Assembly: GCF_014174165.1 (NCBI RefSeq)
Contig: NZ_JABEQN010000011.1
Location: 1-64,000, forward strand
Direction of reading: 5' to 3'
Origin: Gluconacetobacter dulcium
Lineage (GTDB): Bacteria; Pseudomonadota; Alphaproteobacteria; Acetobacterales; Acetobacteraceae
DNA: 64,000 nt
This document shows positions 1-64,000 of the stretch, one piece after another; position 1 is the stretch's first letter; every line of letters starts with the position of its first letter. Under the pieces are notes generated by a model. It was not told where the DNA came from and ran no database searches. It saw only the letters and a program-made list of their open reading frames with translations. The position numbers were made by a program, and so were the translations under genes.

Positions 1-984
1 CAAAGGCCCAAGCAATCAAACTCGAAAGCTATAAAAACGCATAAATCAAAGAAATATGCATCACAGCGTCCCAAGCAGGCATCAATCAAACCCAGGCTAA
101 ACCCAGATCAACCAATCCCAAATCAACCCACTTCCGCAGGCCGTCAGAACGCCGCCAACATATCCCTTCCATTCCATATTCTGTTGTCAAAGACCTCTGC
201 TAACCATCCACTCAACCCAGCAGGGCCAAGGAAACTAGCAGGTCCAAACCGCCAGGTCAAGAACCTCAGCCCCGGCGGTGAAGAGCGATCTACACCCCAC
301 CCTCAGAACCGTCAACAGGCGACTTTCACCCAAAGCCACAAAAAATTCGTCCACGCCCATCAAAATCCGTCGCAAGGCGCAGAAAACAGGGGTTTTTCCC
401 GATTAAAAAAATGGCGTCGTTGACTCAGAACTCCGGGACTTCCCGTCCCTGCGTCGTCCCAAGTCGTCTTGATACCCGACTCATGCCCGAGAAAAGCCGC
501 ATGTCAGAGCACCAGCCCCGCCGCCAGAGCCCTCAGCCCGCCGATGATCGATCATGGAAACGGGCACCTCGGCCGCCGCAAGGACCGCCCCAATGCCGCA
601 CGAAGCAACGACACCGGTTCTGAGGCCGCGCAACATCGCGTCACCAATCAATCCGAATCAGGACTATCACCGGAATCGCGAAATCGACTCCAACAGACCG
701 CGGCAACACTTGCTGGAGCACGGCCTAACGCGCGAGATCGCCCGCTGGACCCCATGCCCACTGGCGGCAATCAACCCCACGCCTCATGCATGATCACGCA
801 ATTCGCCGCATCGCGATCATTGATCCGGATGAACATGCGGCTGCTTGAAACCCTTCCGTCTCGCACGACAGCAACATCCCCGCGTGCCCCCAGGCCCCGG
901 CGCAGGCAAGGCTTGCATGACCCGACACGCCGGAGCACAGGAAACGCATGCCGCTCCCAGCGGAGCGGCTTTGTAGACTGCCTC
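1..984. other. Gene-free stretch at the left edge
   Basis: I find no convincing gene here. The first 180 bases are A/C-rich. The open frames in the rest are rich in Arg, Pro and Gln without a recognisable domain or a good ribosome binding site. A hairpin at 950-969 lies just past the end of the DUF192 gene. The stretch could be a long intergenic region or the remains of a decayed gene. Confidence 0.5.
950..969 (-). terminator. Hairpin after the DUF192 gene
   Basis: A perfect 8-bp stem (GCCGCTCC at 950-957, GGAGCGGC at 962-969) with a 4-base loop starts 16 bases past the stop of the DUF192 gene. There is no strong U-run, so it is a weak candidate for an intrinsic terminator of the minus-strand pair. 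Confidence 0.4.
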
Positions 985-1533
985 TCAGCCCACTGGGGCT
1001 GTAAGCGCCTTGCTCTCCACCTTGTCGCCGACAACGATGCCAAGCTTCTCGGTCACACCGCCCTGCAATTCCAGCGTCGCGCGCGCAGGCCCATGGCTGC
1101 TGATCCGCGCCAGACTCTGCGGCACGGCGTTTTCGGCAATCGCCGAAATCCGCCCATCCTCGCCAATAAAGACGATATCCAGCGACACCAGCGTATTTTC
1201 CATCCACATGTCGCTCTGCTGCGGATAGGGCCAGACGAACAGCATGCCGCGATCGGCAGGCACCGACGTCCGGAACATCTCGCCGACCCGCTGCTGGCGC
1301 GGGGTCGTGGCCAGTTCGACGGAGAAGACGTGCTTCGTCCCGTTCGCGCCCGTGATCGTCAGGTTCTCACGCGGCAGTTCCGCCTGCGCCTTGGTCGGCG
1401 CATCATCCCCGACCTGGGCATGCGCGATCCCGATCAGTTGCCCTCCGCCCAGCGCCACAACCAGGCCGCACGCCGCGGCGCACATGCGCAAATCCCACAT
1501 CATCCATTGCTCTCTTCTGTTTGTCGGCGACAT
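985..1533 (-). CDS. DUF192 family exported protein
   Basis: This 182-aa protein belongs to the DUF192 family, small exported proteins of unknown biochemical role. The N-terminus has two arginines (6-7), a hydrophobic core at about 18-35 and a likely signal peptidase site after Ala-His-Ala near residue 39. The conserved core follows, including a run around Asp-Arg-Gly-Met-Leu-Phe-Val-Trp and Asp-Met-Trp-Met-Glu-Asn-Thr, typical of the family. The ATG at 1533 overlaps the stop of the metallo-hydrolase gene (TGATG), which suggests translational coupling. An ATG at 1503 with an AGAAGAGAG ribosome binding site is an equally good start and gives a tidier signal peptide. The product is probably periplasmic. 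Confidence 0.85.
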   Translation of the reverse strand: MSPTNRREQWMMWDLRMCAAACGLVVALGGGQLIGIAHAQVGDDAPTKAQAELPRENLTITGANGTKHVFSVELATTPRQQRVGEMFRTSVPADRGMLFVWPYPQQSDMWMENTLVSLDIVFIGEDGRISAIAENAVPQSLARISSHGPARATLELQGGVTEKLGIVVGDKVESKALTAPVG

Positions 1534-2213
1534 CACCGCACGAACGGGTTGCTGCGCCGTTCGGCACCGATCGTGGTCATGTCGCCATGGCCGGGCAGAA
1601 TCGTCACCGCATCGCCCAACGGCAGCAGACGATCCGCGATGGCCTGAATAAGCTGCGGACCATTGCCATAAGGAAAATCGGTGCGTCCGACCGACCCGCG
1701 AAACAAGGTATCCCCCACAAAGGCAAAACCAGCCTTGGGGTCATGGAACACCACATGACCAGGCGTATGGCCGGGAACATGCAGCACCGCGAGCGACCGC
1801 CCCAATACCGGCAGGCTTTCGCCATCGGTCACATAGCGATCCACCGTCACATTGCCCATGCCCGTCAGCCCGTATCGAGCCGCCTGCGCCGCGATATCGG
1901 ACAGCAGGAACGCATCCCGCTCATCCGGCCCGATGATCGGCACCGTTCCGCCCTGAAGCCGAACCAGTTCATTGCGCAGCCCATCCGCTCCACCCGCATG
2001 GTCCAGATGACCATGCGTCAGCAGGATGCAATCCACCGTCAGATCACGCGCCGCGAGGGCATGCAGCAGGACCGGAACATCCCCACCCGGATCGACCACC
2101 ACCGCATGCCGCGTGGCAGGATCCCACAGGATCGAACAATTCTGCCCGAAGGCGGTGACCGGCACGACGGCCAGTTCCAGCCCGGCCAGATCAGGAGTGG
2201 AAGACAACGACAT
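1533..2213 (-). CDS. MBL-fold metallo-hydrolase (glyoxalase II-like)
   Basis: A 226-aa metallo-beta-lactamase-fold hydrolase of the hydroxyacylglutathione hydrolase-like group. The THxHxDH metal-binding motif is at residues 66-72, and a second conserved histidine lies in the His-Val-Pro-Gly-His-Thr-Pro-Gly-His stretch. Later a Gly-Asp-Thr-Leu-Phe motif supplies the bridging Asp, and the terminal Pro-Gly-His-Gly is also present. The frame is open further upstream. The ATG at 2213 is preferred because AGGAG lies 8 bases ahead of it and the fold begins directly after. It shares an operon with the DUF192 gene. The substrate, probably a thioester, cannot be read from the sequence. Confidence 0.9.
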   Translation of the reverse strand: MSLSSTPDLAGLELAVVPVTAFGQNCSILWDPATRHAVVVDPGGDVPVLLHALAARDLTVDCILLTHGHLDHAGGADGLRNELVRLQGGTVPIIGPDERDAFLLSDIAAQAARYGLTGMGNVTVDRYVTDGESLPVLGRSLAVLHVPGHTPGHVVFHDPKAGFAFVGDTLFRGSVGRTDFPYGNGPQLIQAIADRLLPLGDAVTILPGHGDMTTIGAERRSNPFVR

Positions 2214-2389
2214 AATGGCGACTCCTAGCCTTACACGCCGCGCGCCGGGACCCAGGGCCACGCTCCAACCCCTGCCCCGAACCAGACGCCGGAGGTTTCC
2301 GTTGTGTACGAGCCGACGACCGACGGAGCAAGGCCGCCCTGCGGCACGGCTGCTGGCCTGTCTATATTCACGCTGATAGAGTGATGCGC

Positions 2390-3466
2390 ATGATGTCACA
2401 GCCCCTCCTTCATGACCCGCTGGACCTGGCCATCGCCTGGGCCGAGAACGGACAGCCGGCGGCACTGGCCACCGTCATCGCCACATGGGGAAGCTCCCCC
2501 CGACCGGCCGGCAGCATGATGGCAGTCAACAGCGACGGACGCATCGAAGGATCGGTCAGCGGCGGCTGCGTCGAGGCATCCGTCTTCGATGCGGCCATGA
2601 CCGCGATGCAGGATGGCCGCCCCAATCTACTGTCTTATGGCGTGACATCGGAACAGGCCTGGTCGGTCGGCCTGGCCTGCGGCGGTGAACTGGACGTGCT
2701 GGTGGAAGCGGTCGGCCCAGGCGGCACCCTGCCCATGCCCATATTGCGCGCGGCGGTCGATCTGCGGCACCAGCGGAAACCCGCATTACTGGCGACACGC
2801 CTCTCCGACATGCGCCATGTGCTGGTCACCCGCACAACCCAGGGCGAGTTGACCGGCACCGTCGGCGGATCGATCGATCCACACCTGCTCCCGGCGCTGG
2901 AACAGTCATTCCGCGATGGCCGCAGCCGCCGCGTCACCGGCGCGGCCGACGAATCCTGGTTCCTGCATCTGTTGACGGCGCCCTACCGGCTGCTGATCGT
3001 CGGCGCGGTCCATATCGCACAGGTCCTGGCACCGCTGGCGACGACGATGGGCTTCGCGGTAACCGTCATCGACCCCCGCACCCAACTCGCCACCCCGGAA
3101 CGCTTCCCCGGCATCACACTGGTCACCGAATGGCCGGACGAGGCCCTGGACTCTCTTGCCATCGACACCCACACCGCGATCGTCACCCTGACCCACGACG
3201 CCAAGCTCGATGACCCGACCCTGCGCACGGCCCTGGAGAGCCCCGCCTTCTATATAGGTGCGCTCGGGTCGCGCAAAACGCAGGCCTCACGCCTGGAGCG
3301 ACTGGCGGAAGACGGGGTCGGCCCCGAGCGGACAGCCCGCATCCACGGCCCGGTCGGACTGGCGATCGGCGCGATCGGCGCCCCCGAGATCGCCCTGTCG
3401 ATCCTGGCCGAGATCGTGGCCGTGCGCCGCGACGCAGCGCTGGCCCGCCACCCCGGCTGGACATGA
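2390..3466 (+). CDS. XdhC/CoxI family protein
   Basis: A 358-aa XdhC-family protein. Family members bind molybdenum cofactor and help insert the sulfurated form into xanthine dehydrogenase-type enzymes. The N-terminal XdhC domain has the Gly-Ser-Val-Ser-Gly-Gly-Cys motif with Cys60, and the C-terminal half is the Rossmann-type XdhC_C domain. Several starts cluster here (GTG 2381, ATG 2384, 2390, 2393); 2390 gives the best spacing to a weak AGAG. The stop overlaps the next gene by 4 bases (ATGA). The pairing with a MocA-like nucleotidyltransferase supports cofactor maturation, although no xanthine or CO dehydrogenase structural genes lie in the window. Confidence 0.9.
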   Translation: MMSQPLLHDPLDLAIAWAENGQPAALATVIATWGSSPRPAGSMMAVNSDGRIEGSVSGGCVEASVFDAAMTAMQDGRPNLLSYGVTSEQAWSVGLACGGELDVLVEAVGPGGTLPMPILRAAVDLRHQRKPALLATRLSDMRHVLVTRTTQGELTGTVGGSIDPHLLPALEQSFRDGRSRRVTGAADESWFLHLLTAPYRLLIVGAVHIAQVLAPLATTMGFAVTVIDPRTQLATPERFPGITLVTEWPDEALDSLAIDTHTAIVTLTHDAKLDDPTLRTALESPAFYIGALGSRKTQASRLERLAEDGVGPERTARIHGPVGLAIGAIGAPEIALSILAEIVAVRRDAALARHPGWT

Positions 3467-4095
3467 CCGCAGCCCCCGTCATCGCTCTGGTCCTGGCCGC
3501 CGGCCGATCGTCACGGTCCGCCCCGCACCACAAGCTGCTGACCGCCGATGCCAGCGGCACGCCGATGATCGCCCGCACCCTCCACGCCCTGTGCGCCAGC
3601 ATGATCGACCGCGTCGTGGTCGTGCTGGGCCACCGCGCGACAGATCTGCGGAACGCGATCACCGCCCAAGCGCCCTATGCCCGCCCGCTGAGCACGATCA
3701 TCGCGCCCGACCATGCGACAGGTCTGTCCGCCAGCCTGCGCGCGGGACTGCAAGCGATCGCGGAGCCCCCACCCGAAGCCGTGCTGATCTGCCTGGGCGA
3801 CATGCCGACCCTCCGCCCGGACCTGATCAACCGGCTGATCGCCCGCCACCGGCACGACAACCCGCCCGTGACGATCCCCAGTCACGACGGACGGCAAGGT
3901 CACCCCGTCCTGTGGGACCGGACGATGATCCCGAGACTGATGACCCTGGAGGGCGACCGGGGCGCCGGCGCGCTGATCCGTGCACTCGGCGCACAGACAG
4001 CCATCGTGCCGGCCGACGAGACGATCCATGAGGATTTCGACACCCCCGCCCGGCTCGAACGGTTCGCCGCGTCGCGACCACCGCAGGGCGGTTGA
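3463..4095 (+). CDS. MocA-like nucleotidyltransferase
   Basis: A 210-aa protein of the MobA-like NTP transferase family, closest to molybdenum cofactor cytidylyltransferase (MocA) and related enzymes. The nucleotide-binding loop Leu-Ala-Ala-Gly-Arg-Ser-Ser-Arg is at residues 11-18, followed by Lys24, with a Gly-Asp-Met-Pro metal/nucleotide motif in the middle. It starts inside the stop of the XdhC gene (ATGA), a common pairing that couples cytosine-dinucleotide cofactor synthesis with its insertion. CTP versus GTP specificity is inferred from the XdhC neighbour, not seen directly. A separate MobA is encoded at 46676-47284. Confidence 0.85.
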   Translation: MTAAPVIALVLAAGRSSRSAPHHKLLTADASGTPMIARTLHALCASMIDRVVVVLGHRATDLRNAITAQAPYARPLSTIIAPDHATGLSASLRAGLQAIAEPPPEAVLICLGDMPTLRPDLINRLIARHRHDNPPVTIPSHDGRQGHPVLWDRTMIPRLMTLEGDRGAGALIRALGAQTAIVPADETIHEDFDTPARLERFAASRPPQGG

Positions 4096-4166
4096 CTGGC
4101 CCCGACCCGGTGTCGGAGAAGGGCATGCGCGGCCCCGGTGGCCGCCAACATGAAGGACTGGCCCCA

Positions 4167-4517
4167 ATGAGCAAGATCATCCGCACGGAACCGAACGCGA
4201 TCCTGTCCAAGGTCGTGGAATATCACGGCTTCCTGTTCACCCAGGGTTTCGTCGCGCGCGACCTGAAGGGCGACGTCTCCGCCCAGACCCGCGATATTCT
4301 GGAGCAGATCGACGAAGCGCTGGAACTGCACGGCACCGACAAGACCCGCCTGCTCCAGGCCCAGATCTGGCTGAAGGACATCGCCGACCGCGACGCCCTG
4401 AACGTCCTGTGGTCCGCCTGGCTGCCGAAGGATGGCGCTCCGGCCCGCGCCTGCGTCCAGGCCACGATGGCCAGCCCGGAGGTCCTGGTCGAGATCATGC
4501 TGATCTGCACCAAGTAA
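4167..4517 (+). CDS. RidA family protein
   Basis: A 116-aa member of the RidA/YjgF family. Canonical RidA hydrolyses reactive enamine/imine intermediates. The chain has the typical length and the Gln-Ala-Gln-Ile-Trp-Leu strand, but the C-terminal catalytic Arg region reads Ala-Arg-Ala-Cys-Val-Gln-Ala, as in divergent Rid subfamilies. An open frame reaches back to 4092. The ATG at 4167 is chosen because AAGGA lies 9 bases ahead and the family fold starts there. It lies 71 bases behind the MocA-like gene and may be cotranscribed. A second RidA-family gene is at 41259. Confidence 0.88.
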   Translation: MSKIIRTEPNAILSKVVEYHGFLFTQGFVARDLKGDVSAQTRDILEQIDEALELHGTDKTRLLQAQIWLKDIADRDALNVLWSAWLPKDGAPARACVQATMASPEVLVEIMLICTK

Positions 4518-4829
4518 GCCTTTCGATTTACCCGGAAACGGGGCCCGCCGGCCATGCCGGATGTCACTTTTATGCAACGGGTCCCGATTCCGATTCTCCT
4601 TCCGGGGCTCCGACCCCTCTGTTCCCCACATCCCCACACTTTCCATTTTTCATTGAATAACCGTGGTCTGCATTTTTCGATGAGGAATATATTCCTATTT
4701 TCTGAATCCAAACATCCCGTTTTCTGAAAATGTCATCGAAGCCGCATGAGAAATGCGGCGCCGTCTTGTCAGGGTTGCAGTGTCATTGCTACCCCTGTTG
4801 GGCAACGACAGTGTGTGAGGTCTTGTAGG
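4518..4829 (+). other. Leader/intergenic region before the CHAP gene
   Basis: 312 bases without a gene. The middle is unusually AT-rich for this genome and carries a perfect 12-bp palindrome, GGAATATATTCC, at 4684-4695. The last 90 bases have short complementary segments, so this could be a promoter plus a structured 5' leader. I cannot assign a known riboswitch. Confidence 0.4.
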
Positions 4830-5579
4830 ATGCGGGCAGGTGGTTTGGGACGTGCGTTCCTCTTTTCTGTAGCAGCGGCGTCCCTGGGCCTCGTCTTCTC
4901 CGCCAACGCAGATGCGAACACGCGCCGGTCGGTTCATCATGCTGCACATGCCGCTCACGCGGTACATGCCGTGCAGCACGGGCACCATGTGGCGTTCCGT
5001 CGCGGCAGGCATCACGAAGCCGGCCATGTCATCCAGTGCGTGGCCTTCGCCAAGTCGGCATCCGATGTCGTGCTGCGCGGAAACGCGGCCAACTGGTGGT
5101 ACAACGCTGCCGGCGTCTATGCCCGCGGCGCGGCCCCGGAATCCGGCAGCATCCTGAATTTCCGCGCCAACCGACGCATGCCGCTGGGCCATGTCGCAGT
5201 CGTTCGCCAGGTTGTCGACAGCCGCACCATCGTGATCGACCAGTCGCACTGGGCGCAGCGCGGCATCAGCCGCAACGTGTCGGTAATCGACGTTTCGCCC
5301 AACAATGACTGGACGGCGGTTCGCGTCGCCCTGGCCCATAACGGGGCCTACGGCAGCATCTATCCCACCTACGGCTTCATCTATTCCCGCCCGGACAGCA
5401 GCGGCCGCATCATGACCGCCAGCAGCGAGCGTTCGGTGCCGCAGACCATCAACAGCGTCCCGAGCGACCTGCGTCATCCGATGCGCTCGACCGAAGTGGC
5501 TGAAGCTCCCGAGAGCCTGCCTCGCGTGACCTACGGCCACGCCTTCCGCGAAGACGCCCCGAACCGCTCCATTCGCTAA
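4830..5579 (+). CDS. Exported CHAP-domain peptidoglycan hydrolase-like protein
   Basis: A 249-aa exported protein with a CHAP (cysteine, histidine-dependent amidohydrolase/peptidase) domain. A signal peptide covers residues 1-28. Next is a His/Ala-rich segment (36-53) and then the CHAP core: Cys70 in a Gln-Cys-Val-Ala-Phe context and His121 in Gly-His-Val-Ala-Val-Val are the expected catalytic pair. CHAP enzymes usually cleave amide bonds in peptidoglycan. The open frame extends 28 codons further upstream, but ATG 4830 puts the signal peptide at the N-terminus. The His-rich linker could bind metal. The gene stands alone and faces rlmH, with a 166-nt palindromic element between them. Confidence 0.85.
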   Translation: MRAGGLGRAFLFSVAAASLGLVFSANADANTRRSVHHAAHAAHAVHAVQHGHHVAFRRGRHHEAGHVIQCVAFAKSASDVVLRGNAANWWYNAAGVYARGAAPESGSILNFRANRRMPLGHVAVVRQVVDSRTIVIDQSHWAQRGISRNVSVIDVSPNNDWTAVRVALAHNGAYGSIYPTYGFIYSRPDSSGRIMTASSERSVPQTINSVPSDLRHPMRSTEVAEAPESLPRVTYGHAFREDAPNRSIR

Positions 5580-5634
5580 ACTGCGCGGCAACAAAAAGCC
5601 TTTCTCAAACACTCCCTGAGCCACCGCACACACC

Positions 5635-5800
5635 AGAATCCTGCCTGGAAATGTGGGCTGGTGAGCGAGAGCGCCGCATAGCGGCGCGCCCGTCGCGTGT
5701 TTCCGAGCATCGAAGCGGAGCGGCCTCAATGGCCGTGAGCACCGCAGCGCAGGAAACACGGGTCGGATCGCCACCAGCGCGCATTTCCAGGCAGGATTCT
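5635..5800. repeat. 166-nt nested palindromic element
   Basis: A near-symmetrical structure fills the gap between the convergent CHAP and rlmH genes. The outer arms are a perfect 19-bp inverted repeat (AGAATCCTGCCTGGAAATG at 5635-5653 and its complement at 5782-5800). Inner arms pair as GGCTGGTG with CACCAGC, then CGTGTTTCC (5696-5704) with GGAAACACG (5752-5760), then GGCC with GGCC at the tip. The right arm reaches into the rlmH stop codon. It shares a core (TCGGATCGCCACCAG) with the hairpin at 17960-18016. Confidence 0.8.
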
Positions 5801-6255
5801 CAGGGGCGTCCGGCGCGATGGTAGGGATGTCCCGAGGCGATCGCCCGCGCCCGATAAAGCTGTTCGGCCAATAGACCGCGCACCAGCATGTGCGGCCACG
5901 TCATAGGCCCAAGCGAAAGCGTATCGTCGGCCCGCGCCAGCACCGGCCCGTCCAGCCCTTCCGCCCCCCCGATCAGGAAGCAGACCGGCCGCGACAGGCC
6001 CAGCCAGCGCTCGACATGCCGGGCGAAATCCAGGCTGGCATGCGCCCGCCCGCCCTCGTCCATCGCAATGACGAATGCCCGATCGGGCAGGGCGGACAAC
6101 AGGGCCTGCCCTTCGCGCCGCTTGATTTCCGCGGCTGCCCCCCTACCCTCCGCAACCTCGACCATCTCCAGCTTCGGTGTCAGTCGTTCGGCATAACGCT
6201 GGAACAGGTCGCGATCCACACGGTCCTTCATGCGCCCGACAGCGATCAGCCGCAT
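5800..6255 (-). CDS. rlmH: 23S rRNA pseudouridine(1915)-N3-methyltransferase
   Basis: A 151-aa RlmH, a SPOUT-class methyltransferase that methylates pseudouridine 1915 in helix 69 of 23S rRNA in assembled 70S ribosomes. It begins Met-Arg-Leu-Ile-Ala-Val-Gly, as the family does. It keeps the trefoil-knot SAM-binding motifs Ile-Gly-Gly-Ala-Glu-Gly and Ser-Leu-Gly-Pro-Met-Thr-Trp-Pro-His, ending with the conserved Tyr-Arg-Ala and Tyr-His-Arg segments. The start is ATG 6255 (6258 is also ATG). It follows the nadD-rsfS gene by 14 bases, the usual rsfS-rlmH order, so the two are likely cotranscribed. Confidence 0.95.
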
Positions 6256-6269
6256 CATCGGACCGCGTC

Positions 6270-7478
6270 CTACTCGGCTTCCGGCGCTCCGCCGGGCGGC
6301 ACGTCGAGATCGGCCCCCCACATGCGCTCCAGGCCGTACTGGGCCCGCGCCTCGGTCTTGAACAGATGCACGACGATGTCGCCGGCATCGATCAGCACCC
6401 AGTCGGAACCGTTCGCCCCCTCGATCAGCACCCGCTTCAGTCCCGCCTCACCCAGCTTGCGCTCCAGATGCGTCGCCATGGCGGAAATCTGCCGATCGGC
6501 AATACCGGTGGCGATCACCATCCGGTCGGCGAACGACGCACGCCCCGTCAGGTCCAGCACCACGATCTCCTCGCCCTTGTCGTCGGCCAGACTCTCGGTG
6601 ATGACCGAGAGATATTTTTCCAGCTTGCTGATTTCCGCCGGTTCGCGGTTCACCGCCTTGCCGGGGCCGGCAACGGCCGCCTTCTTGCGCGGCGTACCCG
6701 GCGCCCGCGCGGCACCCGGCACTGCGGCCAGTCCGGCCGTTGTCTTTCTGCCGGTCGTGCCGGCTGTCTTCTTGGGTGCCGTGCGACGAGTGGTACCCGT
6801 ATCGGCCGGAGGCTTCCTGGCGATGACTCTTACTCCTGATGTTTTCTGTGCGGGATCACCTTGAGGCGCCAACGCACGCTCCAACGCGGTGGCACGCAAT
6901 TCCGTTGCTGATATACCGATCTGCGGGGCAGGAAGAAAGGCCCAGGCGCACGGCGCGCACTCGGCCAGGACCGGCGCCTCCCGCGCCGGCCGCCGCCAAC
7001 GGCCAAGCGCCAGCGCCGCCTGCCCCCGAAGCGCCGCCGGATTGTAAGGCGGCCGGGGCAACACCGCGAACGGCACCATCGAGACCATGCGCCGCCACCG
7101 CCGCCAGCGCGGCAGGTCCGCCAGCCCGTCCGCCCCCATCAGCCAGACAAATTCCACATTGGGAAAACGCAGCCGCAGCAACGCCAGCGTATCGACCGTA
7201 TAGCGCGTGCCAAGATGCCGCTCGATATCGGTCGCGATGATGCGCCGCCCATCGACCTTCGCCGCCACCCCGGCCAGCCGCTCCGCGAGCGGCGCCATCC
7301 CTCTGGCGGGTTTCAGCGGATTCCCTGGCGAGACCATCAGCCAGACCTGATCCAGCCGCAACAACCGCAACGCCCGCTGCGCCAGTTGCAGATGCCCGAC
7401 ATGAACCGGATTGAACGATCCCCCGAGAAGACCGACCCGAATCCGCCGCCCGTCTCCCCAAACCGGAAGCGATGTCAC
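6270..7478 (-). CDS. nadD-rsfS: Fused nicotinate-nucleotide adenylyltransferase / ribosomal silencing factor
   Basis: One 402-aa reading frame joins two proteins that are normally separate. Residues 13 to about 210 are NadD, which makes nicotinate adenine dinucleotide in NAD synthesis. The [10 protein letters not shown] motif is at 20-29, and Gly-Ile-Ser-Ala-Thr-Glu-Leu is near the end. Residues 284-395 are RsfS (DUF143), which binds L14 and blocks subunit joining in starved cells. A basic, Ala/Pro-rich linker of about 65 residues lies between. At the junction, AGGAG (6833-6837) stands 8 bases before an ATC codon (6824-6822), as if an rsfS start had been lost. NadD starts at GTG 7478, 2 bases after the proA stop. 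Confidence 0.9.
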
Positions 7479-7480
7479 AA

Positions 7481-8752
7481 TCAGGGACGCTGCTGGCCCG
7501 TCCCCACCACTTCGTAGCGGAAGGTCGTCAGCTGCTCCAACCCGACCGGACCACGCGCATGGAAGCGCCCGGTCGCAATACCGATTTCCGCGCCGAAGCC
7601 AAACTCCCCGCCGTCACAGAACTGGGTCGAGGCGTTCCACATCACCACCGCACTGTCGGTGCCGTTCAGAAAGCGCGCCGCGACCTCGGCATCCTCGGTC
7701 ACGATCGCCTCGGTATGCGCGCTGCCAAACCGCGCGATATGCGCCAGCGCATCCTCCACACCATCGACCACCGCGATCGACAGAATCGCATCCAGCCATT
7801 CGGTGGCGAAATCGGCCTCGCTGGCCGCCGGCAGGTCCGGCAGAATCGCCCGCGCCCGCGCATCCGCCCGAAAGCCGCACCCCTTCGCCGCCAGATCGGC
7901 AACAATCCCCGGCAACAGCGCCGGCGCCACCGCGGCATCGATCAGCAGCGTCTCGGTCGCCCCGCAGATCCCCGTGCGGCGCATCTTGGCATTGACCACC
8001 ACCCCCCGCGCCATCGCCGGATCAGCGGCTTCATGGACATAGGTGTGACACAGCCCTTCGGCATGCGCGAGCACAGGCACCCGCGCCTCGCGCTGCACGC
8101 GCTCGACCAGCGATTTGCCACCACGGGGAATGATCAGATCAATCAGCCCCGCCGCCCCCAGCATATCCGCCACATGGCGCCGATCGGCATCCGGCGCGAT
8201 CTGCACCGCCGCCTCCGGCAGGCCGGCAGCCCGCAAGCCCGCCGCCATCGCCCCATGAATCGCCCGCGCACTATGCAGGCTTTCCGACCCACCGCGCAGG
8301 ATCACCGCATTGCCCGACTTGATGCACAAGCCCGCCGCATCGGCCCCGACATTGGGGCGGCTTTCATAAATCATGCCGATCACGCCAACCGGCGTCGCCA
8401 CCCGGCTGATCCGCAACCCGTTGGGCCGGGTCCACTCCGCCAGCACCCGCCCGACCGGATCGGGCAGCTTCGCCACATCCTCCAGCCCCGCCGCCATCGC
8501 CTCGACCCGCGCCGGGGTCAGCGTCAACCGATCGCGAAACGCCGCACTCGCGGTCGAGGCTTCAAGATCCAGCGCATTCGCCGCCAGGATCTCGTCCTGC
8601 CGCTCACGCAACGCGGCGGCGGCATGGCGCAGGGCCGCATTCCGGGTTTCGGTAGAACTCCGCGCCAGAATCCGGGTCGCCTCACGCGCCCGCGCACCCA
8701 GCGTCGGCATGGCCGGGGCCCACTCTTCCATGACGGATGTCACTGCGTTCAT
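7481..8752 (-). CDS. proA: Glutamate-5-semialdehyde dehydrogenase
   Basis: A 423-aa gamma-glutamyl phosphate reductase. It reduces L-glutamyl-5-phosphate to the semialdehyde with NADPH in the second step of proline synthesis. It has the full aldehyde-dehydrogenase-like fold, with the active-site cysteine in the family stretch Arg-Arg-Thr-Gly-Ile-Cys-Gly-Ala-Thr-Glu and the Lys-Ser-Gly-Asn-Ala nucleotide-site stretch. Length matches the family (about 415-425). It heads the proA/nadD-rsfS/rlmH group. The third proline gene, proC, is at 19212. proB is not in the window. Confidence 0.96.
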   Translation of the reverse strand: MNAVTSVMEEWAPAMPTLGARAREATRILARSSTETRNAALRHAAAALRERQDEILAANALDLEASTASAAFRDRLTLTPARVEAMAAGLEDVAKLPDPVGRVLAEWTRPNGLRISRVATPVGVIGMIYESRPNVGADAAGLCIKSGNAVILRGGSESLHSARAIHGAMAAGLRAAGLPEAAVQIAPDADRRHVADMLGAAGLIDLIIPRGGKSLVERVQREARVPVLAHAEGLCHTYVHEAADPAMARGVVVNAKMRRTGICGATETLLIDAAVAPALLPGIVADLAAKGCGFRADARARAILPDLPAASEADFATEWLDAILSIAVVDGVEDALAHIARFGSAHTEAIVTEDAEVAARFLNGTDSAVVMWNASTQFCDGGEFGFGAEIGIATGRFHARGPVGLEQLTTFRYEVVGTGQQRP

Positions 8753-8840
8753 GACCGGCCTCCCTGCCTCGATAACGGATCATTTTCGAACCGTCCGCCC
8801 GGCGAGGGCAAGGGGAGAAAAAGCCGGGCGATCATTTCCC

Positions 8841-8961
8841 GTTCTTTTTTGAAAAAAAGAACCAAAAAACTTTCATCCGTTCAGGAGCCTTGTGCTGGGG
8901 ACACGCGACGCCCCTGAACAGATCAAAAGTCTTTTTGCTTCTTTTTCTTCAGAAAAAGAAG
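8841..8961. repeat. Paired terminator-type repeats, inverted
   Basis: Two copies of one repeat face each other between proA and ychF. Each consists of a T/A-rich hairpin, then an A-run, CTTT, and ATCCGTT or ATCTGTT, then CAGG. The left hairpin is at 8841-8862 and the right at 8938-8961. The sequences between are mutually inverted, so the whole 121 bases form an imperfect palindrome centred near 8901. A third copy lies at 42902-42946. Confidence 0.75.
8938..8961 (-). terminator. Terminator of ychF
   Basis: A perfect 10-bp stem (CTTCTTTTTC / GAAAAAGAAG) with a 4-base loop begins 6 bases past the ychF stop. It is the right half of the paired repeat. The 42902 copy has the same spacing to its gene, which supports a terminator role. 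Confidence 0.65.
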
Positions 8962-8967
8962 ACCCCC

Positions 8968-10062
8968 TTACACATTGAAGCGGAACAGCAGAACATCGCC
9001 ATCCTGCACCACATAATCCCGCCCTTCGATCCGCAGCTTGCCGGCTTCCTTGGCACCAGCCTCGCCCTGGTAACGAACGTAATCCTCATAGGCGACCGTC
9101 TCGCAGGCGATGAACCCCCGCTCGAAATCGTTATGGATCACGGCCGCAGCCTGCGGCGCGCGCGTGCCGGCCGTAATCGTCCAGGCACGGGTCTCTTTCG
9201 GGCCAACCGTGAAATAGGTTCGCAGCCCCAGCAGCCCGTAACCGGCGGCAATCACCCGATCCAGGCCGCTATCGGCCAGACCCAGCCCCTCAAGAAATTC
9301 CTTGCGATCCTCCGCCCCCAACTGGCTGACTTCCGCCTCGATCGCCGCCGAAACGACAACGACGGCCGCACCTTCAGTCTCCGCGCGCGCCTGCACCTTC
9401 TTCGAGAAGTCATTGCCGGTGGCGGCCGACGCTTCCTCGACATTGCAGACATACAGCACGGGCTTGCTGGTCATCAGTTGCAGGCGACGCACCGCCTCTT
9501 CCTGCCCGGCGGGAATCGCCGTACGCGCCGGCTGCCCCTCGCGCAGGGCCGCGATCAGCGGCTCCATCAGCGCGACCTGGGCAGCGGCCTCGCGGTCATT
9601 GCCCTTCGCCTTCTTCTGAAGGGCGACGATCCGCTTCTCCAGCGAGTCCAGATCGGCCAGCATCAGTTCCGTCTCGATGATCTCGGCATCACGGATCGGA
9701 TCGACCCCGCCTTCGACATGCGTGATGTCGTCATCCTCGAAACAGCGCAGAACGTGGATGATCGCATCCACCTCACGGATATTGGCCAGGAACTGGTTGC
9801 CCAGCCCCTCCCCGCGCGAGGCCCCGCGCACCAGGCCGGCGATATCGACGAATTCCAGACTGGTCGGCAGGATCTTCTGCGACTTGCCGATCTCCGCCAG
9901 CTTTTCCAGCCGAGGGTCAGGCACCGCCACCCGGCCCACATTGGGCTCGATGGTGCAGAACGGATAATTCGCTGCCTGGGCCGAAGCCGTCTCGGTCAGG
10001 GCGTTGAACAGGGTCGACTTGCCGACATTCGGCAGGCCCACGATACCGCAATTGAACCCCAT
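8968..10062 (-). CDS. ychF: Redox-regulated ATPase YchF
   Basis: A 364-aa YchF/OLA1-type P-loop ATPase, an Obg-family protein unusual in preferring ATP to GTP. It binds ribosomes and influences oxidative stress responses and start-codon choice. The Walker A loop Gly-Leu-Pro-Asn-Val-Gly-Lys-Ser-Thr is at 9-17, followed by the Asp-Ile-Ala-Gly-Leu-Val switch II segment, a central coiled-coil hairpin and a C-terminal TGS domain ending in Leu-Phe-Arg-Phe-Asn-Val. Length matches the family exactly. The start overlaps the pth stop by one base (position 10062); pth-ychF is a common bacterial pair. Confidence 0.97.
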
Positions 10063-10640
10063 CAGCCCTTCTCCCCGGCCAGCATCGCCATTTTGGTCAT
10101 GAACAGTTCGGGCTTCCCGTCCGCAAGGACCGGCGCCGTGTCGGACAGGCCGTCGAGCATCGGCTCCAGCCAGTCCTGATCGCTTTTCGAAAAATCACCC
10201 AGAACGTGGCCCGTCACACGCTCGCGCACACCAGGGTGCCCGATGCCGAGACGTACACGCCAATAGTCCTGGCTCCCCAGCATCCTGTCCATCGAGCGCA
10301 GGCCGTTATGCCCCGCCGCGCCGCCTCCGCGCTTCACCCGCACCCGACCGGGCGCCAGATCCAGCTCGTCATGAAAGGCGGTGATGGAATCGACTGGTAT
10401 CTTGTAGAAGGCCGCCGCCTGCTGAACGCTCTCGCCCGAAAGGTTCATGTAGGTCATGGGCTTGAGCAGCAGCACCTTGTGCGCACCGACCCGCCCTTCG
10501 GCCACCTCGCCGCGAAAGCGTTTCCGCCATGGCGTAAAGCCATGGCGGAGCGCGATGCGGTCGACGGCCATGAAACCGACATTGTGCCGATGCCGGCTCA
10601 TTCCCGGCTCAGGATTACCGAGCCCGGTCCAGAGCAGCAT
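10062..10640 (-). CDS. pth: Peptidyl-tRNA hydrolase
   Basis: A 192-aa Pth, which releases tRNA from peptidyl-tRNAs that fall off ribosomes. The N-terminal Gly-Leu-Gly-Asn-Pro, the catalytic His19 in Arg-His-Asn-Val-Gly-Phe, the Met-Asn-Leu-Ser-Gly segment, the Asp in Phe-His-Asp-Glu-Leu-Asp and the Gly-His-Asn-Gly-Leu-Arg-Ser motif are all present. It lies 36 bases behind rplY and overlaps ychF by one base, giving an rplY-pth-ychF operon. Confidence 0.97.
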
Positions 10641-10676
10641 TGCCTTTTCCCTGTCGTCTGGCCGTCAGGTCCGTTC

Positions 10677-11318
10677 TTACTTCTTCGCCGGCCCCTTCGC
10701 CGGAGCCTTCGCCGCCGGAGCGGCAGCGACTTCCGCCGGGGCCGTGTCGTCGACGGTCGGCGCCGCAACGGTGGCGATCACGAAGTTCGGGATCTGCAGA
10801 ACGGGGGTCACGTTCTCCGTACCCGCCAGATCATCCCAGCGCACGTTGTCATGGATGTCGAGCTGCGACAGGTCCACGGTGAAGGCATCGGGGATGTTCG
10901 CCGGATCGACGCTGACATCCACGCTGTGGCGGACGATGTTCAGCACGCCACCGCGCTTGATGCCGGGCGACTTCTCTTCACCGGTGAAGACGATGCGCAC
11001 TTCGACATGCACGCGCTCGCCGGCGGCCAGACGCTGGAAGTCGACATGCACCGGCTGGTCGGTCACCGGGTGCAACTGCACGTCGCGCATCAGGGCAGTG
11101 GTCGACGCGCCATCGACGGTGATGTCGTACACGCGCGAACGCCAGCCGCCCTTGTGCATCTCACGCAGCACCAGACGGGGGTCGAGGCCGATCAGCGTCG
11201 GTTCCTGCTTCGCACCATAGATAACGGCCGGCACCTGACCGGCACGCCTCGTCGCGCGCGCTGCCCCCTTACCAGCCTTCGCGCGCGAAGAAGCCTCAAG
11301 TTTCGTAAATTGGGTCAC
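10677..11318 (-). CDS. rplY: 50S ribosomal protein L25/Ctc
   Basis: A 213-aa long-form L25 (TL5/Ctc type) that binds 5S rRNA. The N-terminal L25 domain (about 1-95) includes the conserved Ala-Arg-Ala-Thr-Arg-Arg segment. A C-terminal beta domain (about 100-190) follows, then an Ala/Pro/Lys-rich tail typical of alphaproteobacterial forms. It is first in the rplY-pth-ychF group. Confidence 0.95.
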
Positions 11319-11430
11319 GTTCTGCTCCTGAAAACCTGTTCACGCAGGCCTCCAGGGGTGCCCGCGCGTGGGGGCGTGTAACGGAAAAGCCCGACCGAAG
11401 CAAATATTTCGGCGCCAGACGGCCGCGCGA

Positions 11431-12027
11431 TCAGCCCATCTCGTCCAGGCTCCACGCCGCATCGGCCGCAGCCGGCGGCCGAACCCACAGCGGCGTGGCA
11501 TTGGGCAGGCGCACATTGGCCGGCAGCCCCATCGCCGATCGCAGGGCACGGAACATCGCGCCATGGCAGACGATCAGCACCGTCCCCTCGCCATCCAGCG
11601 CGCGATTGACCGCCGCCACGGCCCTGGCCCGCAATTCAGCGAACGGCTCGGCCCCGTTCGGCGTGTAGTCGCCGGCGATCCAGCTATCGTACCAATGGCC
11701 CATCGGCTGGCCTTCCTGGTCGCCGAAACAGACCTCCTGCAACCCGTCATCCACCGCGACCGGCAACGGGTGCCCACCCGGCGCGGCCATCGCCTGCGCC
11801 ACGATCTGCGCCGTGCGCAGGGCGCGGACCAGCGGTGACGCCACGATCCGCGCGATCGGCGCATAAGCGGCTTCATCGCGGGCCAACAGCGCGCCGGCCG
11901 CCTCCGCCTGGGCGATGCCCCGCGCATTCAGGGGAATGTCCGACCGCCCCTGCGACCGCCCCTCGGCGTTCCAGTCCGTCTCGCCATGACGCAGATACCA
12001 GTAAGGCCGGGCGATCAGCTTGGTCAT
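11431..12027 (-). CDS. Histidine phosphatase family protein
   Basis: A 198-aa phosphoglycerate mutase-like phosphatase. The catalytic Leu-Arg-His-Gly-Glu-Thr motif is near residue 12, with Ser-Pro-Leu-Val-Arg-Ala downstream and a second histidine in Val-Cys-His-Gly-Ala. Start ATG 12027 is chosen for the AGGAG 9 bases ahead; an in-frame start at 12051 lacks one. The substrate is unknown. It sits between prs and rplY on the same strand with about 85- and 112-base gaps. Confidence 0.9.
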   Translation of the reverse strand: MTKLIARPYWYLRHGETDWNAEGRSQGRSDIPLNARGIAQAEAAGALLARDEAAYAPIARIVASPLVRALRTAQIVAQAMAAPGGHPLPVAVDDGLQEVCFGDQEGQPMGHWYDSWIAGDYTPNGAEPFAELRARAVAAVNRALDGEGTVLIVCHGAMFRALRSAMGLPANVRLPNATPLWVRPPAAADAAWSLDEMG

Positions 12028-12111
12028 ATCCGGAAGCTCCTGTCGGTTCATCCACCCCCGATAGGTCGTCCCCCTCTCCCCGGTCAATCCGGGGGAGGCA
12101 CCCTCAGCCGC

Positions 12112-13092
12112 TCAATCGAACAGCGAGGAGACCGAGCTTTCGTCCGATATCGCCCGCATGGCGCGCGACAGCAGGTCGGCCGTGCTGATCTGGCGGATAT
12201 TCTCCGCCTTCGCCACGGCCTCGGTCGCGGCAATGCTGTCGGTCAGAGTCAGCATGCGAATCGGCGACTGTGCGACGCGCGACACAGCACTGCCGGTCAG
12301 CACACCATGGGTCACATAGGCTTCAACCGCCACCGCACCCTGGTTCATCAGGGCCACGGCGGCGTTGCACAACGAACCGCCGCTATCGACGATATCGTCG
12401 ACCAGAATGCAGTAGCGGCCGCGCACATCGCCGATCACGTTCATCACTTCGGACACGCCCGCCCGCTCGCGCCGCTTGTCGATGATGGCCAGATCGACAT
12501 TCAGCCGCTGCGCCAGTTGCCGCGCCCGCACCACGCCACCGACATCGGGCGAAACGATCATCAGGTTCTCGAAGCCACCGGGGATATCCAGAGCAGGCGC
12601 CGCGTACGGTAGCGAACCGGGCTCGATCCGCCCCTTGATATCGCGCGTAAACAGCGGCGCAGCGTAAAGATTGTCCACCGGAATATCGAAGAATCCCTGG
12701 ATCTGCATCGCATGCAGATCCATCGTCAGGACGCGATTTACCCCAGCCTCGACCAGCAGGTTGGCCACCAGCTTGGCGCTGATCGGCGTACGCGAGCCGG
12801 ATTTACGATCCTGCCGCGCATAGCCGAAATAGGGTATCACCGCCGTGGCCCGACGGGCCGATGCGCGACGCAGCGCATCGAGCATGATCAGCAGTTCCAT
12901 CAGGTTGTCATTGGTCGGCGAGCAGGTGCTCTGGATGACGAACACATCCTCGCCGCGCACGTTCTCATGGATCTCGACGAAGACTTCCATGTCCGCGAAA
13001 CGCCGGACCGACGCGTTGCACAGCGGCATCCGCAATTCCGCCGCCACCTTCTCGGCCAGGGGCAAATTGCTGTTACAGGCGACGATCTTCAT
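12112..13092 (-). CDS. prs: Ribose-phosphate pyrophosphokinase
   Basis: A 326-aa PRPP synthetase. It transfers pyrophosphate from ATP to ribose 5-phosphate, feeding purine, pyrimidine, NAD, histidine and tryptophan synthesis. The Arg-Gln-Asp-Arg-Lys flexible-loop motif, the divalent-metal stretch Met-Asp-Leu-His-Ala and the PRPP-binding Val-Asp-Asp-Ile-Val-Asp-Ser-Gly-Gly are seen. Length fits the family (about 310-325). Confidence 0.96.
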
Positions 13093-13211
13093 CTGGCAAC
13101 GCTCCCGGAAGGCGCACTCATGGCTGGCGCGCGGGTTCTAGCAACCGCGCCCCGTCCTGTCATCCGTCTCGCGTATCGATCACGCATGCCGGCCATGCCG
13201 CAGGCGCGGGA

Positions 13212-14186
13212 TCAGCCCGACCGTTGCCCCTTCGCCACAGAAGGCGCACCCGCCTGCGTCCCGGCAGGCGGCGGCAACGGCGCATTGTCCCGCCCCGAAT
13301 AGCGCGAGATCACCTGCCGCACCCCACCCGCCGCCTCCTGCGCGGCGGCCAGCGCGACTTCGCCCCAATGGCCGTCCAGCGAATGGGCGTCGATATCGTG
13401 AAGCTGCGTGGCCGCCCCCGATTCCTTGCCCTGCGCATCCACCACCCGCCAGACCAGTTGCAGATGCTGCTGCGGATGGCCGGAACCGCCGGGAATGACC
13501 TCGCTGACCGTCACCACGCACGAGACGGTAAAATCGGCATCGCGCGGATTGTCCTGCACCGCATCCTCGGCATCCCGCAGCGCGCCCACGAACGCCTGGG
13601 CCAGCGCCACATTCCCGTCCCCCGGCGCCCCTTTCACCCCGGAGAAATAGACCCGCGCCGCACGATGCTTCAGGCTGTGCGGGTCCAGCGCCATCTGGTC
13701 GGCCTGAATCCCCGTCAGCGCCCCCGCGATCGCCAGCGCAAGCTGGCGCGCCGACCCACGCAGCGCCTCCACGTCGCCGGCAGCCCAGGCGGCAGCGGGC
13801 ACCCCCACGCCCTCACCCGCGTTCCGCACCACGCCGGCCGGCGTCATGATGCTGTAGGTCGGCACCACCATGCCGCCCCGCGTCTCCGCGCCCAGCCGCA
13901 ACCACCAGTCGCCGGGCCGCACGGGCTGGGCCATCGCCGGCACGGTCTGTTCCAGCAGGGCGGCGGCCATGTCGCGGCTCCACTCCCGCGCGGCGGCATC
14001 GGTCAGCAGCGCCGCCGCCGGCAGCGGAATCGCCAGCCGCGCGGGCGGTGCATTCCGGGCCAGCGACCGCCCGACCTGCCCCGGATCGCGAAACGGATGC
14101 GGCACGTCCAGACACCCGGACAGGAGCAGCAGACCGGCCGCACCGGCCAGCCCGGCGAGACGACGAAGGGGAAACACGCAAATCAT
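13212..14186 (-). CDS. Predicted lipoprotein of unknown function
   Basis: A 324-aa protein with a lipoprotein signal: a basic start, a Leu/Ala-rich core and the lipobox Leu-Leu-Ser-Gly-Cys near residue 23. The frame is open far upstream, but that part lies antisense-like over pgeF. ATG 14186 overlaps the pgeF stop (ATGA) and places the signal at the N-terminus. The mature part has a mixed alpha/beta composition with no family I can name. The tail is Pro/Ala-rich. It appears coupled to pgeF. Lipidation would be done by Lgt, encoded two genes upstream. Confidence 0.75.
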   Translation of the reverse strand: MICVFPLRRLAGLAGAAGLLLLSGCLDVPHPFRDPGQVGRSLARNAPPARLAIPLPAAALLTDAAAREWSRDMAAALLEQTVPAMAQPVRPGDWWLRLGAETRGGMVVPTYSIMTPAGVVRNAGEGVGVPAAAWAAGDVEALRGSARQLALAIAGALTGIQADQMALDPHSLKHRAARVYFSGVKGAPGDGNVALAQAFVGALRDAEDAVQDNPRDADFTVSCVVTVSEVIPGGSGHPQQHLQLVWRVVDAQGKESGAATQLHDIDAHSLDGHWGEVALAAAQEAAGGVRQVISRYSGRDNAPLPPPAGTQAGAPSVAKGQRSG

Positions 14187-15007
14187 GCCAGACCTGTAGC
14201 ACCAGCCGGCGCGATGACCGAAATCTGGTGCCCGATCGGCCCGCCCCCCGCCAGCGTCCGGCGCCGATGGCTGAAGAACCGTGCCGCGTCGGCCAGCGTA
14301 TCGACCCCCAGGGCCACCGCCTCGCCGACCCCCGCTCCCCGCAGGCGCGCCACGCAATACCCCGCCAGATCGAACTGGAAATGCTCCACCCGCCGACCGG
14401 CGTGAAAGAACGCTTCCGCCGCCGGATCGGCCGCCAGCGCCTGCGCGCGCATGTCGGCCCCCACCTCGTAACTGTCCAGCCCGATGCAGGGGCCGACGAC
14501 CGCCCGCACCTGCGCGGCCGCCGTCCCCAGCGCCGCCATGGAAGCCAGCGTGGCTTCCAGCACGCCGCCCACGGCCCCGCGCCAGCCGGCATGCGCCGCG
14601 CCCACCACCCGACCGTCCGCCGAGGCAAACAGTACCGGCCCGCAATCGGCGGTAATCACCCCCAGCGCCAGCCCCGGCCGATCGGTCACCATCGCATCGG
14701 CCGCCGCCCCCTGCCCGACGGGCCAGGGCGCCGTCACCGTCACCACCCCATCGCCATGCACCTGCGTCACGCCCAGCAAATGCGCCGGCGCCACGCCGAT
14801 GGCCCGCGCCACCCGCCGCCGGTTTTCCGCCAGCGCCGCCGGATCGTCGCCCGAACGGGTCGAGCAGTTCAGGCTGGCATAAGGCCCCTGCGACACCCCG
14901 CCCTGCCGGGTAAAGAATCCATGCGGCACGCCATCCAGCAGCCCATGCCGCAGGATCGCGGCAGACGGAATCGTCCCGGCCTCCCGCACGATATCCTCCT
15001 GGCTCAT
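14183..15007 (-). CDS. pgeF: Laccase-domain purine nucleoside phosphorylase/oxidase PgeF
   Basis: A 274-aa protein of the PgeF/YfiH/LACC1 family, which acts on purine nucleosides and, in the peptidoglycan-editing view, removes wrongly incorporated residues from muropeptides. The family zinc ligands are recognisable: His in Thr-Gln-Val-His-Gly, Cys in Asp-Cys-Gly-Pro and His in Ala-His-Ala-Gly-Trp-Arg-Gly, plus Gly-Pro-Cys-Ile-Gly. ATG 15007 follows GGAGG by 5 bases. It lies 14 bases behind the methyltransferase gene and overlaps the lipoprotein gene. Confidence 0.93.
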   Translation of the reverse strand: MSQEDIVREAGTIPSAAILRHGLLDGVPHGFFTRQGGVSQGPYASLNCSTRSGDDPAALAENRRRVARAIGVAPAHLLGVTQVHGDGVVTVTAPWPVGQGAAADAMVTDRPGLALGVITADCGPVLFASADGRVVGAAHAGWRGAVGGVLEATLASMAALGTAAAQVRAVVGPCIGLDSYEVGADMRAQALAADPAAEAFFHAGRRVEHFQFDLAGYCVARLRGAGVGEAVALGVDTLADAARFFSHRRRTLAGGGPIGHQISVIAPAGATGLA

Positions 15008-15021
15008 GGCGTCCTCCCTCC

Positions 15022-16056
15022 TCACCGTGCGTCCCCGCCGGCGGGCGCGACGGCAAAACCCGGCGGCACCGGCAATCCCGGCGATGTCACCGCCAGCGCC
15101 CTGAACAACCGCCCCATCCGGTCCGGCGCCGCCAGCCGCTGGGCGGCATCCTGAATGGCGTGGGCTTCGACCGGCGACCGGTTGCGCGCCAGTTGTCCGG
15201 CCCGCGCGAAAAGACCCAGTTCCGCCAGCAGCGCCCCCTGCGTCACGCTGCCATGACACGCCGCCCCCGTTGCCGCACGCGCGAAAGCCGCAAAATCAAC
15301 ATGCGCCGTCAGGTCGGCCAGTCCCGGATCGGCCAGCGGCCAGGCCGGCTGGCCATCGCGCAGCGCCTGCAATGTGTCGCCCCACAACGCGCCGTCATAC
15401 CCATAATCAATGAACAAAGCCGTACCGACCGACCGGGCGAACCGAGCCGCCACCAGCCGCGCCACACCCAGCGCGTCGGGGCAGCACTCCAGGATCTCGC
15501 CCTCGGGCACCGGCCGGTCGAACGGCCCTTCCGGCAGGTCCACCGCCGGCAGCGTCACGAACCCCACCCCATCCACGAACCGCTCGTCCCAGCCCGCCTC
15601 GGTCCGCACGAACTGCCGGATCGGCAAGGCATCGAGAAATTCATTGGCCAGCAGGATCATCGGCCCGTCGGGCAGCGCCGCGATCGTCTCATGCCACGCC
15701 ACCGGATGCGCCGTCCGCCCCGCCAGCGCCGCACGCTGCACGTCGCACAGACGGGGCGAGGTCTCGACCAGATGCACGCGCGCCGCGCCATGGCAATCGG
15801 GCGCCACCCGCGCCAGCAACCGCGTCATGTCGGCCATCAGCGTCCCGCGCCCCGGCCCGGCCTCGGCGAGGATGAACGGATCGGGCCGTCCCATCCCCTG
15901 CCAGGTCACGGCCACCCACGCCCCGAGAATCTCGCCGAACATCTGCGAAATCTCGGGCGCGGTGATGAAGTCCGCAAACGGGTCCCGCCCGGCATAATAG
16001 GCCGCATTGGCCCGCGCCATGAACCGGTCCAGCCGTTCCGGCGCGGCACCGCTCAC
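15022..16056 (-). CDS. MidA/NDUFAF7-type class I SAM methyltransferase
   Basis: A 344-aa methyltransferase of the DUF185 family. The mitochondrial relative NDUFAF7 symmetrically dimethylates an arginine of a complex I subunit (NDUFS2). It shows the Tyr-Tyr-x-x-Arg-Asp-Pro-Phe N-terminal motif, the Ala-Pro-Glu-Ile-Ser-Gln segment, the SAM loop Glu-Ala-Gly-Pro-Gly-Arg-Gly and Ala-Asn-Glu-Phe-Leu-Asp-Ala-Leu. The GTG start at 16056 overlaps the lgt stop (GTGA). Complex I methylation is an inference from the mitochondrial relative. A complex I accessory subunit gene (NDUFA12) lies at 39096. Confidence 0.9.
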   Translation of the reverse strand: MSGAAPERLDRFMARANAAYYAGRDPFADFITAPEISQMFGEILGAWVAVTWQGMGRPDPFILAEAGPGRGTLMADMTRLLARVAPDCHGAARVHLVETSPRLCDVQRAALAGRTAHPVAWHETIAALPDGPMILLANEFLDALPIRQFVRTEAGWDERFVDGVGFVTLPAVDLPEGPFDRPVPEGEILECCPDALGVARLVAARFARSVGTALFIDYGYDGALWGDTLQALRDGQPAWPLADPGLADLTAHVDFAAFARAATGAACHGSVTQGALLAELGLFARAGQLARNRSPVEAHAIQDAAQRLAAPDRMGRLFRALAVTSPGLPVPPGFAVAPAGGDAR

Positions 16057-16901
16057 GAATGCTCGCCTTTCACGGCCTCGGCCGGCATCAGGACCGGGCA
16101 GGGCGGCTTCAGCATCGCCTGCGCCATCAGCCCGGCACCGGCAATCGCCATCGGAATGCACAGAAGCTGCCCCATCGTGGTCCCGAACGGCAGGAACCCG
16201 ATAAAGGCGTCCGGCTCGCGGAAAAACTCGCAGAAGCTGCGCGCCAGCGCATAGCCGAACAGGAACAGCCCGGCCAGAAAGCCCGGCCGCTCGCGAATCC
16301 GCTCGTGGCGCGCCACCAGCCACATGACGGTGAACAGCACCGCGCCTTCCAGCAACGCCTCATAGAGTTCGGAAGGATGACGCGGCTCCGGCCCCGCCTG
16401 CGGAAAGATCATCGCCCACGGCAGGTCGGCCGGCGCGGCCCGCCCCCACAATTCCCCGTTGATGAAGTTCGCGATCCGCCCCAACCCCAGCCCCATCGGC
16501 ACCACGATGGTCACCCGGTCGGAAAAGGCCAGGAAACTCAGCCCGTTGTGCCGGGCGAACAGCGCCAGCGCCACCACCACCCCCAGCGCCCCGCCATGGA
16601 ACGACATCCCGCCATGCCACACCTGCAACGCGGCCAGCGGATGCGCCAGATAGACCTGCGGCTGATAGAACAGGATGTAGCCCAGCCGCCCACCGAGCAC
16701 GACGCCCAGCGTGGCCCAGGTCAGGAAATCATCCACCTGCTCGGGCGTACCGGCGCGCGGCGTCAGCGTGACCAGATGGCGCACCAGCCGCCAGCCCACC
16801 AGCAGCGCGGTGATATAGGCCATGGCGTACCAGCGGATGGCCAGCGGCCCCACATGCACCATGACCGGATCGAATTGCGGAAAGATCAGTACAGGCAGCA
16901 T
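16053..16901 (-). CDS. lgt: Prolipoprotein diacylglyceryl transferase
   Basis: A 282-aa polytopic inner-membrane enzyme that attaches diacylglycerol from phosphatidylglycerol to the lipobox cysteine of prolipoproteins. It has about seven hydrophobic segments. It keeps the Lgt signature Gly-Arg-Ile-Ala-Asn-Phe-Ile-Asn-Gly-Glu-Leu-Trp-Gly-Arg and the His-Pro-Ser-Glu-Leu-Tyr-Glu segment. Start ATG 16901 has AAGGA 6 bases ahead. It opens the lgt-methyltransferase-pgeF-lipoprotein operon with successive overlaps. Confidence 0.96.
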   Translation of the reverse strand: MLPVLIFPQFDPVMVHVGPLAIRWYAMAYITALLVGWRLVRHLVTLTPRAGTPEQVDDFLTWATLGVVLGGRLGYILFYQPQVYLAHPLAALQVWHGGMSFHGGALGVVVALALFARHNGLSFLAFSDRVTIVVPMGLGLGRIANFINGELWGRAAPADLPWAMIFPQAGPEPRHPSELYEALLEGAVLFTVMWLVARHERIRERPGFLAGLFLFGYALARSFCEFFREPDAFIGFLPFGTTMGQLLCIPMAIAGAGLMAQAMLKPPCPVLMPAEAVKGEHS

Positions 16902-16944
16902 GCGGCGTCCTTCGACGTCGAGGGGGGCAGGAACCGGGCGAACG

Positions 16945-17925
16945 TCACAGATAGGCGTCGGCGGTGGCGAGGTAATCATGCACGTAGCGGCGGACCCCGT
17001 CCTCCAGCGACGTAAACGGCCGAATATACCCCGCCGCGCGCAGCCGCGTCATGTCGGCGCAGGTATAGGATTGATAATGCCCGCGCAGCGCCTCGGGCAT
17101 GTCCACGAATGCCACCTGCCGGGCCACGCCGGCCGCGTCGCACACCGCATGGGCCAGATCCAGATAGGTCCGCGCCACCCCGGTACCGCAGTTGAACAGC
17201 CCGCCGACATGCGGATTGTCCAGCAGCCACAGCATGACATTGACCACATCCCCCACCCAGATGAAGTCGCGCGCCTGCGCCCCGTCCGCCAGGCCGGGCA
17301 CGTTCGAGCGGAACAGCGTGGCCGGCCCGCCGCGCATCAGTTCGTCGTATTTCACCTTCACGACCGAGACCATGCCACCTTTGTGGTATTCGTTCGGCCC
17401 ATAGACATTGAAGAATTTCAGCCCGGCCCACTGCGCCGGCGCGGGCTCGTTTCCGGCCGTCCACGCCTGCACGTGGCGGTCGAACACATGTTTCGACCAG
17501 CCATACAGGTTCAGCGGCCGCAACGCCTCCAGCCCCGCCGGATCGTCGGAAAACTGCTCGGGCCGGTCGGCCGCGCCATAGGTGGCGGCCGAGGACGCAT
17601 AGATGAACCGCACCCCTTCCCGCGCGCACCACTGCCACAGCCGCGTCGACAGATCGACATTGGTGCGCCAGACCAGATCGCCGTCGCGGGCGGTGGTCTC
17701 GCTGATCGCCCCCATATGCAGCACGGCGGACACGTCGGGCCGGCTGTCCAGAAAGGCGTCCAGCGCCTCGGGGGCCACCAGCCGATCGGGCGCATGGCGC
17801 GCCACATTGCGCCATTTGTCGCCCGTTCCCAGCCAGTCGACGATCACCGTCTCCTCGCCCCGCGCCCGAAGCGCCGCCTGTAGACACGAGCCGATGAAAC
17901 CGGCTCCACCGGTGATGATGATCAT
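16945..17925 (-). CDS. hldD: ADP-glyceromanno-heptose 6-epimerase
   Basis: A 326-aa short-chain dehydrogenase-type epimerase that makes ADP-L-glycero-D-manno-heptose for the lipopolysaccharide inner core. NADP-binding Gly-Gly-Ala-Gly-Phe-Ile-Gly-Ser is at 6-13, and the catalytic Tyr-x-x-x-Lys lies in Leu-Tyr-Gly-Trp-Ser-Lys. Phe-Asn-Val-Tyr-Gly-Pro-Asn-Glu and the Lys-Gly-Gly-Met-Val-Ser segment are family features. The frame is open upstream; ATG 17925 is taken because the Rossmann strand begins immediately. It precedes lgt by 43 bases. Confidence 0.95.
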   Translation of the reverse strand: MIIITGGAGFIGSCLQAALRARGEETVIVDWLGTGDKWRNVARHAPDRLVAPEALDAFLDSRPDVSAVLHMGAISETTARDGDLVWRTNVDLSTRLWQWCAREGVRFIYASSAATYGAADRPEQFSDDPAGLEALRPLNLYGWSKHVFDRHVQAWTAGNEPAPAQWAGLKFFNVYGPNEYHKGGMVSVVKVKYDELMRGGPATLFRSNVPGLADGAQARDFIWVGDVVNVMLWLLDNPHVGGLFNCGTGVARTYLDLAHAVCDAAGVARQVAFVDMPEALRGHYQSYTCADMTRLRAAGYIRPFTSLEDGVRRYVHDYLATADAYL

Positions 17926-17959
17926 GCCGTCTCTATAAAACAGATCGCGCCACGTTCGA

Positions 17960-18016
17960 AGAGGCTGTGCGGACTGCGCTTCGGATCGCCACCAGAGCGG
18001 ATTGCAGACAGCCTCT
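17960..18016. repeat. Intergenic hairpin related to the 5635 element
   Basis: Arms AGAGGCTGT (17960-17968) and ACAGCCTCT (18008-18016) enclose a core that contains TCGGATCGCCACCAG, identical to a segment of the 5635-5800 element at the equivalent place in its right arm. It lies in the divergent hldD/ubiK gap. The arms differ from those of the other element, so the core is conserved while the stem varies. Confidence 0.65.
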
Positions 18017-18196
18017 CCGGCACTCCGATGGACAGTCTCAACCCGCCCCGGCCCCCGCGCCGCAAGCCCGCCTTTCGCATTGCCGGATGGCCTTGCGGCA
18101 CCGGACTGTCTATATGCTGCGCATGCGATCCCTCGGTCCGCGCTCCCTCCGGCGGGTGCGGGCACAGACCCGGCAGTGAACATAGGAGGACCCGCC

Positions 18197-18520
18197 ATGT
18201 CCGACAGGCCACGCTTTTTTGATGATCTCGCCGGTGTCGCCGGCGGCGCGCTCTCGGCCCTGGCAGGCGTGCGCGAGGAGGTCGGCGCCATCGTCCGCGT
18301 GCGGGTCGACGAAGCCCTGTCGTCGCTCAACCTGGTCCGGCGCGAGGAATTCGAGGTCGTGCGCGAGCTCGCCGCCCGCGCCCGCGCCGCGCAGGAAGAG
18401 TCCGACGCCCGGCTGGCCGCGCTGGAAGCACGAGTCGCCACGCTGGAAGCCGTCATCGCCCCCAACGCGCCGTTTCCGGCCCCCGAGCCGCCGGGCGGGT
18501 CGTTCAGCAATTACGCCTGA
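18197..18520 (+). CDS. ubiK: UbiK/BMFP family ubiquinone accessory factor
   Basis: A 107-aa protein of the UbiK (BMFP, formerly YqiC) family, a trimeric coiled-coil accessory factor for ubiquinone biosynthesis that interacts with UbiJ and membranes. It has an N-terminal amphipathic segment (Phe-Phe-Asp-Asp-Leu-Ala), the Arg-Arg-Glu-Glu-Phe-Glu-Val signature near residue 50 and a coiled coil through about 90, then a Pro-rich tail. AGGAGG stands 6 bases before ATG 18197. Confidence 0.9.
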   Translation: MSDRPRFFDDLAGVAGGALSALAGVREEVGAIVRVRVDEALSSLNLVRREEFEVVRELAARARAAQEESDARLAALEARVATLEAVIAPNAPFPAPEPPGGSFSNYA

Positions 18521-18608
18521 ACGCGCATTTTTTCGTCTCGATCGCCCGCACGCATACGCCCGCGCTTGCCAGCATGGCCAGACCGCCCATAGGGTTGGGG
18601 TGTGACCA

Positions 18609-18631
18609 CATTCCCACCCGTGGCGGGAATG
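18609..18631. repeat. Small palindrome between ubiK and ybjN
   Basis: CATTCCC (18609-18615) pairs with GGGAATG (18625-18631) around a CC/GG core. It is a REP-like hairpin that could end ubiK transcription or protect mRNA. Confidence 0.45.
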
Positions 18632-18711
18632 ACACATGGTCCGGTTTGCAGACGTTCGGGGTCCGACGCACGACGCCGGCCCCCTCCCTCCACGGCCTAG
18701 GGGAGTCCCAC

Positions 18712-19215
18712 ATGCCTGCCCTCTCCATCTCCACTTCCAAGCACGACGCCAACCCGCTCGACCTGATGGAACAGATCGTCGGCGGATACGAATGGGCGTT
18801 CGAACGCCGCAACGATTCGGAAATGGCCGCCGAGGCCCCAGGGAAATGGTGCGACTACGGTCTGTATTTCTCCTGGTCGCGCGAAGTCAGCGCGATGCAC
18901 TTCACCTGCACGTTCGATCTCAAGGTGCCTCACCAGCAGCGCCGCGCGCTGTTCGAACTGGTGGCCCTGGCCAACGAGCGGTTGTGGATCGGCCATTTCG
19001 GCATGGATCTGGAAAGCGGCATGCCGCTGTTTCGTCACGCCGTCCTGCTGCGCGGCGCCCCCGGCGCATCGATGGAAAGCCTGGAAGACATGATCGACAT
19101 CGCCATCACGGAATGCGAGCGCTTCTATCCCGCCTTCCAGTTCGTCCTGTGGGGCGGCAAAACCCCCACCGAGGCGCTGGAAGCCGCCATGCTCGACTGC
19201 GCAGGCGAAGCATGA
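18712..19215 (+). CDS. YbjN domain-containing protein
   Basis: A 167-aa YbjN-family protein with the type III secretion chaperone-like fold; the biochemical role of the family is uncertain. ATG 18712 follows an AGGGGAG site by 7 bases. The acidic N-terminal helix containing Pro-Leu-Asp-Leu-Met-Glu, the Trp-Cys-Asp-Tyr segment and the long C-terminal helix are typical of alphaproteobacterial members, which usually lie next to proC. It overlaps proC by 4 bases (ATGA). Confidence 0.88.
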   Translation: MPALSISTSKHDANPLDLMEQIVGGYEWAFERRNDSEMAAEAPGKWCDYGLYFSWSREVSAMHFTCTFDLKVPHQQRRALFELVALANERLWIGHFGMDLESGMPLFRHAVLLRGAPGASMESLEDMIDIAITECERFYPAFQFVLWGGKTPTEALEAAMLDCAGEA

Positions 19216-20042
19216 CCGACGAAAAGACTCCGCCCGCCCCGCTCCCCCCGCTGCTGCTGGTCGGATGCGGGCAGATGGGCGGGGCGATGCTGGCCGGCTG
19301 GCAGGCGGACGGGCTGGCCCCGTCCGTCATCCTCGACCGGCACCGCGACGACATTCCCGCCCCGCACACGGTCGTCCGGCAGGCCGCCGACCTGCCGGAC
19401 GATTTCACCCCCGCCCTGATCGTCCTGGCGACGAAACCGCAGAAGGCGGCGGACATCCTGCCGTCCATCGCGCGTTTCGCCCGCCACGCGCCGGTCCTGT
19501 CGGTCATGGCCGGCAAGACGGTCGGCGGCCTCACCGCCGCCCTCGCCGCCGCCGGCGCCCCCGGCGCGACCGTCATCCGCGCCATGCCCAACACGCCCAG
19601 CGCCGTCGGCCAGGGCATGACCGTCTGCTTCGCCCCCCCCGCCGCGACCGAGGCCGACCGCGCCCTCTGCACCCGCCTGCTCTCGGCGGTGGGCGACGTG
19701 GCCTGGGTGGCGGAAGAGCGGCAGATGGACGCCGTCACCGCCGTCTCGGGCAGCGGCCCCGCCTATGTCTTCCTGCTGGCCGAACTGATGGAACAGGCCG
19801 GCATCGCCCAGGGCCTGCCGGCCGGCCTGGCCAGGCAGATCGCCCGGCGCACCGTCTCGGGCGCCGGCGCGCTGATGGAACAGTCGGGTCTCGACGCGGC
19901 GGAACTGCGCCGCCGCGTCACCAGCCCCGGCGGCACGACCCAGAAGGCGCTGGATGTCCTGATGGCGCCGTCGGCCTGGCCGGCGGAAATGGAGGCGGCA
20001 ATCGCCGCCGCCGCCCACCGCGCGCACGAACTGGCATCCTGA
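19212..20042 (+). CDS. proC: Pyrroline-5-carboxylate reductase
   Basis: A 276-aa ProC, the last step of proline synthesis. N-terminal Rossmann Gly-Cys-Gly-Gln-Met-Gly-Gly-Ala-Met, Thr-Lys-Pro-Gln, Arg-Ala-Met-Pro-Asn-Thr-Pro and the C-terminal Ser-Gly-Ser-Gly-Pro-Ala-Tyr and Thr-Ser-Pro-Gly-Gly-Thr-Thr motifs are all present. The start lies inside the ybjN stop (ATGA), which rules out the longer upstream frame. Confidence 0.96.
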   Translation: MTDEKTPPAPLPPLLLVGCGQMGGAMLAGWQADGLAPSVILDRHRDDIPAPHTVVRQAADLPDDFTPALIVLATKPQKAADILPSIARFARHAPVLSVMAGKTVGGLTAALAAAGAPGATVIRAMPNTPSAVGQGMTVCFAPPAATEADRALCTRLLSAVGDVAWVAEERQMDAVTAVSGSGPAYVFLLAELMEQAGIAQGLPAGLARQIARRTVSGAGALMEQSGLDAAELRRRVTSPGGTTQKALDVLMAPSAWPAEMEAAIAAAAHRAHELAS

Positions 20043-20128
20043 GCGACGAACTTGCACGCCCCTGCGCCGTAATTTAACCGCAATGAGGACCAAGCCTTCC
20101 GGATCGGCCGGATCGGGCCACAGACCAG

Positions 20129-20797
20129 ATGACCGTCAGAAAGCTTATGGATAACGATCAGTTCGACGATGCCCTGCTTCGCGCCGCCATGGAGCGCGCC
20201 GCACTTTACGGTTGGGGACGGCTGACCGTCGTCGACGCCGCGCGCGACGCCGGCGTGCCGCTGGACGAGGCCCGGCGCCGCTTTCCGGTCAAGACCGCCA
20301 TTCTGCTGAAACTGGGCCGGCTGGCCGACGAATCGGCCCTGGTCGATGACGGCAGCACCGGCACGGTGCGCGAACAATTGTTCGACGTGCTGATGCGCCG
20401 TTTCGACGTCCTGCAACAATATCGCGAGGGCGTCCGCGCCGTCATGCGCGCCCTGCCGTTCGATCCCGCGCTGGCCCTGTTCCTGGGCGCCACGACGACG
20501 GAGAGCATGCGCTGGATGGCCGGCGCCGCGGGCCTCGACCTCTCCGGCCCCGCGGGCGTCCTGCGCCTCCAGGGTCTGATCGGCGTCTGGGCCTACACGA
20601 TGCGGGCGTGGGAGCGCGACGACACCGAAGACATGTCGCGCACAATGGCCGCCCTCGACCAGGCGCTGGACCGCGCCGGCCGCCTGGGCACCATGCTCGC
20701 ACGGCGCGGCGCCGCCACGGCGGAGACCGGGCAGAGCATGGACCCGATCGACCCCTCGATCGACCTGCCGCTCGATCCTCTGTCGGACCAACTGTAA
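20129..20797 (+). CDS. TetR-fold protein, COQ9-like
   Basis: A 222-aa helical protein that annotation pipelines would call TetR family. The N-terminal helix-turn-helix region (about 12-60) is weakly conserved. The rest follows the COQ9 pattern: an Arg-Glu-Gln-Leu-Phe-Asp-Val-Leu-Met-Arg-Arg-Phe helix, Arg-Ala-Leu-Pro-Phe-Asp-Pro, and a C-terminal Glu-Arg-Asp-Asp-Thr-Glu-Asp-Met-Ser then Leu-Asp-Gln-Ala-Leu stretch. COQ9 binds lipid and ubiquinone intermediates. Nearness to ubiK fits a ubiquinone role; DNA binding cannot be excluded. The start could also be the ATG at 20147. Confidence 0.7.
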   Translation: MTVRKLMDNDQFDDALLRAAMERAALYGWGRLTVVDAARDAGVPLDEARRRFPVKTAILLKLGRLADESALVDDGSTGTVREQLFDVLMRRFDVLQQYREGVRAVMRALPFDPALALFLGATTTESMRWMAGAAGLDLSGPAGVLRLQGLIGVWAYTMRAWERDDTEDMSRTMAALDQALDRAGRLGTMLARRGAATAETGQSMDPIDPSIDLPLDPLSDQL

Positions 20798-20873
20798 CCC
20801 CCGACGCAGGAACCCTCTTTACGCGGCCCCATCCTTCCCTCTAGAAGGACGAGGCCGACACGATCCGGTCCAA

Positions 20874-20948
20874 TGGGGCGTAGCCAAGTGGTAAGGCAGC
20901 GGATTTTGATTCCGCCATTCGGAGGTTCGAGTCCTCCCGCCCCAGCCA
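20874..20948 (+). tRNA. tRNA-Gln (anticodon UUG)
   Basis: A 75-nt tRNA with CCA encoded. The acceptor stem is TGGGGCG with CGCCCCA, the anticodon stem GCGGA/TCCGC encloses loop TTTTGAT (anticodon TTG), and the T arm GGAGG-TTCGAGT-CCTCC is intact. Discriminator G. Confidence 0.95.
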
Positions 20949-21414
20949 AACCGACACTATAAGAGCCCAGCCCCTGCCGGCCCCTTCCCGGTGAAGACAC
21001 GGGCGGACACCTCCGCACAGGGCCTCTCCACGCCAGAAACACAGCCTTATCATATTGTTTCTGAAAAGAAACATGATATGGAACGATCGCCCGCGCAATC
21101 AGGTCGTCACCCCGCCATTCCTGTTCCTGACCGGAACGGCAACCAGCGCGCGCATCCCGATTTCACAATCAGGAAGACATAGGCTCGAAATTTCCAGAAT
21201 CGTTCCCGGCGGGCCGTCATCACGGCCACGTCCGGCACAGGCGACGCCATCGCCGCGTCGATACCGGAGATCTGAAGAACAGACCCGGCACACTTTCCCC
21301 GATCACCCGGCGAAAGCAGTCTTTGCCACATCCGCGTCGCGGGGGGTCACACCCGCGTCACGGGGGCGGGCCACGGCCGCTGGCAGCCATGGCCCAGACG
21401 AATCCCCAGACGGA
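20949..21414. other. Gene-free stretch with one hairpin
   Basis: 466 bases between tRNA-Gln and the HU gene. Frames crossing it are low in recognisable content. At 21049-21077 ATCAT and GTTTCT pair with AGAAAC and ATGAT around a GAAA loop, with a 3-base bulge. It has no T-run, so it may be an mRNA end structure or an operator. I see nothing else. Confidence 0.5.
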
Positions 21415-21684
21415 TCAGACCGCCTTCTTGAGGTTCGGACTGGCCTTGAAACGAACGGTCTTGCCGGCCTTCACCTTCACCGGCTCGCCGGTGCGGGGGT
21501 TCAACGCCTTGCGCGCCTTGGTCTTCTTGACCGTGAACGTCCCGAAAGACGGCAGGGTGAATCCGCCTTCCTTCTTCAGTTCCTTGACGATGGCAGCCAT
21601 CAGGTCGGACGCGGCCTGGTTGGCGGCGACGCCGGTGCAGTCGATCGAATCCTGAATAACGGCTGCAATAAAGGCTTTGCTCAT
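21415..21684 (-). CDS. HU family DNA-binding protein
   Basis: An 89-aa nucleoid protein of the HU/IHF family. It has the N-terminal helical dimerisation region, then Phe-Gly-Thr-Phe-Thr-Val and the DNA-binding beta arm with Asn-Pro-Arg-Thr-Gly-Glu-Pro. It ends in Ser-Pro-Asn-Leu-Lys-Lys. Length is exactly that of HU. The Gln-Asp-Ser-Ile-Asp-Cys segment and poor match to IHF signatures favour HU. Confidence 0.95.
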   Translation of the reverse strand: MSKAFIAAVIQDSIDCTGVAANQAASDLMAAIVKELKKEGGFTLPSFGTFTVKKTKARKALNPRTGEPVKVKAGKTVRFKASPNLKKAV

Positions 21685-21932
21685 GTGCTCTCTCTTCTCC
21701 TGCCAGGTCCTGGAAATACATCCGCGACGGGCCGAAACCGTTGCGACGCTCCGAAACAGCGGTCGCGGCTTTTAGCGCGCTGTTAAACCTTATGCCACAA
21801 AATTCTTCAATGCATGGAGATTCTTGCTGACATGAACAGCGAAATAGCCACCCCTTCCCGAAACTGCCCGATTTCGCGGAAAACTGGACAACAGACGGTG
21901 AATGATAACGGACGCGCACCGCTTTTCGTCCG

Positions 21933-22853
21933 ATGACCCGGCCCCGCATCACCTGCCTGTTCGCCCAGTACGATCCGGCGGGCCTGCTGCGCGTCCACAC
22001 CCGTCATTATCTGGCCGAACTCGCCGCCTGCGGCATGACGGTGCATCTCGCACTCTCGGGCGCCCACCATATCGCACCCGATATCGCCCGTTTCTGCGCC
22101 GATCACGGCATCGTCCCTCATACACGGCCCAATCGCGGCCTGGATTTCGGCGCCTGGCAGCATCTTCTGTCCGCCGGCTGCGCCAGGGGCGCCGACAGGG
22201 TCCTGTTCGCGAATGACAGCGTATTCGGCCCGCTGAATCCTCTGGCACCGATCCTGGAGCGGATCATGGCGTGCCCCGCCGATGTCTGGGGTCTGGTCGA
22301 ATCCCGTCATCCCGTCTGGCATCTTCAATCGTGGTTCCTGTGCTTCAGCGCCGACGCGCTCGCCCGCCCGGCGGTCCAGCGCGTGCTGGCCCTCCCGTTC
22401 ACCGAGATGACCAAACCGGAAATCATCCTGCACGGCGAACTGGGCCTGGGCACGGCCATCCGCGCGGCGGGCCTGCACGTGGCCGCAGCCTGGAGAGACG
22501 ATGCAAGAGGGCCGCGCCGCCTCGTTCCCGTCAATCCGATGCATGTCGACTGGCTGTCGATCGCGCGCTCGCCCGACTGCCCCTTCATCAAGATCGAACT
22601 TCTGCGCGACAATCCCTGCGGCATCGGCTGGATCGGCGCATGGCGCGACCTCCTGGCAACGCGCGATCATTTTCCGGCCGCCTGGATCGACGACGCCCTG
22701 CGCGGCCGCCCCGCGTCCGCCGCCATGGCCGGCTGGAAAATCCGGCTGCTGTTTCTCCTGATCAGCCGCGACCGGCCGGCAATCCTGCGGGCCATGCGTT
22801 GGCGGCGGTCCGCAACAGTTCCAGCAACGTCACCGCCTGCTGCTGCCACGTAA
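21933..22853 (+). CDS. RgpF-like rhamnan synthesis F family protein
   Basis: A 306-aa protein with the RgpF domain (rhamnan synthesis F), found in polysaccharide loci and thought to be a glycosyltransferase. The signature Asn-Arg-Gly-Leu-Asp-Phe-Gly-Ala-Trp is at about 68-76 and a Phe-Ala-Asn-Asp-Ser segment, a GT-A-like acidic motif, follows at about 92. The C-terminus overlaps the opposite-strand glycosyltransferase gene by 92 bases, tail to tail. The acceptor polysaccharide is unknown. Confidence 0.85.
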   Translation: MTRPRITCLFAQYDPAGLLRVHTRHYLAELAACGMTVHLALSGAHHIAPDIARFCADHGIVPHTRPNRGLDFGAWQHLLSAGCARGADRVLFANDSVFGPLNPLAPILERIMACPADVWGLVESRHPVWHLQSWFLCFSADALARPAVQRVLALPFTEMTKPEIILHGELGLGTAIRAAGLHVAAAWRDDARGPRRLVPVNPMHVDWLSIARSPDCPFIKIELLRDNPCGIGWIGAWRDLLATRDHFPAAWIDDALRGRPASAAMAGWKIRLLFLLISRDRPAILRAMRWRRSATVPATSPPAAAT

Positions 22854-25482
22854 CCAGTTGGCTCTTGCAGGGATTGACATGCCCCGCCAGCCGGTCCGGC
22901 CGGTCCAGAAGCTCCGTCACCGCCGCCACAAGCGCGTCCACATCGGCCGTCAGCCCGATCAATGTGCCGTTCACGCCGGCAACGATGTCTTCCGCCTGCC
23001 CGCCCGGCGCCGATGCGATCACCCAGACATCGCGGGCCAGCGCCTCGCGCACCGTCAGGCCATAGCTCTCGGGCCAGCTTGACGGAAACAGCAGCACGTC
23101 GATGGAGTCGAAAAAAGCGTCGATCGTCGCACTGTCATAAGCCGGCATCACCTCGACGGTGCCCCGCACCCGCCAGTCGGACATTTCGACGGTGTTCATG
23201 CCCAGCACCGTCTTGCCGTCCACCAGCCGCAACACCCAGTCTCCACGCTCCAGGGCCTCGAACGCCGCGCGAACCAGCGGATACCCCTTCACCGCCTCGA
23301 CCCCTCCGACATACCCGAACCGCAGCGGCGCCCCCTCCGGCCGCCGCGTCCTGGGCGTCACGGGCCAGCGGAAGCCGTTGCGATGCACGACGATCCGCGC
23401 AGGATCGACACCGTTGGCCAGATGCAGGTCCCGATGCGTGGCACTCGGGCTGAGCAGAAGGGCGGCATCCCGCAGGGCGGCACCCGCCAACGCCGCGCGA
23501 TCTTCCAGATGCCGCGCATCCGGCCGGCATCGCTGGCAGGCACGCAGGTCGATGCGCTTCTGCCCGCAGAAGCGCCCGTCCTCACGCACCATGAACTGCC
23601 TGTCGCACAGCCACCAGGCATCATGAAGCGTGATTACATAAGGAATATTCCTCTCCCGGCACACATCGACCAGCCCCACGCCCAACCCCTGGGTGGCATG
23701 AAAATGGACCACATCGGGCCGGAACGCCGCGACATGCTGCGCGAACAGCGCGGCAGCCGCCGGATGATGAAACATCATGATCGGGTCTGCCGTGGACGGC
23801 AGGTCCACCGCCACCACCGGCACGCCGTCCTGGTCGTACCGCATCGCCGCCGCCGGACGATCGGGATCGTACACACCCCCCGGCCGCGTGGTGAAAACCG
23901 ACAACGCGACCCGCCCACTGGCCCGCAGCCGCTCGACCATCTCCACGGCGACATGCGTGGCCCCGCCGAAAGCCCGTGGCGGGTAATAGACATTCACGCA
24001 CAGCACACGCAGCCGCCCGTCCTGCGCAACCGGCGGCGGGGCACCGAACACGGCCCGCAACTGGGTCTCCGCCACGCGCGCGGGGGCATAGCGCGCACCG
24101 ACATCGCCTCGCGCCCGCGCGCCCATCTCCCGCCGCAACGCCCCATCCGCCGCCAGCGCCAGTATCGCGCGCGTCCACTCCGCATCCGTCCTGGCCAGCA
24201 AGCCGGTCTGCCCGTCAACGATCACATCGGCAAAAGCCCGCCGGGGCGAACAGACCAGCGGCACGCCCACCGCGGCGGCTTCCAGATATTTGATATTGCT
24301 CTTGGCATCATTGAAGACGCTGTCTTCCAGCGGCGCGATCGCGATATCCGCGCGCGCCATCAGCGCCAGATAATCCGCATAGGACCGTCCGGCCAGAACC
24401 ACCACCCGCTCGCCCATCGCCCGCATGGCGGGCGGCAGCGCCAGTTCCCCGACAATCCACAGCACCAGCCGGGGATTTTCCGCCATCGCCGCCATCAGCC
24501 CAGGCGCCGCGGCAAGAAAATCGGCATCATGCGTACGGGTGCCCGACCCGTAGATCACGACGACCGGCCCATCACCCTCCGCCTCCGCCCGTGGCGGCAG
24601 GCTCAGCCGCGCGGAACGCGCGGCATCCATCGTTTCCGCATCAAGCGCGTTCTCGATAACCCCGACGTCCCGCACCCCGGCATCCCGCATCACCTGCGCC
24701 AGGACGGGCGTGGAGGCAATGCCCCGGCGGCACCCCAGCATGCAGGCACGGAACAGTCCCGCCCCGAACAGCAGCCGCGCGCGCTCCTGTTTCGTCAGCA
24801 TCGCAAGATTGCCGTTGCGGGCATAAAGGTCACGGTCGAAGATCAGATCATCGACTTCCCACCAGGAGGGAACAGCCAGACGCCGCGCCTCCTCCAGCAT
24901 GACCTGGACCGAGGCGAAAGCCGGCACACGATAGAACACCACGCCGGAACAGAACTGCAACGCGCCCAGCGCATCGGCCGTATGCCGCCAATCCACCACC
25001 CGGCAGTCCCAGCCCAGCAGACGCATCTGCTCCACCCGCTGCCAGACACGATATTTCGCACACTGGCTCAGGCTGAGTTCCGCGATGATCAGGATCATGG
25101 GCGTCCACGCGACCGGCGCCACCGGCAACGCCGCGTCGCCGTCCCGCGCCCCTGCCGGCCCAACCTCCCCGCGCGGAAAAAGCGCGCGCCCGACATATCC
25201 AAGCGCCGGCCCGACCCCGTCACGCCCGATCCGGCCCCACAGCCGCACGATCGCTTCGCTCAGCGGGCGGCCGAACGGATCGCGCCCGCGCGTAGCCGCC
25301 CGGATCATCCGCGCCACCCGCAGAAAACGGCCGGTCAGCGCCCGATCCTGCATCGCCATCAGATGGCGCAACTGGTCGAGTTCCGCCCGCAGATCCGCCG
25401 CGCGAACCGCCTGAAGCCGCATGCCGGCCTGCCCGATGCCCCGGTCGCCGGCGAGAGGCAGGCTGGAAGCGGAGCCGTCCAC
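22762..25482 (-). CDS. Tandem two-domain glycosyltransferase (GT-B/GT4 type)
   Basis: A 906-aa protein with two GT-B units in tandem. An N-terminal helical region (1-120) is followed by a first GT-B domain (about 127-470), which has a Trp-Glu-Val-Asp-Asp-Leu segment and a donor-site-like Lys-Ser-Asn-Ile-Lys-Tyr-Leu-Glu-Ala-Ala. The second domain (about 485-880) has Asn-Val-Tyr-Tyr-Pro-Pro, His-Phe-His-Ala-Thr-Gln and a Cys-rich insert (Cys-Gly-Gln-Lys, then Cys-x-x-Cys) that may bind zinc. It ends with the GT4-like Phe-Pro-Ser-Ser-Trp-Pro-Glu-Ser-Tyr-Gly-Leu motif. The GTG start lies 9 bases after the beta-roll protein stop. A role in surface glycan synthesis or glycosylation of that protein is inferred. 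Confidence 0.85.
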   Translation of the reverse strand: MDGSASSLPLAGDRGIGQAGMRLQAVRAADLRAELDQLRHLMAMQDRALTGRFLRVARMIRAATRGRDPFGRPLSEAIVRLWGRIGRDGVGPALGYVGRALFPRGEVGPAGARDGDAALPVAPVAWTPMILIIAELSLSQCAKYRVWQRVEQMRLLGWDCRVVDWRHTADALGALQFCSGVVFYRVPAFASVQVMLEEARRLAVPSWWEVDDLIFDRDLYARNGNLAMLTKQERARLLFGAGLFRACMLGCRRGIASTPVLAQVMRDAGVRDVGVIENALDAETMDAARSARLSLPPRAEAEGDGPVVVIYGSGTRTHDADFLAAAPGLMAAMAENPRLVLWIVGELALPPAMRAMGERVVVLAGRSYADYLALMARADIAIAPLEDSVFNDAKSNIKYLEAAAVGVPLVCSPRRAFADVIVDGQTGLLARTDAEWTRAILALAADGALRREMGARARGDVGARYAPARVAETQLRAVFGAPPPVAQDGRLRVLCVNVYYPPRAFGGATHVAVEMVERLRASGRVALSVFTTRPGGVYDPDRPAAAMRYDQDGVPVVAVDLPSTADPIMMFHHPAAAALFAQHVAAFRPDVVHFHATQGLGVGLVDVCRERNIPYVITLHDAWWLCDRQFMVREDGRFCGQKRIDLRACQRCRPDARHLEDRAALAGAALRDAALLLSPSATHRDLHLANGVDPARIVVHRNGFRWPVTPRTRRPEGAPLRFGYVGGVEAVKGYPLVRAAFEALERGDWVLRLVDGKTVLGMNTVEMSDWRVRGTVEVMPAYDSATIDAFFDSIDVLLFPSSWPESYGLTVREALARDVWVIASAPGGQAEDIVAGVNGTLIGLTADVDALVAAVTELLDRPDRLAGHVNPCKSQLVTWQQQAVTLLELLRTAANAWPAGLPAGRG

Positions 25483-25491
25483 GCGCCGCGA

Positions 25492-26841
25492 TCAGCTCAG
25501 GGTGAAGTCGCTGGTCTTCAGGTCCGTAATCCCGACGAACGTAATCCGCGTGTTGTCGGTCAACTGGATGGTGCTGTTTCCGCCCGCGATGGTGGCGGCG
25601 GAAAGAATGGTCTGCAACTGGTTGTTGTTCTGATAACCATATTGATACAGCGCGACCATGTTCCCCGCCGCACTGCCGAAATCGGTGATGACGTTGTCCC
25701 CGCCGCTGCTGGGGCCGTTGGTGAAGGCGAACAGGTTGTCGCCACTGCCGCCCGTCATGGTCGCGCTGCCGGTGCCGCCCACCAGCGTATCGTTGCCCGA
25801 CCCGCCGATAAACGTCACGTTGCCGCCATCGGCGAAGGCATGCAGCGGGCTGCTCGCCTGCGCACCGTCCAGGGTTTCGTTTCCTTCATTGGCCACGAAC
25901 AGGGTCGGCCCGGACGCCCCCAGCGTCATGGTCAGGCCCGCCGCGCCGAAGATGGTGGATTGCCCCGCCACCACGCTGGTCATGCCCGTGCCGTTCAGGA
26001 AGGTCAGGCTGCCGGTGACGCTGATCGTATTGCCGACGCCCTGCGTAACCTGAAGGTTTCCAGCCGCCGAAATCGTATCGGAGACCGCGCCCGCGATCGT
26101 GCCCGACGTCCCGGTGAACGACACCATGTCCTGCGCTCCGCCGGACACGGTGCTGCCGCCACCCACCGAGACGATGCTGTGGGACGCCTTGTCCACGACG
26201 GTCGCATTGTCACCCAGCAGCACCAGCGAACTGCCGGCATTGATCGTCACCGACTGGGTGCCCATTGTCCCGACAATGGTATCCGTCCCCATCGAATTGA
26301 CGGAATTCGATCCATCTCCCAGGAAGATCCGGTTCGCGCCACTGCCGGCATTGACGGTATCGTTGCCATGATCGGTCACGACCAGGTCATTGCCCGCGCC
26401 CATATTGATGGTAAAGCTGCCGTTCCCACCAATAAAGACGTTGTCGCCGGCCGTCGCCAGGAAGCTGCCCCCGGCCGCACCACCCAGGAAGGTCGTCCCC
26501 CCCAGCGTGCCGGAGATGACATCCACCGGCGTCGTGACCTCATGCGCGTCGATCGCCACCGGCGCCGTCAGCACGGAATCCAACGCGCCACCCGACAGCG
26601 CACCGGCCACGATGTTGACGTAGGCCCCATCCAGCGCATAGGCGCCGCCGACCGTGATCACCCCGACCGAGCTGCCGACGCTGGCGGAATTAAAGCCATT
26701 CTGTAATGTAGAAAAGCTTTTCCCCGCGGCGCTCTCCCGCAAAGTCTTCGCATAGGCATTGGCCAAGGCAAGCGTGTCGCCGCCATCGACCGTCACGTTC
26801 ACATTTGTGCCCGCGGCACCCATCACGGTTACAATCGCCAC
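25492..26841 (-). CDS. RTX-like beta-roll repeat protein, probably type I secreted
   Basis: A 449-aa Gly/Ser/Thr/Asn-rich protein with no signal peptide. Gly-Asn-Asp and Gly-Gly-x-Gly-x-Asp motifs recur at about 140-180 and 340-370, as in calcium-binding RTX beta rolls. Long stretches between read as short beta strands. The last 25 residues are hydrophobic/Thr-rich and end Asp-Phe-Thr-Leu-Ser, like a C-terminal type I secretion signal. No transporter gene is nearby. GTG 26841 follows GGGGAG by 6 bases. It is followed closely by a glycosyltransferase gene, suggesting a glycosylated surface or matrix protein. Confidence 0.75.
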   Translation of the reverse strand: MAIVTVMGAAGTNVNVTVDGGDTLALANAYAKTLRESAAGKSFSTLQNGFNSASVGSSVGVITVGGAYALDGAYVNIVAGALSGGALDSVLTAPVAIDAHEVTTPVDVISGTLGGTTFLGGAAGGSFLATAGDNVFIGGNGSFTINMGAGNDLVVTDHGNDTVNAGSGANRIFLGDGSNSVNSMGTDTIVGTMGTQSVTINAGSSLVLLGDNATVVDKASHSIVSVGGGSTVSGGAQDMVSFTGTSGTIAGAVSDTISAAGNLQVTQGVGNTISVTGSLTFLNGTGMTSVVAGQSTIFGAAGLTMTLGASGPTLFVANEGNETLDGAQASSPLHAFADGGNVTFIGGSGNDTLVGGTGSATMTGGSGDNLFAFTNGPSSGGDNVITDFGSAAGNMVALYQYGYQNNNQLQTILSAATIAGGNSTIQLTDNTRITFVGITDLKTSDFTLS

Positions 26842-27041
26842 AGCCCGCTCCCCGATATTGCTTGGCCGGACGACAACACGTCATCAGCCATTACGAACCG
26901 ATCCGAAGCCGCATCACATGACGATGTGCGCCTGGAATGATCGGGATCATGTAAGCGCACAGACCTTCCCAAAATATTAACATCCTGTCGTGCAGGATCG
27001 AAAAATCACGTATCACTGTAAGATGGACGCGCGACATTCCG

Positions 27042-29897
27042 ATGGACGCAGACACCTGGCACCCCCCTGCCCGCCCCCAGGCGGACGGCCCCGCGCTGCT
27101 GGGCTGCGACGCGCTCGATCCCTATTTCCTCTCCCCCCCGGACCTGGACCCGGACCCCGCCATCAATACGGTACTGCCCTTCCTGGGCTGGGTCCTCGCC
27201 CTCGTCCGGCCGCATAGTGTCGGCCTGTTCCCCGACCGCCCCGCCCTGCACCTGTTCCTGGAGGAACAGGCCCGCCACCTGCGCCTGCGCATGACCCTCC
27301 ACACCGTCCCGGCACGCATTCGCCCCGGCACGTGCGACCTGCTCTGGGCCGCCCTGCCCCCCACAGGCACGGATACGCCGGCACCGGACCATCTGGCCCC
27401 GCTCCTGTCGCCGCGCGGCGCAATGCTGCTGTACGGGCCGGATACCGCAACCAGCCACCCCGCCCCATGGGCCCGCTGGCTGGCCGGCCGCCCGACCGCA
27501 ACCCTGAAACTGGGCGGCGATCTGACCATAGCCCTGCCGGAGCCGGCCCCCGGCACCGAACATACTCACCCGCTCGCCGGCCTGTGCGCGGCGCTGAACG
27601 GCACGCAGGGCGATCGCGTGGCCGCCAACCTGGCCAGCCGCTTCGCCGCCATCGGCGCGCACTGGGCCACCCGACGCACCCTGGCCGATACCAGGGCGGA
27701 ACTGGCCGAAACCCGCGCGGCCCTCAGCCGCGCCCGGCTGGACGTCATGGAGCTGCGGCTGGACCGGGCCCACGCCCCCACGGCCGACGCGCCAGCCGCC
27801 GCCCCGCCCGCACACACGCCGCCGCCGCCGCCGCTCCCGGCGCCGCCACCGGCCCCGCCGCCCCCACCGCCCCTGTGGGTCCGCCTGGCCCGCCGACTGG
27901 CAGGCCCGCGCACCCCTCCCGTGGTCATGCCGCCCCCCGAACCCGCGCGGGCACGCCTGCCCGTCCGCACGGTGCTGTTCGTCTCCGGCGAACCGACGAC
28001 ACCGGGCACGATCTATCGCGTCGACCGCAACGAAGCCGCCTGCCGCAGGGCCGGCTACGCCACCCGCAGCCGCGCCTGCGCCGCCGTCGGCCCGGACGAC
28101 ATGCTGTGGGCCGACCTGATCGTCCTGTGGCGCGTGGAATATAGCGGCCATGTCGATACGCTGATCGGGATGGCCCGCGCTCGCGGCGCCCTGCTGGCCT
28201 TCGACGCCGACGACCTGGTGTTCGAACCCGCACTGGCGCGCGGCGACCTGATCGACGGCATCCGCGTCAGCTCCGCCCCGGTGGCGCGGATCGAACGCAT
28301 GTATGACGACATGCAGCGCACGCTGCGACGCTGCGATTTCGGCATCGCCACCACCGACCCCCTGGCCGACCGGATGCGCCCCTTCACGCCGCTGACGGTC
28401 ACCATCCCGAACATCCACGACCGGCAGACGCTGGAACGCTCCCGCCAGGCCGCCCGCCGCCGCGCGGCCACCCCGCCCGACGGGCTGGTACGGATCGGCT
28501 ACGCCGCCGGCACGCGCACGCACCAGCGCGATTTCGCCCGCGCCCTGCCGGGCCTGCTGGCCGTCATGGCCCGGCGGCCAGACGTGCGGCTGGTCCTGTT
28601 CCGCGAGCCCGGAGGCGGCCGTCCGCTGCTGCTGACCGAGGAATTCCCCACCCTGCACGCCCACGCGGCGCAGATCGAATGGCGCGACATGGTCGGGCTG
28701 GACGCCCTGCCCGACGAACTGGCAAGGCTCGATATCTCGATCGCCCCGCTGGAAACCGGCAACCCGTTCTGCGAGGCCAAGAGCGAACTGAAATTCTTCG
28801 AGGCCGCCCTGGCCGGCGCCTGCACCGTCGCCTCCCCCACCGCGCCCTTCCGCGCCGCGATCCGCGACGGCATCACCGGCCTGCTGGCGGACAGCGACGC
28901 GGAATGGGCGGACGCGCTGACCCGCCTGGTGGACGATCCCGCCCTGCGCAGCCGCATGGCGCGCGACGCACTGCATACGGTCCTGTGGGAATACGGCCCG
29001 CAACGACAGGCCACCCTGATGGCACTGACCATCGCCAGCCTGGCAGGCGGCCAGACCACCGCGCTGGCCGGCGCCCAGGCCCTGGCACGCGGCCCCGCCC
29101 GAGTCCGCGCCATACCGACCATCCCCGACAGCGAGATATGCCTGCACCACGACCAGTTGCAGAACGCGGCGGTCACCGTCGTCATCACCGCGTACCAATA
29201 CGCCGATCATGTCATCGAGGCCCTGGATTCGGTGCGTCACCAGACGCTCGCACCGCTGGACCTGATCGTGGTGGACGACGCCTCGACCGACGACACCGCC
29301 GCCCTGGTCAGCGGCTGGATGGCGCGCCACGGCAAGCGATTCAACCGCCTGCTGCTGCTGCGCGCCCGCAGCAATGCCGGGCTGGGCGGGGCGCGCAATA
29401 TCGGCATGGCCGCCGCCGAAACCCCCTACGTCATGCAGCTCGATGCCGACAACCGCCTGCTGCCCGATGCCTGCGCGCACCTGCTGGATGCCATCCAGCG
29501 GGACGATGCCGGCTTCGCCTACCCGATCATCCGCCGGTTCGACCGGGCCTGCGGCGTGATGGGCGACCTCCCCTGGCACCCGGCACGCCTGGTGGGCGGC
29601 AACGTCGTCGACGCCATGGCGATGGTGGCGAAATGGGCCTGGGCGGCGGCCGGCGGCTATTACGTACGCCGCGACGCCATGGGGTGGGAGGATTACGACC
29701 TCTGGTGCACCCTGGCCGAACTCGGCATCGCCGGCACGCACCTGCCCGAGACGCTGGCCGAATACCGGGTCCACGACGCCGCCATGACCGACACGGTCAC
29801 CGAACGGGCCGCGCACAAGCAGCGCGTGGTCGCCTTCCTGCGCGCCCGCCATCCCTGGCTCCGCCTGACCGCGCCGGACGCAAGAAGCCGGGCATAG
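27042..29897 (+). CDS. Multidomain glycosyltransferase (GT4-like plus GT2)
   Basis: A 951-aa protein. Residues 1-190 look like a worn class I methyltransferase-type domain (a Trp-Val-Leu-Ala-Leu-Val-Arg-Pro strand without a clear SAM glycine loop). A short coiled coil follows (about 207-240), then a strongly Pro-rich linker (245-290). A GT-B domain (about 305-690) contains Phe-Asp-Ala-Asp-Asp-Leu-Val and Lys-Ser-Glu-Leu-Lys-Phe-Phe-Glu-Ala-Ala. The C-terminal GT2 domain (about 705-930) has Val-Val-Asp-Asp-Ala-Ser-Thr-Asp-Asp and Gln-Leu-Asp-Ala-Asp-Asn. It is divergent from the beta-roll gene with a 200-base gap. Probable role: surface polysaccharide assembly. Confidence 0.85.
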   Translation: MDADTWHPPARPQADGPALLGCDALDPYFLSPPDLDPDPAINTVLPFLGWVLALVRPHSVGLFPDRPALHLFLEEQARHLRLRMTLHTVPARIRPGTCDLLWAALPPTGTDTPAPDHLAPLLSPRGAMLLYGPDTATSHPAPWARWLAGRPTATLKLGGDLTIALPEPAPGTEHTHPLAGLCAALNGTQGDRVAANLASRFAAIGAHWATRRTLADTRAELAETRAALSRARLDVMELRLDRAHAPTADAPAAAPPAHTPPPPPLPAPPPAPPPPPPLWVRLARRLAGPRTPPVVMPPPEPARARLPVRTVLFVSGEPTTPGTIYRVDRNEAACRRAGYATRSRACAAVGPDDMLWADLIVLWRVEYSGHVDTLIGMARARGALLAFDADDLVFEPALARGDLIDGIRVSSAPVARIERMYDDMQRTLRRCDFGIATTDPLADRMRPFTPLTVTIPNIHDRQTLERSRQAARRRAATPPDGLVRIGYAAGTRTHQRDFARALPGLLAVMARRPDVRLVLFREPGGGRPLLLTEEFPTLHAHAAQIEWRDMVGLDALPDELARLDISIAPLETGNPFCEAKSELKFFEAALAGACTVASPTAPFRAAIRDGITGLLADSDAEWADALTRLVDDPALRSRMARDALHTVLWEYGPQRQATLMALTIASLAGGQTTALAGAQALARGPARVRAIPTIPDSEICLHHDQLQNAAVTVVITAYQYADHVIEALDSVRHQTLAPLDLIVVDDASTDDTAALVSGWMARHGKRFNRLLLLRARSNAGLGGARNIGMAAAETPYVMQLDADNRLLPDACAHLLDAIQRDDAGFAYPIIRRFDRACGVMGDLPWHPARLVGGNVVDAMAMVAKWAWAAAGGYYVRRDAMGWEDYDLWCTLAELGIAGTHLPETLAEYRVHDAAMTDTVTERAAHKQRVVAFLRARHPWLRLTAPDARSRA

Positions 29898-29922
29898 ACT
29901 GCCCGCCTTCCCCGACAACCCG

Positions 29923-31815
29923 TCAGGACCAATGCTTCTCCAGCGGATGATCCTTCGCCCGCATCACACGTCCATACGCGCGTTCCCCGAACCCGTCGGC
30001 GTATCCGTCCCCCTCCCACACGATCCGCCCGCCGATCATCACATTCCGCACGACGCCCACCGGACGATTGACGACCTGCCGGCACCCAAGCTGGCTCCGA
30101 TGGAGAAAATGATAGGTCTCCTCCGGGTTCCACCGTTCAAGCGCAGCCGGGTCGATCACGCACAGATCCGCCTGCGCCCCCACCCGCGCCACACCCGCAT
30201 TCAGGCCGAAAAATGCGGCCGGAAGCGCCGTCAGCCGATGGACGGCTCGGGAAACCTGCGCCAACCCCTCCCACTGCGCGACCTTCAGCGTCCGGAGGTT
30301 GCCGTCATAGAAACCAATATTGGCCAGATGCGCACCACTGTCGTTGAAACCCGGCAATGTCTGGTCGTGGAAGAGCAGCTTTCTGAGCGTCGCGGGATTC
30401 CGGTTGGCGATCGTCGTCTCCCAGCGCAGGTCGGTATCCCACACCCGCAGCAGATGCAGCAGAAACGCCGCGTCATCGCCGATCGGGTCGGGAAAACCCG
30501 CGAAAAACGCGGCCTCCGCGTCACGGGCGCGCGGAAAGCGACCATTGGCCGCCTGAAAGGCCAGAAGCCTGCGATAAGGCGCCTCCAGGCTCTCCCCCAC
30601 CCAATGCGCCAGCGGACATTCCGCAACGAACATGTCATCCAGCCGCCGGCTCAACACCACCGTCTCACAGCGCAGGCGCCGCCGCAGCCGCGCCATGGAC
30701 CATCCTTTCCCCTTTCCCGCCAACCACATTTTCCGGAAGGATGCGACCCAGCCAGGATCGTTCAGAATCCGCACCCGCCCCGGCCGATCATCAAGCTCCA
30801 GTTCGTTAAGCGCCCGAAACGCCGCAATCTCGTCCGCCAGCGGGTTGATCGCACCGTCACTCCAGATCCGGAAAGACGAAGACAGGGCCTGAAAACGCAA
30901 TGCCCCCTTCAGCAGCCGGGAATTGAGAATCGAAGAGAGCAGCAGGCAGAGATGCATGGCCGACCGGCTGGTTTGCAGGTCGAGCGCCGCCAGCACGGTC
31001 GTCCTGAGCGGCCGACGGTACAGCCGCCCGCTGGTCAGCATGAAACTGCGCACGGCGGCAAAAACATCGTCCTTGGCCGGCGTCGCCTGCCACACCCGGC
31101 CATGACGCCGCACGATCTCCGTCAGCCGCGCCAGTTCCCGAAACCCGGCATATTGCGTCGGAATCCGCTTCTTCTTGTTCGGTGCATTCGCAAGAAAGTG
31201 AAACGGCAGCGCATCGGTCGAGAACCCCGCATAGCCCTGCGCCATCCCGGCTTCCAGTAACTGCTCCATGCGCGCCAGTTCTTCCGGGGTCGGCGGCCCG
31301 CTGACCGACCCGTCCAGGCCCATGACCTCGATCCGCAGCATGGAATGCGGAATCATCGGCACGACATTGGGGCCGAGCGGCAGCCCCTCCAGATGGTCGA
31401 GATACCCCTGCGAATCCCTCCACGTACAGGCATCCGCAACGCGCTTCAGAACCGATTTGGGCATGTTCTCGACCCGCGCGAAGCAATCCACGATCGGGTC
31501 TTCGCCGTCGCGCCGCTGATGGCCATAGGTCACGCCGATCGAACAATTGCTCATGACGACCGTGGTGGTGCCATGCCGCACCACTTCCGGCAGTTCGGGG
31601 GCGAGTTCCACTTCCAGATCAAGATGCGTATGGATGTCGAGCAACCCCGGCATCACCCACAATCCGCGACAATCGATCTCGGTAACCCCGGCCTCCACCG
31701 CAAGATCCCGCCCGATGGCGACAATCCTGCCGTCTTCTACGGCCACATCCGCAATAACCGGCGCTTTTCCAGACCCATCGAAAAAAATACCGTTCCGATA
31801 AACACTATCCGCCAT
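29923..31815 (-). CDS. Amidohydrolase family protein (D-aminoacylase-like)
   Basis: A 630-aa amidohydrolase of the N-acyl-D-amino-acid deacylase type. The beta-sandwich N-terminus leads to Asp-Ile-His-Thr-His-Leu-Asp (about residue 60), the metal-binding HxH. A Ser-Asn-Cys-Ser-Ile-Gly segment follows, where D-aminoacylases keep a metal-ligand Cys. Asn-Asp-Ser-Gly-Ala-His near residue 480 supplies the late Asp. It is longer than typical D-aminoacylases (about 480-500), with an insertion at about 250-350. The substrate is unknown. It is convergent with the glycosyltransferase gene 25 bases away. Confidence 0.85.
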   Translation of the reverse strand: MADSVYRNGIFFDGSGKAPVIADVAVEDGRIVAIGRDLAVEAGVTEIDCRGLWVMPGLLDIHTHLDLEVELAPELPEVVRHGTTTVVMSNCSIGVTYGHQRRDGEDPIVDCFARVENMPKSVLKRVADACTWRDSQGYLDHLEGLPLGPNVVPMIPHSMLRIEVMGLDGSVSGPPTPEELARMEQLLEAGMAQGYAGFSTDALPFHFLANAPNKKKRIPTQYAGFRELARLTEIVRRHGRVWQATPAKDDVFAAVRSFMLTSGRLYRRPLRTTVLAALDLQTSRSAMHLCLLLSSILNSRLLKGALRFQALSSSFRIWSDGAINPLADEIAAFRALNELELDDRPGRVRILNDPGWVASFRKMWLAGKGKGWSMARLRRRLRCETVVLSRRLDDMFVAECPLAHWVGESLEAPYRRLLAFQAANGRFPRARDAEAAFFAGFPDPIGDDAAFLLHLLRVWDTDLRWETTIANRNPATLRKLLFHDQTLPGFNDSGAHLANIGFYDGNLRTLKVAQWEGLAQVSRAVHRLTALPAAFFGLNAGVARVGAQADLCVIDPAALERWNPEETYHFLHRSQLGCRQVVNRPVGVVRNVMIGGRIVWEGDGYADGFGERAYGRVMRAKDHPLEKHWS

Positions 31816-32065
31816 ACACCTCTCCAGAGGCGAAGCCAGGACACATAATAGACCCCGATATCACTGGACAAGAAGCCTGCGCCGTCGCTCCGACTATCTG
31901 GTCATAACAACGCAGGACCAAAGAAGTTCCAACCGGAACCCCCTCCAATTCAATCAGCTTTCAGGTCCATTTCTGTCAAAACAGAATCAATCTCTTTTCC
32001 AATGCACATCTTCGGAACAGATCGTCACCCGATACCCCTTTCGCCTGACCGCGCGCGGAGGCCGA

Positions 32066-34108
32066 TCATGCCGCTGGAACGTTGCGCTCCAGTTCCTCCA
32101 GCCACAGCCGCGCATTGCCATCCGACGGCGCCCGCCAGTCGCCACGCGGCGACAACGCACCACCGGCCACCACTTTCGGCCCGTTGGGCATCGCCGAACG
32201 CTTGAACTGGCTGAATCCGAAGAAGCGGCTCAGGAAAACCGACAGCCAGTGCCGGATCGCCGGCAGGTCATAGGCCACCCGCCGATCCGCCGGGAAGCCC
32301 GGCGGCCACGTACCCGCCCCCGCATCGCGCCACGCGATTTCCGCCATATACGCAATGCGCGAGGGCCGGAACCCATGCCGCAGCACATGGTACAGCGTGA
32401 AATCCTGCAAGGCATACGGCCCGATCTTCTCCTCGGTGCTTTGCAGGGCCTGGTCGGCACCCGCCGGGATCAGTTCGGGCGAAATCTCGGTTGCCAGGAT
32501 CGCCTCCAGCACCCGCGCCGCATCAGCCTCCACCCGGCGGGAGGCGACGACCCAGCGGATTAGATGCTGGATCAGCGTCTTGGGCAGCCCGGCATTGACG
32601 TTGTAGTGCGACATCTGGTCGCCGACGCCATAGGTACACCAGCCCAGCGCCAGTTCCGACAGATCGCCGGTCCCGATCACGATGCCCCCATGCTGGTTGG
32701 CCAGCCGGAACAGGAAATCGGTACGCAGTCCCGCCTGCACGTTCTCGAAGGTCACATCATATTGCGGCACACCATGGGCAAAGGGGTGGCCCATCTCTTC
32801 CAGCATCACCCGCGCGGTCGGGCGGATATCCAGTTCCGCCGCCGCCACGCCCAGCGCCTGCATCAGCGCCATGGCGTTGGACTGCGTGCCGGCGCTGGTC
32901 CCGAAACCGGGCATGGTATAGGCCAGCACCGCATCGCGCCCCAGACACAGTTCGTCGGCAACACGGATCGCCACCAGCAGCGCCTGGGTGGAATCCAGCC
33001 CGCCGGACACCCCGATCACCATCTTCCGCGCCCCGGTCGCCAACAGGCGCTGCTTCAGGGCCGAAACCTGGATCGTCCAGGCTTCGAAACAATCCTGCTC
33101 CAGCCGCGCCGGGTCGCTGGGCACGAAGGGAAACCGCTCGATCCGGCGCAACAGGCCCAGATCGCCCGGCGGCGGCGCCAGCGCGAAGCCGATCCGGCGC
33201 CACTCTCCGCCCTGCCGCACGACACGACAATCGGCGAACGTCCCCATCCGGACGCGTTCCTGCCGCAACAGATCCAGATCGACATCCGCCACCGCCCGAT
33301 GCGGCCCCTGCGGAAAACGCTCCGTCTCCGCCAGCAGCGCGCCGTTTTCGTAAATCGAAACCTGCCCGTCCCAGGCAAGGTCGGTGGTCGACTCCCCCTC
33401 ACCCGCCGCCGCATAGACATAGGCGCACAGCGCGCGCATTGATTGCGAGCGGCACAGCAGGTCGCGCTGGTCGGCCTTGCCCACCGTGATATCGCTGGCC
33501 GACAGGTTGGCGATCACCGTCGCCCCCGCCAGCGCCGCATCCGTGCTGGGCGGTGCCGGCACCCACACATCCTCGCAGATCTCGACGCCGACCACGAAGC
33601 CGGGCAGATCCTCCGCCTCGAACAGCAGGTCGGTGCCGAACGGCGCCGTCTGCCCCGCCACATGGATCGTCTGGCCGCGCAGCCCGGCCCCGGCGACGAA
33701 ATGCCGGGCTTCGTAGAATTCACGGTAATTCGGCAGATAGCTCTTGGGCACCACGCCCAGCACGGTCCCGCGATGCAGCACCACGGCGCAATTGTACAGC
33801 GCGTCGCCATGCCGCAGCGGCGCGCCCGCCACCACCACCGGCATCAGCCCGGCGGTCGCCTCCGCCAGGATCGCCAGCGCGCTCCCCACCGCATCGAGCA
33901 GCACGTCCTGCTGGCGCAGATCGTCGATCGCGTAGCCTGACACACCGAGTTCGGGAAAAACCGCCAGCGCCACACCCTGGGCGTCGCAGGCGCGGACCAT
34001 GTCCGCCATCCGCGCGACATTGGCCGCCGGGTCGGCCAGCGCCACCGGCAGCGTACACCCCGCCACCCGCGCGAAACCCTGACGATAGAGAGAGCGGAAA
34101 TCCGGCAC
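32066..34108 (-). CDS. nadE: Glutamine-dependent NAD+ synthetase
   Basis: A 680-aa NadE with both domains: an N-terminal nitrilase-like glutaminase (about 1-290; Glu53 in Phe-Pro-Glu-Leu-Gly, Lys in Val-Pro-Lys-Ser-Tyr, Cys in Glu-Ile-Cys-Glu-Asp) and a C-terminal synthetase (about 330-680; P-loop Ser-Gly-Gly-Leu-Asp-Ser-Thr). It amidates nicotinate adenine dinucleotide, the product of the NadD encoded at 6270, to NAD. Length matches the long two-domain form. The 250 bases downstream of the amidohydrolase start hold no gene. Confidence 0.96.
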
Positions 34109-34323
34109 GATCAGTCACCCGCCTGCTGAAGGCCGCACCGGACACACGGAGCAGGCCATTGTCTTCACCCTGCCGGGCACGCATGGCCTCCAGCCCATCC
34201 CCAGAACGCCGGGACAGGCCGCAACCCGCGAATTCTCATACGAAACCGCAACCATACGGGCAGCCAGCCATTGAAACCATAACGGACCATCCGGTCCAGA
34301 CACATGAATCGGAGGATATCCCG

Positions 34324-34500
34324 ATGGACCTCTTACGCTGGACGCTGATCTTCCTCGTCCTGGCCCTGATCTCCGCGGCCCTCGGCTTCGGCGGCTTCGC
34401 GGCCGATTTCGCCTATATCGGCAAGATTCTGTTCTTCATCTTCCTGGTGCTGTTCATCGTCGGCCTCTTTTTCGGCCGCGGGAGAGGCAGTACGCTATAA
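34324..34500 (+). CDS. DUF1328 small membrane protein
   Basis: A 58-aa protein of the DUF1328 (YtjA-like) family, with two hydrophobic segments (about 4-24 and 31-51) joined by Gly-Phe-Gly-Gly-Phe-Ala. It has a strong GGAGG site 8 bases before ATG 34324. Function is unknown; homologues are often stress-induced. Its 3' end overlaps the convergent dsbB gene by 47 bases. Confidence 0.88.
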   Translation: MDLLRWTLIFLVLALISAALGFGGFAADFAYIGKILFFIFLVLFIVGLFFGRGRGSTL

Positions 34501-34963
34501 CCGCCAGCACACCGGCCGCACACAGCCCGTCCATCGCGGCCATCGACAGCGGCAGCGCGCCGACCAGATAGGTCGGCGCGTCGCACGGCTTCGACGGGCG
34601 CATGGGCATGGCGGCCAGACGCTCGGCGAACGTGCCGGGATGAAAGACCGGCGCGCGACATTCCGGCAGCGGGCTCGGCCACCACCCATGTTCCACCCCG
34701 ACATGAACGGCCGAAAGCCCGCAGGCCGCCAGCATCACCGGAACAGCCAGCCACAGCATGGCCCGCGCCCCCTGCCCGCGCAGCAGGGCGGCCAGCAGGC
34801 CCAGCCCCACCAGCACGCGCCAGGGCCAGCGTTCCCACAGGCACAGCCCGCACGGCACGTCCCCCAGCCCGTATTCGACCCAGGCCGCAATCCCCAGCGC
34901 CACCGCCCCGGCAACCGCCAGCGCGATACCAGGCCCCCGGCCCATGCCGGTCCCCCGCCGCAT
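34454..34963 (-). CDS. DsbB-family disulfide bond formation protein
   Basis: A 169-aa inner-membrane protein with four hydrophobic segments. The redox pair Cys-Gly-Leu-Cys is at 38-41 after the first segment, and a second cysteine pair lies in the large periplasmic loop (Pro-Glu-Cys and Lys-Pro-Cys-Asp). These are the hallmarks of DsbB, which reoxidises DsbA and passes electrons to quinone. The start overlaps the otsA stop by one base (TGATG). Confidence 0.88.
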   Translation of the reverse strand: MRRGTGMGRGPGIALAVAGAVALGIAAWVEYGLGDVPCGLCLWERWPWRVLVGLGLLAALLRGQGARAMLWLAVPVMLAACGLSAVHVGVEHGWWPSPLPECRAPVFHPGTFAERLAAMPMRPSKPCDAPTYLVGALPLSMAAMDGLCAAGVLAVIAYCLSRGRKRGRR

Positions 34964-36327
34964 CACGATGGTCCGAGCGGAGGCATCGCGACCGGGGGGG
35001 CCGCGTCCAGCGCCTTCAGGAAGTCCCGCGCCCAGAATCCCGCCGTGGTCCGGCGCACATCCTCGTCCAGATGGCGCCAGCGCCGTTGGCGCTCCTCCAG
35101 CCCCATGGTCAGCGCCTGATGCAGCGCATCGGCGATCTCGTCGGCGTCGAAGGGATTGACCAGCACCGCCTCGTCCATCTCCGGCGCGGCGCCGGCGAAA
35201 TGCGACAGCACCAGCACGCCGGGGTCGGCCGCGTCCTGCGCCGCGACATATTCCTTCGCCACCAGGTTCATCCCGTCGCGCAGCGGCGTAATCAGCGCCA
35301 CGTCGGCCATGCGATAGAACCCGGCCAGGATGTCCCGCGCCACCGGCCGCGTCAGATACCGGATCGGCGTCCAGTCGAACTCGGCATAGGCACCGTTGAT
35401 CCGCCCCGTCAGCTCGTCCAACTGGCACCGAAGCTGGCGATATTCCTCCACGTCGCCGCGCGAAACCGGCGCGACCTGAAGAAACGACACCTTGCCCCGA
35501 TGTTCGGGATAACGGGCCATGAACGCCTCGTACCCCCTGAAGCGTTCGGGCAGGCCCTTGGAATAATCCAGCCGGTCCACGCCGAGGATCAGCGCCGTCC
35601 CGCGCAGGCTGGCACGCAGGCGGTCCGCCTCCTCGCGCCGCACGCTCTCCTCGGCCTGTTCGCGGAATTCATGCGGATCGATGCCGATCGGAAAAGCCCC
35701 CGCCCGTTCGGTCAGCCCGTTCAGGCGGAAGGCGTGGTTCAGGTTGTCCGCATCTTCCTCGGTCTGCACCCCGATCAGGTCGTAGGCCTGCATGTCTTCC
35801 AGCAGCAGCTTCGCCCCCGGCATCGAGCGCACCAGGCTCCAGGGCGGCACGGGAATATGCAGAAAGAAGCCGATCCGCCCCGCCACGCCCAGGTCGCGCA
35901 ACGCCTGGCCCAGCGGAAACAGATGATAGTCATGGACCCAGATCACGTCGTCCGGCTGCAACAGCGCGCGCAGGCAGCGCGCGAACATGGCATTGACCTC
36001 CAGATAGGTCTGCCAGTCCCGGCGCGAATAACTCATCAGCCCGACACGGTAATGAAACAGCGGCCACAGAATGCCGTTCGAGAAATTCTGATAGAATCCC
36101 TCGTGCTGCCGTGCCGTCAGGTCGATCGTGGCATAGGTCACGCCATCGACCTCATCCATGCCGATGACGGGGTCGCCCTCGAATTCGGACTGATTGCCCG
36201 ACCAGCCGAACCACAGCGACTCCCCGCCCCGCAGCGCGTCCTTCAACCCCACGGTCAGACCGCCGGCCGGCTGCAGACGCTCACGCGGCGAAGGCACCCG
36301 GTTGGATACGATGATCAGACGCCCCAT
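34963..36327 (-). CDS. otsA: Alpha,alpha-trehalose-phosphate synthase
   Basis: A 454-aa GT20 enzyme that makes trehalose 6-phosphate from a nucleotide-glucose and glucose 6-phosphate. Visible motifs are Val-Ser-Asn-Arg at the start, Gly-Gly-Leu after Gln-Pro-Ala, Trp-Val-His-Asp-Tyr-His-Leu, [10 protein letters not shown] and the late Asp-Gly-Met-Asn-Leu-Val-Ala-Lys-Glu donor site. Its start overlaps otsB by 13 bases. Trehalose is a likely osmoprotectant here. Confidence 0.96.
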
Positions 36328-37079
36328 GAATCATCCCCTCCGCCCGCGAGCGTCGCCAGCCAGGCCCGAAAGGCGGCCGGATCGGGAAAATCCCGAGGAA
36401 TACGGAACCCCGCCCCACCCAGCGCCTCGGCCGCGCGGATGCCGTCTTCATCCGTCACGTCGTCGCCGACGAAGACCGGATGCCGCCCGGCGAAGGGCGG
36501 CGACTGCATCAGCGCCGCCACCGCATGGCCCTTGTCCACGCCATGGGGCCGGATTTCCCACGCCATCTTGGCCGTCTGCACATGGAAGCGCCCGTGCGTC
36601 GACGCAACCCACGATTCCGCGGCTTCGCGCAGCATATCCGCCATCTCGGGCGCCGCACGGTAATGCAGCACGAAACCGGCGGGCTTGCGCTCGATCCGCA
36701 CGCCCGGATGCTGCGCGGCCAGAGTCTCGGCGGCCGGCAGCCAGGTCGGCGGCATGGCGGGCAGTTCGGCACGCACGATCGGCCCGTCCGGACGATGCCG
36801 CACCGCCAGCCCGTGCTCGCCGGCCACGGCAAACGGCACGTCGCCGAGGAAATGATCGATCTGATCCACCGCGCGGCCCGAAATCACCGCCAGCGCATCG
36901 CCGCATTTCGCCCGCAGCCGCCGCAGCACGTCCGGCAGGCCGGGCGACACGACCACCGATTCCGGCGTGGGCGCGATATCGACCAGCGTACCGTCAAAAT
37001 CCAGCAGCAGGGCCGCCTCGCCTGGGGGCGGCATGAACCGGCCGGCCGGGCCGGCATAATCCGTCGGGCTCATGGGCAT
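36315..37079 (-). CDS. otsB: Trehalose-6-phosphate phosphatase
   Basis: A 254-aa HAD-superfamily phosphatase that completes trehalose synthesis. Motif I Leu-Leu-Asp-Phe-Asp-Gly-Thr-Leu is near residue 24, a Ser-Gly-Arg motif follows, and motif IV is Phe-Val-Gly-Asp-Asp-Val-Thr-Asp-Glu. Start ATG 37079 has AAGGAG 6 bases ahead. It precedes otsA with a 13-base overlap. Confidence 0.95.
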   Translation of the reverse strand: MPMSPTDYAGPAGRFMPPPGEAALLLDFDGTLVDIAPTPESVVVSPGLPDVLRRLRAKCGDALAVISGRAVDQIDHFLGDVPFAVAGEHGLAVRHRPDGPIVRAELPAMPPTWLPAAETLAAQHPGVRIERKPAGFVLHYRAAPEMADMLREAAESWVASTHGRFHVQTAKMAWEIRPHGVDKGHAVAALMQSPPFAGRHPVFVGDDVTDEDGIRAAEALGGAGFRIPRDFPDPAAFRAWLATLAGGGDDSWGV

Positions 37080-37155
37080 TCTGGACTCCTTGGGACCGAA
37101 GGCTTGTCATTCATCCCGGACCGACACCGGCGGGACAGGTTGCTTCCCGTCCCCG

Positions 37156-38079
37156 TCAGGGGGGCAGGAGGGATTGCGGCTGTCCAGGCTGGGCCTGCGA
37201 TGCCGCCGGGGCGGACGATGCAGGCGGCGACCGGGTCGGCGCTGCATAACCCGTTGCAAAAGGCGTCGGCGGAGGCAATGGCATAGGCCTCCCCGCCGGC
37301 TGCATGGCGGCACCGGATGGAGCAGCCCCCGACACCGGCGCCTCCTCGTCAGGCGGCGACAGGGAGAGCGGCGCCCCGCCGAAACGCGCGGCAGGCACCG
37401 CCGGGGCGGATGCCGCGCCCGGCTGCCCGGCCGGCGGCGCCGCCGGAACCGTCAGCACCTGCGGCCCCGAAGACCCCGGCACGGACGGCGTGCCCTGATC
37501 CGACGTTCCCGAGACTGGTGTTCCCGGCACCGGCGATCCCGAAGCCGCCTGATCGCCCGGCTGCGCCGCAGCCGCCGCCAGAGCCGCCAGCGGAGGCGGA
37601 ACGGGCGCCACCATGTCGCCCGCGCAGCCCACGAGGCGCACGGCGTAGATCGGGTCCTGGAAAACGCCCAGGAAGGGTTCGCCCGCCAGCATCCATCCGT
37701 TGAAGCCGGGGCCGTCCTGCCGTGTATCGCGCACCGCCAGCCACCCCGCCGCATCGGGCGTCAGCGTCGCCGGCCGGTCGCGGCAGGCGCCGACATGGAT
37801 CGTCAGTGCCCTGAACGTCGCATCCTGCCCCACCGGAATGGTCAGCACCTGCACGCTGGAGTCCAGCGTATCCAGCACCCGCACGGTCGCGACCGAGCGC
37901 CCCTGCCAGGTATCGGCGGGATAGATCGCAGGCGGCGCCACGATCTGCTGGGCGCGGGCAGCCATGCCCCCAGGCCCGCCACTCCATGCCACCAGCGCCG
38001 GCACGGCGGCCAACGCCGCGCGCACGGCCCCCGCCCGGCGCGACGCCGGGCGGAGCAGACGCAACACGTCCCGCCTCAC
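37156..38079 (-). CDS. DUF2155 domain-containing exported protein
   Basis: A 307-aa protein with a signal sequence (about 1-44, ending Ala-Arg-Ala-Gln) and a DUF2155 domain (about 45-165). The domain contains Val-Leu-Asp-Thr-Leu, the Cys-Arg-Asp region and Trp-Met-Leu-Ala-x-Glu-Pro. A long Pro/Ala/Gly-rich low-complexity tail follows. DUF2155 proteins are alphaproteobacterial and uncharacterised. The GTG start at 38079 overlaps the stop of the small gene before it (GTGA). In related genomes this gene follows NDUFA12 and mlaD, as here. Confidence 0.85.
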   Translation of the reverse strand: MRRDVLRLLRPASRRAGAVRAALAAVPALVAWSGGPGGMAARAQQIVAPPAIYPADTWQGRSVATVRVLDTLDSSVQVLTIPVGQDATFRALTIHVGACRDRPATLTPDAAGWLAVRDTRQDGPGFNGWMLAGEPFLGVFQDPIYAVRLVGCAGDMVAPVPPPLAALAAAAAQPGDQAASGSPVPGTPVSGTSDQGTPSVPGSSGPQVLTVPAAPPAGQPGAASAPAVPAARFGGAPLSLSPPDEEAPVSGAAPSGAAMQPAGRPMPLPPPTPFATGYAAPTRSPPASSAPAASQAQPGQPQSLLPP

Positions 38080-38300
38080 GATCTCGGGCTTCGCAGCGCG
38101 GCCGCGACCTCCGCGATCAACCGCCGCATGCCGTCCTCGTCCACACCGATCAGCACCGCGTCCTCGAACGTGTCCCGCATGACCTCGCAAAGCTCGGCAT
38201 AATTCTCGTTCAGCACCCGGATCTTGTCCTGGCATGAAACCGGCGTGCCATCGGATTGCTGCCAGATCGCGGGCGGCGGCGGAAGCGCGGCCCCGCTCAT
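38076..38300 (-). CDS. Conserved small hypothetical protein
   Basis: A 74-aa soluble acidic protein I do not recognise. It contains two cysteines (residues about 23 and 38) and helical, Asp/Glu-rich sequence. It is locked into the operon by 4-base overlaps at both ends: its start lies in the mlaD stop and its stop in the DUF2155 start. That arrangement, more than its sequence, argues that it is real. Confidence 0.65.
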   Translation of the reverse strand: MSGAALPPPPAIWQQSDGTPVSCQDKIRVLNENYAELCEVMRDTFEDAVLIGVDEDGMRRLIAEVAAALRSPRS

Positions 38301-38878
38301 GGCTGGTCGCCGCCCCCGGTATGCCCTGCCGGAGCCTGCCCATTGTCCGGCGTCGCCGTTCCCTGGGACGCCGCCCCCTGGTTCGCGCGCTGCTGGTTGG
38401 CCTTGGTCATCGTATCCGTCACCGAGAAGATGAAGCGGCTGAGCAACTGCTCCAGGCTGATCGCCCCCTGGGTCTCGGTGATCGCGCCGCCGGGCTTCAG
38501 CATCGCATTGTCGGCTCCCGGTGACAGGGCGACATATTTGCCGCCCAGCAGGCTGTCGCTGGTGATGATGGCCGCGCTGTCGGTCGGCAAGTGCACGTCG
38601 GGGCTCACGGTAAAGGTCACCTGCGCCTGGAAGCTGGACGGATCGACGCGCTCGTCGACCACCTGCCCCACCGTCACCCCGGCCAGCCGCACATCCGACC
38701 CGACCGACAGCCCGTCGATATGGGCGAAGGACGCATGCAGCCGATAGCCGGATTCATGCCGCCGCCCCTTGTCGACCACCGCCAGGGCCAGAAGCCCGCC
38801 CAGCAGTACAAGAACCCCGCACCCGGCGGCGAGTTCGGCCGAACTCCGGCTCACCCGGCCTGCAACCGCACTGACCAT
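38297..38878 (-). CDS. mlaD: Outer membrane lipid asymmetry protein MlaD
   Basis: A 193-aa MCE-domain protein with one N-terminal membrane helix (about 14-36) and a single MCE domain (about 42-125) with Gly-Ser-Asp-Val-Arg-Leu-Ala-Gly-Val-x-Val-Gly and Leu-Leu-Gly-Gly-Lys-Tyr-Val motifs. The C-terminus is helical and then Gly/Pro-rich. MlaD is the periplasmic hexamer of the MlaFEDB phospholipid transporter. The other mla genes are not here. A frame reaches 39046, but ATG 38878 gives the correct N-terminus. Confidence 0.92.
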   Translation of the reverse strand: MVSAVAGRVSRSSAELAAGCGVLVLLGGLLALAVVDKGRRHESGYRLHASFAHIDGLSVGSDVRLAGVTVGQVVDERVDPSSFQAQVTFTVSPDVHLPTDSAAIITSDSLLGGKYVALSPGADNAMLKPGGAITETQGAISLEQLLSRFIFSVTDTMTKANQQRANQGAASQGTATPDNGQAPAGHTGGGDQP

Positions 38879-39095
38879 TCTGACTCTGTTCCCCAATTCA
38901 CAGCACGGAGACTGCGTAAAAACGGCCACCGCCGACCAGCCCCCGCCGGTCTCCGGGCGCCGGCGCACGGCCCGCGAGGCCGCTCCGATCCCCAAAGACA
39001 TACGCAGGCCGCTGCCGACCCAAGCCGCGCGCGACTCAGCATCCACAGCATTCAGGCAGTATCAGGGCGGACCTTAACAGGTTCCGCCCACCGTT

Positions 39096-39464
39096 TCACC
39101 CTTCGGGAATCCAGGCTTCGTAATCGCTGGTCGAGTCCGCGCGACGGCCACCGCGATAATCGCTTCCGGGCGGGCGATAGGCGTCCACCGTCCCGGTCCG
39201 GTTGCCCGGATACGGGATCTGCCAGGGCTGGCGCGCGCTCTCGGGCAGGGGCGCGTCATCGACATGGTGCAGCCACCCCCACCATTCGGGCGGCACGACC
39301 GAGGCATCCTCGCCCTTGTGATAGATGACCCAGCGCTCATGCCGCGTCAGGCCGCCACCGGTACGATTCGCGGTGCGCGCCTCGTAGTAGCACCGGCCAT
39401 CGGCATCCTTGCCGACCAGCCGACCCTTGAACCTGGTGTAGATACGGGTGCCGAGATTTGCCAT
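39096..39464 (-). CDS. NDUFA12-family complex I accessory protein
   Basis: A 122-aa NADH:ubiquinone oxidoreductase accessory subunit (NDUFA12/B17.2 type). Gly-Lys-Asp-Ala-Asp-Gly, Tyr-Tyr-Glu, Arg-Trp-Val-x-Tyr, Pro-Pro-Glu-Trp-x-x-Trp-Leu-His and the Pro-Tyr-Pro-Gly-Asn segment are the family pattern. It is a shared feature of alphaproteobacterial and mitochondrial complex I, and leads the mlaD/DUF2155 group. Confidence 0.93.
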   Translation of the reverse strand: MANLGTRIYTRFKGRLVGKDADGRCYYEARTANRTGGGLTRHERWVIYHKGEDASVVPPEWWGWLHHVDDAPLPESARQPWQIPYPGNRTGTVDAYRPPGSDYRGGRRADSTSDYEAWIPEG

Positions 39465-39567
39465 GCCCCGAGGATAACCCTCTTTCCGGCGGCCGGTCCA
39501 CCCGGCGGGGCGGGACTCGCCCGATCACAACTCCGGGATCGGGAAACCGCGAACTTATCCCCCATAT

Positions 39568-39616
39568 CCACAATATACAGTGGTCTGTATAGTCTGGGAC
39601 CCACCATATACGGCTT
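39568..39616 (+). promoter_or_regulatory. Probable NrdR box pair
   Basis: CCACAATATACAGTGG (39568-39583) matches the NrdR-box consensus acaCwAtATaTwGtgt at 13 of 16 positions by eye. A weaker copy with the same ATATAC core is at 39601-39616, starting 33 bases later, about three helical turns. The pair ends 35 bases before the start of the ribonucleotide-reductase-like gene. NrdR is the standard repressor of ribonucleotide reductase genes. Confidence 0.6.
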
Positions 39617-39651
39617 CCGCCCCGTCACGAAGCGGGCCTAGAGTGACTGCC

Positions 39652-41220
39652 ATGACAGCCCGAAGCCACTGGAACGGCGTGCGCATGCGTACCACGCAGG
39701 CCGCCGCGGACCCGGACGACGCTCTCCGCGCCGTCACCCTCCCCGCCGATTGGGATGACGAGGCGGCGGCGGCCCTGGCGCGCCTCGCGTCCGGCCGGGG
39801 GGCTGCCCGTCTGGCGACCGAAGCGGCACGCTGGGTGGACGACGTGGCCGTGGACGCGCTGGCCACGCAGGCCCGTTCGCTCTCCTGCCTGCTGATGCTG
39901 CGCCAGGCGGCCCCGACCGAGTCCCTGTGGACCGGCCAGCACGACCGGCGGCCGGGCTTCATCGTCAATCTGGCGGCCTTCGTCCAGCCCGGCAGCGGCT
40001 TCCTGGCCGAGGATTTCGTCGCCGCCCTGCGCCTGCTCTGCCAGGTCCTGCGCGACGTGACCGAACGCAAGGCGGCGCTGCGCAACGGCGAACTCCCCTT
40101 CCCCGACCTGGCCCCCCCGCCCCCGGCCCCACGCGGGCGCAAGGCCCGGCCCGAGGCCCCGCCGGCCGAGCCGCCGCCGATCGCCGGCGACCTGCTGATG
40201 ACCAATCTCGATGCCTGTCTGGCGGCATTGGGGCTGGATTACGACAGCGACGCCGGCCGCGACGTGGCCTGTAGCCTGGCCTCGCTGGCCACCTCGGTCG
40301 CCCATGCGGGATGCGGGGCCGACTCCCTGCTGCTCCCCCCCGCGCGCAGCACGGTGCCCGGCCTCGCCGAAACCGCGCGCGCCGTCTGGCGCGACGCGGC
40401 GGTCGAGACCGACGCCCCCCTGCCCCGCATCGAAACCGGCTTTTCCGCACCCGGCCCGATCGACGCCCTGCTGGGGGTGGAAGCCTGCGGCCTCGCCCCC
40501 ATCTTCTCGCCGCTCCGCCCGGACGGCCGGCTGGCCGCCAGCACCCTCTCCCGCCTGACGGCACGCGGCCTGACGCCCGAGGCCGCCTTCGCCGCCGCCC
40601 TGGCGGGCGAAAGCGTCCTGCCCCTGCCGGATATCGAGGCCCACAAGGCGATGCACCGCGCGCTGGCCGGCTTCGTCGACCGCATGCCCGCCCGTCCGGA
40701 CCCTTCGTCCATGCCCACCCTGCGCGCCCGGCTGGCGCTGGATCGCGGCGTGCGGCGGCACCTGCCGGCCCGCCATGGCGGCTTCACGCAGAAGGCCAGC
40801 GTCGGCGGCCACCGCCTGTTCCTCCGCACGGCGGAATATGAAGACGGCTCGCTGGGCGAAGTCACCATCACCCCGGCCCGCGAGGGGCCGATGACGCGCG
40901 GCCTGCTCGACGCGCTGGGCCAGGCCGTCAGCATCGGCCTGCAATATGGCGCGCCGCTGAACGATTACGTGGATGCCTTCGCCTATACCCGCTTCGGCCC
41001 CGCCGGCACGGTGGAGGGCGATCCGGTCGCCTCCTATGCGACCTCCATGCTCGATTATGCGTTCAGGGCCCTGTCGGACGCCTATCTGGGCCACAAGCTG
41101 CCCGACGCACCGCATCAGGACGACCTGACCGACACCCCGTCTCCGATGCTGCCGCTGGATTTTCCAGAGACAAAAGGGGACAATACCACCCGGCGCGGCA
41201 AACTTCGCCTGGTCGGCTAA
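39652..41220 (+). CDS. Orphan protein with the C-terminal module of B12-dependent ribonucleotide reductase
   Basis: A 522-aa protein. The last third (about 370-490) reads like the C-terminal region of NrdJ: Gly-Phe-Thr-Gln-Lys-Ala, Gly-Gly-His-Arg-Leu-Phe-Leu-Arg-Thr, Glu-Tyr-Glu-Asp-Gly-x-Leu-Gly-Glu, Ser-x-Gly-Leu-Gln-Tyr-Gly, Phe-x-x-Thr-Arg-Phe-Gly-Pro-Ala-Gly and a Ser-Met-Leu-Asp-Tyr segment. The catalytic ten-stranded barrel and the C-terminal CxxC electron shuttle are absent. The first 370 residues are Ala/Leu-rich helices with a Pro-rich linker near 165-185. It cannot be a complete reductase; a regulatory or accessory role is inferred, supported by NrdR boxes upstream. Start ATG 39652. 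Confidence 0.75.
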   Translation: MTARSHWNGVRMRTTQAAADPDDALRAVTLPADWDDEAAAALARLASGRGAARLATEAARWVDDVAVDALATQARSLSCLLMLRQAAPTESLWTGQHDRRPGFIVNLAAFVQPGSGFLAEDFVAALRLLCQVLRDVTERKAALRNGELPFPDLAPPPPAPRGRKARPEAPPAEPPPIAGDLLMTNLDACLAALGLDYDSDAGRDVACSLASLATSVAHAGCGADSLLLPPARSTVPGLAETARAVWRDAAVETDAPLPRIETGFSAPGPIDALLGVEACGLAPIFSPLRPDGRLAASTLSRLTARGLTPEAAFAAALAGESVLPLPDIEAHKAMHRALAGFVDRMPARPDPSSMPTLRARLALDRGVRRHLPARHGGFTQKASVGGHRLFLRTAEYEDGSLGEVTITPAREGPMTRGLLDALGQAVSIGLQYGAPLNDYVDAFAYTRFGPAGTVEGDPVASYATSMLDYAFRALSDAYLGHKLPDAPHQDDLTDTPSPMLPLDFPETKGDNTTRRGKLRLVG

Positions 41221-41258
41221 GCGCCACGCCCGCCCGTTTCGGACAAGGAGCCCCGTTC

Positions 41259-41723
41259 ATGACCGACACCCCCGAAACCCGCCTGGACCGGCACGGCATC
41301 ATCCTGCCCGTGCCCCCCGCCCCCGTCGCCACCTATGTCGCCAGCGTCCTCAGCGGCTCGCTGCTGGTCGTCTCCGGCCAGTTGCCATTGCTCGACGGCA
41401 AGCTGTTCGCCACCGGCAAGCTCGGCGCCGATGTCGCGGTCGAAGTCGGGGTCGAGGCCGCCCGCTACGCCATGATCAACGTCATCGCCCAGGTCCGCGC
41501 CGCCGTGGGCGACCTCTCGCGGGTCCGCCGCGTGGTCCGGCTGGGCGGCTTCATTTCCTGCGTCCCCAGCTTCACCCAGCATGCCACGGTCATGAACGGC
41601 GCGTCCGACCTCGCGGTCGCGATCTTCGGCGAGGCCGGGCGGCACGCCCGCTCCACCATCGGCGTCCCCTCCCTGCCGCTCGACGCCGCCGTCGAGGTCG
41701 AGGGCCTGTTCGAGATCGCCTGA
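41259..41723 (+). CDS. RidA family protein
   Basis: A 154-aa RidA-superfamily protein of the longer type (YjgF-like with an N-terminal Leu-Pro-x-Pro-Pro-Ala-Pro). The Leu-Val-Val-Ser-Gly-Gln strand, Asn-Val-Ile-Ala-Gln and the C-terminal Ala-Arg-Ser-Thr-Ile-Gly-Val-x-Ser-Leu-Pro with the ligand-binding Arg are present. It lies 38 bases behind the reductase-like gene and 14 ahead of the GNAT gene, so the three may be cotranscribed. Its last 19 bases, including the stop, are repeated at 44288-44306. Confidence 0.9.
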   Translation: MTDTPETRLDRHGIILPVPPAPVATYVASVLSGSLLVVSGQLPLLDGKLFATGKLGADVAVEVGVEAARYAMINVIAQVRAAVGDLSRVRRVVRLGGFISCVPSFTQHATVMNGASDLAVAIFGEAGRHARSTIGVPSLPLDAAVEVEGLFEIA

Positions 41724-41737
41724 CCGGCGGCCCGATC

Positions 41738-42895
41738 ATGACCGCCCTGACCCTGAGCCTGCATCCCGCCATCGCCGACATCCCGGCGACGGAGTGGGAT
41801 GCCTGCGCCGGCCCCGACAATCCGTTCGTCAGCCACGCCTTTCTCTCGGCCCTGGAAGACAGCGGATCGACCGGCTCGCGCACCGGCTGGCTGCCGCAGC
41901 ACGCCGCCATCCGCGACTCCGCCGGCCGGCTGCTGGCGGCGGCGCCGATGTACGCCAAGCCGCATTCCTACGGCGAATACGTCTTCGACCAGAGCTGGGC
42001 TCGCGCGTTCGAACAGGCCGGCGGCGACTACTACCCCAAATTGCAGGTCGCGGTCCCCTTCTCCCCGGTGCCAGGCCCGCGCCTGCTGGTGCGCGACGAC
42101 GTGGCGGACCGGCCCGGCCTGCGCCAGGCCCTGGCCGGCGCCCTGAGTCAGGCCGCTACCGAACTGGGCGTCTCCTCGGTCCACGTCACCTTCTGCTCCG
42201 AGGACGACTACACGTCGCTGGGCGAAGCCGGCTGGCTGCAACGGCTGGGCGTCCAGTTCCATTGGGACAATGCCGGCTACACCAGCTTCGACGATTTCCT
42301 GGCCACCCTCGCCTCGCGCAAGCGCAAGGTCCTGAAGCGCGAGCGGCGGGACGCCAATCAGTGCGGCCTCACCTTCCGCACCGTGCAGGGCCGCGCGATC
42401 ACGCCCGATCTCTGGGCGCATTTCTACCGGTTCTACACCGCCACGATTGATCGCAAATGGGGCAGCGCCTACCTCACGCCCGAATTTTTCCCCCTGCTGT
42501 CCGAACGGCTGGGCGACCGGGTGGTGCTGATGCTGGCCGAACGCGACGGCACGCCCGTGGCGGGCGCGCTCAACCTGATGGGCACCGACACGCTCTACGG
42601 CCGCAACTGGGGCTGCGACGGCGACTATCCGTTCCTGCATTTCGAACTCTGCTATTACCGCGCGATTGATTTCGCCATCGCCCACGGCCTGCGCCGGGTC
42701 GAAGCCGGGGCGCAGGGCCAGCACAAGATCCAGCGCGGCTACCGCCCCACCCCCACCTATTCCGCCCACTGGATCGCCCACTCCGGCCTCCGCCGCGCGG
42801 TCGCCGAATTCGTGACCCACGAACGCGAAGCCATGCTGCACGACATGGCGGAACTGGACGCACAATCGCCCTACCGCACGGCGGGCGAAGACTGA
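41738..42895 (+). CDS. FemAB-like GNAT-fold acyltransferase (DUF482)
   Basis: A 385-aa protein of the FemAB_like/DUF482 GNAT family. It has the N-terminal Pro-Phe-Val-Ser-His-Ala-Phe-Leu motif, Tyr-Gly-Glu-Tyr-Val-Phe-Asp, the Gln-Phe-His-Trp-x-Asn segment and Lys-Ile-Gln-Arg-Gly-Tyr-x-Pro-Thr-x-Thr-Tyr-Ser-x-His. Members are predicted N-acyltransferases without a settled substrate. A terminator-type hairpin starts 7 bases past the stop. A decayed partial copy lies 1.4 kb downstream. Confidence 0.9.
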   Translation: MTALTLSLHPAIADIPATEWDACAGPDNPFVSHAFLSALEDSGSTGSRTGWLPQHAAIRDSAGRLLAAAPMYAKPHSYGEYVFDQSWARAFEQAGGDYYPKLQVAVPFSPVPGPRLLVRDDVADRPGLRQALAGALSQAATELGVSSVHVTFCSEDDYTSLGEAGWLQRLGVQFHWDNAGYTSFDDFLATLASRKRKVLKRERRDANQCGLTFRTVQGRAITPDLWAHFYRFYTATIDRKWGSAYLTPEFFPLLSERLGDRVVLMLAERDGTPVAGALNLMGTDTLYGRNWGCDGDYPFLHFELCYYRAIDFAIAHGLRRVEAGAQGQHKIQRGYRPTPTYSAHWIAHSGLRRAVAEFVTHEREAMLHDMAELDAQSPYRTAGED

Positions 42896-42901
42896 AAGCC
42901 T

Positions 42902-42946
42902 CTTCTTTTTCTGAAGAAAAAGAAGCAAAAAGACTTTTATCCGTTT
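42902..42946 (+). repeat. Terminator-plus-tail repeat, third copy
   Basis: Hairpin CTTCTTTTTC/GAAAAAGAAG (42902-42925) followed by CAAAAAGACTTTTATCCGTT. It matches the right copy at 8938-8961 read on the other strand, including the tail. It probably terminates the GNAT transcript. Confidence 0.7.
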
Positions 42947-43104
42947 TGGGCCATCGCATACGCCCCGGAAAAATCAGGAATGTACCAAAGCTTTCCCGCT
43001 TATAGGCAAGACGATACGCTCATATACGCTTCAAAAAGAGATCGAGCCGCTCGGGACCGCCTTATGACAGGCCCAACCATGGCAACCCACAATCCAACAG
43101 CCTG

Positions 43105-43395
43105 CTAATGCTTCTGCCTGATCATAATATAGACGATAGCAACCTCCATCAAAACAACACCGCCCAGAATAACAACGCGCAACCATATTGGATAGGTATA
43201 GATTTTCCTTTTTAAGCGCGACTTGTCACCAGATGCGCACCATGCGATAGTTGAAAACCATCCGACCCATGTAAATCCAAGAACTATATTGAGAGTCAGA
43301 GCTTCTCCAAACGGAACCCGCCTCAATACCAGACTCAAAATTGTAGGGATAAAGAAAACTATACTACCAATAAGAACGATATACGGAATTGACAT
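43105..43395 (-). CDS. Superinfection immunity family membrane protein
   Basis: A 96-aa protein with three hydrophobic segments (about 4-25, 32-52, 71-92). The stretch Leu-Asn-Ile-Val-Leu-Gly-Phe-Thr-Trp-Val-Gly-Trp, followed by Ile-Ala-Trp, matches the Imm superinfection-immunity family; phage T4 Imm blocks DNA injection by a second phage. Many bacterial members are chromosomal and uncharacterised. AGGAGG lies 10 bases ahead of ATG 43395. It is in an AT-rich island with the membrane protein gene just upstream (40-base gap). Confidence 0.78.
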   Translation of the reverse strand: MSIPYIVLIGSIVFFIPTILSLVLRRVPFGEALTLNIVLGFTWVGWFSTIAWCASGDKSRLKRKIYTYPIWLRVVILGGVVLMEVAIVYIMIRQKH

Positions 43396-43435
43396 GGTAT
43401 TCCAGCCTCCTGAAAAAATTTATATCATTTCCATA

Positions 43436-44110
43436 CTAAGAAGTCTTAATATAATAAACCACCGCACAAATAATCATCAATGCCGTCGGAAGGTATGGGA
43501 GGGTGGCTTTTACTATCGTCTTTTTGTGCACAAACTTGATATAATAGTATGCGGTAATGGCTGTTGCGATAATAACGTCGACATAAATGGCCGACAGGAA
43601 AGAACCGAGACTGGTATTGACGTCCACCTGTAAAAAATTCAGAGAATCGACGTAAAATGACGCCTTATCATCCGGAGTTCCCTTGTTGGCGATCAGGTTA
43701 ATAATATTAATGATATTTCCGAATGCCATGACGGAAAATGTTGCGATAAAAAACTTGCCCCCATAATCGTTATCAGCACTGCTCTCCAAATAAACTCCGT
43801 AAACAACAAGAAAGAATAATGTCATCAGCACCGCATAGATGGCGGACATGCCAATGCTGACGTTCTCCATAAAACGGATTTGAGCGTCACTGAAACTTTG
43901 CCCTGACGCATGTGCGCTGAAGGTCGAAGATATATAGCCTTGGGGCATATAATAGAAGTAAAGATAAGTGAATGCAACAGTCGTCATGACGAATGCGATT
44001 ACAGAAAATATGGCACCGATAGCATCGGCCAGAGGCTCCCCACACATAGAAATGGGCGTCGACAACCGGGCGCTTCTAATAATATGTTTGATATCCTCGC
44101 CATTTCTCAT
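43436..44110 (-). CDS. Polytopic membrane protein of unknown function
   Basis: A 224-aa protein I do not recognise. Five hydrophobic segments are visible (about 29-54, 87-109, 121-142, 170-195, 206-221) with a 30-residue polar loop after the first. It has a strong GGAGGT site 4 bases before ATG 44110. Base composition is much richer in A and T than flanking genes, which implies recent acquisition. It lies 40 bases ahead of the superinfection-immunity gene on the same strand, so the two are probably a unit. Confidence 0.75.
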   Translation of the reverse strand: MRNGEDIKHIIRSARLSTPISMCGEPLADAIGAIFSVIAFVMTTVAFTYLYFYYMPQGYISSTFSAHASGQSFSDAQIRFMENVSIGMSAIYAVLMTLFFLVVYGVYLESSADNDYGGKFFIATFSVMAFGNIINIINLIANKGTPDDKASFYVDSLNFLQVDVNTSLGSFLSAIYVDVIIATAITAYYYIKFVHKKTIVKATLPYLPTALMIICAVVYYIKTS

Positions 44111-44287
44111 GGCGACCTCCTTGGCTGATGATCGGCACCTCGCGACACCGATCGGGTTTAATCTTTAATACGATTACGAAAGAAAAACAACATTTTGATA
44201 CATTTCTTGCCCGATCACATTTCTTTGACGAGTGAGGCTGGACATACCTCATATCAAAGCAAGACCAACTCACCTTGAGTCTGACAC

Positions 44288-44651
44288 CCTGTTCGAGGTC
44301 GCCTGACCTGGACCGGCTGGCTGCCGCAGCACGCCGCCATCCGCGACCCCGCCGGCCGCCTGCTGGCGGCGGCGCCGATGTACGTCAAGCCGCATTCCAA
44401 CGGCGAATATGTCTTCGACCAGATCTGGGCCCGCGCGTTCGAACAGGCAGGCGGCGACTACTACCCCAAATTGCAGGTCGCGGTCCCCTTCTCCCCGGTG
44501 CCAGGCCCGCGCCTGTTGGTGCGCGACGACGCGGCGGCCCGGCCTCCGCCGCGCGGTCGCCGAATTCATGGCCCACGAACGCGAAGCCATGCTGCACGAC
44601 ATGGCAGAACTGGACGCACAGTCGCCCTACCGCGCGGCGGGCGAAGACTGA
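44288..44651 (+). pseudogene. Decayed copy of the RidA end and GNAT gene
   Basis: 44288-44308 repeats 41705-41725 (end of the RidA gene) with one mismatch. 44312-44545 repeats 41882-42120 of the GNAT gene, and 44539-44658 repeats 42783-42901 through the stop and the following GAAAGCCT. Two large deletions and a small one have removed the start and the middle. One large junction is at a shared CCGGCCT (44539-44545). The two halves are in different frames, so no functional protein is made. Confidence 0.9.
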
Positions 44652-44655
44652 AAGC

Positions 44656-45597
44656 CTATGCTTTCCCTCCCGGCGCGGTCGCGGGCTTGCAGAGCAGGTC
44701 GATGTCACCCTGAAGGCTCGTTTTCATCACGCTATCCCACACGTCAGACGCAAATTCCGGCGTCGCCTGTTCGCTGAGACGCACCACCCCCACCGCGCCG
44801 GGTGAAAAGCCCGGCAATCGCCGCATCCCAAGCCGGCCGGGCGGGGGCACCCGCAACGGAAAAGACGAAATCGGCAGAATGGTGGCGACCTTTCCGGTCA
44901 TGACCTGCGCATGGATCAATTCCAGCGAATTCGTCTCCAGGCGAATCATCGGTTCGATATCGACCGTCTGAAATCCCACATCCACCAGTTGCCGGCAGCG
45001 CATTTCCCTGGTCAGCAGCGCAAGCGGCAATCGGGCCGCCGCCTCCCAGCTTATATCGTCTCCCTCAGGAAGCTGAAACACGCTGGACGCCGCCAGAACC
45101 TGCTGTTCGGCATACAGCGTGCGAACCTGGAACGCTTTCGCCTGCGGGCACTGATCGTAATACATGATCCCGATATCAAGCTCCTTGCTGGCCAGTTTCT
45201 CGATGATCGCCCCGTTGGGCAGCACATGCACCTCGCTTGCGAAATCGCCGCATCGCGCCTGCACGGCATCCAGCAGGAGCGGGACGATATGCACGGCAGT
45301 CGGGATGACGCCGATCCTGGCGATCCCCGCGATCGCCTGCTTCGCCACCGAGACCTCATTCCGCAGTTCGCTGACCCCTCTGAGGATGTCGTGCGCCCAT
45401 TTGAGAACGCGCCCCCCATCATCCGTAATCCCGAACATTTTTTTCTTGCGATCGACGATGACGACGCCCAGTTCGTCCTCCAACTGGCGGATGGCGCGGG
45501 ACAGCGCAGGCTGCGACACGCCGCACGCCGTGGCCGCCTTGGAAAAACTCTTGTAGCGTTCGATTTCACGCAGGTACTGCAACTGCTTCAGAAACAT
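44656..45597 (-). CDS. LysR family transcriptional regulator
   Basis: A 313-aa LysR-type regulator. The winged helix-turn-helix is at about 3-62, with Ser-Phe-Ser-Lys-Ala-Ala and Val-Ser-Gln-Pro-Ala-Leu-Ser-Arg-Ala-Ile. The C-terminal periplasmic-binding-like effector domain runs from about 90. AAGGAG lies 6 bases before ATG 45597. It is 120 bases downstream of fdhD on the same strand, so it may regulate the molybdoenzyme genes or simply be their neighbour. Its stop is 4 bases from the decayed GNAT copy. Confidence 0.93.
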   Translation of the reverse strand: MFLKQLQYLREIERYKSFSKAATACGVSQPALSRAIRQLEDELGVVIVDRKKKMFGITDDGGRVLKWAHDILRGVSELRNEVSVAKQAIAGIARIGVIPTAVHIVPLLLDAVQARCGDFASEVHVLPNGAIIEKLASKELDIGIMYYDQCPQAKAFQVRTLYAEQQVLAASSVFQLPEGDDISWEAAARLPLALLTREMRCRQLVDVGFQTVDIEPMIRLETNSLELIHAQVMTGKVATILPISSFPLRVPPPGRLGMRRLPGFSPGAVGVVRLSEQATPEFASDVWDSVMKTSLQGDIDLLCKPATAPGGKA

Positions 45598-45717
45598 CTC
45601 ATGCTCCTTGCGGATAATGGCTCGCCAGATCCGCACCCCCGGCCCTCACAACGGTCCCGGATGACAATGCGCTCTCAACGCACACCGGCCGGCGCCCCCC
45701 TCCGCCCGCCGGCACGG

Positions 45718-46524
45718 TCATGGCCCGATCAGGCGCTGTCCGCCGCAAAAGACGAACTGCCGGTCATGCCGCGCGATTGCGATCAGCGTCTGGTTCATCG
45801 CCTCGGCCAGACGCAGGGCACGATCGGTGGGGGCCGACACCGCGACCACGGTGGCCATGCCCGCGCGCACGGTTTTGAGCGCCATCTCATACGAATAGCG
45901 GCTGGTCAGCAGGCAGATGCCCGTCTCCGAAAGCGTGTCCTCGCGCATACGGGCACCGATCAGCTTGTCGAGCGCGTTATGCCGCCCGACATCCTCCCGG
46001 ATCAGCAGAATCCGGCCGTCCATAGTCGCCCAGGCCGCGCCATGGACCATCCGCGTGCGGGCATTCAGATCCTGCCAGCGATCGAGGTCACGCAGCGCGC
46101 GGCGGATCGCGACCGGGGCGATCCCCGGCTCCACGGGAAACGGCGCAGGCCCGCTCGCCTCCACGGACGGCACGTCGGCGCTGCCGCAAATGCCACAGCT
46201 CGAATGCCCGGCCTGGGCACGCGGCCTGCGCCGCGACAGCATCGCGAGGCGATCGCCTGAAATCGAAACGTCGATCGTCGGCCCGTCCTCCCCCTCCGAC
46301 ACCGAGACCGAACGGATCTGTTGCGCGGACGCGACGATCCGTTCGGTCAGGCAGTAGCCGAACGCGAAATCCTCCAGATGATCCGGCGTCATCATCATCA
46401 CGCCATACGGAAGGATGCCATTGAAGACGAGTGTGACCGGCACCTCGTCGGCAATGTTCAGGTCGACCTGCTCGCCGGGGAGATCGAGCAGGGTCGCCGT
46501 CCGCGTATGAAACAGGGCGGTCAC
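45718..46524 (-). CDS. fdhD: Formate dehydrogenase accessory sulfurtransferase
   Basis: A 268-aa FdhD, which carries sulfur from IscS to the molybdenum cofactor before insertion into formate dehydrogenase. The catalytic cysteine motif Cys-Gly-Ile-Cys-Gly is at 110-114, and Glu-Asp-Val-Gly-Arg-His-Asn-Ala-Leu-Asp-Lys and Ser-Arg-Tyr-Ser-Tyr-Glu-Met segments bind cofactor. The frame is open beyond the mobA stop. GTG 46524 is chosen by family length; no strong ribosome binding site is seen. It fits with the FdhF/YdeP-type gene upstream. Confidence 0.92.
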   Translation of the reverse strand: MTALFHTRTATLLDLPGEQVDLNIADEVPVTLVFNGILPYGVMMMTPDHLEDFAFGYCLTERIVASAQQIRSVSVSEGEDGPTIDVSISGDRLAMLSRRRPRAQAGHSSCGICGSADVPSVEASGPAPFPVEPGIAPVAIRRALRDLDRWQDLNARTRMVHGAAWATMDGRILLIREDVGRHNALDKLIGARMREDTLSETGICLLTSRYSYEMALKTVRAGMATVVAVSAPTDRALRLAEAMNQTLIAIARHDRQFVFCGGQRLIGP

Positions 46525-46675
46525 GGGGCCGCACCGCCCCGTCGCGCCGGCCGGCACCCTGCCCGGCGCGCCCCGACAGCGTCCGGAGCCGCCGCAACCG
46601 CCAGCGGGCTCATCCGCCCCCTCGTCCCGGACCGGCGGCCCGCCGGCGCGCCCGATCGCGCGCGATCGTCGCGTT

Positions 46676-47284
46676 CTATCCGTGGCATGTCGGCTCCTGC
46701 CGGCGGGCCAGCCGGTTCTCGGCCTGCCGCCGCTCCTCGGGGGTATTGATATTGTCCAGCGCACCGGGGGTCCGCGGGGATAAAAGGCAGGTGCCGCCAT
46801 CGCTCAATGCGTGCCGCGGCCCGACCCGGCCCGCCGCCACCTGGCGAGACAGCCTCTCCAGGGTCGCCGGCTCCCAGATGGCGCAGAACGGTTCCGGCAA
46901 CCCGTCATGCTCGCTGCGGAACGCGACGGCCGTATAATCGGCGCGACGCGCCAGAATCAGCGCATCGAGGGTCGGCGCATCCACAAACGGCATGTCGCAT
47001 GCCAGCACCAGCCACGCGACGTGCGGATAGTCCCCATGGGCGGCCAGCAACCCTCCGGCCGGCCCGATCGCGCCGGACCTGTCGGCGATTCCCGGATAGG
47101 CGCGTCTCAGACCATCGGTCGCCTGATCCTGCCGCAGGGACACGAAACAGCGCGCCACACGCGGCGCAAGCAGGCTGAAAGCACGATCGAGCTGCGGCCG
47201 CCCCTCATAGGCCAGCGCCGCCTTGTCCTCTCCCATTCGGCGGCTGGCGCCCCCGGAAAGGACAAGCCCGTAAAGCGGCCTCAT
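46676..47284 (-). CDS. mobA: Molybdenum cofactor guanylyltransferase
   Basis: A 202-aa MobA, which joins GMP to molybdopterin to form the bis-MGD cofactor used by formate dehydrogenase-type enzymes. The nucleotide loop Leu-Ser-Gly-Gly-Ala-Ser-Arg-Arg-Met-Gly ends with Asp20-Lys21. Ala-Cys-Asp-Met-Pro-Phe is the metal site, and Asn-Ile-Asn-Thr-Pro-Glu-Glu closes the family pattern. ATG 47284 overlaps the stop of the small ORF before it (ATGA). Confidence 0.93.
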   Translation of the reverse strand: MRPLYGLVLSGGASRRMGEDKAALAYEGRPQLDRAFSLLAPRVARCFVSLRQDQATDGLRRAYPGIADRSGAIGPAGGLLAAHGDYPHVAWLVLACDMPFVDAPTLDALILARRADYTAVAFRSEHDGLPEPFCAIWEPATLERLSRQVAAGRVGPRHALSDGGTCLLSPRTPGALDNINTPEERRQAENRLARRQEPTCHG

Positions 47285-47574
47285 GGCCCCGCCACCGCAG
47301 GCATCGCCGCGCCGAAATCGCGCCTGCCCCCGTAGCTGCCTCCCCACCTGTCTCCACGCCTGCCGGCAGGACGAACCGCACGGACCACCCCATCACGAGC
47401 AAGCCCCCCGCCCATGGCGTCACCGGTCGCCGCCGCCCTGCCCACACCGATGCACCCCATGCAGCGCACATGCCGATCGAAGCCCGCCCCGTCGCCGCCG
47501 ATCATGCCATCGACCAGGCGCGGCGCCTCACCGCGCGCGTCAGGATGGATGAGAACAGGCCAATTCCCGGTCAT
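47281..47574 (-). CDS. Small hypothetical protein between moaA and mobA
   Basis: A 97-aa Gly/Arg-rich frame with no recognised family. It starts 4 bases after the moaA stop and its stop overlaps the mobA start (ATGA). Such exact spacing is what a real translated gene in this operon would show. The residue composition is poor, so it may instead be a fortuitous frame in a 294-base spacer. Confidence 0.35.
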   Translation of the reverse strand: MTGNWPVLIHPDARGEAPRLVDGMIGGDGAGFDRHVRCMGCIGVGRAAATGDAMGGGLARDGVVRAVRPAGRRGDRWGGSYGGRRDFGAAMPAVAGP

Positions 47575-47578
47575 GTCA

Positions 47579-48652
47579 TCACCCGCCGATATAATGCATT
47601 TCGATTTTGTCGTCCTCGCCCCCATGCTCGGAAATCGCGGTGCGGCTCCGTCGTTCCTGCCGTTCCTCGCTGTAACGGTCGGCGCGACGCTGCCAGATCG
47701 CGGCCAGCGCCCGCCGCAACGCGCCATCGTCCTCCGCAGGAGCGGGATCGCGCAGGATCGTGCGCAAATCGGTGCCGCTCGTGGCGAAAAGGCAGGTAAA
47801 GACCTGTCCGTCCGAAGACAGGCGCGCCCGCGAACAGTCCCCGCAGAACGGTGCGCTGACCGAGGAGACAAAGCCGATCTCCCCGCCGCCATCGGCGTAA
47901 CGGTATCGCGTGGCGACCTCGCCCCGATAAGCCGGCGATACCGGATCGAGCGGCCAGAGCGCATCGATCCGCGTCATCAGGTCGCGCGATGTCACGACAT
48001 CGCCGCGCTCCCAACCGTTCCGGTTGCCGACATCCATATATTCGATGAAGCGCACGATCACACCCGTATGCCGGAAATGCGCCAGAAGCGCCGGCACACC
48101 CCGATCGTTCACGCCGCGCTGGACGACGGTGTTGATCTTCACCCCGCGCGGAAATCCAGCCGCGCGCGCCGCCTCGATACCATCGAGCACGGTCGTCAGG
48201 TCGCCCCGCCCGCCGCTCATCCGCGCGAACACGTCCGGGTCCAGACTGTCGAGGCTGACGGTCACACGATGCAGCCCGGCCGCATGCAGGGCCGAGGCCT
48301 GACGCCGCAACAGCATCCCGTTGGTCGTCAGCGCGATATCCTCGATGCCGGGAATGCGCGCAAGCCGCGCCACCAGGTCCTGCAAATCGGGCCGCAGCAG
48401 CGGCTCTCCGCCCGTAAGGCGCAGCTTGGTAACGCCCAGGTCCGCCGCCACCCGTGCCACCCGTTCGATCTCGCCGAAATCCAGCCGCTCCTCGGGCGCG
48501 AGAAAGCGGAATCCCTCGTGATAGAGCGAATCCGGCATGCAATACGGACAGCGGAAATTGCACCGGTCCATCACCGAGATGCGCAAATCCCTGAGCGGGC
48601 GCCCCACCCGGTCCGCGACCGGCCGGCTCTTGAATGAAAACTCCGCGCTCAT
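47579..48652 (-). CDS. moaA: GTP 3',8-cyclase
   Basis: A 357-aa radical SAM enzyme starting molybdenum cofactor synthesis. The radical SAM cluster CxxxCxxC is Cys31, Cys35 and Cys38. Leu-Thr-Gly-Gly-Glu-Pro-Leu-Leu-Arg binds SAM. The C-terminal cluster cysteines lie in Phe-Cys-Gly-Asp-Cys-Ser-Arg and Thr-Cys-Leu-Phe. The C-terminus keeps a recognisable Gly-Gly but with a His-Tyr-Ile-Gly-Gly ending. moaC, moaE and mogA are elsewhere. Confidence 0.96.
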   Translation of the reverse strand: MSAEFSFKSRPVADRVGRPLRDLRISVMDRCNFRCPYCMPDSLYHEGFRFLAPEERLDFGEIERVARVAADLGVTKLRLTGGEPLLRPDLQDLVARLARIPGIEDIALTTNGMLLRRQASALHAAGLHRVTVSLDSLDPDVFARMSGGRGDLTTVLDGIEAARAAGFPRGVKINTVVQRGVNDRGVPALLAHFRHTGVIVRFIEYMDVGNRNGWERGDVVTSRDLMTRIDALWPLDPVSPAYRGEVATRYRYADGGGEIGFVSSVSAPFCGDCSRARLSSDGQVFTCLFATSGTDLRTILRDPAPAEDDGALRRALAAIWQRRADRYSEERQERRSRTAISEHGGEDDKIEMHYIGG

Positions 48653-48670
48653 GCCCTGGGTCCCCGCTCT

Positions 48671-48712
48671 CCATCCCCGGCCTCCTTCATCGCTGAAGGA
48701 CGCCGGGGATGG
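48671..48712. repeat. 42-nt near-perfect palindrome between fdhF and moaA
   Basis: CCATCCCCGGC pairs with GCCGGGGATGG and, across a 2-base internal loop, CCTTCA pairs with TGAAGG around TCGC. It fills most of the 67-base gap in an otherwise tightly packed operon. It may be a partial terminator, mRNA-end stabiliser or REP-like element. Confidence 0.7.
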
Positions 48713-48719
48713 AAGCCAT

Positions 48720-51023
48720 TCAGCCCGCGATCCGCATCGGCGCCGCCGACGCTACGCTCGGCACGATCCGGACCGGAATGGCCTTCGCCGCCGGCGTGCC
48801 GCTGATCTCGTCATAAAAATCGAGCGGCAGGAGCGGATTGAGTTCCGGATAATATCCGGCAATCGCGCCACGCGGCATCGGGTAGTCAAGAACCGTCAGC
48901 CCGTCGACATACCGCCGATAGCCATCGTCGCTATAGGTCTCCAACCCGACGACCGCGCCATTCTCCAGCCCCCGATCCGCGCGATCCTCCTTGTTCATGA
49001 AGATGACGAGGCGGTTGTTATAAACCCCGCGATACCGGTCGCTGTTGCTGTAGATCGTGGTGTTGTACTGGTCGTGCGAACGGATCGTCGCCAGCCGCAG
49101 CATCGCCGGGTCATCGACCACATCGTTCACGTCCAGGCCCGGCATGACGAGGAAATTCGCCTTCCCGTTCGGGGTCTTCCAGACCCGCCGCCGGGGCGGA
49201 ATATCCAGATGAAAACCATGCGGATTTTTCATCTTCTCCGAAAAATCAGCATATATATCGGGATAAACGTCCGCGATCCGGTCGCGGATCAGCGTATAAT
49301 CCTCGATATAATCGGCCCAGGGCGTCTTCGAGTCCGGCAGCGTCGCCATCGCCACGCGGCAGACGATTTCGGTCTCCGGCCGCACATGCTCGCTCACCGG
49401 CTCGAACACGCCGCGCGACGGCGTGACATTCGCCATCGCATCCTCGATGGTGACGAACTGCTCCCCCTTCGCCGTGCGAATGATTTCCGAACGCGCCACG
49501 ACCGGCAGCATCAGCGCCTCCCTGCCATGGACCAGATGCGCGCGATTGAGCTTGGTCGTCACGTTCACCGTCAGGTTCAGGCGCGCCATGGCGGCATAGG
49601 AGCGTTCGGTGTCGGGAATGGCGCGCGCGAAATTGCCGCCCATGCCGAAAAACACCTTCGCCGTGCCCGCTTCCATCGCGGCAACGGCCTCGACGACATG
49701 GTGGCCGTGCTCACGCGGCGGCTCGAAGCCGAAAACGTCGCGCACGCGGTCGAGATACGCCTGGGTCGGTTTCTCGTCGATCCCGACGGTGCGGTCTCCC
49801 TGCACGTTGGAATGGCCACGGATCGGCGCGATACCGGCACCCGGCTTGCCGAAATTCCCCTTCAGCAGCAGCAGGTTCGTCAGTTGCTGAAGCAGATGCG
49901 ACCCTTCCTGATGCTGCGTCAGCCCCATGCCGTAACACATGATCGTCGCATTCGACTTCGCATAGATCCCCGCGATATGCCGGATCTGCTCTTCCGAAAT
50001 GCCGGAGATGCGCGTGATATCCGCCCAGGACGTGCTCATGACATCGGCGCGCACCGCGTCCATGCCCACGGTGTGCTCGGCGATGAACGCCTTGTCCAGC
50101 ACGTCCTCGCCCGCCTCGTCGGCTTCGAACAGCGCGCGCATCATCCCCTTGAAGATGGCCAGGTCGCCACCGATCCGGACATGCACGAATTCCGTGGAAA
50201 TCGCCGTGGACCCGAACGTCCCCATCTGAAGGATGTCCTGCGGCTCGGTAAAGCGGATCAGCGCGCGCTCGGGCATCGGATTGATCAGGATGACCGGAAC
50301 GCCGCGTTTGCGGGCCTCGACCAGATTGGTCATCATGCGCGGCGAGTTGGTGCCTGTGTTCTGGCCGATGACGAAAATCGCCTCCGCCTGGTCGAAATCG
50401 GCCATGACGATGGTGCCCTTGCCGATCCCGATCGCGGGCGGCAGGCCGCGCGATGTCGGCTCGTGGCACATGTTCGAACAGTCGGGGAAATTGTTGGTCC
50501 CGAATTCGCGCACGAAGATGGAATACAGGAACGCCGTCTCGTTCGCCGTCCGGCCGGAGGTGTAGAATTCCGCCTCATGCGGGCTGTCGAGCGCCTGAAG
50601 ATGCTTGCCGATCAACGCATAGGCATCGTCCCACGCGATGGGCACATATTTGTCGGTCGCGGCATCGTAGCGCATCGGCTCGGTCAGGCGGCCCTGCATC
50701 TCCAGCCAGTGATCGCTCTGTTCCATCAGTGACGTAACGGTGTGCTGCGCGAAGAAATCCCGCGTCACACGGGCCTTGGTGGCCTCGAAGGCCAGCGCCT
50801 TCGCACCGTTTTCGCAGAATTCCAGCGTCTTGCGATGATCGGGGTCAGGAAAGGCGCAGCTCGGGCATTTGAAGCCCCCAGGCTGGTTCATGGACAGCAG
50901 GCCGCGCGATCCCTTGACCAGAATGCTCTGCTCCATGAGCACCTTGGCCGTGGCATTCGCCGCCCCCCATCCGCCGGCCGGGTGGTGATAGGGCTTGAAC
51001 TCGGGTTTTTTCTCTTTGCTCAT
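48720..51023 (-). CDS. FdhF/YdeP family molybdopterin oxidoreductase
   Basis: A 767-aa bis-MGD enzyme of the FdhF/YdeP (formate dehydrogenase alpha-like) family; E. coli YdeP is linked to acid resistance. The N-terminus has Cys-Pro-Ser-Cys near residue 53 and a later Cys, fewer than a full FeS set of classical FdhF. Glu-Phe-Tyr-Thr-Ser-Gly-Arg, Asn-Met-Cys-His-Glu-Pro (possible Mo-ligand region) and Pro-Ile-Arg-Gly-His-Ser-Asn-Val-Gln-Gly are conserved. The C-terminal cofactor domain is present. Its substrate is uncertain. It starts 4 bases after the nitrate-reductase-associated gene. Confidence 0.9.
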   Translation of the reverse strand: MSKEKKPEFKPYHHPAGGWGAANATAKVLMEQSILVKGSRGLLSMNQPGGFKCPSCAFPDPDHRKTLEFCENGAKALAFEATKARVTRDFFAQHTVTSLMEQSDHWLEMQGRLTEPMRYDAATDKYVPIAWDDAYALIGKHLQALDSPHEAEFYTSGRTANETAFLYSIFVREFGTNNFPDCSNMCHEPTSRGLPPAIGIGKGTIVMADFDQAEAIFVIGQNTGTNSPRMMTNLVEARKRGVPVILINPMPERALIRFTEPQDILQMGTFGSTAISTEFVHVRIGGDLAIFKGMMRALFEADEAGEDVLDKAFIAEHTVGMDAVRADVMSTSWADITRISGISEEQIRHIAGIYAKSNATIMCYGMGLTQHQEGSHLLQQLTNLLLLKGNFGKPGAGIAPIRGHSNVQGDRTVGIDEKPTQAYLDRVRDVFGFEPPREHGHHVVEAVAAMEAGTAKVFFGMGGNFARAIPDTERSYAAMARLNLTVNVTTKLNRAHLVHGREALMLPVVARSEIIRTAKGEQFVTIEDAMANVTPSRGVFEPVSEHVRPETEIVCRVAMATLPDSKTPWADYIEDYTLIRDRIADVYPDIYADFSEKMKNPHGFHLDIPPRRRVWKTPNGKANFLVMPGLDVNDVVDDPAMLRLATIRSHDQYNTTIYSNSDRYRGVYNNRLVIFMNKEDRADRGLENGAVVGLETYSDDGYRRYVDGLTVLDYPMPRGAIAGYYPELNPLLPLDFYDEISGTPAAKAIPVRIVPSVASAAPMRIAG

Positions 51024-51027
51024 GGTC

Positions 51028-51504
51028 TCAACCCTCTCCCTGAAGGATGCCGAACTCTTTCAACGCCGGGACGAAATTCTCGTTCTCATGTTTCGACCGT
51101 GCCAGCTTGATCAATGCAAAACGCTCCAGCGGCGTCAGCCCGGCCCATTGCGCGGGCGTGGGGGCGGCAACACCGTCCGCCTTCGCCTGGATCGTCACGG
51201 CCTCCGGCATCAGGTTCGCCTCGCGCCAGTCGTCCAACGGCTGGGGCGGCAGAAAACGAACCGGCTCATCCGCCCGCGCCGCGATCAAATCCTCGACGAG
51301 CATACGATAGCCCGCCTGCTCCCCGTCCGTCGCGCACGGCCCCTCCACCAGCAGGCCGCGCTCCGCGCGCGACAGCCGGCTCCATTGCCGGAGCGTCATC
51401 TTGATTCCGACGATATCGAGCTTCTGCCGCGCAATCATGGGAATGCAGCGCAAAGACCCGGCGAAATCACGTTCGAATTCGAAAATCACTGGATTTTCGG
51501 ACAT
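51028..51504 (-). CDS. Nitrate reductase associated protein
   Basis: A 158-aa protein of the nitrate-reductase-associated family, first noted beside assimilatory nitrate reductase genes. It begins Phe-Glu-Phe-Glu-Arg-Asp-Phe and Leu-Arg-Cys-Ile-Pro-Met, as the family does, with Lys-Leu-Asp-x-x-Gly-Ile-Lys next. ATG 51504 has AAGGA 8 bases ahead. An ATG at 51546 overlapping the DUF2474 stop is also possible. No nitrate reductase is in the window; here it precedes the FdhF/YdeP enzyme. Confidence 0.85.
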   Translation of the reverse strand: MSENPVIFEFERDFAGSLRCIPMIARQKLDIVGIKMTLRQWSRLSRAERGLLVEGPCATDGEQAGYRMLVEDLIAARADEPVRFLPPQPLDDWREANLMPEAVTIQAKADGVAAPTPAQWAGLTPLERFALIKLARSKHENENFVPALKEFGILQGEG

Positions 51505-51542
51505 TGTACCCGTCCTTTCGGCCGTCACGGAAGGCGTCATGC

Positions 51543-51692
51543 TCATCGGGGCACCAGCAGATGAAGCAGCGACGCCCCGACGAAGAATGCGACGGTGCTG
51601 GCGGCCCAGATTCCCACAAGCCAGCCGAACCGGGCGCTCCAGCGACGGGGCGCCTCCGACCCGTCGCCCTTCACGATTTCAATGATAGCCAT
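51543..51692 (-). CDS. DUF2474 small membrane protein of bd oxidase
   Basis: A 49-aa protein with a basic Pro-Arg-Arg-Trp segment (15-18) and one membrane helix (about 22-46). This is the DUF2474 pattern, found downstream of cyanide-insensitive bd oxidase genes and probably a small subunit comparable to CydX. It starts inside the end of cydB (14-base overlap) and its stop overlaps an ATG of the next gene. Confidence 0.85.
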   Translation of the reverse strand: MAIIEIVKGDGSEAPRRWSARFGWLVGIWAASTVAFFVGASLLHLLVPR

Positions 51693-52698
51693 CGGCCTCA
51701 GACACCTTCCCGCGAAACACGCGATAGGAGTAGATCGTATAGGTCAGAATGATCGGCAGCAGGATGGCGGTGCCGACAAGCTGGAAGAACTGGCTCGACG
51801 GTGGCGACGACACATCCCACAGGCTCAGCGTCGGCGGCACGGCATAAGGCCAGACCGTAATGCCCAGGCCGGACAGGCACAGGAAGAACCAGCCCAGCGC
51901 ACACAGGAAGGGCACACGCGAATGCCCCTTCCGCAGGCTCGCCGCCAGCAGCAGGCCAAACACGACCACGAGAACCGGCACCGGGGCCACGATCGCGATG
52001 TTCGGCCATTCCGTCCAGCGCCGCAGATAGGGCGCATGCAGCAGCGGCGTCCAGAAACTGACGGCGACGATGCAGGCAAAAAGCCCGACGGCCAGCCGCC
52101 CGGCCCAGCGACGGCACGCCGCTTCCAGCCCGCCGGTCGTGCGCCACACCAGCCAGGTCGCGCCCAGCAGGGCATAACCGCACATCACGGACAATCCGCA
52201 CAGGACGGTAAAAGGCGTCAGCCAGTCGAGCGAGCCGCCCGAAAAGGCGCCATCGGTCACCTTGACCCCCTGGATCACACCGCCAAGGATCGCCCCCTGG
52301 CAGAACGCGGCCACCGCCGAGCCTGTCATGAACCCGAAATCCCACTGTCGCGCCCGTGGCGTATCCCTGGTCATCACACGGAATTCAAACGCGACGCCGC
52401 GAAAGATCAGCGCGATCAGCATCAGCATGATCGGCAGATAGAAGGCCGGCAGTAGCGTGGCATAGGCACCGGGAAAGACGCCGTACAGAACGGCGCCGCC
52501 AAGCACCATCCAGGTCTCGTTGCCATCCCAGACCGGCGCGATGGTGCCGATCATGACGTTGCGCCGCGTCTCGTCGCGCTCCGCCACGAACAGCATGCCG
52601 ATGCCCAGATCGAATCCGTCGAGAACGACATAGATCGAGATCGCGGCAATCAGGATCACGGCCCAGACAATCGGCAACCAATGTGCGAAATCCATCAT
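51679..52698 (-). CDS. cydB: Cytochrome bd (CIO-type) ubiquinol oxidase subunit II
   Basis: A 339-aa polytopic protein, subunit II of a bd-type quinol oxidase. It shows Val-Leu-Asp-Gly-Phe-Asp-Leu-Gly-Ile-Gly near residue 25, Val-Trp-Asp-Gly-Asn-Glu-Thr-Trp and Phe-Pro-x-Ala-Tyr, all family signatures, and about eight hydrophobic helices. With the DUF2474 partner and the subunit I type it belongs to the CioAB group. It starts 3 bases after cydA. Confidence 0.95.
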   Translation of the reverse strand: MMDFAHWLPIVWAVILIAAISIYVVLDGFDLGIGMLFVAERDETRRNVMIGTIAPVWDGNETWMVLGGAVLYGVFPGAYATLLPAFYLPIMLMLIALIFRGVAFEFRVMTRDTPRARQWDFGFMTGSAVAAFCQGAILGGVIQGVKVTDGAFSGGSLDWLTPFTVLCGLSVMCGYALLGATWLVWRTTGGLEAACRRWAGRLAVGLFACIVAVSFWTPLLHAPYLRRWTEWPNIAIVAPVPVLVVVFGLLLAASLRKGHSRVPFLCALGWFFLCLSGLGITVWPYAVPPTLSLWDVSSPPSSQFFQLVGTAILLPIILTYTIYSYRVFRGKVSEADGYH

Positions 52699-52701
52699 CG
52701 C

Positions 52702-54135
52702 TCAGGCCCCTTTCGCGGCGGATGCGTCGACGACCGCGGGGTGCATATGCGTCGCCAGAATATCGGATGCATGCAGCGGATCGGCATTCCGTTCCCCTTC
52801 CTCCGGCGCGCGGCCCAGCAACCGGACGAGAATGCCAAGGCCGGACCCGAAGACGATAACGTAAACGACGACGAAAACCGTCATCGACACGACCATGCTC
52901 GACAGCACGATCGGCGATACGCTGTCGGCGGTCCGCAGCAGGCCATAGACCGTCCAGGGTTGCCGCCCGACCTCGGTGGTCACCCAGCCGCACAGCAGGG
53001 CCAGAAAGCCCGCCGGCGCCATGCACAGGGCGACACGGTGAAAGAGCGGATTCAGAAAGAGCGTGCTGTTCCGCCGATGCCACAGCGACCAGAGCCCGAC
53101 CAGCATCATCAGGACGCCCAGCCCCACCATGATGCGAAACGAGAAGAAGATGATCGGAGAGGGCGGCCTTTCGTCACGGGGAAAATCCTTCATCCCCGGC
53201 ACCTTGCCATCCAGGCTGTGCGTCAGGATCAGCGAGCCCAGGAGCGGAATGCCCACCGCATAATCCGTATGCTCGGTCTTCATGTTGGGAATGCCGAACA
53301 GCAGTTCCGGCGCGCGTCCTTCGCTGTTCCAGTCGCCTTCCATGGCCGCCAGCTTGGCGGGCTGGTATTTCAGCGTGTTCAGCCCATGGGCATCGCCCGC
53401 CAGAATCTGCAATGGCGCCACGATGGTCGCCATCCACATGGCCATCGAGAACATGACCCGCACCGGCTCGGTGGACATTCTGCCCTGCCGCCGCGCCTTC
53501 AGCAGATGCCACGCGCCGGTCGCGCCGACCGCGAAGGCCACCGACAGAAACGCCGCGAGCCCCATATGCACCAGACGGAAGGGAAAGGACGGATTGAAGA
53601 TGATGGCCAGCCAGTCGTCGGGCAGAAACTGCCCGTTGGCCGGGTCGATCCGATAGCCACGCGGCGTCTGCATCCACGAATTGGACGCCAGGATCCAGGT
53701 CATCGAAATCAGCGTGCCGACGGACACGCAGCAGGTCGCGGCAAAATGCAGTCCACGCCCCACCTTGTTCATGCCGAACAGCATGACGCCGAGGAACCCC
53801 GCTTCGAGAAAGAACGCGGTCATGACCTCATAGGACAGCAGGACACCGGTAATCGGGCCGGCCTTCTTCGAAAAGACCGACCAGTTGGTGCCGAATTCGT
53901 AGGCCATGACCAGGCCGGACACGACCCCCATGCCGAAGACGACCGAGAACGCCTTGATCCAGTATCGGTAGAGATCGAGAAAGACCTGCCGTCCCGTGAC
54001 CAGCCAGACCCCCTCGAGAACGGCCAGATAGGCCGCCAGCCCGATCGAAAAGGCAGGAAAGATGATGTGAACGCCCACAGTAAACGCGAATTGAAACCGC
54101 GCCAGAAGGAACGCTATATCATGAGCATTCTGCAT
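52702..54135 (-). CDS. cydA: Cytochrome bd (CIO-type) ubiquinol oxidase subunit I
   Basis: A 477-aa subunit I. His23 in Val-Gly-His/His-Ile-Ile context matches the heme ligand region near the N-terminus. Glu-Tyr and Trp-Ser segments of the first helices, Met-Ala-x-Pro-Leu-Gln and Gly-Trp-Val-Thr-Thr-Glu-Val-Gly-Arg-Gln-Pro-Trp are conserved. The quinol loop is short, as in CIO enzymes, which accept electrons from ubiquinol and resist cyanide. ATG 54135 follows GGAAGG by 5 bases; GTG 54150 is the alternative. It heads the long minus-strand unit. Confidence 0.95.
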   Translation of the reverse strand: MQNAHDIAFLLARFQFAFTVGVHIIFPAFSIGLAAYLAVLEGVWLVTGRQVFLDLYRYWIKAFSVVFGMGVVSGLVMAYEFGTNWSVFSKKAGPITGVLLSYEVMTAFFLEAGFLGVMLFGMNKVGRGLHFAATCCVSVGTLISMTWILASNSWMQTPRGYRIDPANGQFLPDDWLAIIFNPSFPFRLVHMGLAAFLSVAFAVGATGAWHLLKARRQGRMSTEPVRVMFSMAMWMATIVAPLQILAGDAHGLNTLKYQPAKLAAMEGDWNSEGRAPELLFGIPNMKTEHTDYAVGIPLLGSLILTHSLDGKVPGMKDFPRDERPPSPIIFFSFRIMVGLGVLMMLVGLWSLWHRRNSTLFLNPLFHRVALCMAPAGFLALLCGWVTTEVGRQPWTVYGLLRTADSVSPIVLSSMVVSMTVFVVVYVIVFGSGLGILVRLLGRAPEEGERNADPLHASDILATHMHPAVVDASAAKGA

Positions 54136-54472
54136 CCATACCTTCCACACTCTTTCTCGACATCGACAGGAGGATGTCTGTTATTTTGCGCATCGGAAAC
54201 CCCTATCGAGGGGCCAGATCCAGACACCGATGCGCAATGGATGGTCATCGCGCAGGGGGGAGTCCGGTCCTATCGTAGGATCATTCCAGCAGACGCGTCC
54301 AAGACCTTCTCTTTATAACAATATGCGTTTTGGTTATATCAAAGCGCCAATTCCATCCGTCCTGATTATGCACTATACCTGACGCCGTCACGCGACGACG
54401 CGATTTCCCCCTCTCTGACCCCCTCTCTGGACACATCAGGCCAGATACGACCCGGCAAGGAGTTTTCGAGTC
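54136..54472. promoter_or_regulatory. Divergent promoter region, cydA and DyP genes
   Basis: 337 bases between divergent genes. At 54186-54237, TTGCGCATCGG pairs with CCGATGCGCAA (11 bp) and encloses a second hairpin CCCCT-ATCG-AGGGG. On the cydA transcript this would be a folded 5' leader 50 bases ahead of the start. AT-rich DNA at 54311-54345 is a plausible promoter zone. I see no clear FNR box. Confidence 0.5.
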
Positions 54473-55510
54473 TTGACCACGCCTCAACCCGTTGACGCAA
54501 AATTGACCCGAGCCGCGATGTTCCTGATCGTCACATTGCATGACGGCGCGGATGCCGCGATCGGCGCGCAGGTCCGGGATCTGCTGGGCGACATGTCCTC
54601 GCTGCTGCGGGGCATCGGCTTCCGCGCGCCCGACGGTCGCCTCAGTTGCGTGACCGGAATCGGCTCGGATGCGTGGGGCGTGCTCTTCGGCGGGCCGCGC
54701 CCGAAGGACCTGCATCCGTTCGTGGAAATTCACGGCGTGCATCACGCGCCGTCCACACCGGGCGATCTCCTGTTCCATATCCGCGCCACGCGGATGGATC
54801 TGTGCTTCGAACTGGCCAGCACGATCGTCTCGCGCCTCGAAGGCGCCGCGACCGTGACCGACGAAGTGCACGGGTTCAAATATTTCGACGAACGCGATCT
54901 GCTGGGCTTCGTCGACGGCACCGAAAACCCGTCCGGCCAGGCGGCGATTGACGCCACCATCATCGGCGACGAAGACCCGGATTTTGCCGGCGGCAGCTAT
55001 GTCATCGTCCAGAAATACCTGCACGACCTGAAAAAATGGAACGCGATGCCGGTCGAAACGCAGGAAGACATCATCGGCCGGCACAAGCTGTCCGACATCG
55101 AACAGCGCGATTTCAACAAGAAGAGCTACGCGCACAATGTTCTGACGAACATCGAGGAAGATGGCGAACAGCTTCAGATCCTGCGCGACAACATGCCGTT
55201 CGGCGAGGTCGGCAAAGGCGAATTCGGGACCTATTTCATCGGCTACGCCCGCTCGCCCACCCGCACGGAACAGATGCTGCAAAACATGTTCGTGGGCAAG
55301 CCGCCGGGCAATTACGACCGGATTCTCGATGTCAGCACCGCCATCACGGGCGCGCTGTTCTTCATTCCCACCGCCGACTTTCTCGACGACGCGCCCGACC
55401 TGCCGTCCCCGCACCCGGCAGGGCACGACATGTCCGGGACTCCGGCGCCCGAAACCCGCGATTCCGGCCGCACCTCCCTGGGTATCGGCTCACTGAAAGA
55501 GAAACCGTAA
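54473..55510 (+). CDS. DyP-type peroxidase, encapsulin cargo
   Basis: A 345-aa dye-decolorizing heme peroxidase. The Gly-Phe-Val-Asp-Gly-Thr motif is at 145-150 with catalytic Asp148, and a likely heme-ligand His lies in Ser-Tyr-Ala-His-Asn-Val. After a Pro-rich linker, the last 11 residues, Ser-Leu-Gly-Ile-Gly-Ser-Leu-Lys-Glu-Lys-Pro, form the cargo-loading peptide that docks DyP inside encapsulin shells. The TTG start at 54473 is supported by AAGGAG 10 bases ahead; the first in-frame ATG is 54518. One base separates it from the shell gene. Confidence 0.95.
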   Translation: MTTPQPVDAKLTRAAMFLIVTLHDGADAAIGAQVRDLLGDMSSLLRGIGFRAPDGRLSCVTGIGSDAWGVLFGGPRPKDLHPFVEIHGVHHAPSTPGDLLFHIRATRMDLCFELASTIVSRLEGAATVTDEVHGFKYFDERDLLGFVDGTENPSGQAAIDATIIGDEDPDFAGGSYVIVQKYLHDLKKWNAMPVETQEDIIGRHKLSDIEQRDFNKKSYAHNVLTNIEEDGEQLQILRDNMPFGEVGKGEFGTYFIGYARSPTRTEQMLQNMFVGKPPGNYDRILDVSTAITGALFFIPTADFLDDAPDLPSPHPAGHDMSGTPAPETRDSGRTSLGIGSLKEKP

Positions 55511-55511
55511 C

Positions 55512-56336
55512 ATGAACAACCTCCATCGCCATCTCGCACCCGTTTCCAGCGCGGCCTGGGAGCAGATCGAAGAAGAAGCCGCCCGTACGATCCGGCGCCA
55601 TCTGGCGGGTCGGCGCGTGGTCGATACGTCCGAGCCGCGCGGGCTTGCACTGGCGGGAATCGGCACGGGGCGCGGCAACCGGATCGACGCGCCCGAAGGC
55701 GGCATGCGCGCCGTAAAGCGCGAAATCCTGCCGCTCGTCGAATTGCGGGTCCCCTTCACCCTGTCACGGGAAGAGATCGACGCCGTCGATCGCGGCTCGC
55801 AGGATTCGGATTGGCAGCCGGTCAAGGATGCCGCGAAGACCATCGCGTTTGCTGAAGATCGCGCCATATTCGACGGGTACGCCGCCGCGGGCATCCAGGG
55901 CATTCGCGCGGCAAGCTCCAATACCCCGCTCACGCTTCCGGCACTGGCCCAGGACTATCCACGGGTCATCGCCGAAGCACTCAACACGCTGCGGCTGGCG
56001 GGTGTGAACGGCCCCTATTCGGTCGTGCTGGGGGCACAGGCCTATCTGGCCGTCAGCGCCGGCGACGATGACGGCTATCCCGTGCGCAGGCACATCGAAA
56101 GCATGATCGACGGCAAGCTTGTCTGGGCACCGGCGATCGAAGGCGCCTTCGTCGTCACCATGCGCGGCGGCGACCTGGCGCTCGATATCGGACAGGATGT
56201 CTCGATCGGCTATCTCAGCCACACGGCCGATACGGTCGAACTCTATCTCGAGGAAAGCTTCGTCTTCCGCGTCCTGACCAGCGAGGCGACCGTGGCGATC
56301 AGGGCCGCGGACGCAAAGGCCGTTTCAACACCCTGA
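55512..56336 (+). CDS. Encapsulin shell protein (family 1)
   Basis: A 274-aa HK97-fold shell protein of the linocin M18/encapsulin family. It starts Asn-Asn-Leu-His-Arg-x-Leu-Ala-Pro and has Trp-Glu-Gln-Ile-Glu-Glu-Glu-Ala, Val-Lys-Arg-Glu-Ile-Leu-Pro-Leu-Val-Glu-Leu-Arg-Val-Pro-Phe and Asp-Asp-Gly-Tyr-Pro-Val. These follow the T=1 encapsulin pattern closely. Length fits family 1 (about 265-285). Coupled to the DyP gene, it should form a proteinaceous nanocompartment housing the peroxidase. Confidence 0.95.
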   Translation: MNNLHRHLAPVSSAAWEQIEEEAARTIRRHLAGRRVVDTSEPRGLALAGIGTGRGNRIDAPEGGMRAVKREILPLVELRVPFTLSREEIDAVDRGSQDSDWQPVKDAAKTIAFAEDRAIFDGYAAAGIQGIRAASSNTPLTLPALAQDYPRVIAEALNTLRLAGVNGPYSVVLGAQAYLAVSAGDDDGYPVRRHIESMIDGKLVWAPAIEGAFVVTMRGGDLALDIGQDVSIGYLSHTADTVELYLEESFVFRVLTSEATVAIRAADAKAVSTP

Positions 56337-56441
56337 GCGGGAACGTCCCGCACCCGCGCCGCGTTCAATTCCCCTGACGGGCGGATTCGAAAAACCGCTT
56401 CGTCAGCGCGTCGCTTTTCAATCATGCGAGCAGGATCAAAT

Positions 56442-56684
56442 ATGTCTCACGATCGCGTTCCCCACGCCGCCAGCTCCCTGCGGGACCTCGGGCGCAAGGC
56501 GATGCACTCGCCGAAGCTTCTGACCAGGGAAGAGGTCATGCGCATCGCCGAACACGTCCTCAAAGGCGGCGAGCATGCGAGCGACCTGGAAAAGGAAATC
56601 GCCAGAAAGGCGACCCATAATCCCGAAGGAATGGAAGCGGACGAACTGGTCGTCCTCGGGAAAAAGACCCTCGAAGACAAATAA
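56442..56684 (+). CDS. Small hydrophilic hypothetical protein
   Basis: An 80-aa charged protein without a family I recognise. It is helical, with Arg-Asp-Leu-Gly-Arg-Lys-Ala, Glu-Glu-Val-Met-Arg-Ile-Ala and Glu-Lys-Glu-Ile-Ala-Arg-Lys-Ala segments. It has a modest CAGGA site 6 bases before ATG 56442. It is 105 bases behind the encapsulin gene on the same strand and could be cotranscribed, or could be an independent stress gene. Confidence 0.65.
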   Translation: MSHDRVPHAASSLRDLGRKAMHSPKLLTREEVMRIAEHVLKGGEHASDLEKEIARKATHNPEGMEADELVVLGKKTLEDK

Positions 56685-56744
56685 GGGCAACCCGCCTGAA
56701 AGGGCATCGGGCGGCCGGGCCTGATGGCCCGGCCGCCCCGTGCG

Positions 56745-57962
56745 TCAGGCGACGATCGCCTTGCGCAGGTTGGTGTCCAGCACCGCCAGGAAATCCTGGG
56801 TCGTCAGCCATTTCGCATCCGGCCCGATCAGCAGGGCCAGGTCCTTGGTCATCTGTCCCGCCTCGACCGTCTCGACGCAGACGCGCTCCAGCGTCTCGGC
56901 GAAATGGGTCACGTCGGGCGTGTCGTCGAACCGGCCGCGATAGGCCAGGCCGCGCGTCCACGCGAAGATCGAGGCGATCGGATTCGTGCTGGTCGGCCGG
57001 CCCTTCTGGTGCTCGCGATAATGGCGCGTCACCGTGCCATGCGCGGCCTCGGATTCCACCACGTCGCCGGTCGGGTTCAGCAGGACCGAGGTCATCAGCC
57101 CCAGGCTGCCGAAGCCCTGCGCCACGATGTCGCTCTCCACGTCGCCGTCATAGTTCTTGCACGCCCACACATAGCCGCCGCTCCATTTCAGGGCGGAGGC
57201 CACCATGTCGTCGATCAGGCGATGCTCGTAGGTCAGCCCCAGCTTCTCGAACTCGGCCTTGAACTCGGCGTCGTAGACTTCCTGAAACACATCCTTGAAC
57301 ATGCCGTCATAGGCTTTCAGGATCGTGTTCTTGGTCGAGAGATAGACCGGCAGCTTGCGGTCGCGGCCATAGGTCAGCGACGCGCGGGCAAAACCCTCGA
57401 TCGACGCACGGGTATTGTGCATGCCCAGCGCCACGCCGGGGCCTTTGAAATCATGCACGTCGAGGGTCACGGGCGCGCTGCCGTCGGCGGGCGTGTAGGT
57501 CAGCGTCACCTTGCCGGCACCGGGGATCTTGGTCTCGGCGGCGCGATAGATGTCGCCATAGGCATGGCGGCCGATCACGATCGGCTGCGTCCAGTGCGGC
57601 ACCAGGCGCGGCACGTTGGAGCAGATGATCGGCTCGCGGAAGATCGTGCCGTCGAGGATGTTGCGGATCGTGCCGTTGGGCGAACGCCACATCTTCTTCA
57701 GCCCGAACTCGGTCACGCGGGCTTCGTCGGGGGTGATGGTCGCGCATTTCACGCCGACCCGGTATTTCTTGATCGCCTCGGCGGCCTCGACGGTCACCTT
57801 GTCGTCGGTGGCGTCACGATGCTCAATTCCCAGATCGTAATATTTCAGGTCGATATCGAGGTACGGGAGAATCAGCTTCTCCTTGATGAAGCTCCAGATG
57901 ATCCGCGTCATCTCATCGCCGTCGAGTTCGACAACCGGTTCTTTCACCTTGATCTTGGCCAT
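56745..57962 (-). CDS. icd: NADP-dependent isocitrate dehydrogenase
   Basis: A 405-aa homodimeric, eukaryote-like isocitrate dehydrogenase of the TCA cycle. [11 protein letters not shown] opens the protein. The substrate-binding Ser-Pro-Asn-Gly-Thr-Ile-Arg-Asn, the metal-binding Leu-Ile-Asp-Asp-Met-Val and Asn-Tyr-Asp-Gly-Asp-Val-x-Ser-Asp, and the NADP-site Ala-Ala-His-Gly-Thr-Val-Thr-Arg-His are all present. Confidence 0.97.
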
Positions 57963-58512
57963 ACGGCATGTCCTCTTGGTTCTGCTTGCCTACGAGGGCG
58001 AAACATTTCATGGGAGCCGGAGAAACCTGACGGTCCCCGGCCTGCCCCCGCCCTGTCCTGGCCGCGCGATGCGCCAGCCGCGAAATCCGGGCTCAATCTC
58101 ATACCGGCCTGCAAGCAGGCTGCCTAGCAGTCCTCGCAACTCTGTTATGACGATCGCGACATTCTACTTGCGAATGATTATCATTTGAATATAATAGGCC
58201 GCACACCTTGCCCGATGGAGTCCCGGATGCAGCGTCATCTCTCGACCGGTTCCACCCTGATCTCCTCCCTCCTGGCCTATGACCGGAACGGCCCCTCCTC
58301 CTCCCCCCGCCGCGACCGCGCGGGCAACCCGCCCGACCACCCCGCCCCCGCCCGCCTTCCCTCCCTCCCGCCCCGGCCGAACCCCTCGCGCACCCCCCTG
58401 GGATCACGATCGGGTCATCCCCTCGGCGCACTGATCCAGATCATAGCGCAGGGCCATGCCGACATGATGGAGTAGGCGCGCAATCCCGACCAACGCGCCG
58501 GAGGCCGCGACC
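57963..58512. other. Gene-poor region containing a Fur-controlled promoter
   Basis: 550 bases between icd and the alcohol dehydrogenase gene. The right half is transcribed, if at all, from the promoter at 58168-58195. A frame at 58215-58475 (86 aa, Pro/Arg/Ser-rich) is possible but has no ribosome binding site or family. The same stretch holds several CTCCTCC-type runs complementary to Shine-Dalgarno sequences. Confidence 0.5.
58168..58195 (+). promoter_or_regulatory. Strong promoter overlapped by a Fur box
   Basis: TTGCGA (58168-58173) and TATAAT (58190-58195) are separated by 16 bases. The spacer contains AATGATTATCATT (58173-58185), a perfect 6-1-6 palindrome that differs from the core of the Fur consensus only at the central base. 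Fur with iron would block this promoter. Expected transcription start near 58202, rightward. Confidence 0.75.
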
Positions 58513-59499
58513 ATGCATGCGATGAGACTGGATGCCCCACACGCCGCACTCCAGTGGGTGGAACTGCCGGACCGCCAGCCCGGCCCCGGCGAAATCCGGG
58601 TCCGGGTCGGCGCCTGCGGCGTCTGCCGCACCGACCTGCATGTCGTGGACGGCGACCTGCCCTTCCCCGGCCATCCCGTCATCCCGGGCCACGAGATCGT
58701 GGGCCGGATCGACGCGCTGGGCGAGGGGGTGCAGGGCCTGCATCCGGGGCAGCGGGTCGGCATCCCCTGGCTGGGCCATACCTGCGGCACCTGCCGCTAC
58801 TGCCACAGCGGCCACGAAAATCTCTGCGACCACCCGCTCTTCACCGGCTACACGCGCGACGGCGGCTATGCCACGGCCGCCATCGCCGATGCCCGATACG
58901 CCTTCCCGCTGGGCGAGGACGGCGACGATGTCGATCTGGCCCCCCTGCTCTGCGCGGGCCTGATCGGCTGGCGGTCGCTGGTCATGGCGGGCGAGGACGC
59001 CCGGACGCTGGGCCTCTACGGCTTCGGCGCCGCAGCCCACATCATCGCCCAGGTCGCGATCTGGCAGGGGCGCCGGGTGTACGGCTTCACCCGGCCGGGC
59101 GACAGCAAGACGCAGGATTTCGCACGCGGCCTCGGCGCGGTCTGGGCCGGCGGATCGGACGAACAGCCGCCCGAACCGCTGGACGCCGCCATCATCTTCG
59201 CGCCGGTGGGCGCGCTGGTCCCCGCCGCCCTGCGCGCGGTGCGCAAGGGCGGCCGCGTGGTCTGCGCCGGCATCCATATGAGCGAGATCCCGGCCTTCTC
59301 CTACGATCTGCTCTGGGAGGAACGGCAACTGGTCTCGGTCGCCAACCTGACGCGACAGGACGGCCTCGATTTCCTGTCCCTGGCCCCCAGGATCGGCATC
59401 CGCACCAGCACGACGCGCTATCCCCTGCGCGAGGCCAACCGCGCGCTCGCCGACCTGCGCGCCGGACGGTTCGAGGGCGCGGCGGTCCTGGTGCCCTGA
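58513..59499 (+). CDS. Zinc-dependent alcohol dehydrogenase
   Basis: A 328-aa medium-chain dehydrogenase. Catalytic zinc ligands are Cys38 in Gly-Val-Cys-Arg-Thr-Asp and His60-Glu61 in Gly-His-Glu. The structural zinc site has cysteines in Cys-Gly-Thr-Cys-Arg-Tyr-Cys and a later Cys. The Rossmann stretch is Gly-Leu-Tyr-Gly-Phe-Gly-Ala-Ala, less canonical than GxGxxG. It resembles the AdhA/AdhP-like subgroup of YjgB/CAD-type enzymes. Ethanol or aldehyde metabolism is likely. ATG 58522 is an alternative start. Confidence 0.92.
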   Translation: MHAMRLDAPHAALQWVELPDRQPGPGEIRVRVGACGVCRTDLHVVDGDLPFPGHPVIPGHEIVGRIDALGEGVQGLHPGQRVGIPWLGHTCGTCRYCHSGHENLCDHPLFTGYTRDGGYATAAIADARYAFPLGEDGDDVDLAPLLCAGLIGWRSLVMAGEDARTLGLYGFGAAAHIIAQVAIWQGRRVYGFTRPGDSKTQDFARGLGAVWAGGSDEQPPEPLDAAIIFAPVGALVPAALRAVRKGGRVVCAGIHMSEIPAFSYDLLWEERQLVSVANLTRQDGLDFLSLAPRIGIRTSTTRYPLREANRALADLRAGRFEGAAVLVP

Positions 59500-59641
59500 C
59501 TCCGGCGCCGGAAGCCCTGCCCTGCGCGGCGATCGTGCTTTCGTACTGGTATTTTCGGCGGCTATTCTTTATGGAGCGCGATCCCGCCACCGTGCCCTCG
59601 CCTGTCTCGCGCCACGTCGCGACGTGGCCCCTTCTGTCCGG

Positions 59642-61423
59642 ATGATCCGCCTCATGCCTTTTCCCGAAACCCATCCCGCCCTTCGGCGCGCCCTCGACGC
59701 GCGCGGCTATGACGAGCCCACACCGGTCCAGCAGGCCGTGCTGGATGTCGCGGCGGACGGCAAGGATCTGCTGGTGTCGGCCCAGACCGGATCGGGCAAG
59801 ACGGTCGCCTTCGGGCTGGCCATGGCCGACACGCTGCTGGGCGGGGCGGAACGGTTCGGACCGGCCGGCGCGCCCCTGGCCGTCATCGTCGCCCCCACGC
59901 GCGAGCTGGCCATGCAGGTGCAGCGCGAGCTGACGTGGCTGTACGCACCGGCGGGCGGTCGCATCGTCTCGTGCATCGGCGGCATGGACGCGCGGCGCGA
60001 GGCCCGGGCGCTGGAACTCGGCGCCCATATCGTCGTCGGCACGCCGGGCCGCCTGTGCGACCACCAGCGCCGCGGCCGTCTGGTCCTGTCCGACCTGCGC
60101 GTCGTGGTGCTCGACGAAGCCGACGAAATGCTCGATCTCGGCTTCCGCGAGGAACTGGAGCAGTTGCTGGACGCGATGCCCGCCACGCGCCGCACGCTGC
60201 TGTTCTCGGCCACCATCGCCAAGGAAATCGCCTCGCTGGCCCGGCGCTACCAGCGCGACGCGCTGCGCATCGACACGCTGTCGGGCGCCCGCCAGCACGC
60301 CGACATCAGCTATCGCGCCGTGCTGACCGACCCGCGCGAGATCATCCCGGCGGTGGTCAACATCCTGCGCTATACCGACAGCCCCACCTCCATGGTGTTC
60401 TGCGCCACCCGCGAGCTGGTGCGTCACATGCAGGGCGCGCTGCTGGAGCGCGGCTTCGCCTCGGTCGCCCTGTCGGGCGAACTGGGCCAGAACGAGCGCA
60501 CCCGCGCCATCGACAGCCTGCGCACCGGCCAGGCCAGCGTCTGCGTCGCGACCGACGTGGCGGCGCGCGGCATCGACATCCCGGCACTCGCCCTGGTGGT
60601 GCATGCCAGCCTGCCGACCGACAGCGCCACCCTGCTGCACCGTTCGGGCCGCACCGGCCGCGCCGGCCGCAAGGGCGTCTGCGCCCTGGTCGTACCGGTT
60701 TCGATGCGCCGCCGCGCCGAACGCCTGCTGGCCATGGCCAAGGTCACGGCGGAATGGACCGCCGTCCCCACCGCCGACGCCATCCGCGCCCAGGATTTCG
60801 AACGCCTGCTGACCGACCAGAGCCTGACCGAAGCCGCCGCCCCCGGCGACGAGGAGCAGGTCGCCCGCCTGGCCGCCGACCGCACCCCCGAACAGTTGGC
60901 TACCGCCCTGCTGCAAATGTACCGCGCCCGCCTGCCGGACCCGGAGGACATCCGCCCCCTGCGCGTCGATGCCCCCCGCCCGGCGCGTGACGGCGAACCC
61001 GCCGCCCGCCGCGAGCGCCCCGCCCGCGACGAACAGGCCCCGCGCGGCGACGGCGTATGGTTCTCCATGAGTGTCGGCCGCCAGGACAAGGCCGACCCGA
61101 AATGGCTGGTGCCGCTGATCTGCCGCCTGGGCGGCGTGCGCAAGAACGAGATCGGCTCGATCCGCATCGCCGGCGACCATACGCTGTTCGAAATCGCCAC
61201 GACATCGGCCGAGCGTTTCAGCGCCTGCGTCGCCGCCACGGATTCCGACGAAGTCCAGATCAGCGCGGCACAGGCTCCGGCCGGTGGTGGCGGTGGTGGT
61301 CGGGGCGGCGATCGCGGCCCCGGTGGCGCCCCGCGCGGACGCGGTCCGCGTAGCGCCCCCCCGTCAGGCGCTCCCCGCCGTCGCCCGGCGGCAGGGCCGT
61401 CATCGCGCAAGCGCGGCGCCTAA
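59642..61423 (+). CDS. DEAD-box RNA helicase with DbpA domain
   Basis: A 593-aa ATP-dependent RNA helicase. The Q motif Pro-Thr-Pro-Val-Gln-Gln is near 26. Walker A Ala-Gln-Thr-Gly-Ser-Gly-Lys-Thr is at 47-54. Asp-Glu-Ala-Asp, Ser-Ala-Thr and His-Arg-Ser-Gly-Arg-Thr-Gly-Arg-Ala-Gly follow. A DbpA-type RNA-binding domain (about 470-540) and a Gly/Arg/Pro-rich RGG-like tail complete it, a DeaD/CsdA-like layout used in ribosome assembly or cold adaptation. Starts at 59642 and 59654 are both plausible; GTG 59624 is less likely. Confidence 0.93.
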   Translation: MIRLMPFPETHPALRRALDARGYDEPTPVQQAVLDVAADGKDLLVSAQTGSGKTVAFGLAMADTLLGGAERFGPAGAPLAVIVAPTRELAMQVQRELTWLYAPAGGRIVSCIGGMDARREARALELGAHIVVGTPGRLCDHQRRGRLVLSDLRVVVLDEADEMLDLGFREELEQLLDAMPATRRTLLFSATIAKEIASLARRYQRDALRIDTLSGARQHADISYRAVLTDPREIIPAVVNILRYTDSPTSMVFCATRELVRHMQGALLERGFASVALSGELGQNERTRAIDSLRTGQASVCVATDVAARGIDIPALALVVHASLPTDSATLLHRSGRTGRAGRKGVCALVVPVSMRRRAERLLAMAKVTAEWTAVPTADAIRAQDFERLLTDQSLTEAAAPGDEEQVARLAADRTPEQLATALLQMYRARLPDPEDIRPLRVDAPRPARDGEPAARRERPARDEQAPRGDGVWFSMSVGRQDKADPKWLVPLICRLGGVRKNEIGSIRIAGDHTLFEIATTSAERFSACVAATDSDEVQISAAQAPAGGGGGGRGGDRGPGGAPRGRGPRSAPPSGAPRRRPAAGPSSRKRGA

Positions 61424-61424
61424 A

Positions 61425-61483
61425 GCCGCCCGGAACCGTCCACTGCCCGGATACCTCTTCCGGGCAGAACCACGGTCGGCGGC
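61425..61483. terminator. Bidirectional terminator-type structure
   Basis: Nested stems GCCGCC/GGCGGC, ACCGT/ACGGT and CTGCCCGG/CCGGGCAG fill the 61-base gap between the convergent helicase and chemoreceptor genes. The symmetry suits termination from both sides, although U-runs are short. Confidence 0.65.
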
Positions 61484-61484
61484 C

Positions 61485-63140
61485 CTACGCCACCGAGTCC
61501 ACGGCCTCCGGCGCGAAGACCGCAACACGGGAGGCCGAGGCCGCCGCCGGCTTCGTCGTCGGCGGAACACGGTCGAAAATTTCGCGCAGAGTGAAACGGG
61601 AGACCGTCTCCTCCATGCGCTGCGTCTCACGCACTAGGCTCAACGAAGCGGCGGTGACTTCCTCGCCCATCGCGGCGTTCTGCTGGGTCGAAGCGTCGAT
61701 CTCCCGCACGTTATCCGCGATATGCCGGACTTCGCTGGCCTGCGTCCGCATGGACGCGACGATCGCCCCGAGATGCCGGGTGATATCGTCCATGACAGCC
61801 GATACCCGCCCCAGCGACCCGTCGGCCTCGCCGACCAGGCCGACACCCTGATCGATAGACAGCACCGCTTCGCGGATCTTCTGACGAATGTCGCGGGCCT
61901 GCTCGGTCGATCGGGTCGCCAGATTGCGGATTTCCGTCGCCACCACGGCGAAACCCCGCCCGGACTCGCCCGCCCGCGCCGCCTCGACGCCCGCATTCAG
62001 CGACAACAGATTGGTTTGCAACGCGATATCGTCGATCACTCCGATGATCGTCTCGATCTCACGGGACGATGTTTTGATGACCGCCATCGTTTCCGTGGCC
62101 TTGACCATCGCCCGGAGCGTCGCATCCATCGACATCCCGACCGTCTCGACCAGTTTCCCGGCCTCGGAGGCCGACTGCGCGGCATCGCGGGTCCCGTCGG
62201 AGAACGTCGCGATGCCGGTCGACATGCTGCCGACATCCCGGGCCTGCCCCTCGGTACGCCCGGCAAGATCACCAACGGCTGACGAAATCTCCGCCGAGGC
62301 CGCGGCAACGGCCTGGATGCTCTGTTTCACCTCGTGGAATGCCGTCGCCAATTGCGCGATGGATGCGTTGAAGACCTGCGTCAGGCGCGCATAATCGGGC
62401 GCGACCTCCCTCTCGATCCGCGCCAGCAGATTGCCCCTGGCAACCTGCGACAGAGCCCTGTCGAGTTCGGCAATGAATGCCGCCATTTCGGCTTCCTGCC
62501 GGCGGATCTGCTCCATGCTGGCTTCCAGATCGGCGCTCAGCCTGATCTGCTCCGCATGGGCAGCTTCCGCCTGCTGCTCGCGCCGCTCCGCTTCAGCACG
62601 GCGATGGTCGGCATCCCGCGAAAGGGCCTCGGATCGCTGGAACGCCCCACGTAGCGAGGCCGCCAGCCAGACCAGCGCCACCGTCTCCACGATCAGGATC
62701 GCCGCATGCAGAACAAGGCGGAAACTGTCGCAGCCGCCAGGATAAAGCAGGTCGGGGCGATAGAAATTGAGGCCGATATGCTGCACCGCCACCATCAGGG
62801 CGGCAATCACGATGGCGGAGCAATCACAGGTCGCCGCAACGAACACCAGCGCGGCAAAGTAGCCCATATGCACATCGACCTGGAGCTTGTTGCCTGCCAG
62901 CAGCGCAATGATGGCCGAAATGTTCGAGACGATCCCAAGACTGGCCGCCGACGAGATCCAGGAAGACCCGGCACCGCCAAACATCATGGACAGTGCCAGG
63001 GCATTCAAGCCGATACTGGCCACAAACCAGGCATATCCGCCGAAACCATAAAAACACATTCCCCCCACGACCAGGGCAAGAACGGCATCAAGGACCAGAA
63101 GAAAACAGAGAGCCCTTCTGGTTATGGTTTCGAACGACAT
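61485..63140 (-). CDS. Methyl-accepting chemotaxis protein
   Basis: A 551-aa chemoreceptor. Six hydrophobic segments fill residues 8-180 with no large periplasmic sensor loop, so the sensor is membrane-embedded. A coiled coil (about 185-235) leads to a HAMP-like region and then the signalling domain. Its hairpin tip contains [12 protein letters not shown] and [16 protein letters not shown]. No CheB/CheR tethering pentapeptide is seen. ATG 63140 is preferred; GTG 63161 is possible. No che genes are nearby. Confidence 0.93.
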
Positions 63141-63253
63141 GTCATGACCACTCTCCGTCACTGGAAATGGCGCACTCCCACCACTCCGACGGCATGGACG
63201 ACGGGATTAAAGGGGCCGGAACAGCCCCGATGGCCAACTTCATCACAACATGA

Positions 63254-63285
63254 AAATGCGCGCGGGCCAATTCCCGCGCGCATTT
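63254..63285 (-). terminator. Intrinsic terminator of the small exported protein gene
   Basis: A perfect 13-bp stem, AAATGCGCGCGGG (63254-63266) with CCCGCGCGCATTT (63273-63285), 6-base loop, starting 12 bases past the stop and followed on the minus strand by a TTTTC run. This is the clearest intrinsic terminator in the window. Confidence 0.85.
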
Positions 63286-63297
63286 CCCGACAGGCTT

Positions 63298-63687
63298 TTA
63301 CAGGCCGCCCGTCAGCACGCTGGCAGCATCGGCACGGGTCTTCTGGCTCAGCGCATTCAGGCTGTTCTGTTCGGCGGTGCCGGCGGCACGCACGCGGTCC
63401 ATCTGGGTCTGCGGCATGTTACGCACCGCATTGACCGTATTGCGGCCGCTCTGCACGCGCTGCTGCACACCCTGGGTCACTCCATCGCGATAGGCCCGGC
63501 CACGGCCGGCAAGGCAGTCCTCGCGCTGGGCCAGGCGACCGGCGACATCCCACCCCGGCGCCTTGGACTGCTTGCCGGACTGGGCGCAGGCATCGTCCGC
63601 CGCGCGGGCAACCGGCATGGCGATGGAGAGCCCGGCCAGAACGGTTATCGGCATGGCGAAAGCAAGCAGGCAATTCCGGATCGTCAT
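63298..63687 (-). CDS. Small exported hypothetical protein
   Basis: A 129-aa protein with a clear signal peptide (hydrophobic 6-25, cleavage after Ala-Arg-Ala near 29). The mature part is polar, with two cysteines (about 34 and 57) that could form a disulfide, and a helical Gln/Arg/Ala-rich C-terminal half. No family recognised. The upstream extension of the frame is ignored because ATG 63687 places the signal peptide correctly. Confidence 0.75.
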   Translation of the reverse strand: MTIRNCLLAFAMPITVLAGLSIAMPVARAADDACAQSGKQSKAPGWDVAGRLAQREDCLAGRGRAYRDGVTQGVQQRVQSGRNTVNAVRNMPQTQMDRVRAAGTAEQNSLNALSQKTRADAASVLTGGL

Positions 63688-64000
63688 TGATCGATTCTCA
63701 TGTTCTGTGACAACAGCGCACGGAACCATGCCGTGATGGCGGGAATAGGTCCATCGTATGGCAGAACCGGGTCTGCCGCATAGGTCGGTTCCACCCCCGG
63801 CATTCCGGCGTTTTTCAGGCCGTCGCGCCCCCCGATTTGATCCCGGACCTTTTCCCTATATGTTCATAAAACGAATAAATAATAACAATTATGGAAAAAA
63901 CGACATAAATATCATCGCGGATTTCGGGTGATCGTGATGCAGCCGGTTGGCGCTCTGCCGCAATGCAAGGGACTGATGGAAATCGTGGCCGCCACCACTC
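63688..64000. other. Right edge: AT-rich intergenic DNA and possible gene start
   Basis: 313 bases. 63850-63910 is strongly AT-rich, unlike the rest of the window, and may hold a promoter. A plus-strand frame beginning GTG 63934 or ATG 63937 runs off the edge after 21 codons. It is too short to judge. Confidence 0.4.

Follow-up and report, generated by a model that had tools for sequence, protein, structure and literature searches.

The window, a 64,000-nucleotide stretch of the Gluconacetobacter dulcium genome, holds a gene that is homologous to nrdJ, the gene for B12-dependent (class II) ribonucleotide reductase, that has lost the catalytic motifs of that enzyme, that stands in the genomic place of nrdJ and that is retained, under purifying selection within the window genus. 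This gene, referred to here as pseudo-nrdJ, runs from 39652 to 41220 on the + strand (522 aa, ATG start, stop included); the 522-aa open reading frame from which a preliminary description of this DNA set out is real. We consider it rather probable that the gene is nrdJ left in its ancestral place, made non-catalytic where a class I-like NrdA makes the dNTPs, and kept for a second job.

Homology to NrdJ and loss of the active site

Searched as a single sequence against Pfam, the 522-aa protein shows the TSCPD domain alone (PF12637, residues 387–478, E = 4.5e-10). Among NCBIfam models it matches the NrdJ equivalog NF005736 (E = 1.8e-43; best stretch, residues 367–482), far under the cut-off of that model, and TIGR03905, which we take to be a family of stand-alone TSCPD proteins, is not among its matches, searched to E = 1. 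On the basis of PF12637, NF005736, a profile alignment to NrdJ and shared conserved positions, we place the TSCPD region of NrdJ at residues 365–482 (40744..41097, + strand). The single sequence of this domain has no significant solved relative, and the window gene is the only TSCPD match in its own genome.

A profile of 51 rows, the window protein plus 50 of the 69 further orthologue loci fetched, matches the barrel of the B12-dependent ribonucleotide reductases 7b9q/7b9p (residues 492–696, E = 1.5e-8); the Pfam barrel model PF02867 is found in 6 of the 51 members and PF12637 in all 51. Aligned by hhalign with 18 intact NrdJ sequences, residues 105–495 correspond to NrdJ 495–1099 (probability 100%, E = 4e-57). 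Residues 4–44 align weakly to NrdJ 12–57 (probability 4.9%, E = 0.008) and residues 77–93 align to NrdJ 140–156 without significance, both of them collinear with the main alignment; the hhalign E-values refer to the comparison of two profiles only. The N terminus also finds residues 39–57 of L139, an nrdJ-type locus of another family, by blastp (E = 0.003). Residues 105–285 (39964..40506, + strand) are homologous by profile (7b9q/7b9p, PF02867 and intact NrdJ) to the second half of the reductase barrel, in degenerate form, with the first half absent from the alignment, and residues 4–44 (39661..39783, + strand) are a probable remnant of the NrdJ N terminus. Absent from the protein are NrdJ ~157–494, including the motifs PHACF and NPCxE, and most of NrdJ ~713–870.

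Because both the barrel and the N terminus align to NrdJ, the protein is, on these profile comparisons, a degenerate, shortened class II reductase and not a C-terminal module on a foreign N terminus; a foreign origin of the N-terminal 370 residues is ruled out by the strong alignment of 105–495 and the weak one of 4–44, which lie in order. The preliminary description had expected profile searches to find NrdJ, and the similarity is strong. It had also called the protein an orphan C-terminal module with neither the catalytic barrel nor the terminal CxxC. The C-terminal TSCPD region stands, as does the absence of a terminal CxxC pair; a degenerate second half of the barrel is recognizable by profile, and the module is no orphan, since the gene is a shrunken nrdJ in position. 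Internal deletions would have cut out the front half of the catalytic domain together with most of the barrel's end, leaving the probable N-terminal piece, the degenerate second barrel half and the TSCPD region.

We scored five motifs, namely the four catalytic motifs PHACF, NPCxE, ACNL and PTGT, and the zinc tail CxxC...CxxC. We take NPCxE to be the loop of the thiyl-radical cysteine, and PHACF and ACNL to hold the redox cysteine pair. The window protein has none of the catalytic motifs tested. Among 70 fetched family members, NPCxE, PHACF and ACNL each occur in 0, as does the zinc-binding cysteine-rich tail; a loose match to the phosphate loop (P[TS]G[TS]) occurs in 3, and the TSCPD core pattern fits 60. 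Of an initial set of 20 nrdJ-type loci from other families, 18 contain all five motifs, the other two (L139 and L149) being without the four catalytic motifs.

Genomic place and the death of nrdJ elsewhere

In the window, an MlaD-domain gene (38297..38968, start codon uncertain) and an NDUFA12-family gene (39096..39464) lie upstream of pseudo-nrdJ on the opposite (−) strand, and a RidA/YjgF-like gene (41259..41723) and a FemAB-like gene (41738..42895) lie downstream on the + strand. A divergent NDUFA12 gene within ~2 kb upstream is the common neighbour of nrdJ, found at 15 of the 20 nrdJ-type loci of other families. The downstream neighbours are shared with few (RidA with L139, L143 and L156, 3/20; FemAB with L139, 1/20), and four loci (L146, L147, L157 and L158) show none of these three genes in the fetched stretch. 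The gene is a positional orthologue of nrdJ, and because the NDUFA12/MlaD neighbourhood is the place of intact nrdJ in most of the other alphaproteobacterial loci examined, we read it as nrdJ eroded in place. We also observed by eye, in the translated open reading frames, an apparent shortened second FemAB-like copy at 44275–44660, ~1.4 kb further downstream than the intact gene.

The genome of the window encodes one gene with a ribonucleotide reductase barrel, elsewhere, in a 645-aa frame. Its 644-aa product ends in CLACQ, an ending that we take to resemble the cysteine pair at the C terminus of class I NrdA, and this resident NrdA of ~640 aa appears from its sequence to be class I-like. The barrel is matched in two pieces, and the same two-piece match was seen in 58 of the 60 family genomes examined; of the other two, G013 has a 927-aa reductase frame and G143 has frames of 900 and 832 aa. 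Strong barrel matches in the 60 genomes fall in frames of 616–927 aa, and a weak one (E = 2.9e-4) lies inside the 1060-aa pseudo-nrdJ frame of G095. No match to the NrdJ model passes the cut-off in family genomes, a weak test, as control genomes fail the cut-off too.

Outside the family, eight loci drawn from seven families lack all four catalytic motifs and have a TSCPD region that matches that of the window protein by blastp. Their products measure 912 aa (L139), ~1120 aa (L149), 812 aa (L170 and L171), 811 aa (L172), 301 aa (L173), 280 aa (L174) and 277 aa (L175). Four of them keep the zinc tail (L139, L170, L172 and L173), the three shortest do not fit the TSCPD core pattern, NDUFA12 stands beside 7 of the 8, and L139 has both RidA and FemAB. 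Two-piece NrdA is found in 8/8 genomes with dead nrdJ versus 7/18 with intact nrdJ (Fisher P = 0.0074, relatedness ignored; 26 of 30 genomes, with G517, G518, G491 and G596 left out).

Phylogenies indicate that nrdJ probably died more than once. On an RpoB tree of 27 of 28 rows, which includes three family genomes and the dead-nrdJ genomes G609, G580, G673, G647, G452 and G473 (G663 is out, as is G598, dropped when the frame-picking motif was not found), the AU test rejects a single clade of carriers (p-AU = 7.8e-5; 1.1e-4 when the long-branched G452 is not part of the constrained group). The carrier label needs 5 changes on this tree, a single change is seen in 0% of 200 bootstrap trees, and 2 are forced by the starred branches taken by themselves. 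RpoB thereby rejects a common origin of all dead-nrdJ carriers, with the reservation that the tree of the short TSCPD domain does not decide (p-AU = 0.37 for all rows and 0.366 outside the family); that tree needs 6 changes, of which the starred branches force 1 (L065 was left out of the second TSCPD tree). Transfer of a dead copy is disfavoured because the place is shared.

Two further groups bear on how general the retention is. In genus g45, L181 (4704–6164) and L182 (4889–6535) keep similarity to the NrdJ barrel with no TSCPD match, and in g62 (L178 and L183) blastp finds no homologue at the locus; any job of the TSCPD region is therefore not universal. The 528-aa frame of L239 was rejected as a dead NrdJ: it begins inside conserved NrdJ sequence and is taken to be a broken frame. 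Among the best 80 of 589 collection matches, we also noted NrdJ-type frames of 860–882 aa without the three active-site cysteine motifs in Brevundimonas (L263), a Phenylobacterium MAG (L285) and a Caulobacterales MAG (L304). The NrdJ of Caulobacter crescentus is listed as CCNA_01966 in a figure legend of PMC6538847.

Promoter, selection and rival explanations

Upstream of pseudo-nrdJ lie two NrdR-like boxes on the + strand, box 1 (CCACAATATACAGTGG, 39568..39583) and, 33 bases on, box 2 (CCACCATATACGGCTT, 39601..39616), with a spacer of 17 bp for boxes of 16 bp. They were scored with a matrix seeded with the 16-base NrdR-box consensus and trained on 26 nrdA promoters from the family (31 reductase loci less L104–L108, which have <60% identity to the window genome's own NrdA). 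The two boxes named in the preliminary description are real: with 200 dinucleotide shuffles, box 1 and the pair each reach P = 0.005, the lowest value that the test can give. The window genome encodes NrdR (G000:C4:104934-105368), and the 17-bp spacing is inside the functional range of 14–17 bp given for the box pairs bound by tested NrdRs in excerpts of PMC12051234. The portions of PMC5343134 consulted count NrdR regulons without naming nrdJ.

Among orthologues, we examined 49 of the 70 upstream regions, dropping 21 relatives of those used. A pair at P ≤ 0.01 stands in 13 of them, from nine genera (15 at P ≤ 0.05), and in 0 of 48 control stretches (48 of the 49 being long enough); the 13 comprise four loci of the window genus with a spacing of 33 and nine loci of eight other genera with a spacing of 32. 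In 12 of the 13, box 1 lies 80–84 bases upstream of the ATG; in L063 the pair starts 132 bases ahead of the start codon that was taken. At the same threshold a pair precedes 11 of the 18 intact nrdJ loci and 12 of all 20 nrdJ-type loci. The remaining 36 of the 49 orthologue upstreams do not reach this threshold, including ten in genomes searched for NrdR and found to encode it (G060, G030, G048, G323, G122, G032, G046, G070, G056 and G071), and NrdR control is therefore not a fixed trait of the family. The earlier picture of an incomplete reductase behind reductase-type boxes thus applies to this genome, with its pair, its spacer and its NrdR, and does not extend family-wide; conservation of the boxes before orthologues, the lack of which would have counted against that description, is seen at the 13 loci above. 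NrdR is lacking in one of 23 genomes, G029, and the orthologue there (L065) has no NrdR-like box upstream either, a single case.

A second upstream element, TTATCCCCCATATCC (39555..39569, + strand), overlaps box 1 by two bases and is conserved in position: its pattern TTATCC(A/C)C(C/A)NTATCC is present upstream of 51 of 70 orthologues, many of which are closely related, and in 48 of these 51 it lies 94–98 bases before the ATG. The only exact match to TTATCCMCMATATCC in the window genome is this element. In L046, L049 and L051 it reads TTATCCACAATATCC. To us TTATCCCCCATATCC seems to resemble DnaA boxes, and TTATCCACAATATCC presumably contains the DnaA-box consensus. A promoter scan found no sigma-70-like site upstream of pseudo-nrdJ.

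The strongest rival explanation, which we regard as tentative at best, is the one put forward in the preliminary description: the protein would assist the resident class I-like reductase as an accessory or allosteric partner, binding NrdA or NrdB and tuning activity or oligomer state. It would account for an NrdR-type pair, as at nrdA, in the window genus and at loci of eight other genera, and for the presence of two-piece NrdA in 58 of 60 family genomes and in all eight dead-nrdJ genomes elsewhere. It can also point to the cysteine-rich C-terminal domain of an NrdJd, to which excerpts of PMC5704485 ascribe a part in oligomer formation and in electron transfer. However, takeover by NrdA predicts the same co-occurrence, and the pair is missing in most of the loci tested.

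The spread of the gene and the selection on it bear on a different possibility, namely that it is a functionless relic in slow decay that persists only because conserved genes lie next to it. By profile the gene was matched in 288 of 299 genomes, covering 61 of 65 genera, and the rows among the matches listed all belong to the window's family. With the single protein the figures are 362 of 397 for genomes and 93 of 102 for genera. Class-wide, a match was found in 160 of 232 genomes and none in 72; outside the family, the class matches listed are mostly frames of NrdJ length, with shorter ones dealt with above, and one 558-aa frame is cut by a contig end. Among the best 80 of 589 collection matches, 57 have all four catalytic motifs, and the short version appears in Komagataeibacter, Acetobacter, Saccharibacter, Gluconobacter and Acidocella. 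The same 80 include Acidisoma records L280 (1196 aa) and L252, NrdJ-type frames with all five motifs.

In the window genus, pseudo-nrdJ is under purifying selection. The median dN/dS, from 36 pairs of 9 loci of that genus, is 0.21 for the whole gene, 0.115 for the TSCPD region and 0.162 for the barrel part, with a range of 0.115–0.26 by region. Intact NrdJ has 67 invariant positions in TSCPD, and the family shares 36 of them, each conserved in at least 88% of 17 rows (L065 left out). An AlphaFold2 model of the protein has a mean pLDDT of 87.0 and a pTM of 0.73, with 450 of 522 residues at ≥70 and low confidence in the linker (~141–170), at ~351–370 and from ~491 to the end. The retained parts, that is, the N-terminal piece, the second barrel half and the TSCPD region, are predicted to fold.

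Decay without function would fit the lost catalytic motifs, the variability of the linker and the C-terminal tail among aligned orthologues, the erosion of nrdJ in several families, and the damaged copies among the matches listed, one with an internal stop (G126) and two matching in two pieces (G136 and G286). Against it stand full-length open frames in 70 of 70 fetched loci (which were chosen from listed matches without stops), the dN/dS of 0.21, the 36 TSCPD positions kept in common with intact NrdJ and the confidently predicted fold, and we hold it to be very unlikely. A subunit of a split reductase, like Pseudomonas NrdJb completing a separate NrdJa, is most improbable and was rejected in its NrdJb-type form, given that the sole barrel gene found in the genome is the 645-aa NrdA-like frame with no separate catalytic NrdJ, that there is no cysteine-rich tail, and that the barrel remnants sit in the same chain.

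A possible second job for NrdJ, and its known relatives

We return to the favoured reading, in which nrdJ was disarmed in place. Its retention in the original place is a hint at a second role of the ancestral enzyme. Intact NrdJ would have had a non-catalytic task, mainly in the TSCPD region, most likely as a protein-binding or oligomer-forming scaffold tied to dNTP supply or replication. When the catalytic job passed to NrdA, pseudo-NrdJ would have stayed as a scaffold or binding protein resting on the TSCPD region and the barrel remnants, and in the window genus it would probably be made on release of NrdR, that is, when dNTPs are short. Electron transfer by the NrdJd route is excluded in pseudo-NrdJ because the cysteines are gone. 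More broadly, we see about an even prospect that class II reductase in alphaproteobacteria has two jobs, providing dNTPs and performing a TSCPD task that many cells still need after the takeover by another reductase; if so, nrdJ would therefore have been whittled in place, and not deleted, in several lineages. The products without an active site, of 277 to ~1120 aa, with TSCPD kept save for cases such as g45, would then form a natural separation-of-function series.

Among the titles and abstract beginnings covered, from part of the matches, we found no description of pseudo-NrdJ, and TSCPD is named there only in passing, with no paper on the domain itself; no paper joining NrdJ with Acetobacteraceae was found in the literature searched. 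A dead, TSCPD-bearing NrdJ would separate TSCPD function from ribonucleotide reduction and could be tested in culturable acetic acid bacteria; for one of them, Gluconobacter oxydans, there is a set of transposon knock-outs (PMC12041372). A gene may resemble 'vitamin B12-dependent ribonucleotide reductase' and still be catalytically dead, which calls for caution when B12 dependence is read from genomes.

Among the closest known systems, NrdJd, the class II reductase with a cysteine-rich C-terminal domain, has the same order of second barrel half and TSCPD region, the same genomic place and, before intact nrdJ, an NrdR-type pair (11/18 loci, P ≤ 0.01); a C-terminal 'HUG' domain reportedly stabilises NrdJd dimers. 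It differs in length, ~1220 aa (~1225) against ~520 in pseudo-NrdJ, and pseudo-NrdJ lacks the thiyl and redox cysteines, the zinc tail and, save for the 3 loose matches in 70, the phosphate loop. NrdJb of split class II reductases is likewise a C-terminal region without an active site, but pseudo-NrdJ has no partner catalytic NrdJ in the genome and no cysteine tail, and keeps remnants of the barrel. Stand-alone TSCPD proteins (TIGR03905) share the domain, whereas pseudo-NrdJ carries the NrdJ barrel remnants with it. A likeness in kind is UL45 of HCMV, described in excerpts of PMC5469499 as an inactive herpesvirus homologue of the ribonucleotide reductase large subunit: both are reductase homologues without activity, UL45 kept for another job and pseudo-NrdJ probably so, but UL45 is viral and acts in host signalling, whereas pseudo-NrdJ is bacterial, derived from a class II enzyme and still in the place of the ancestral gene.
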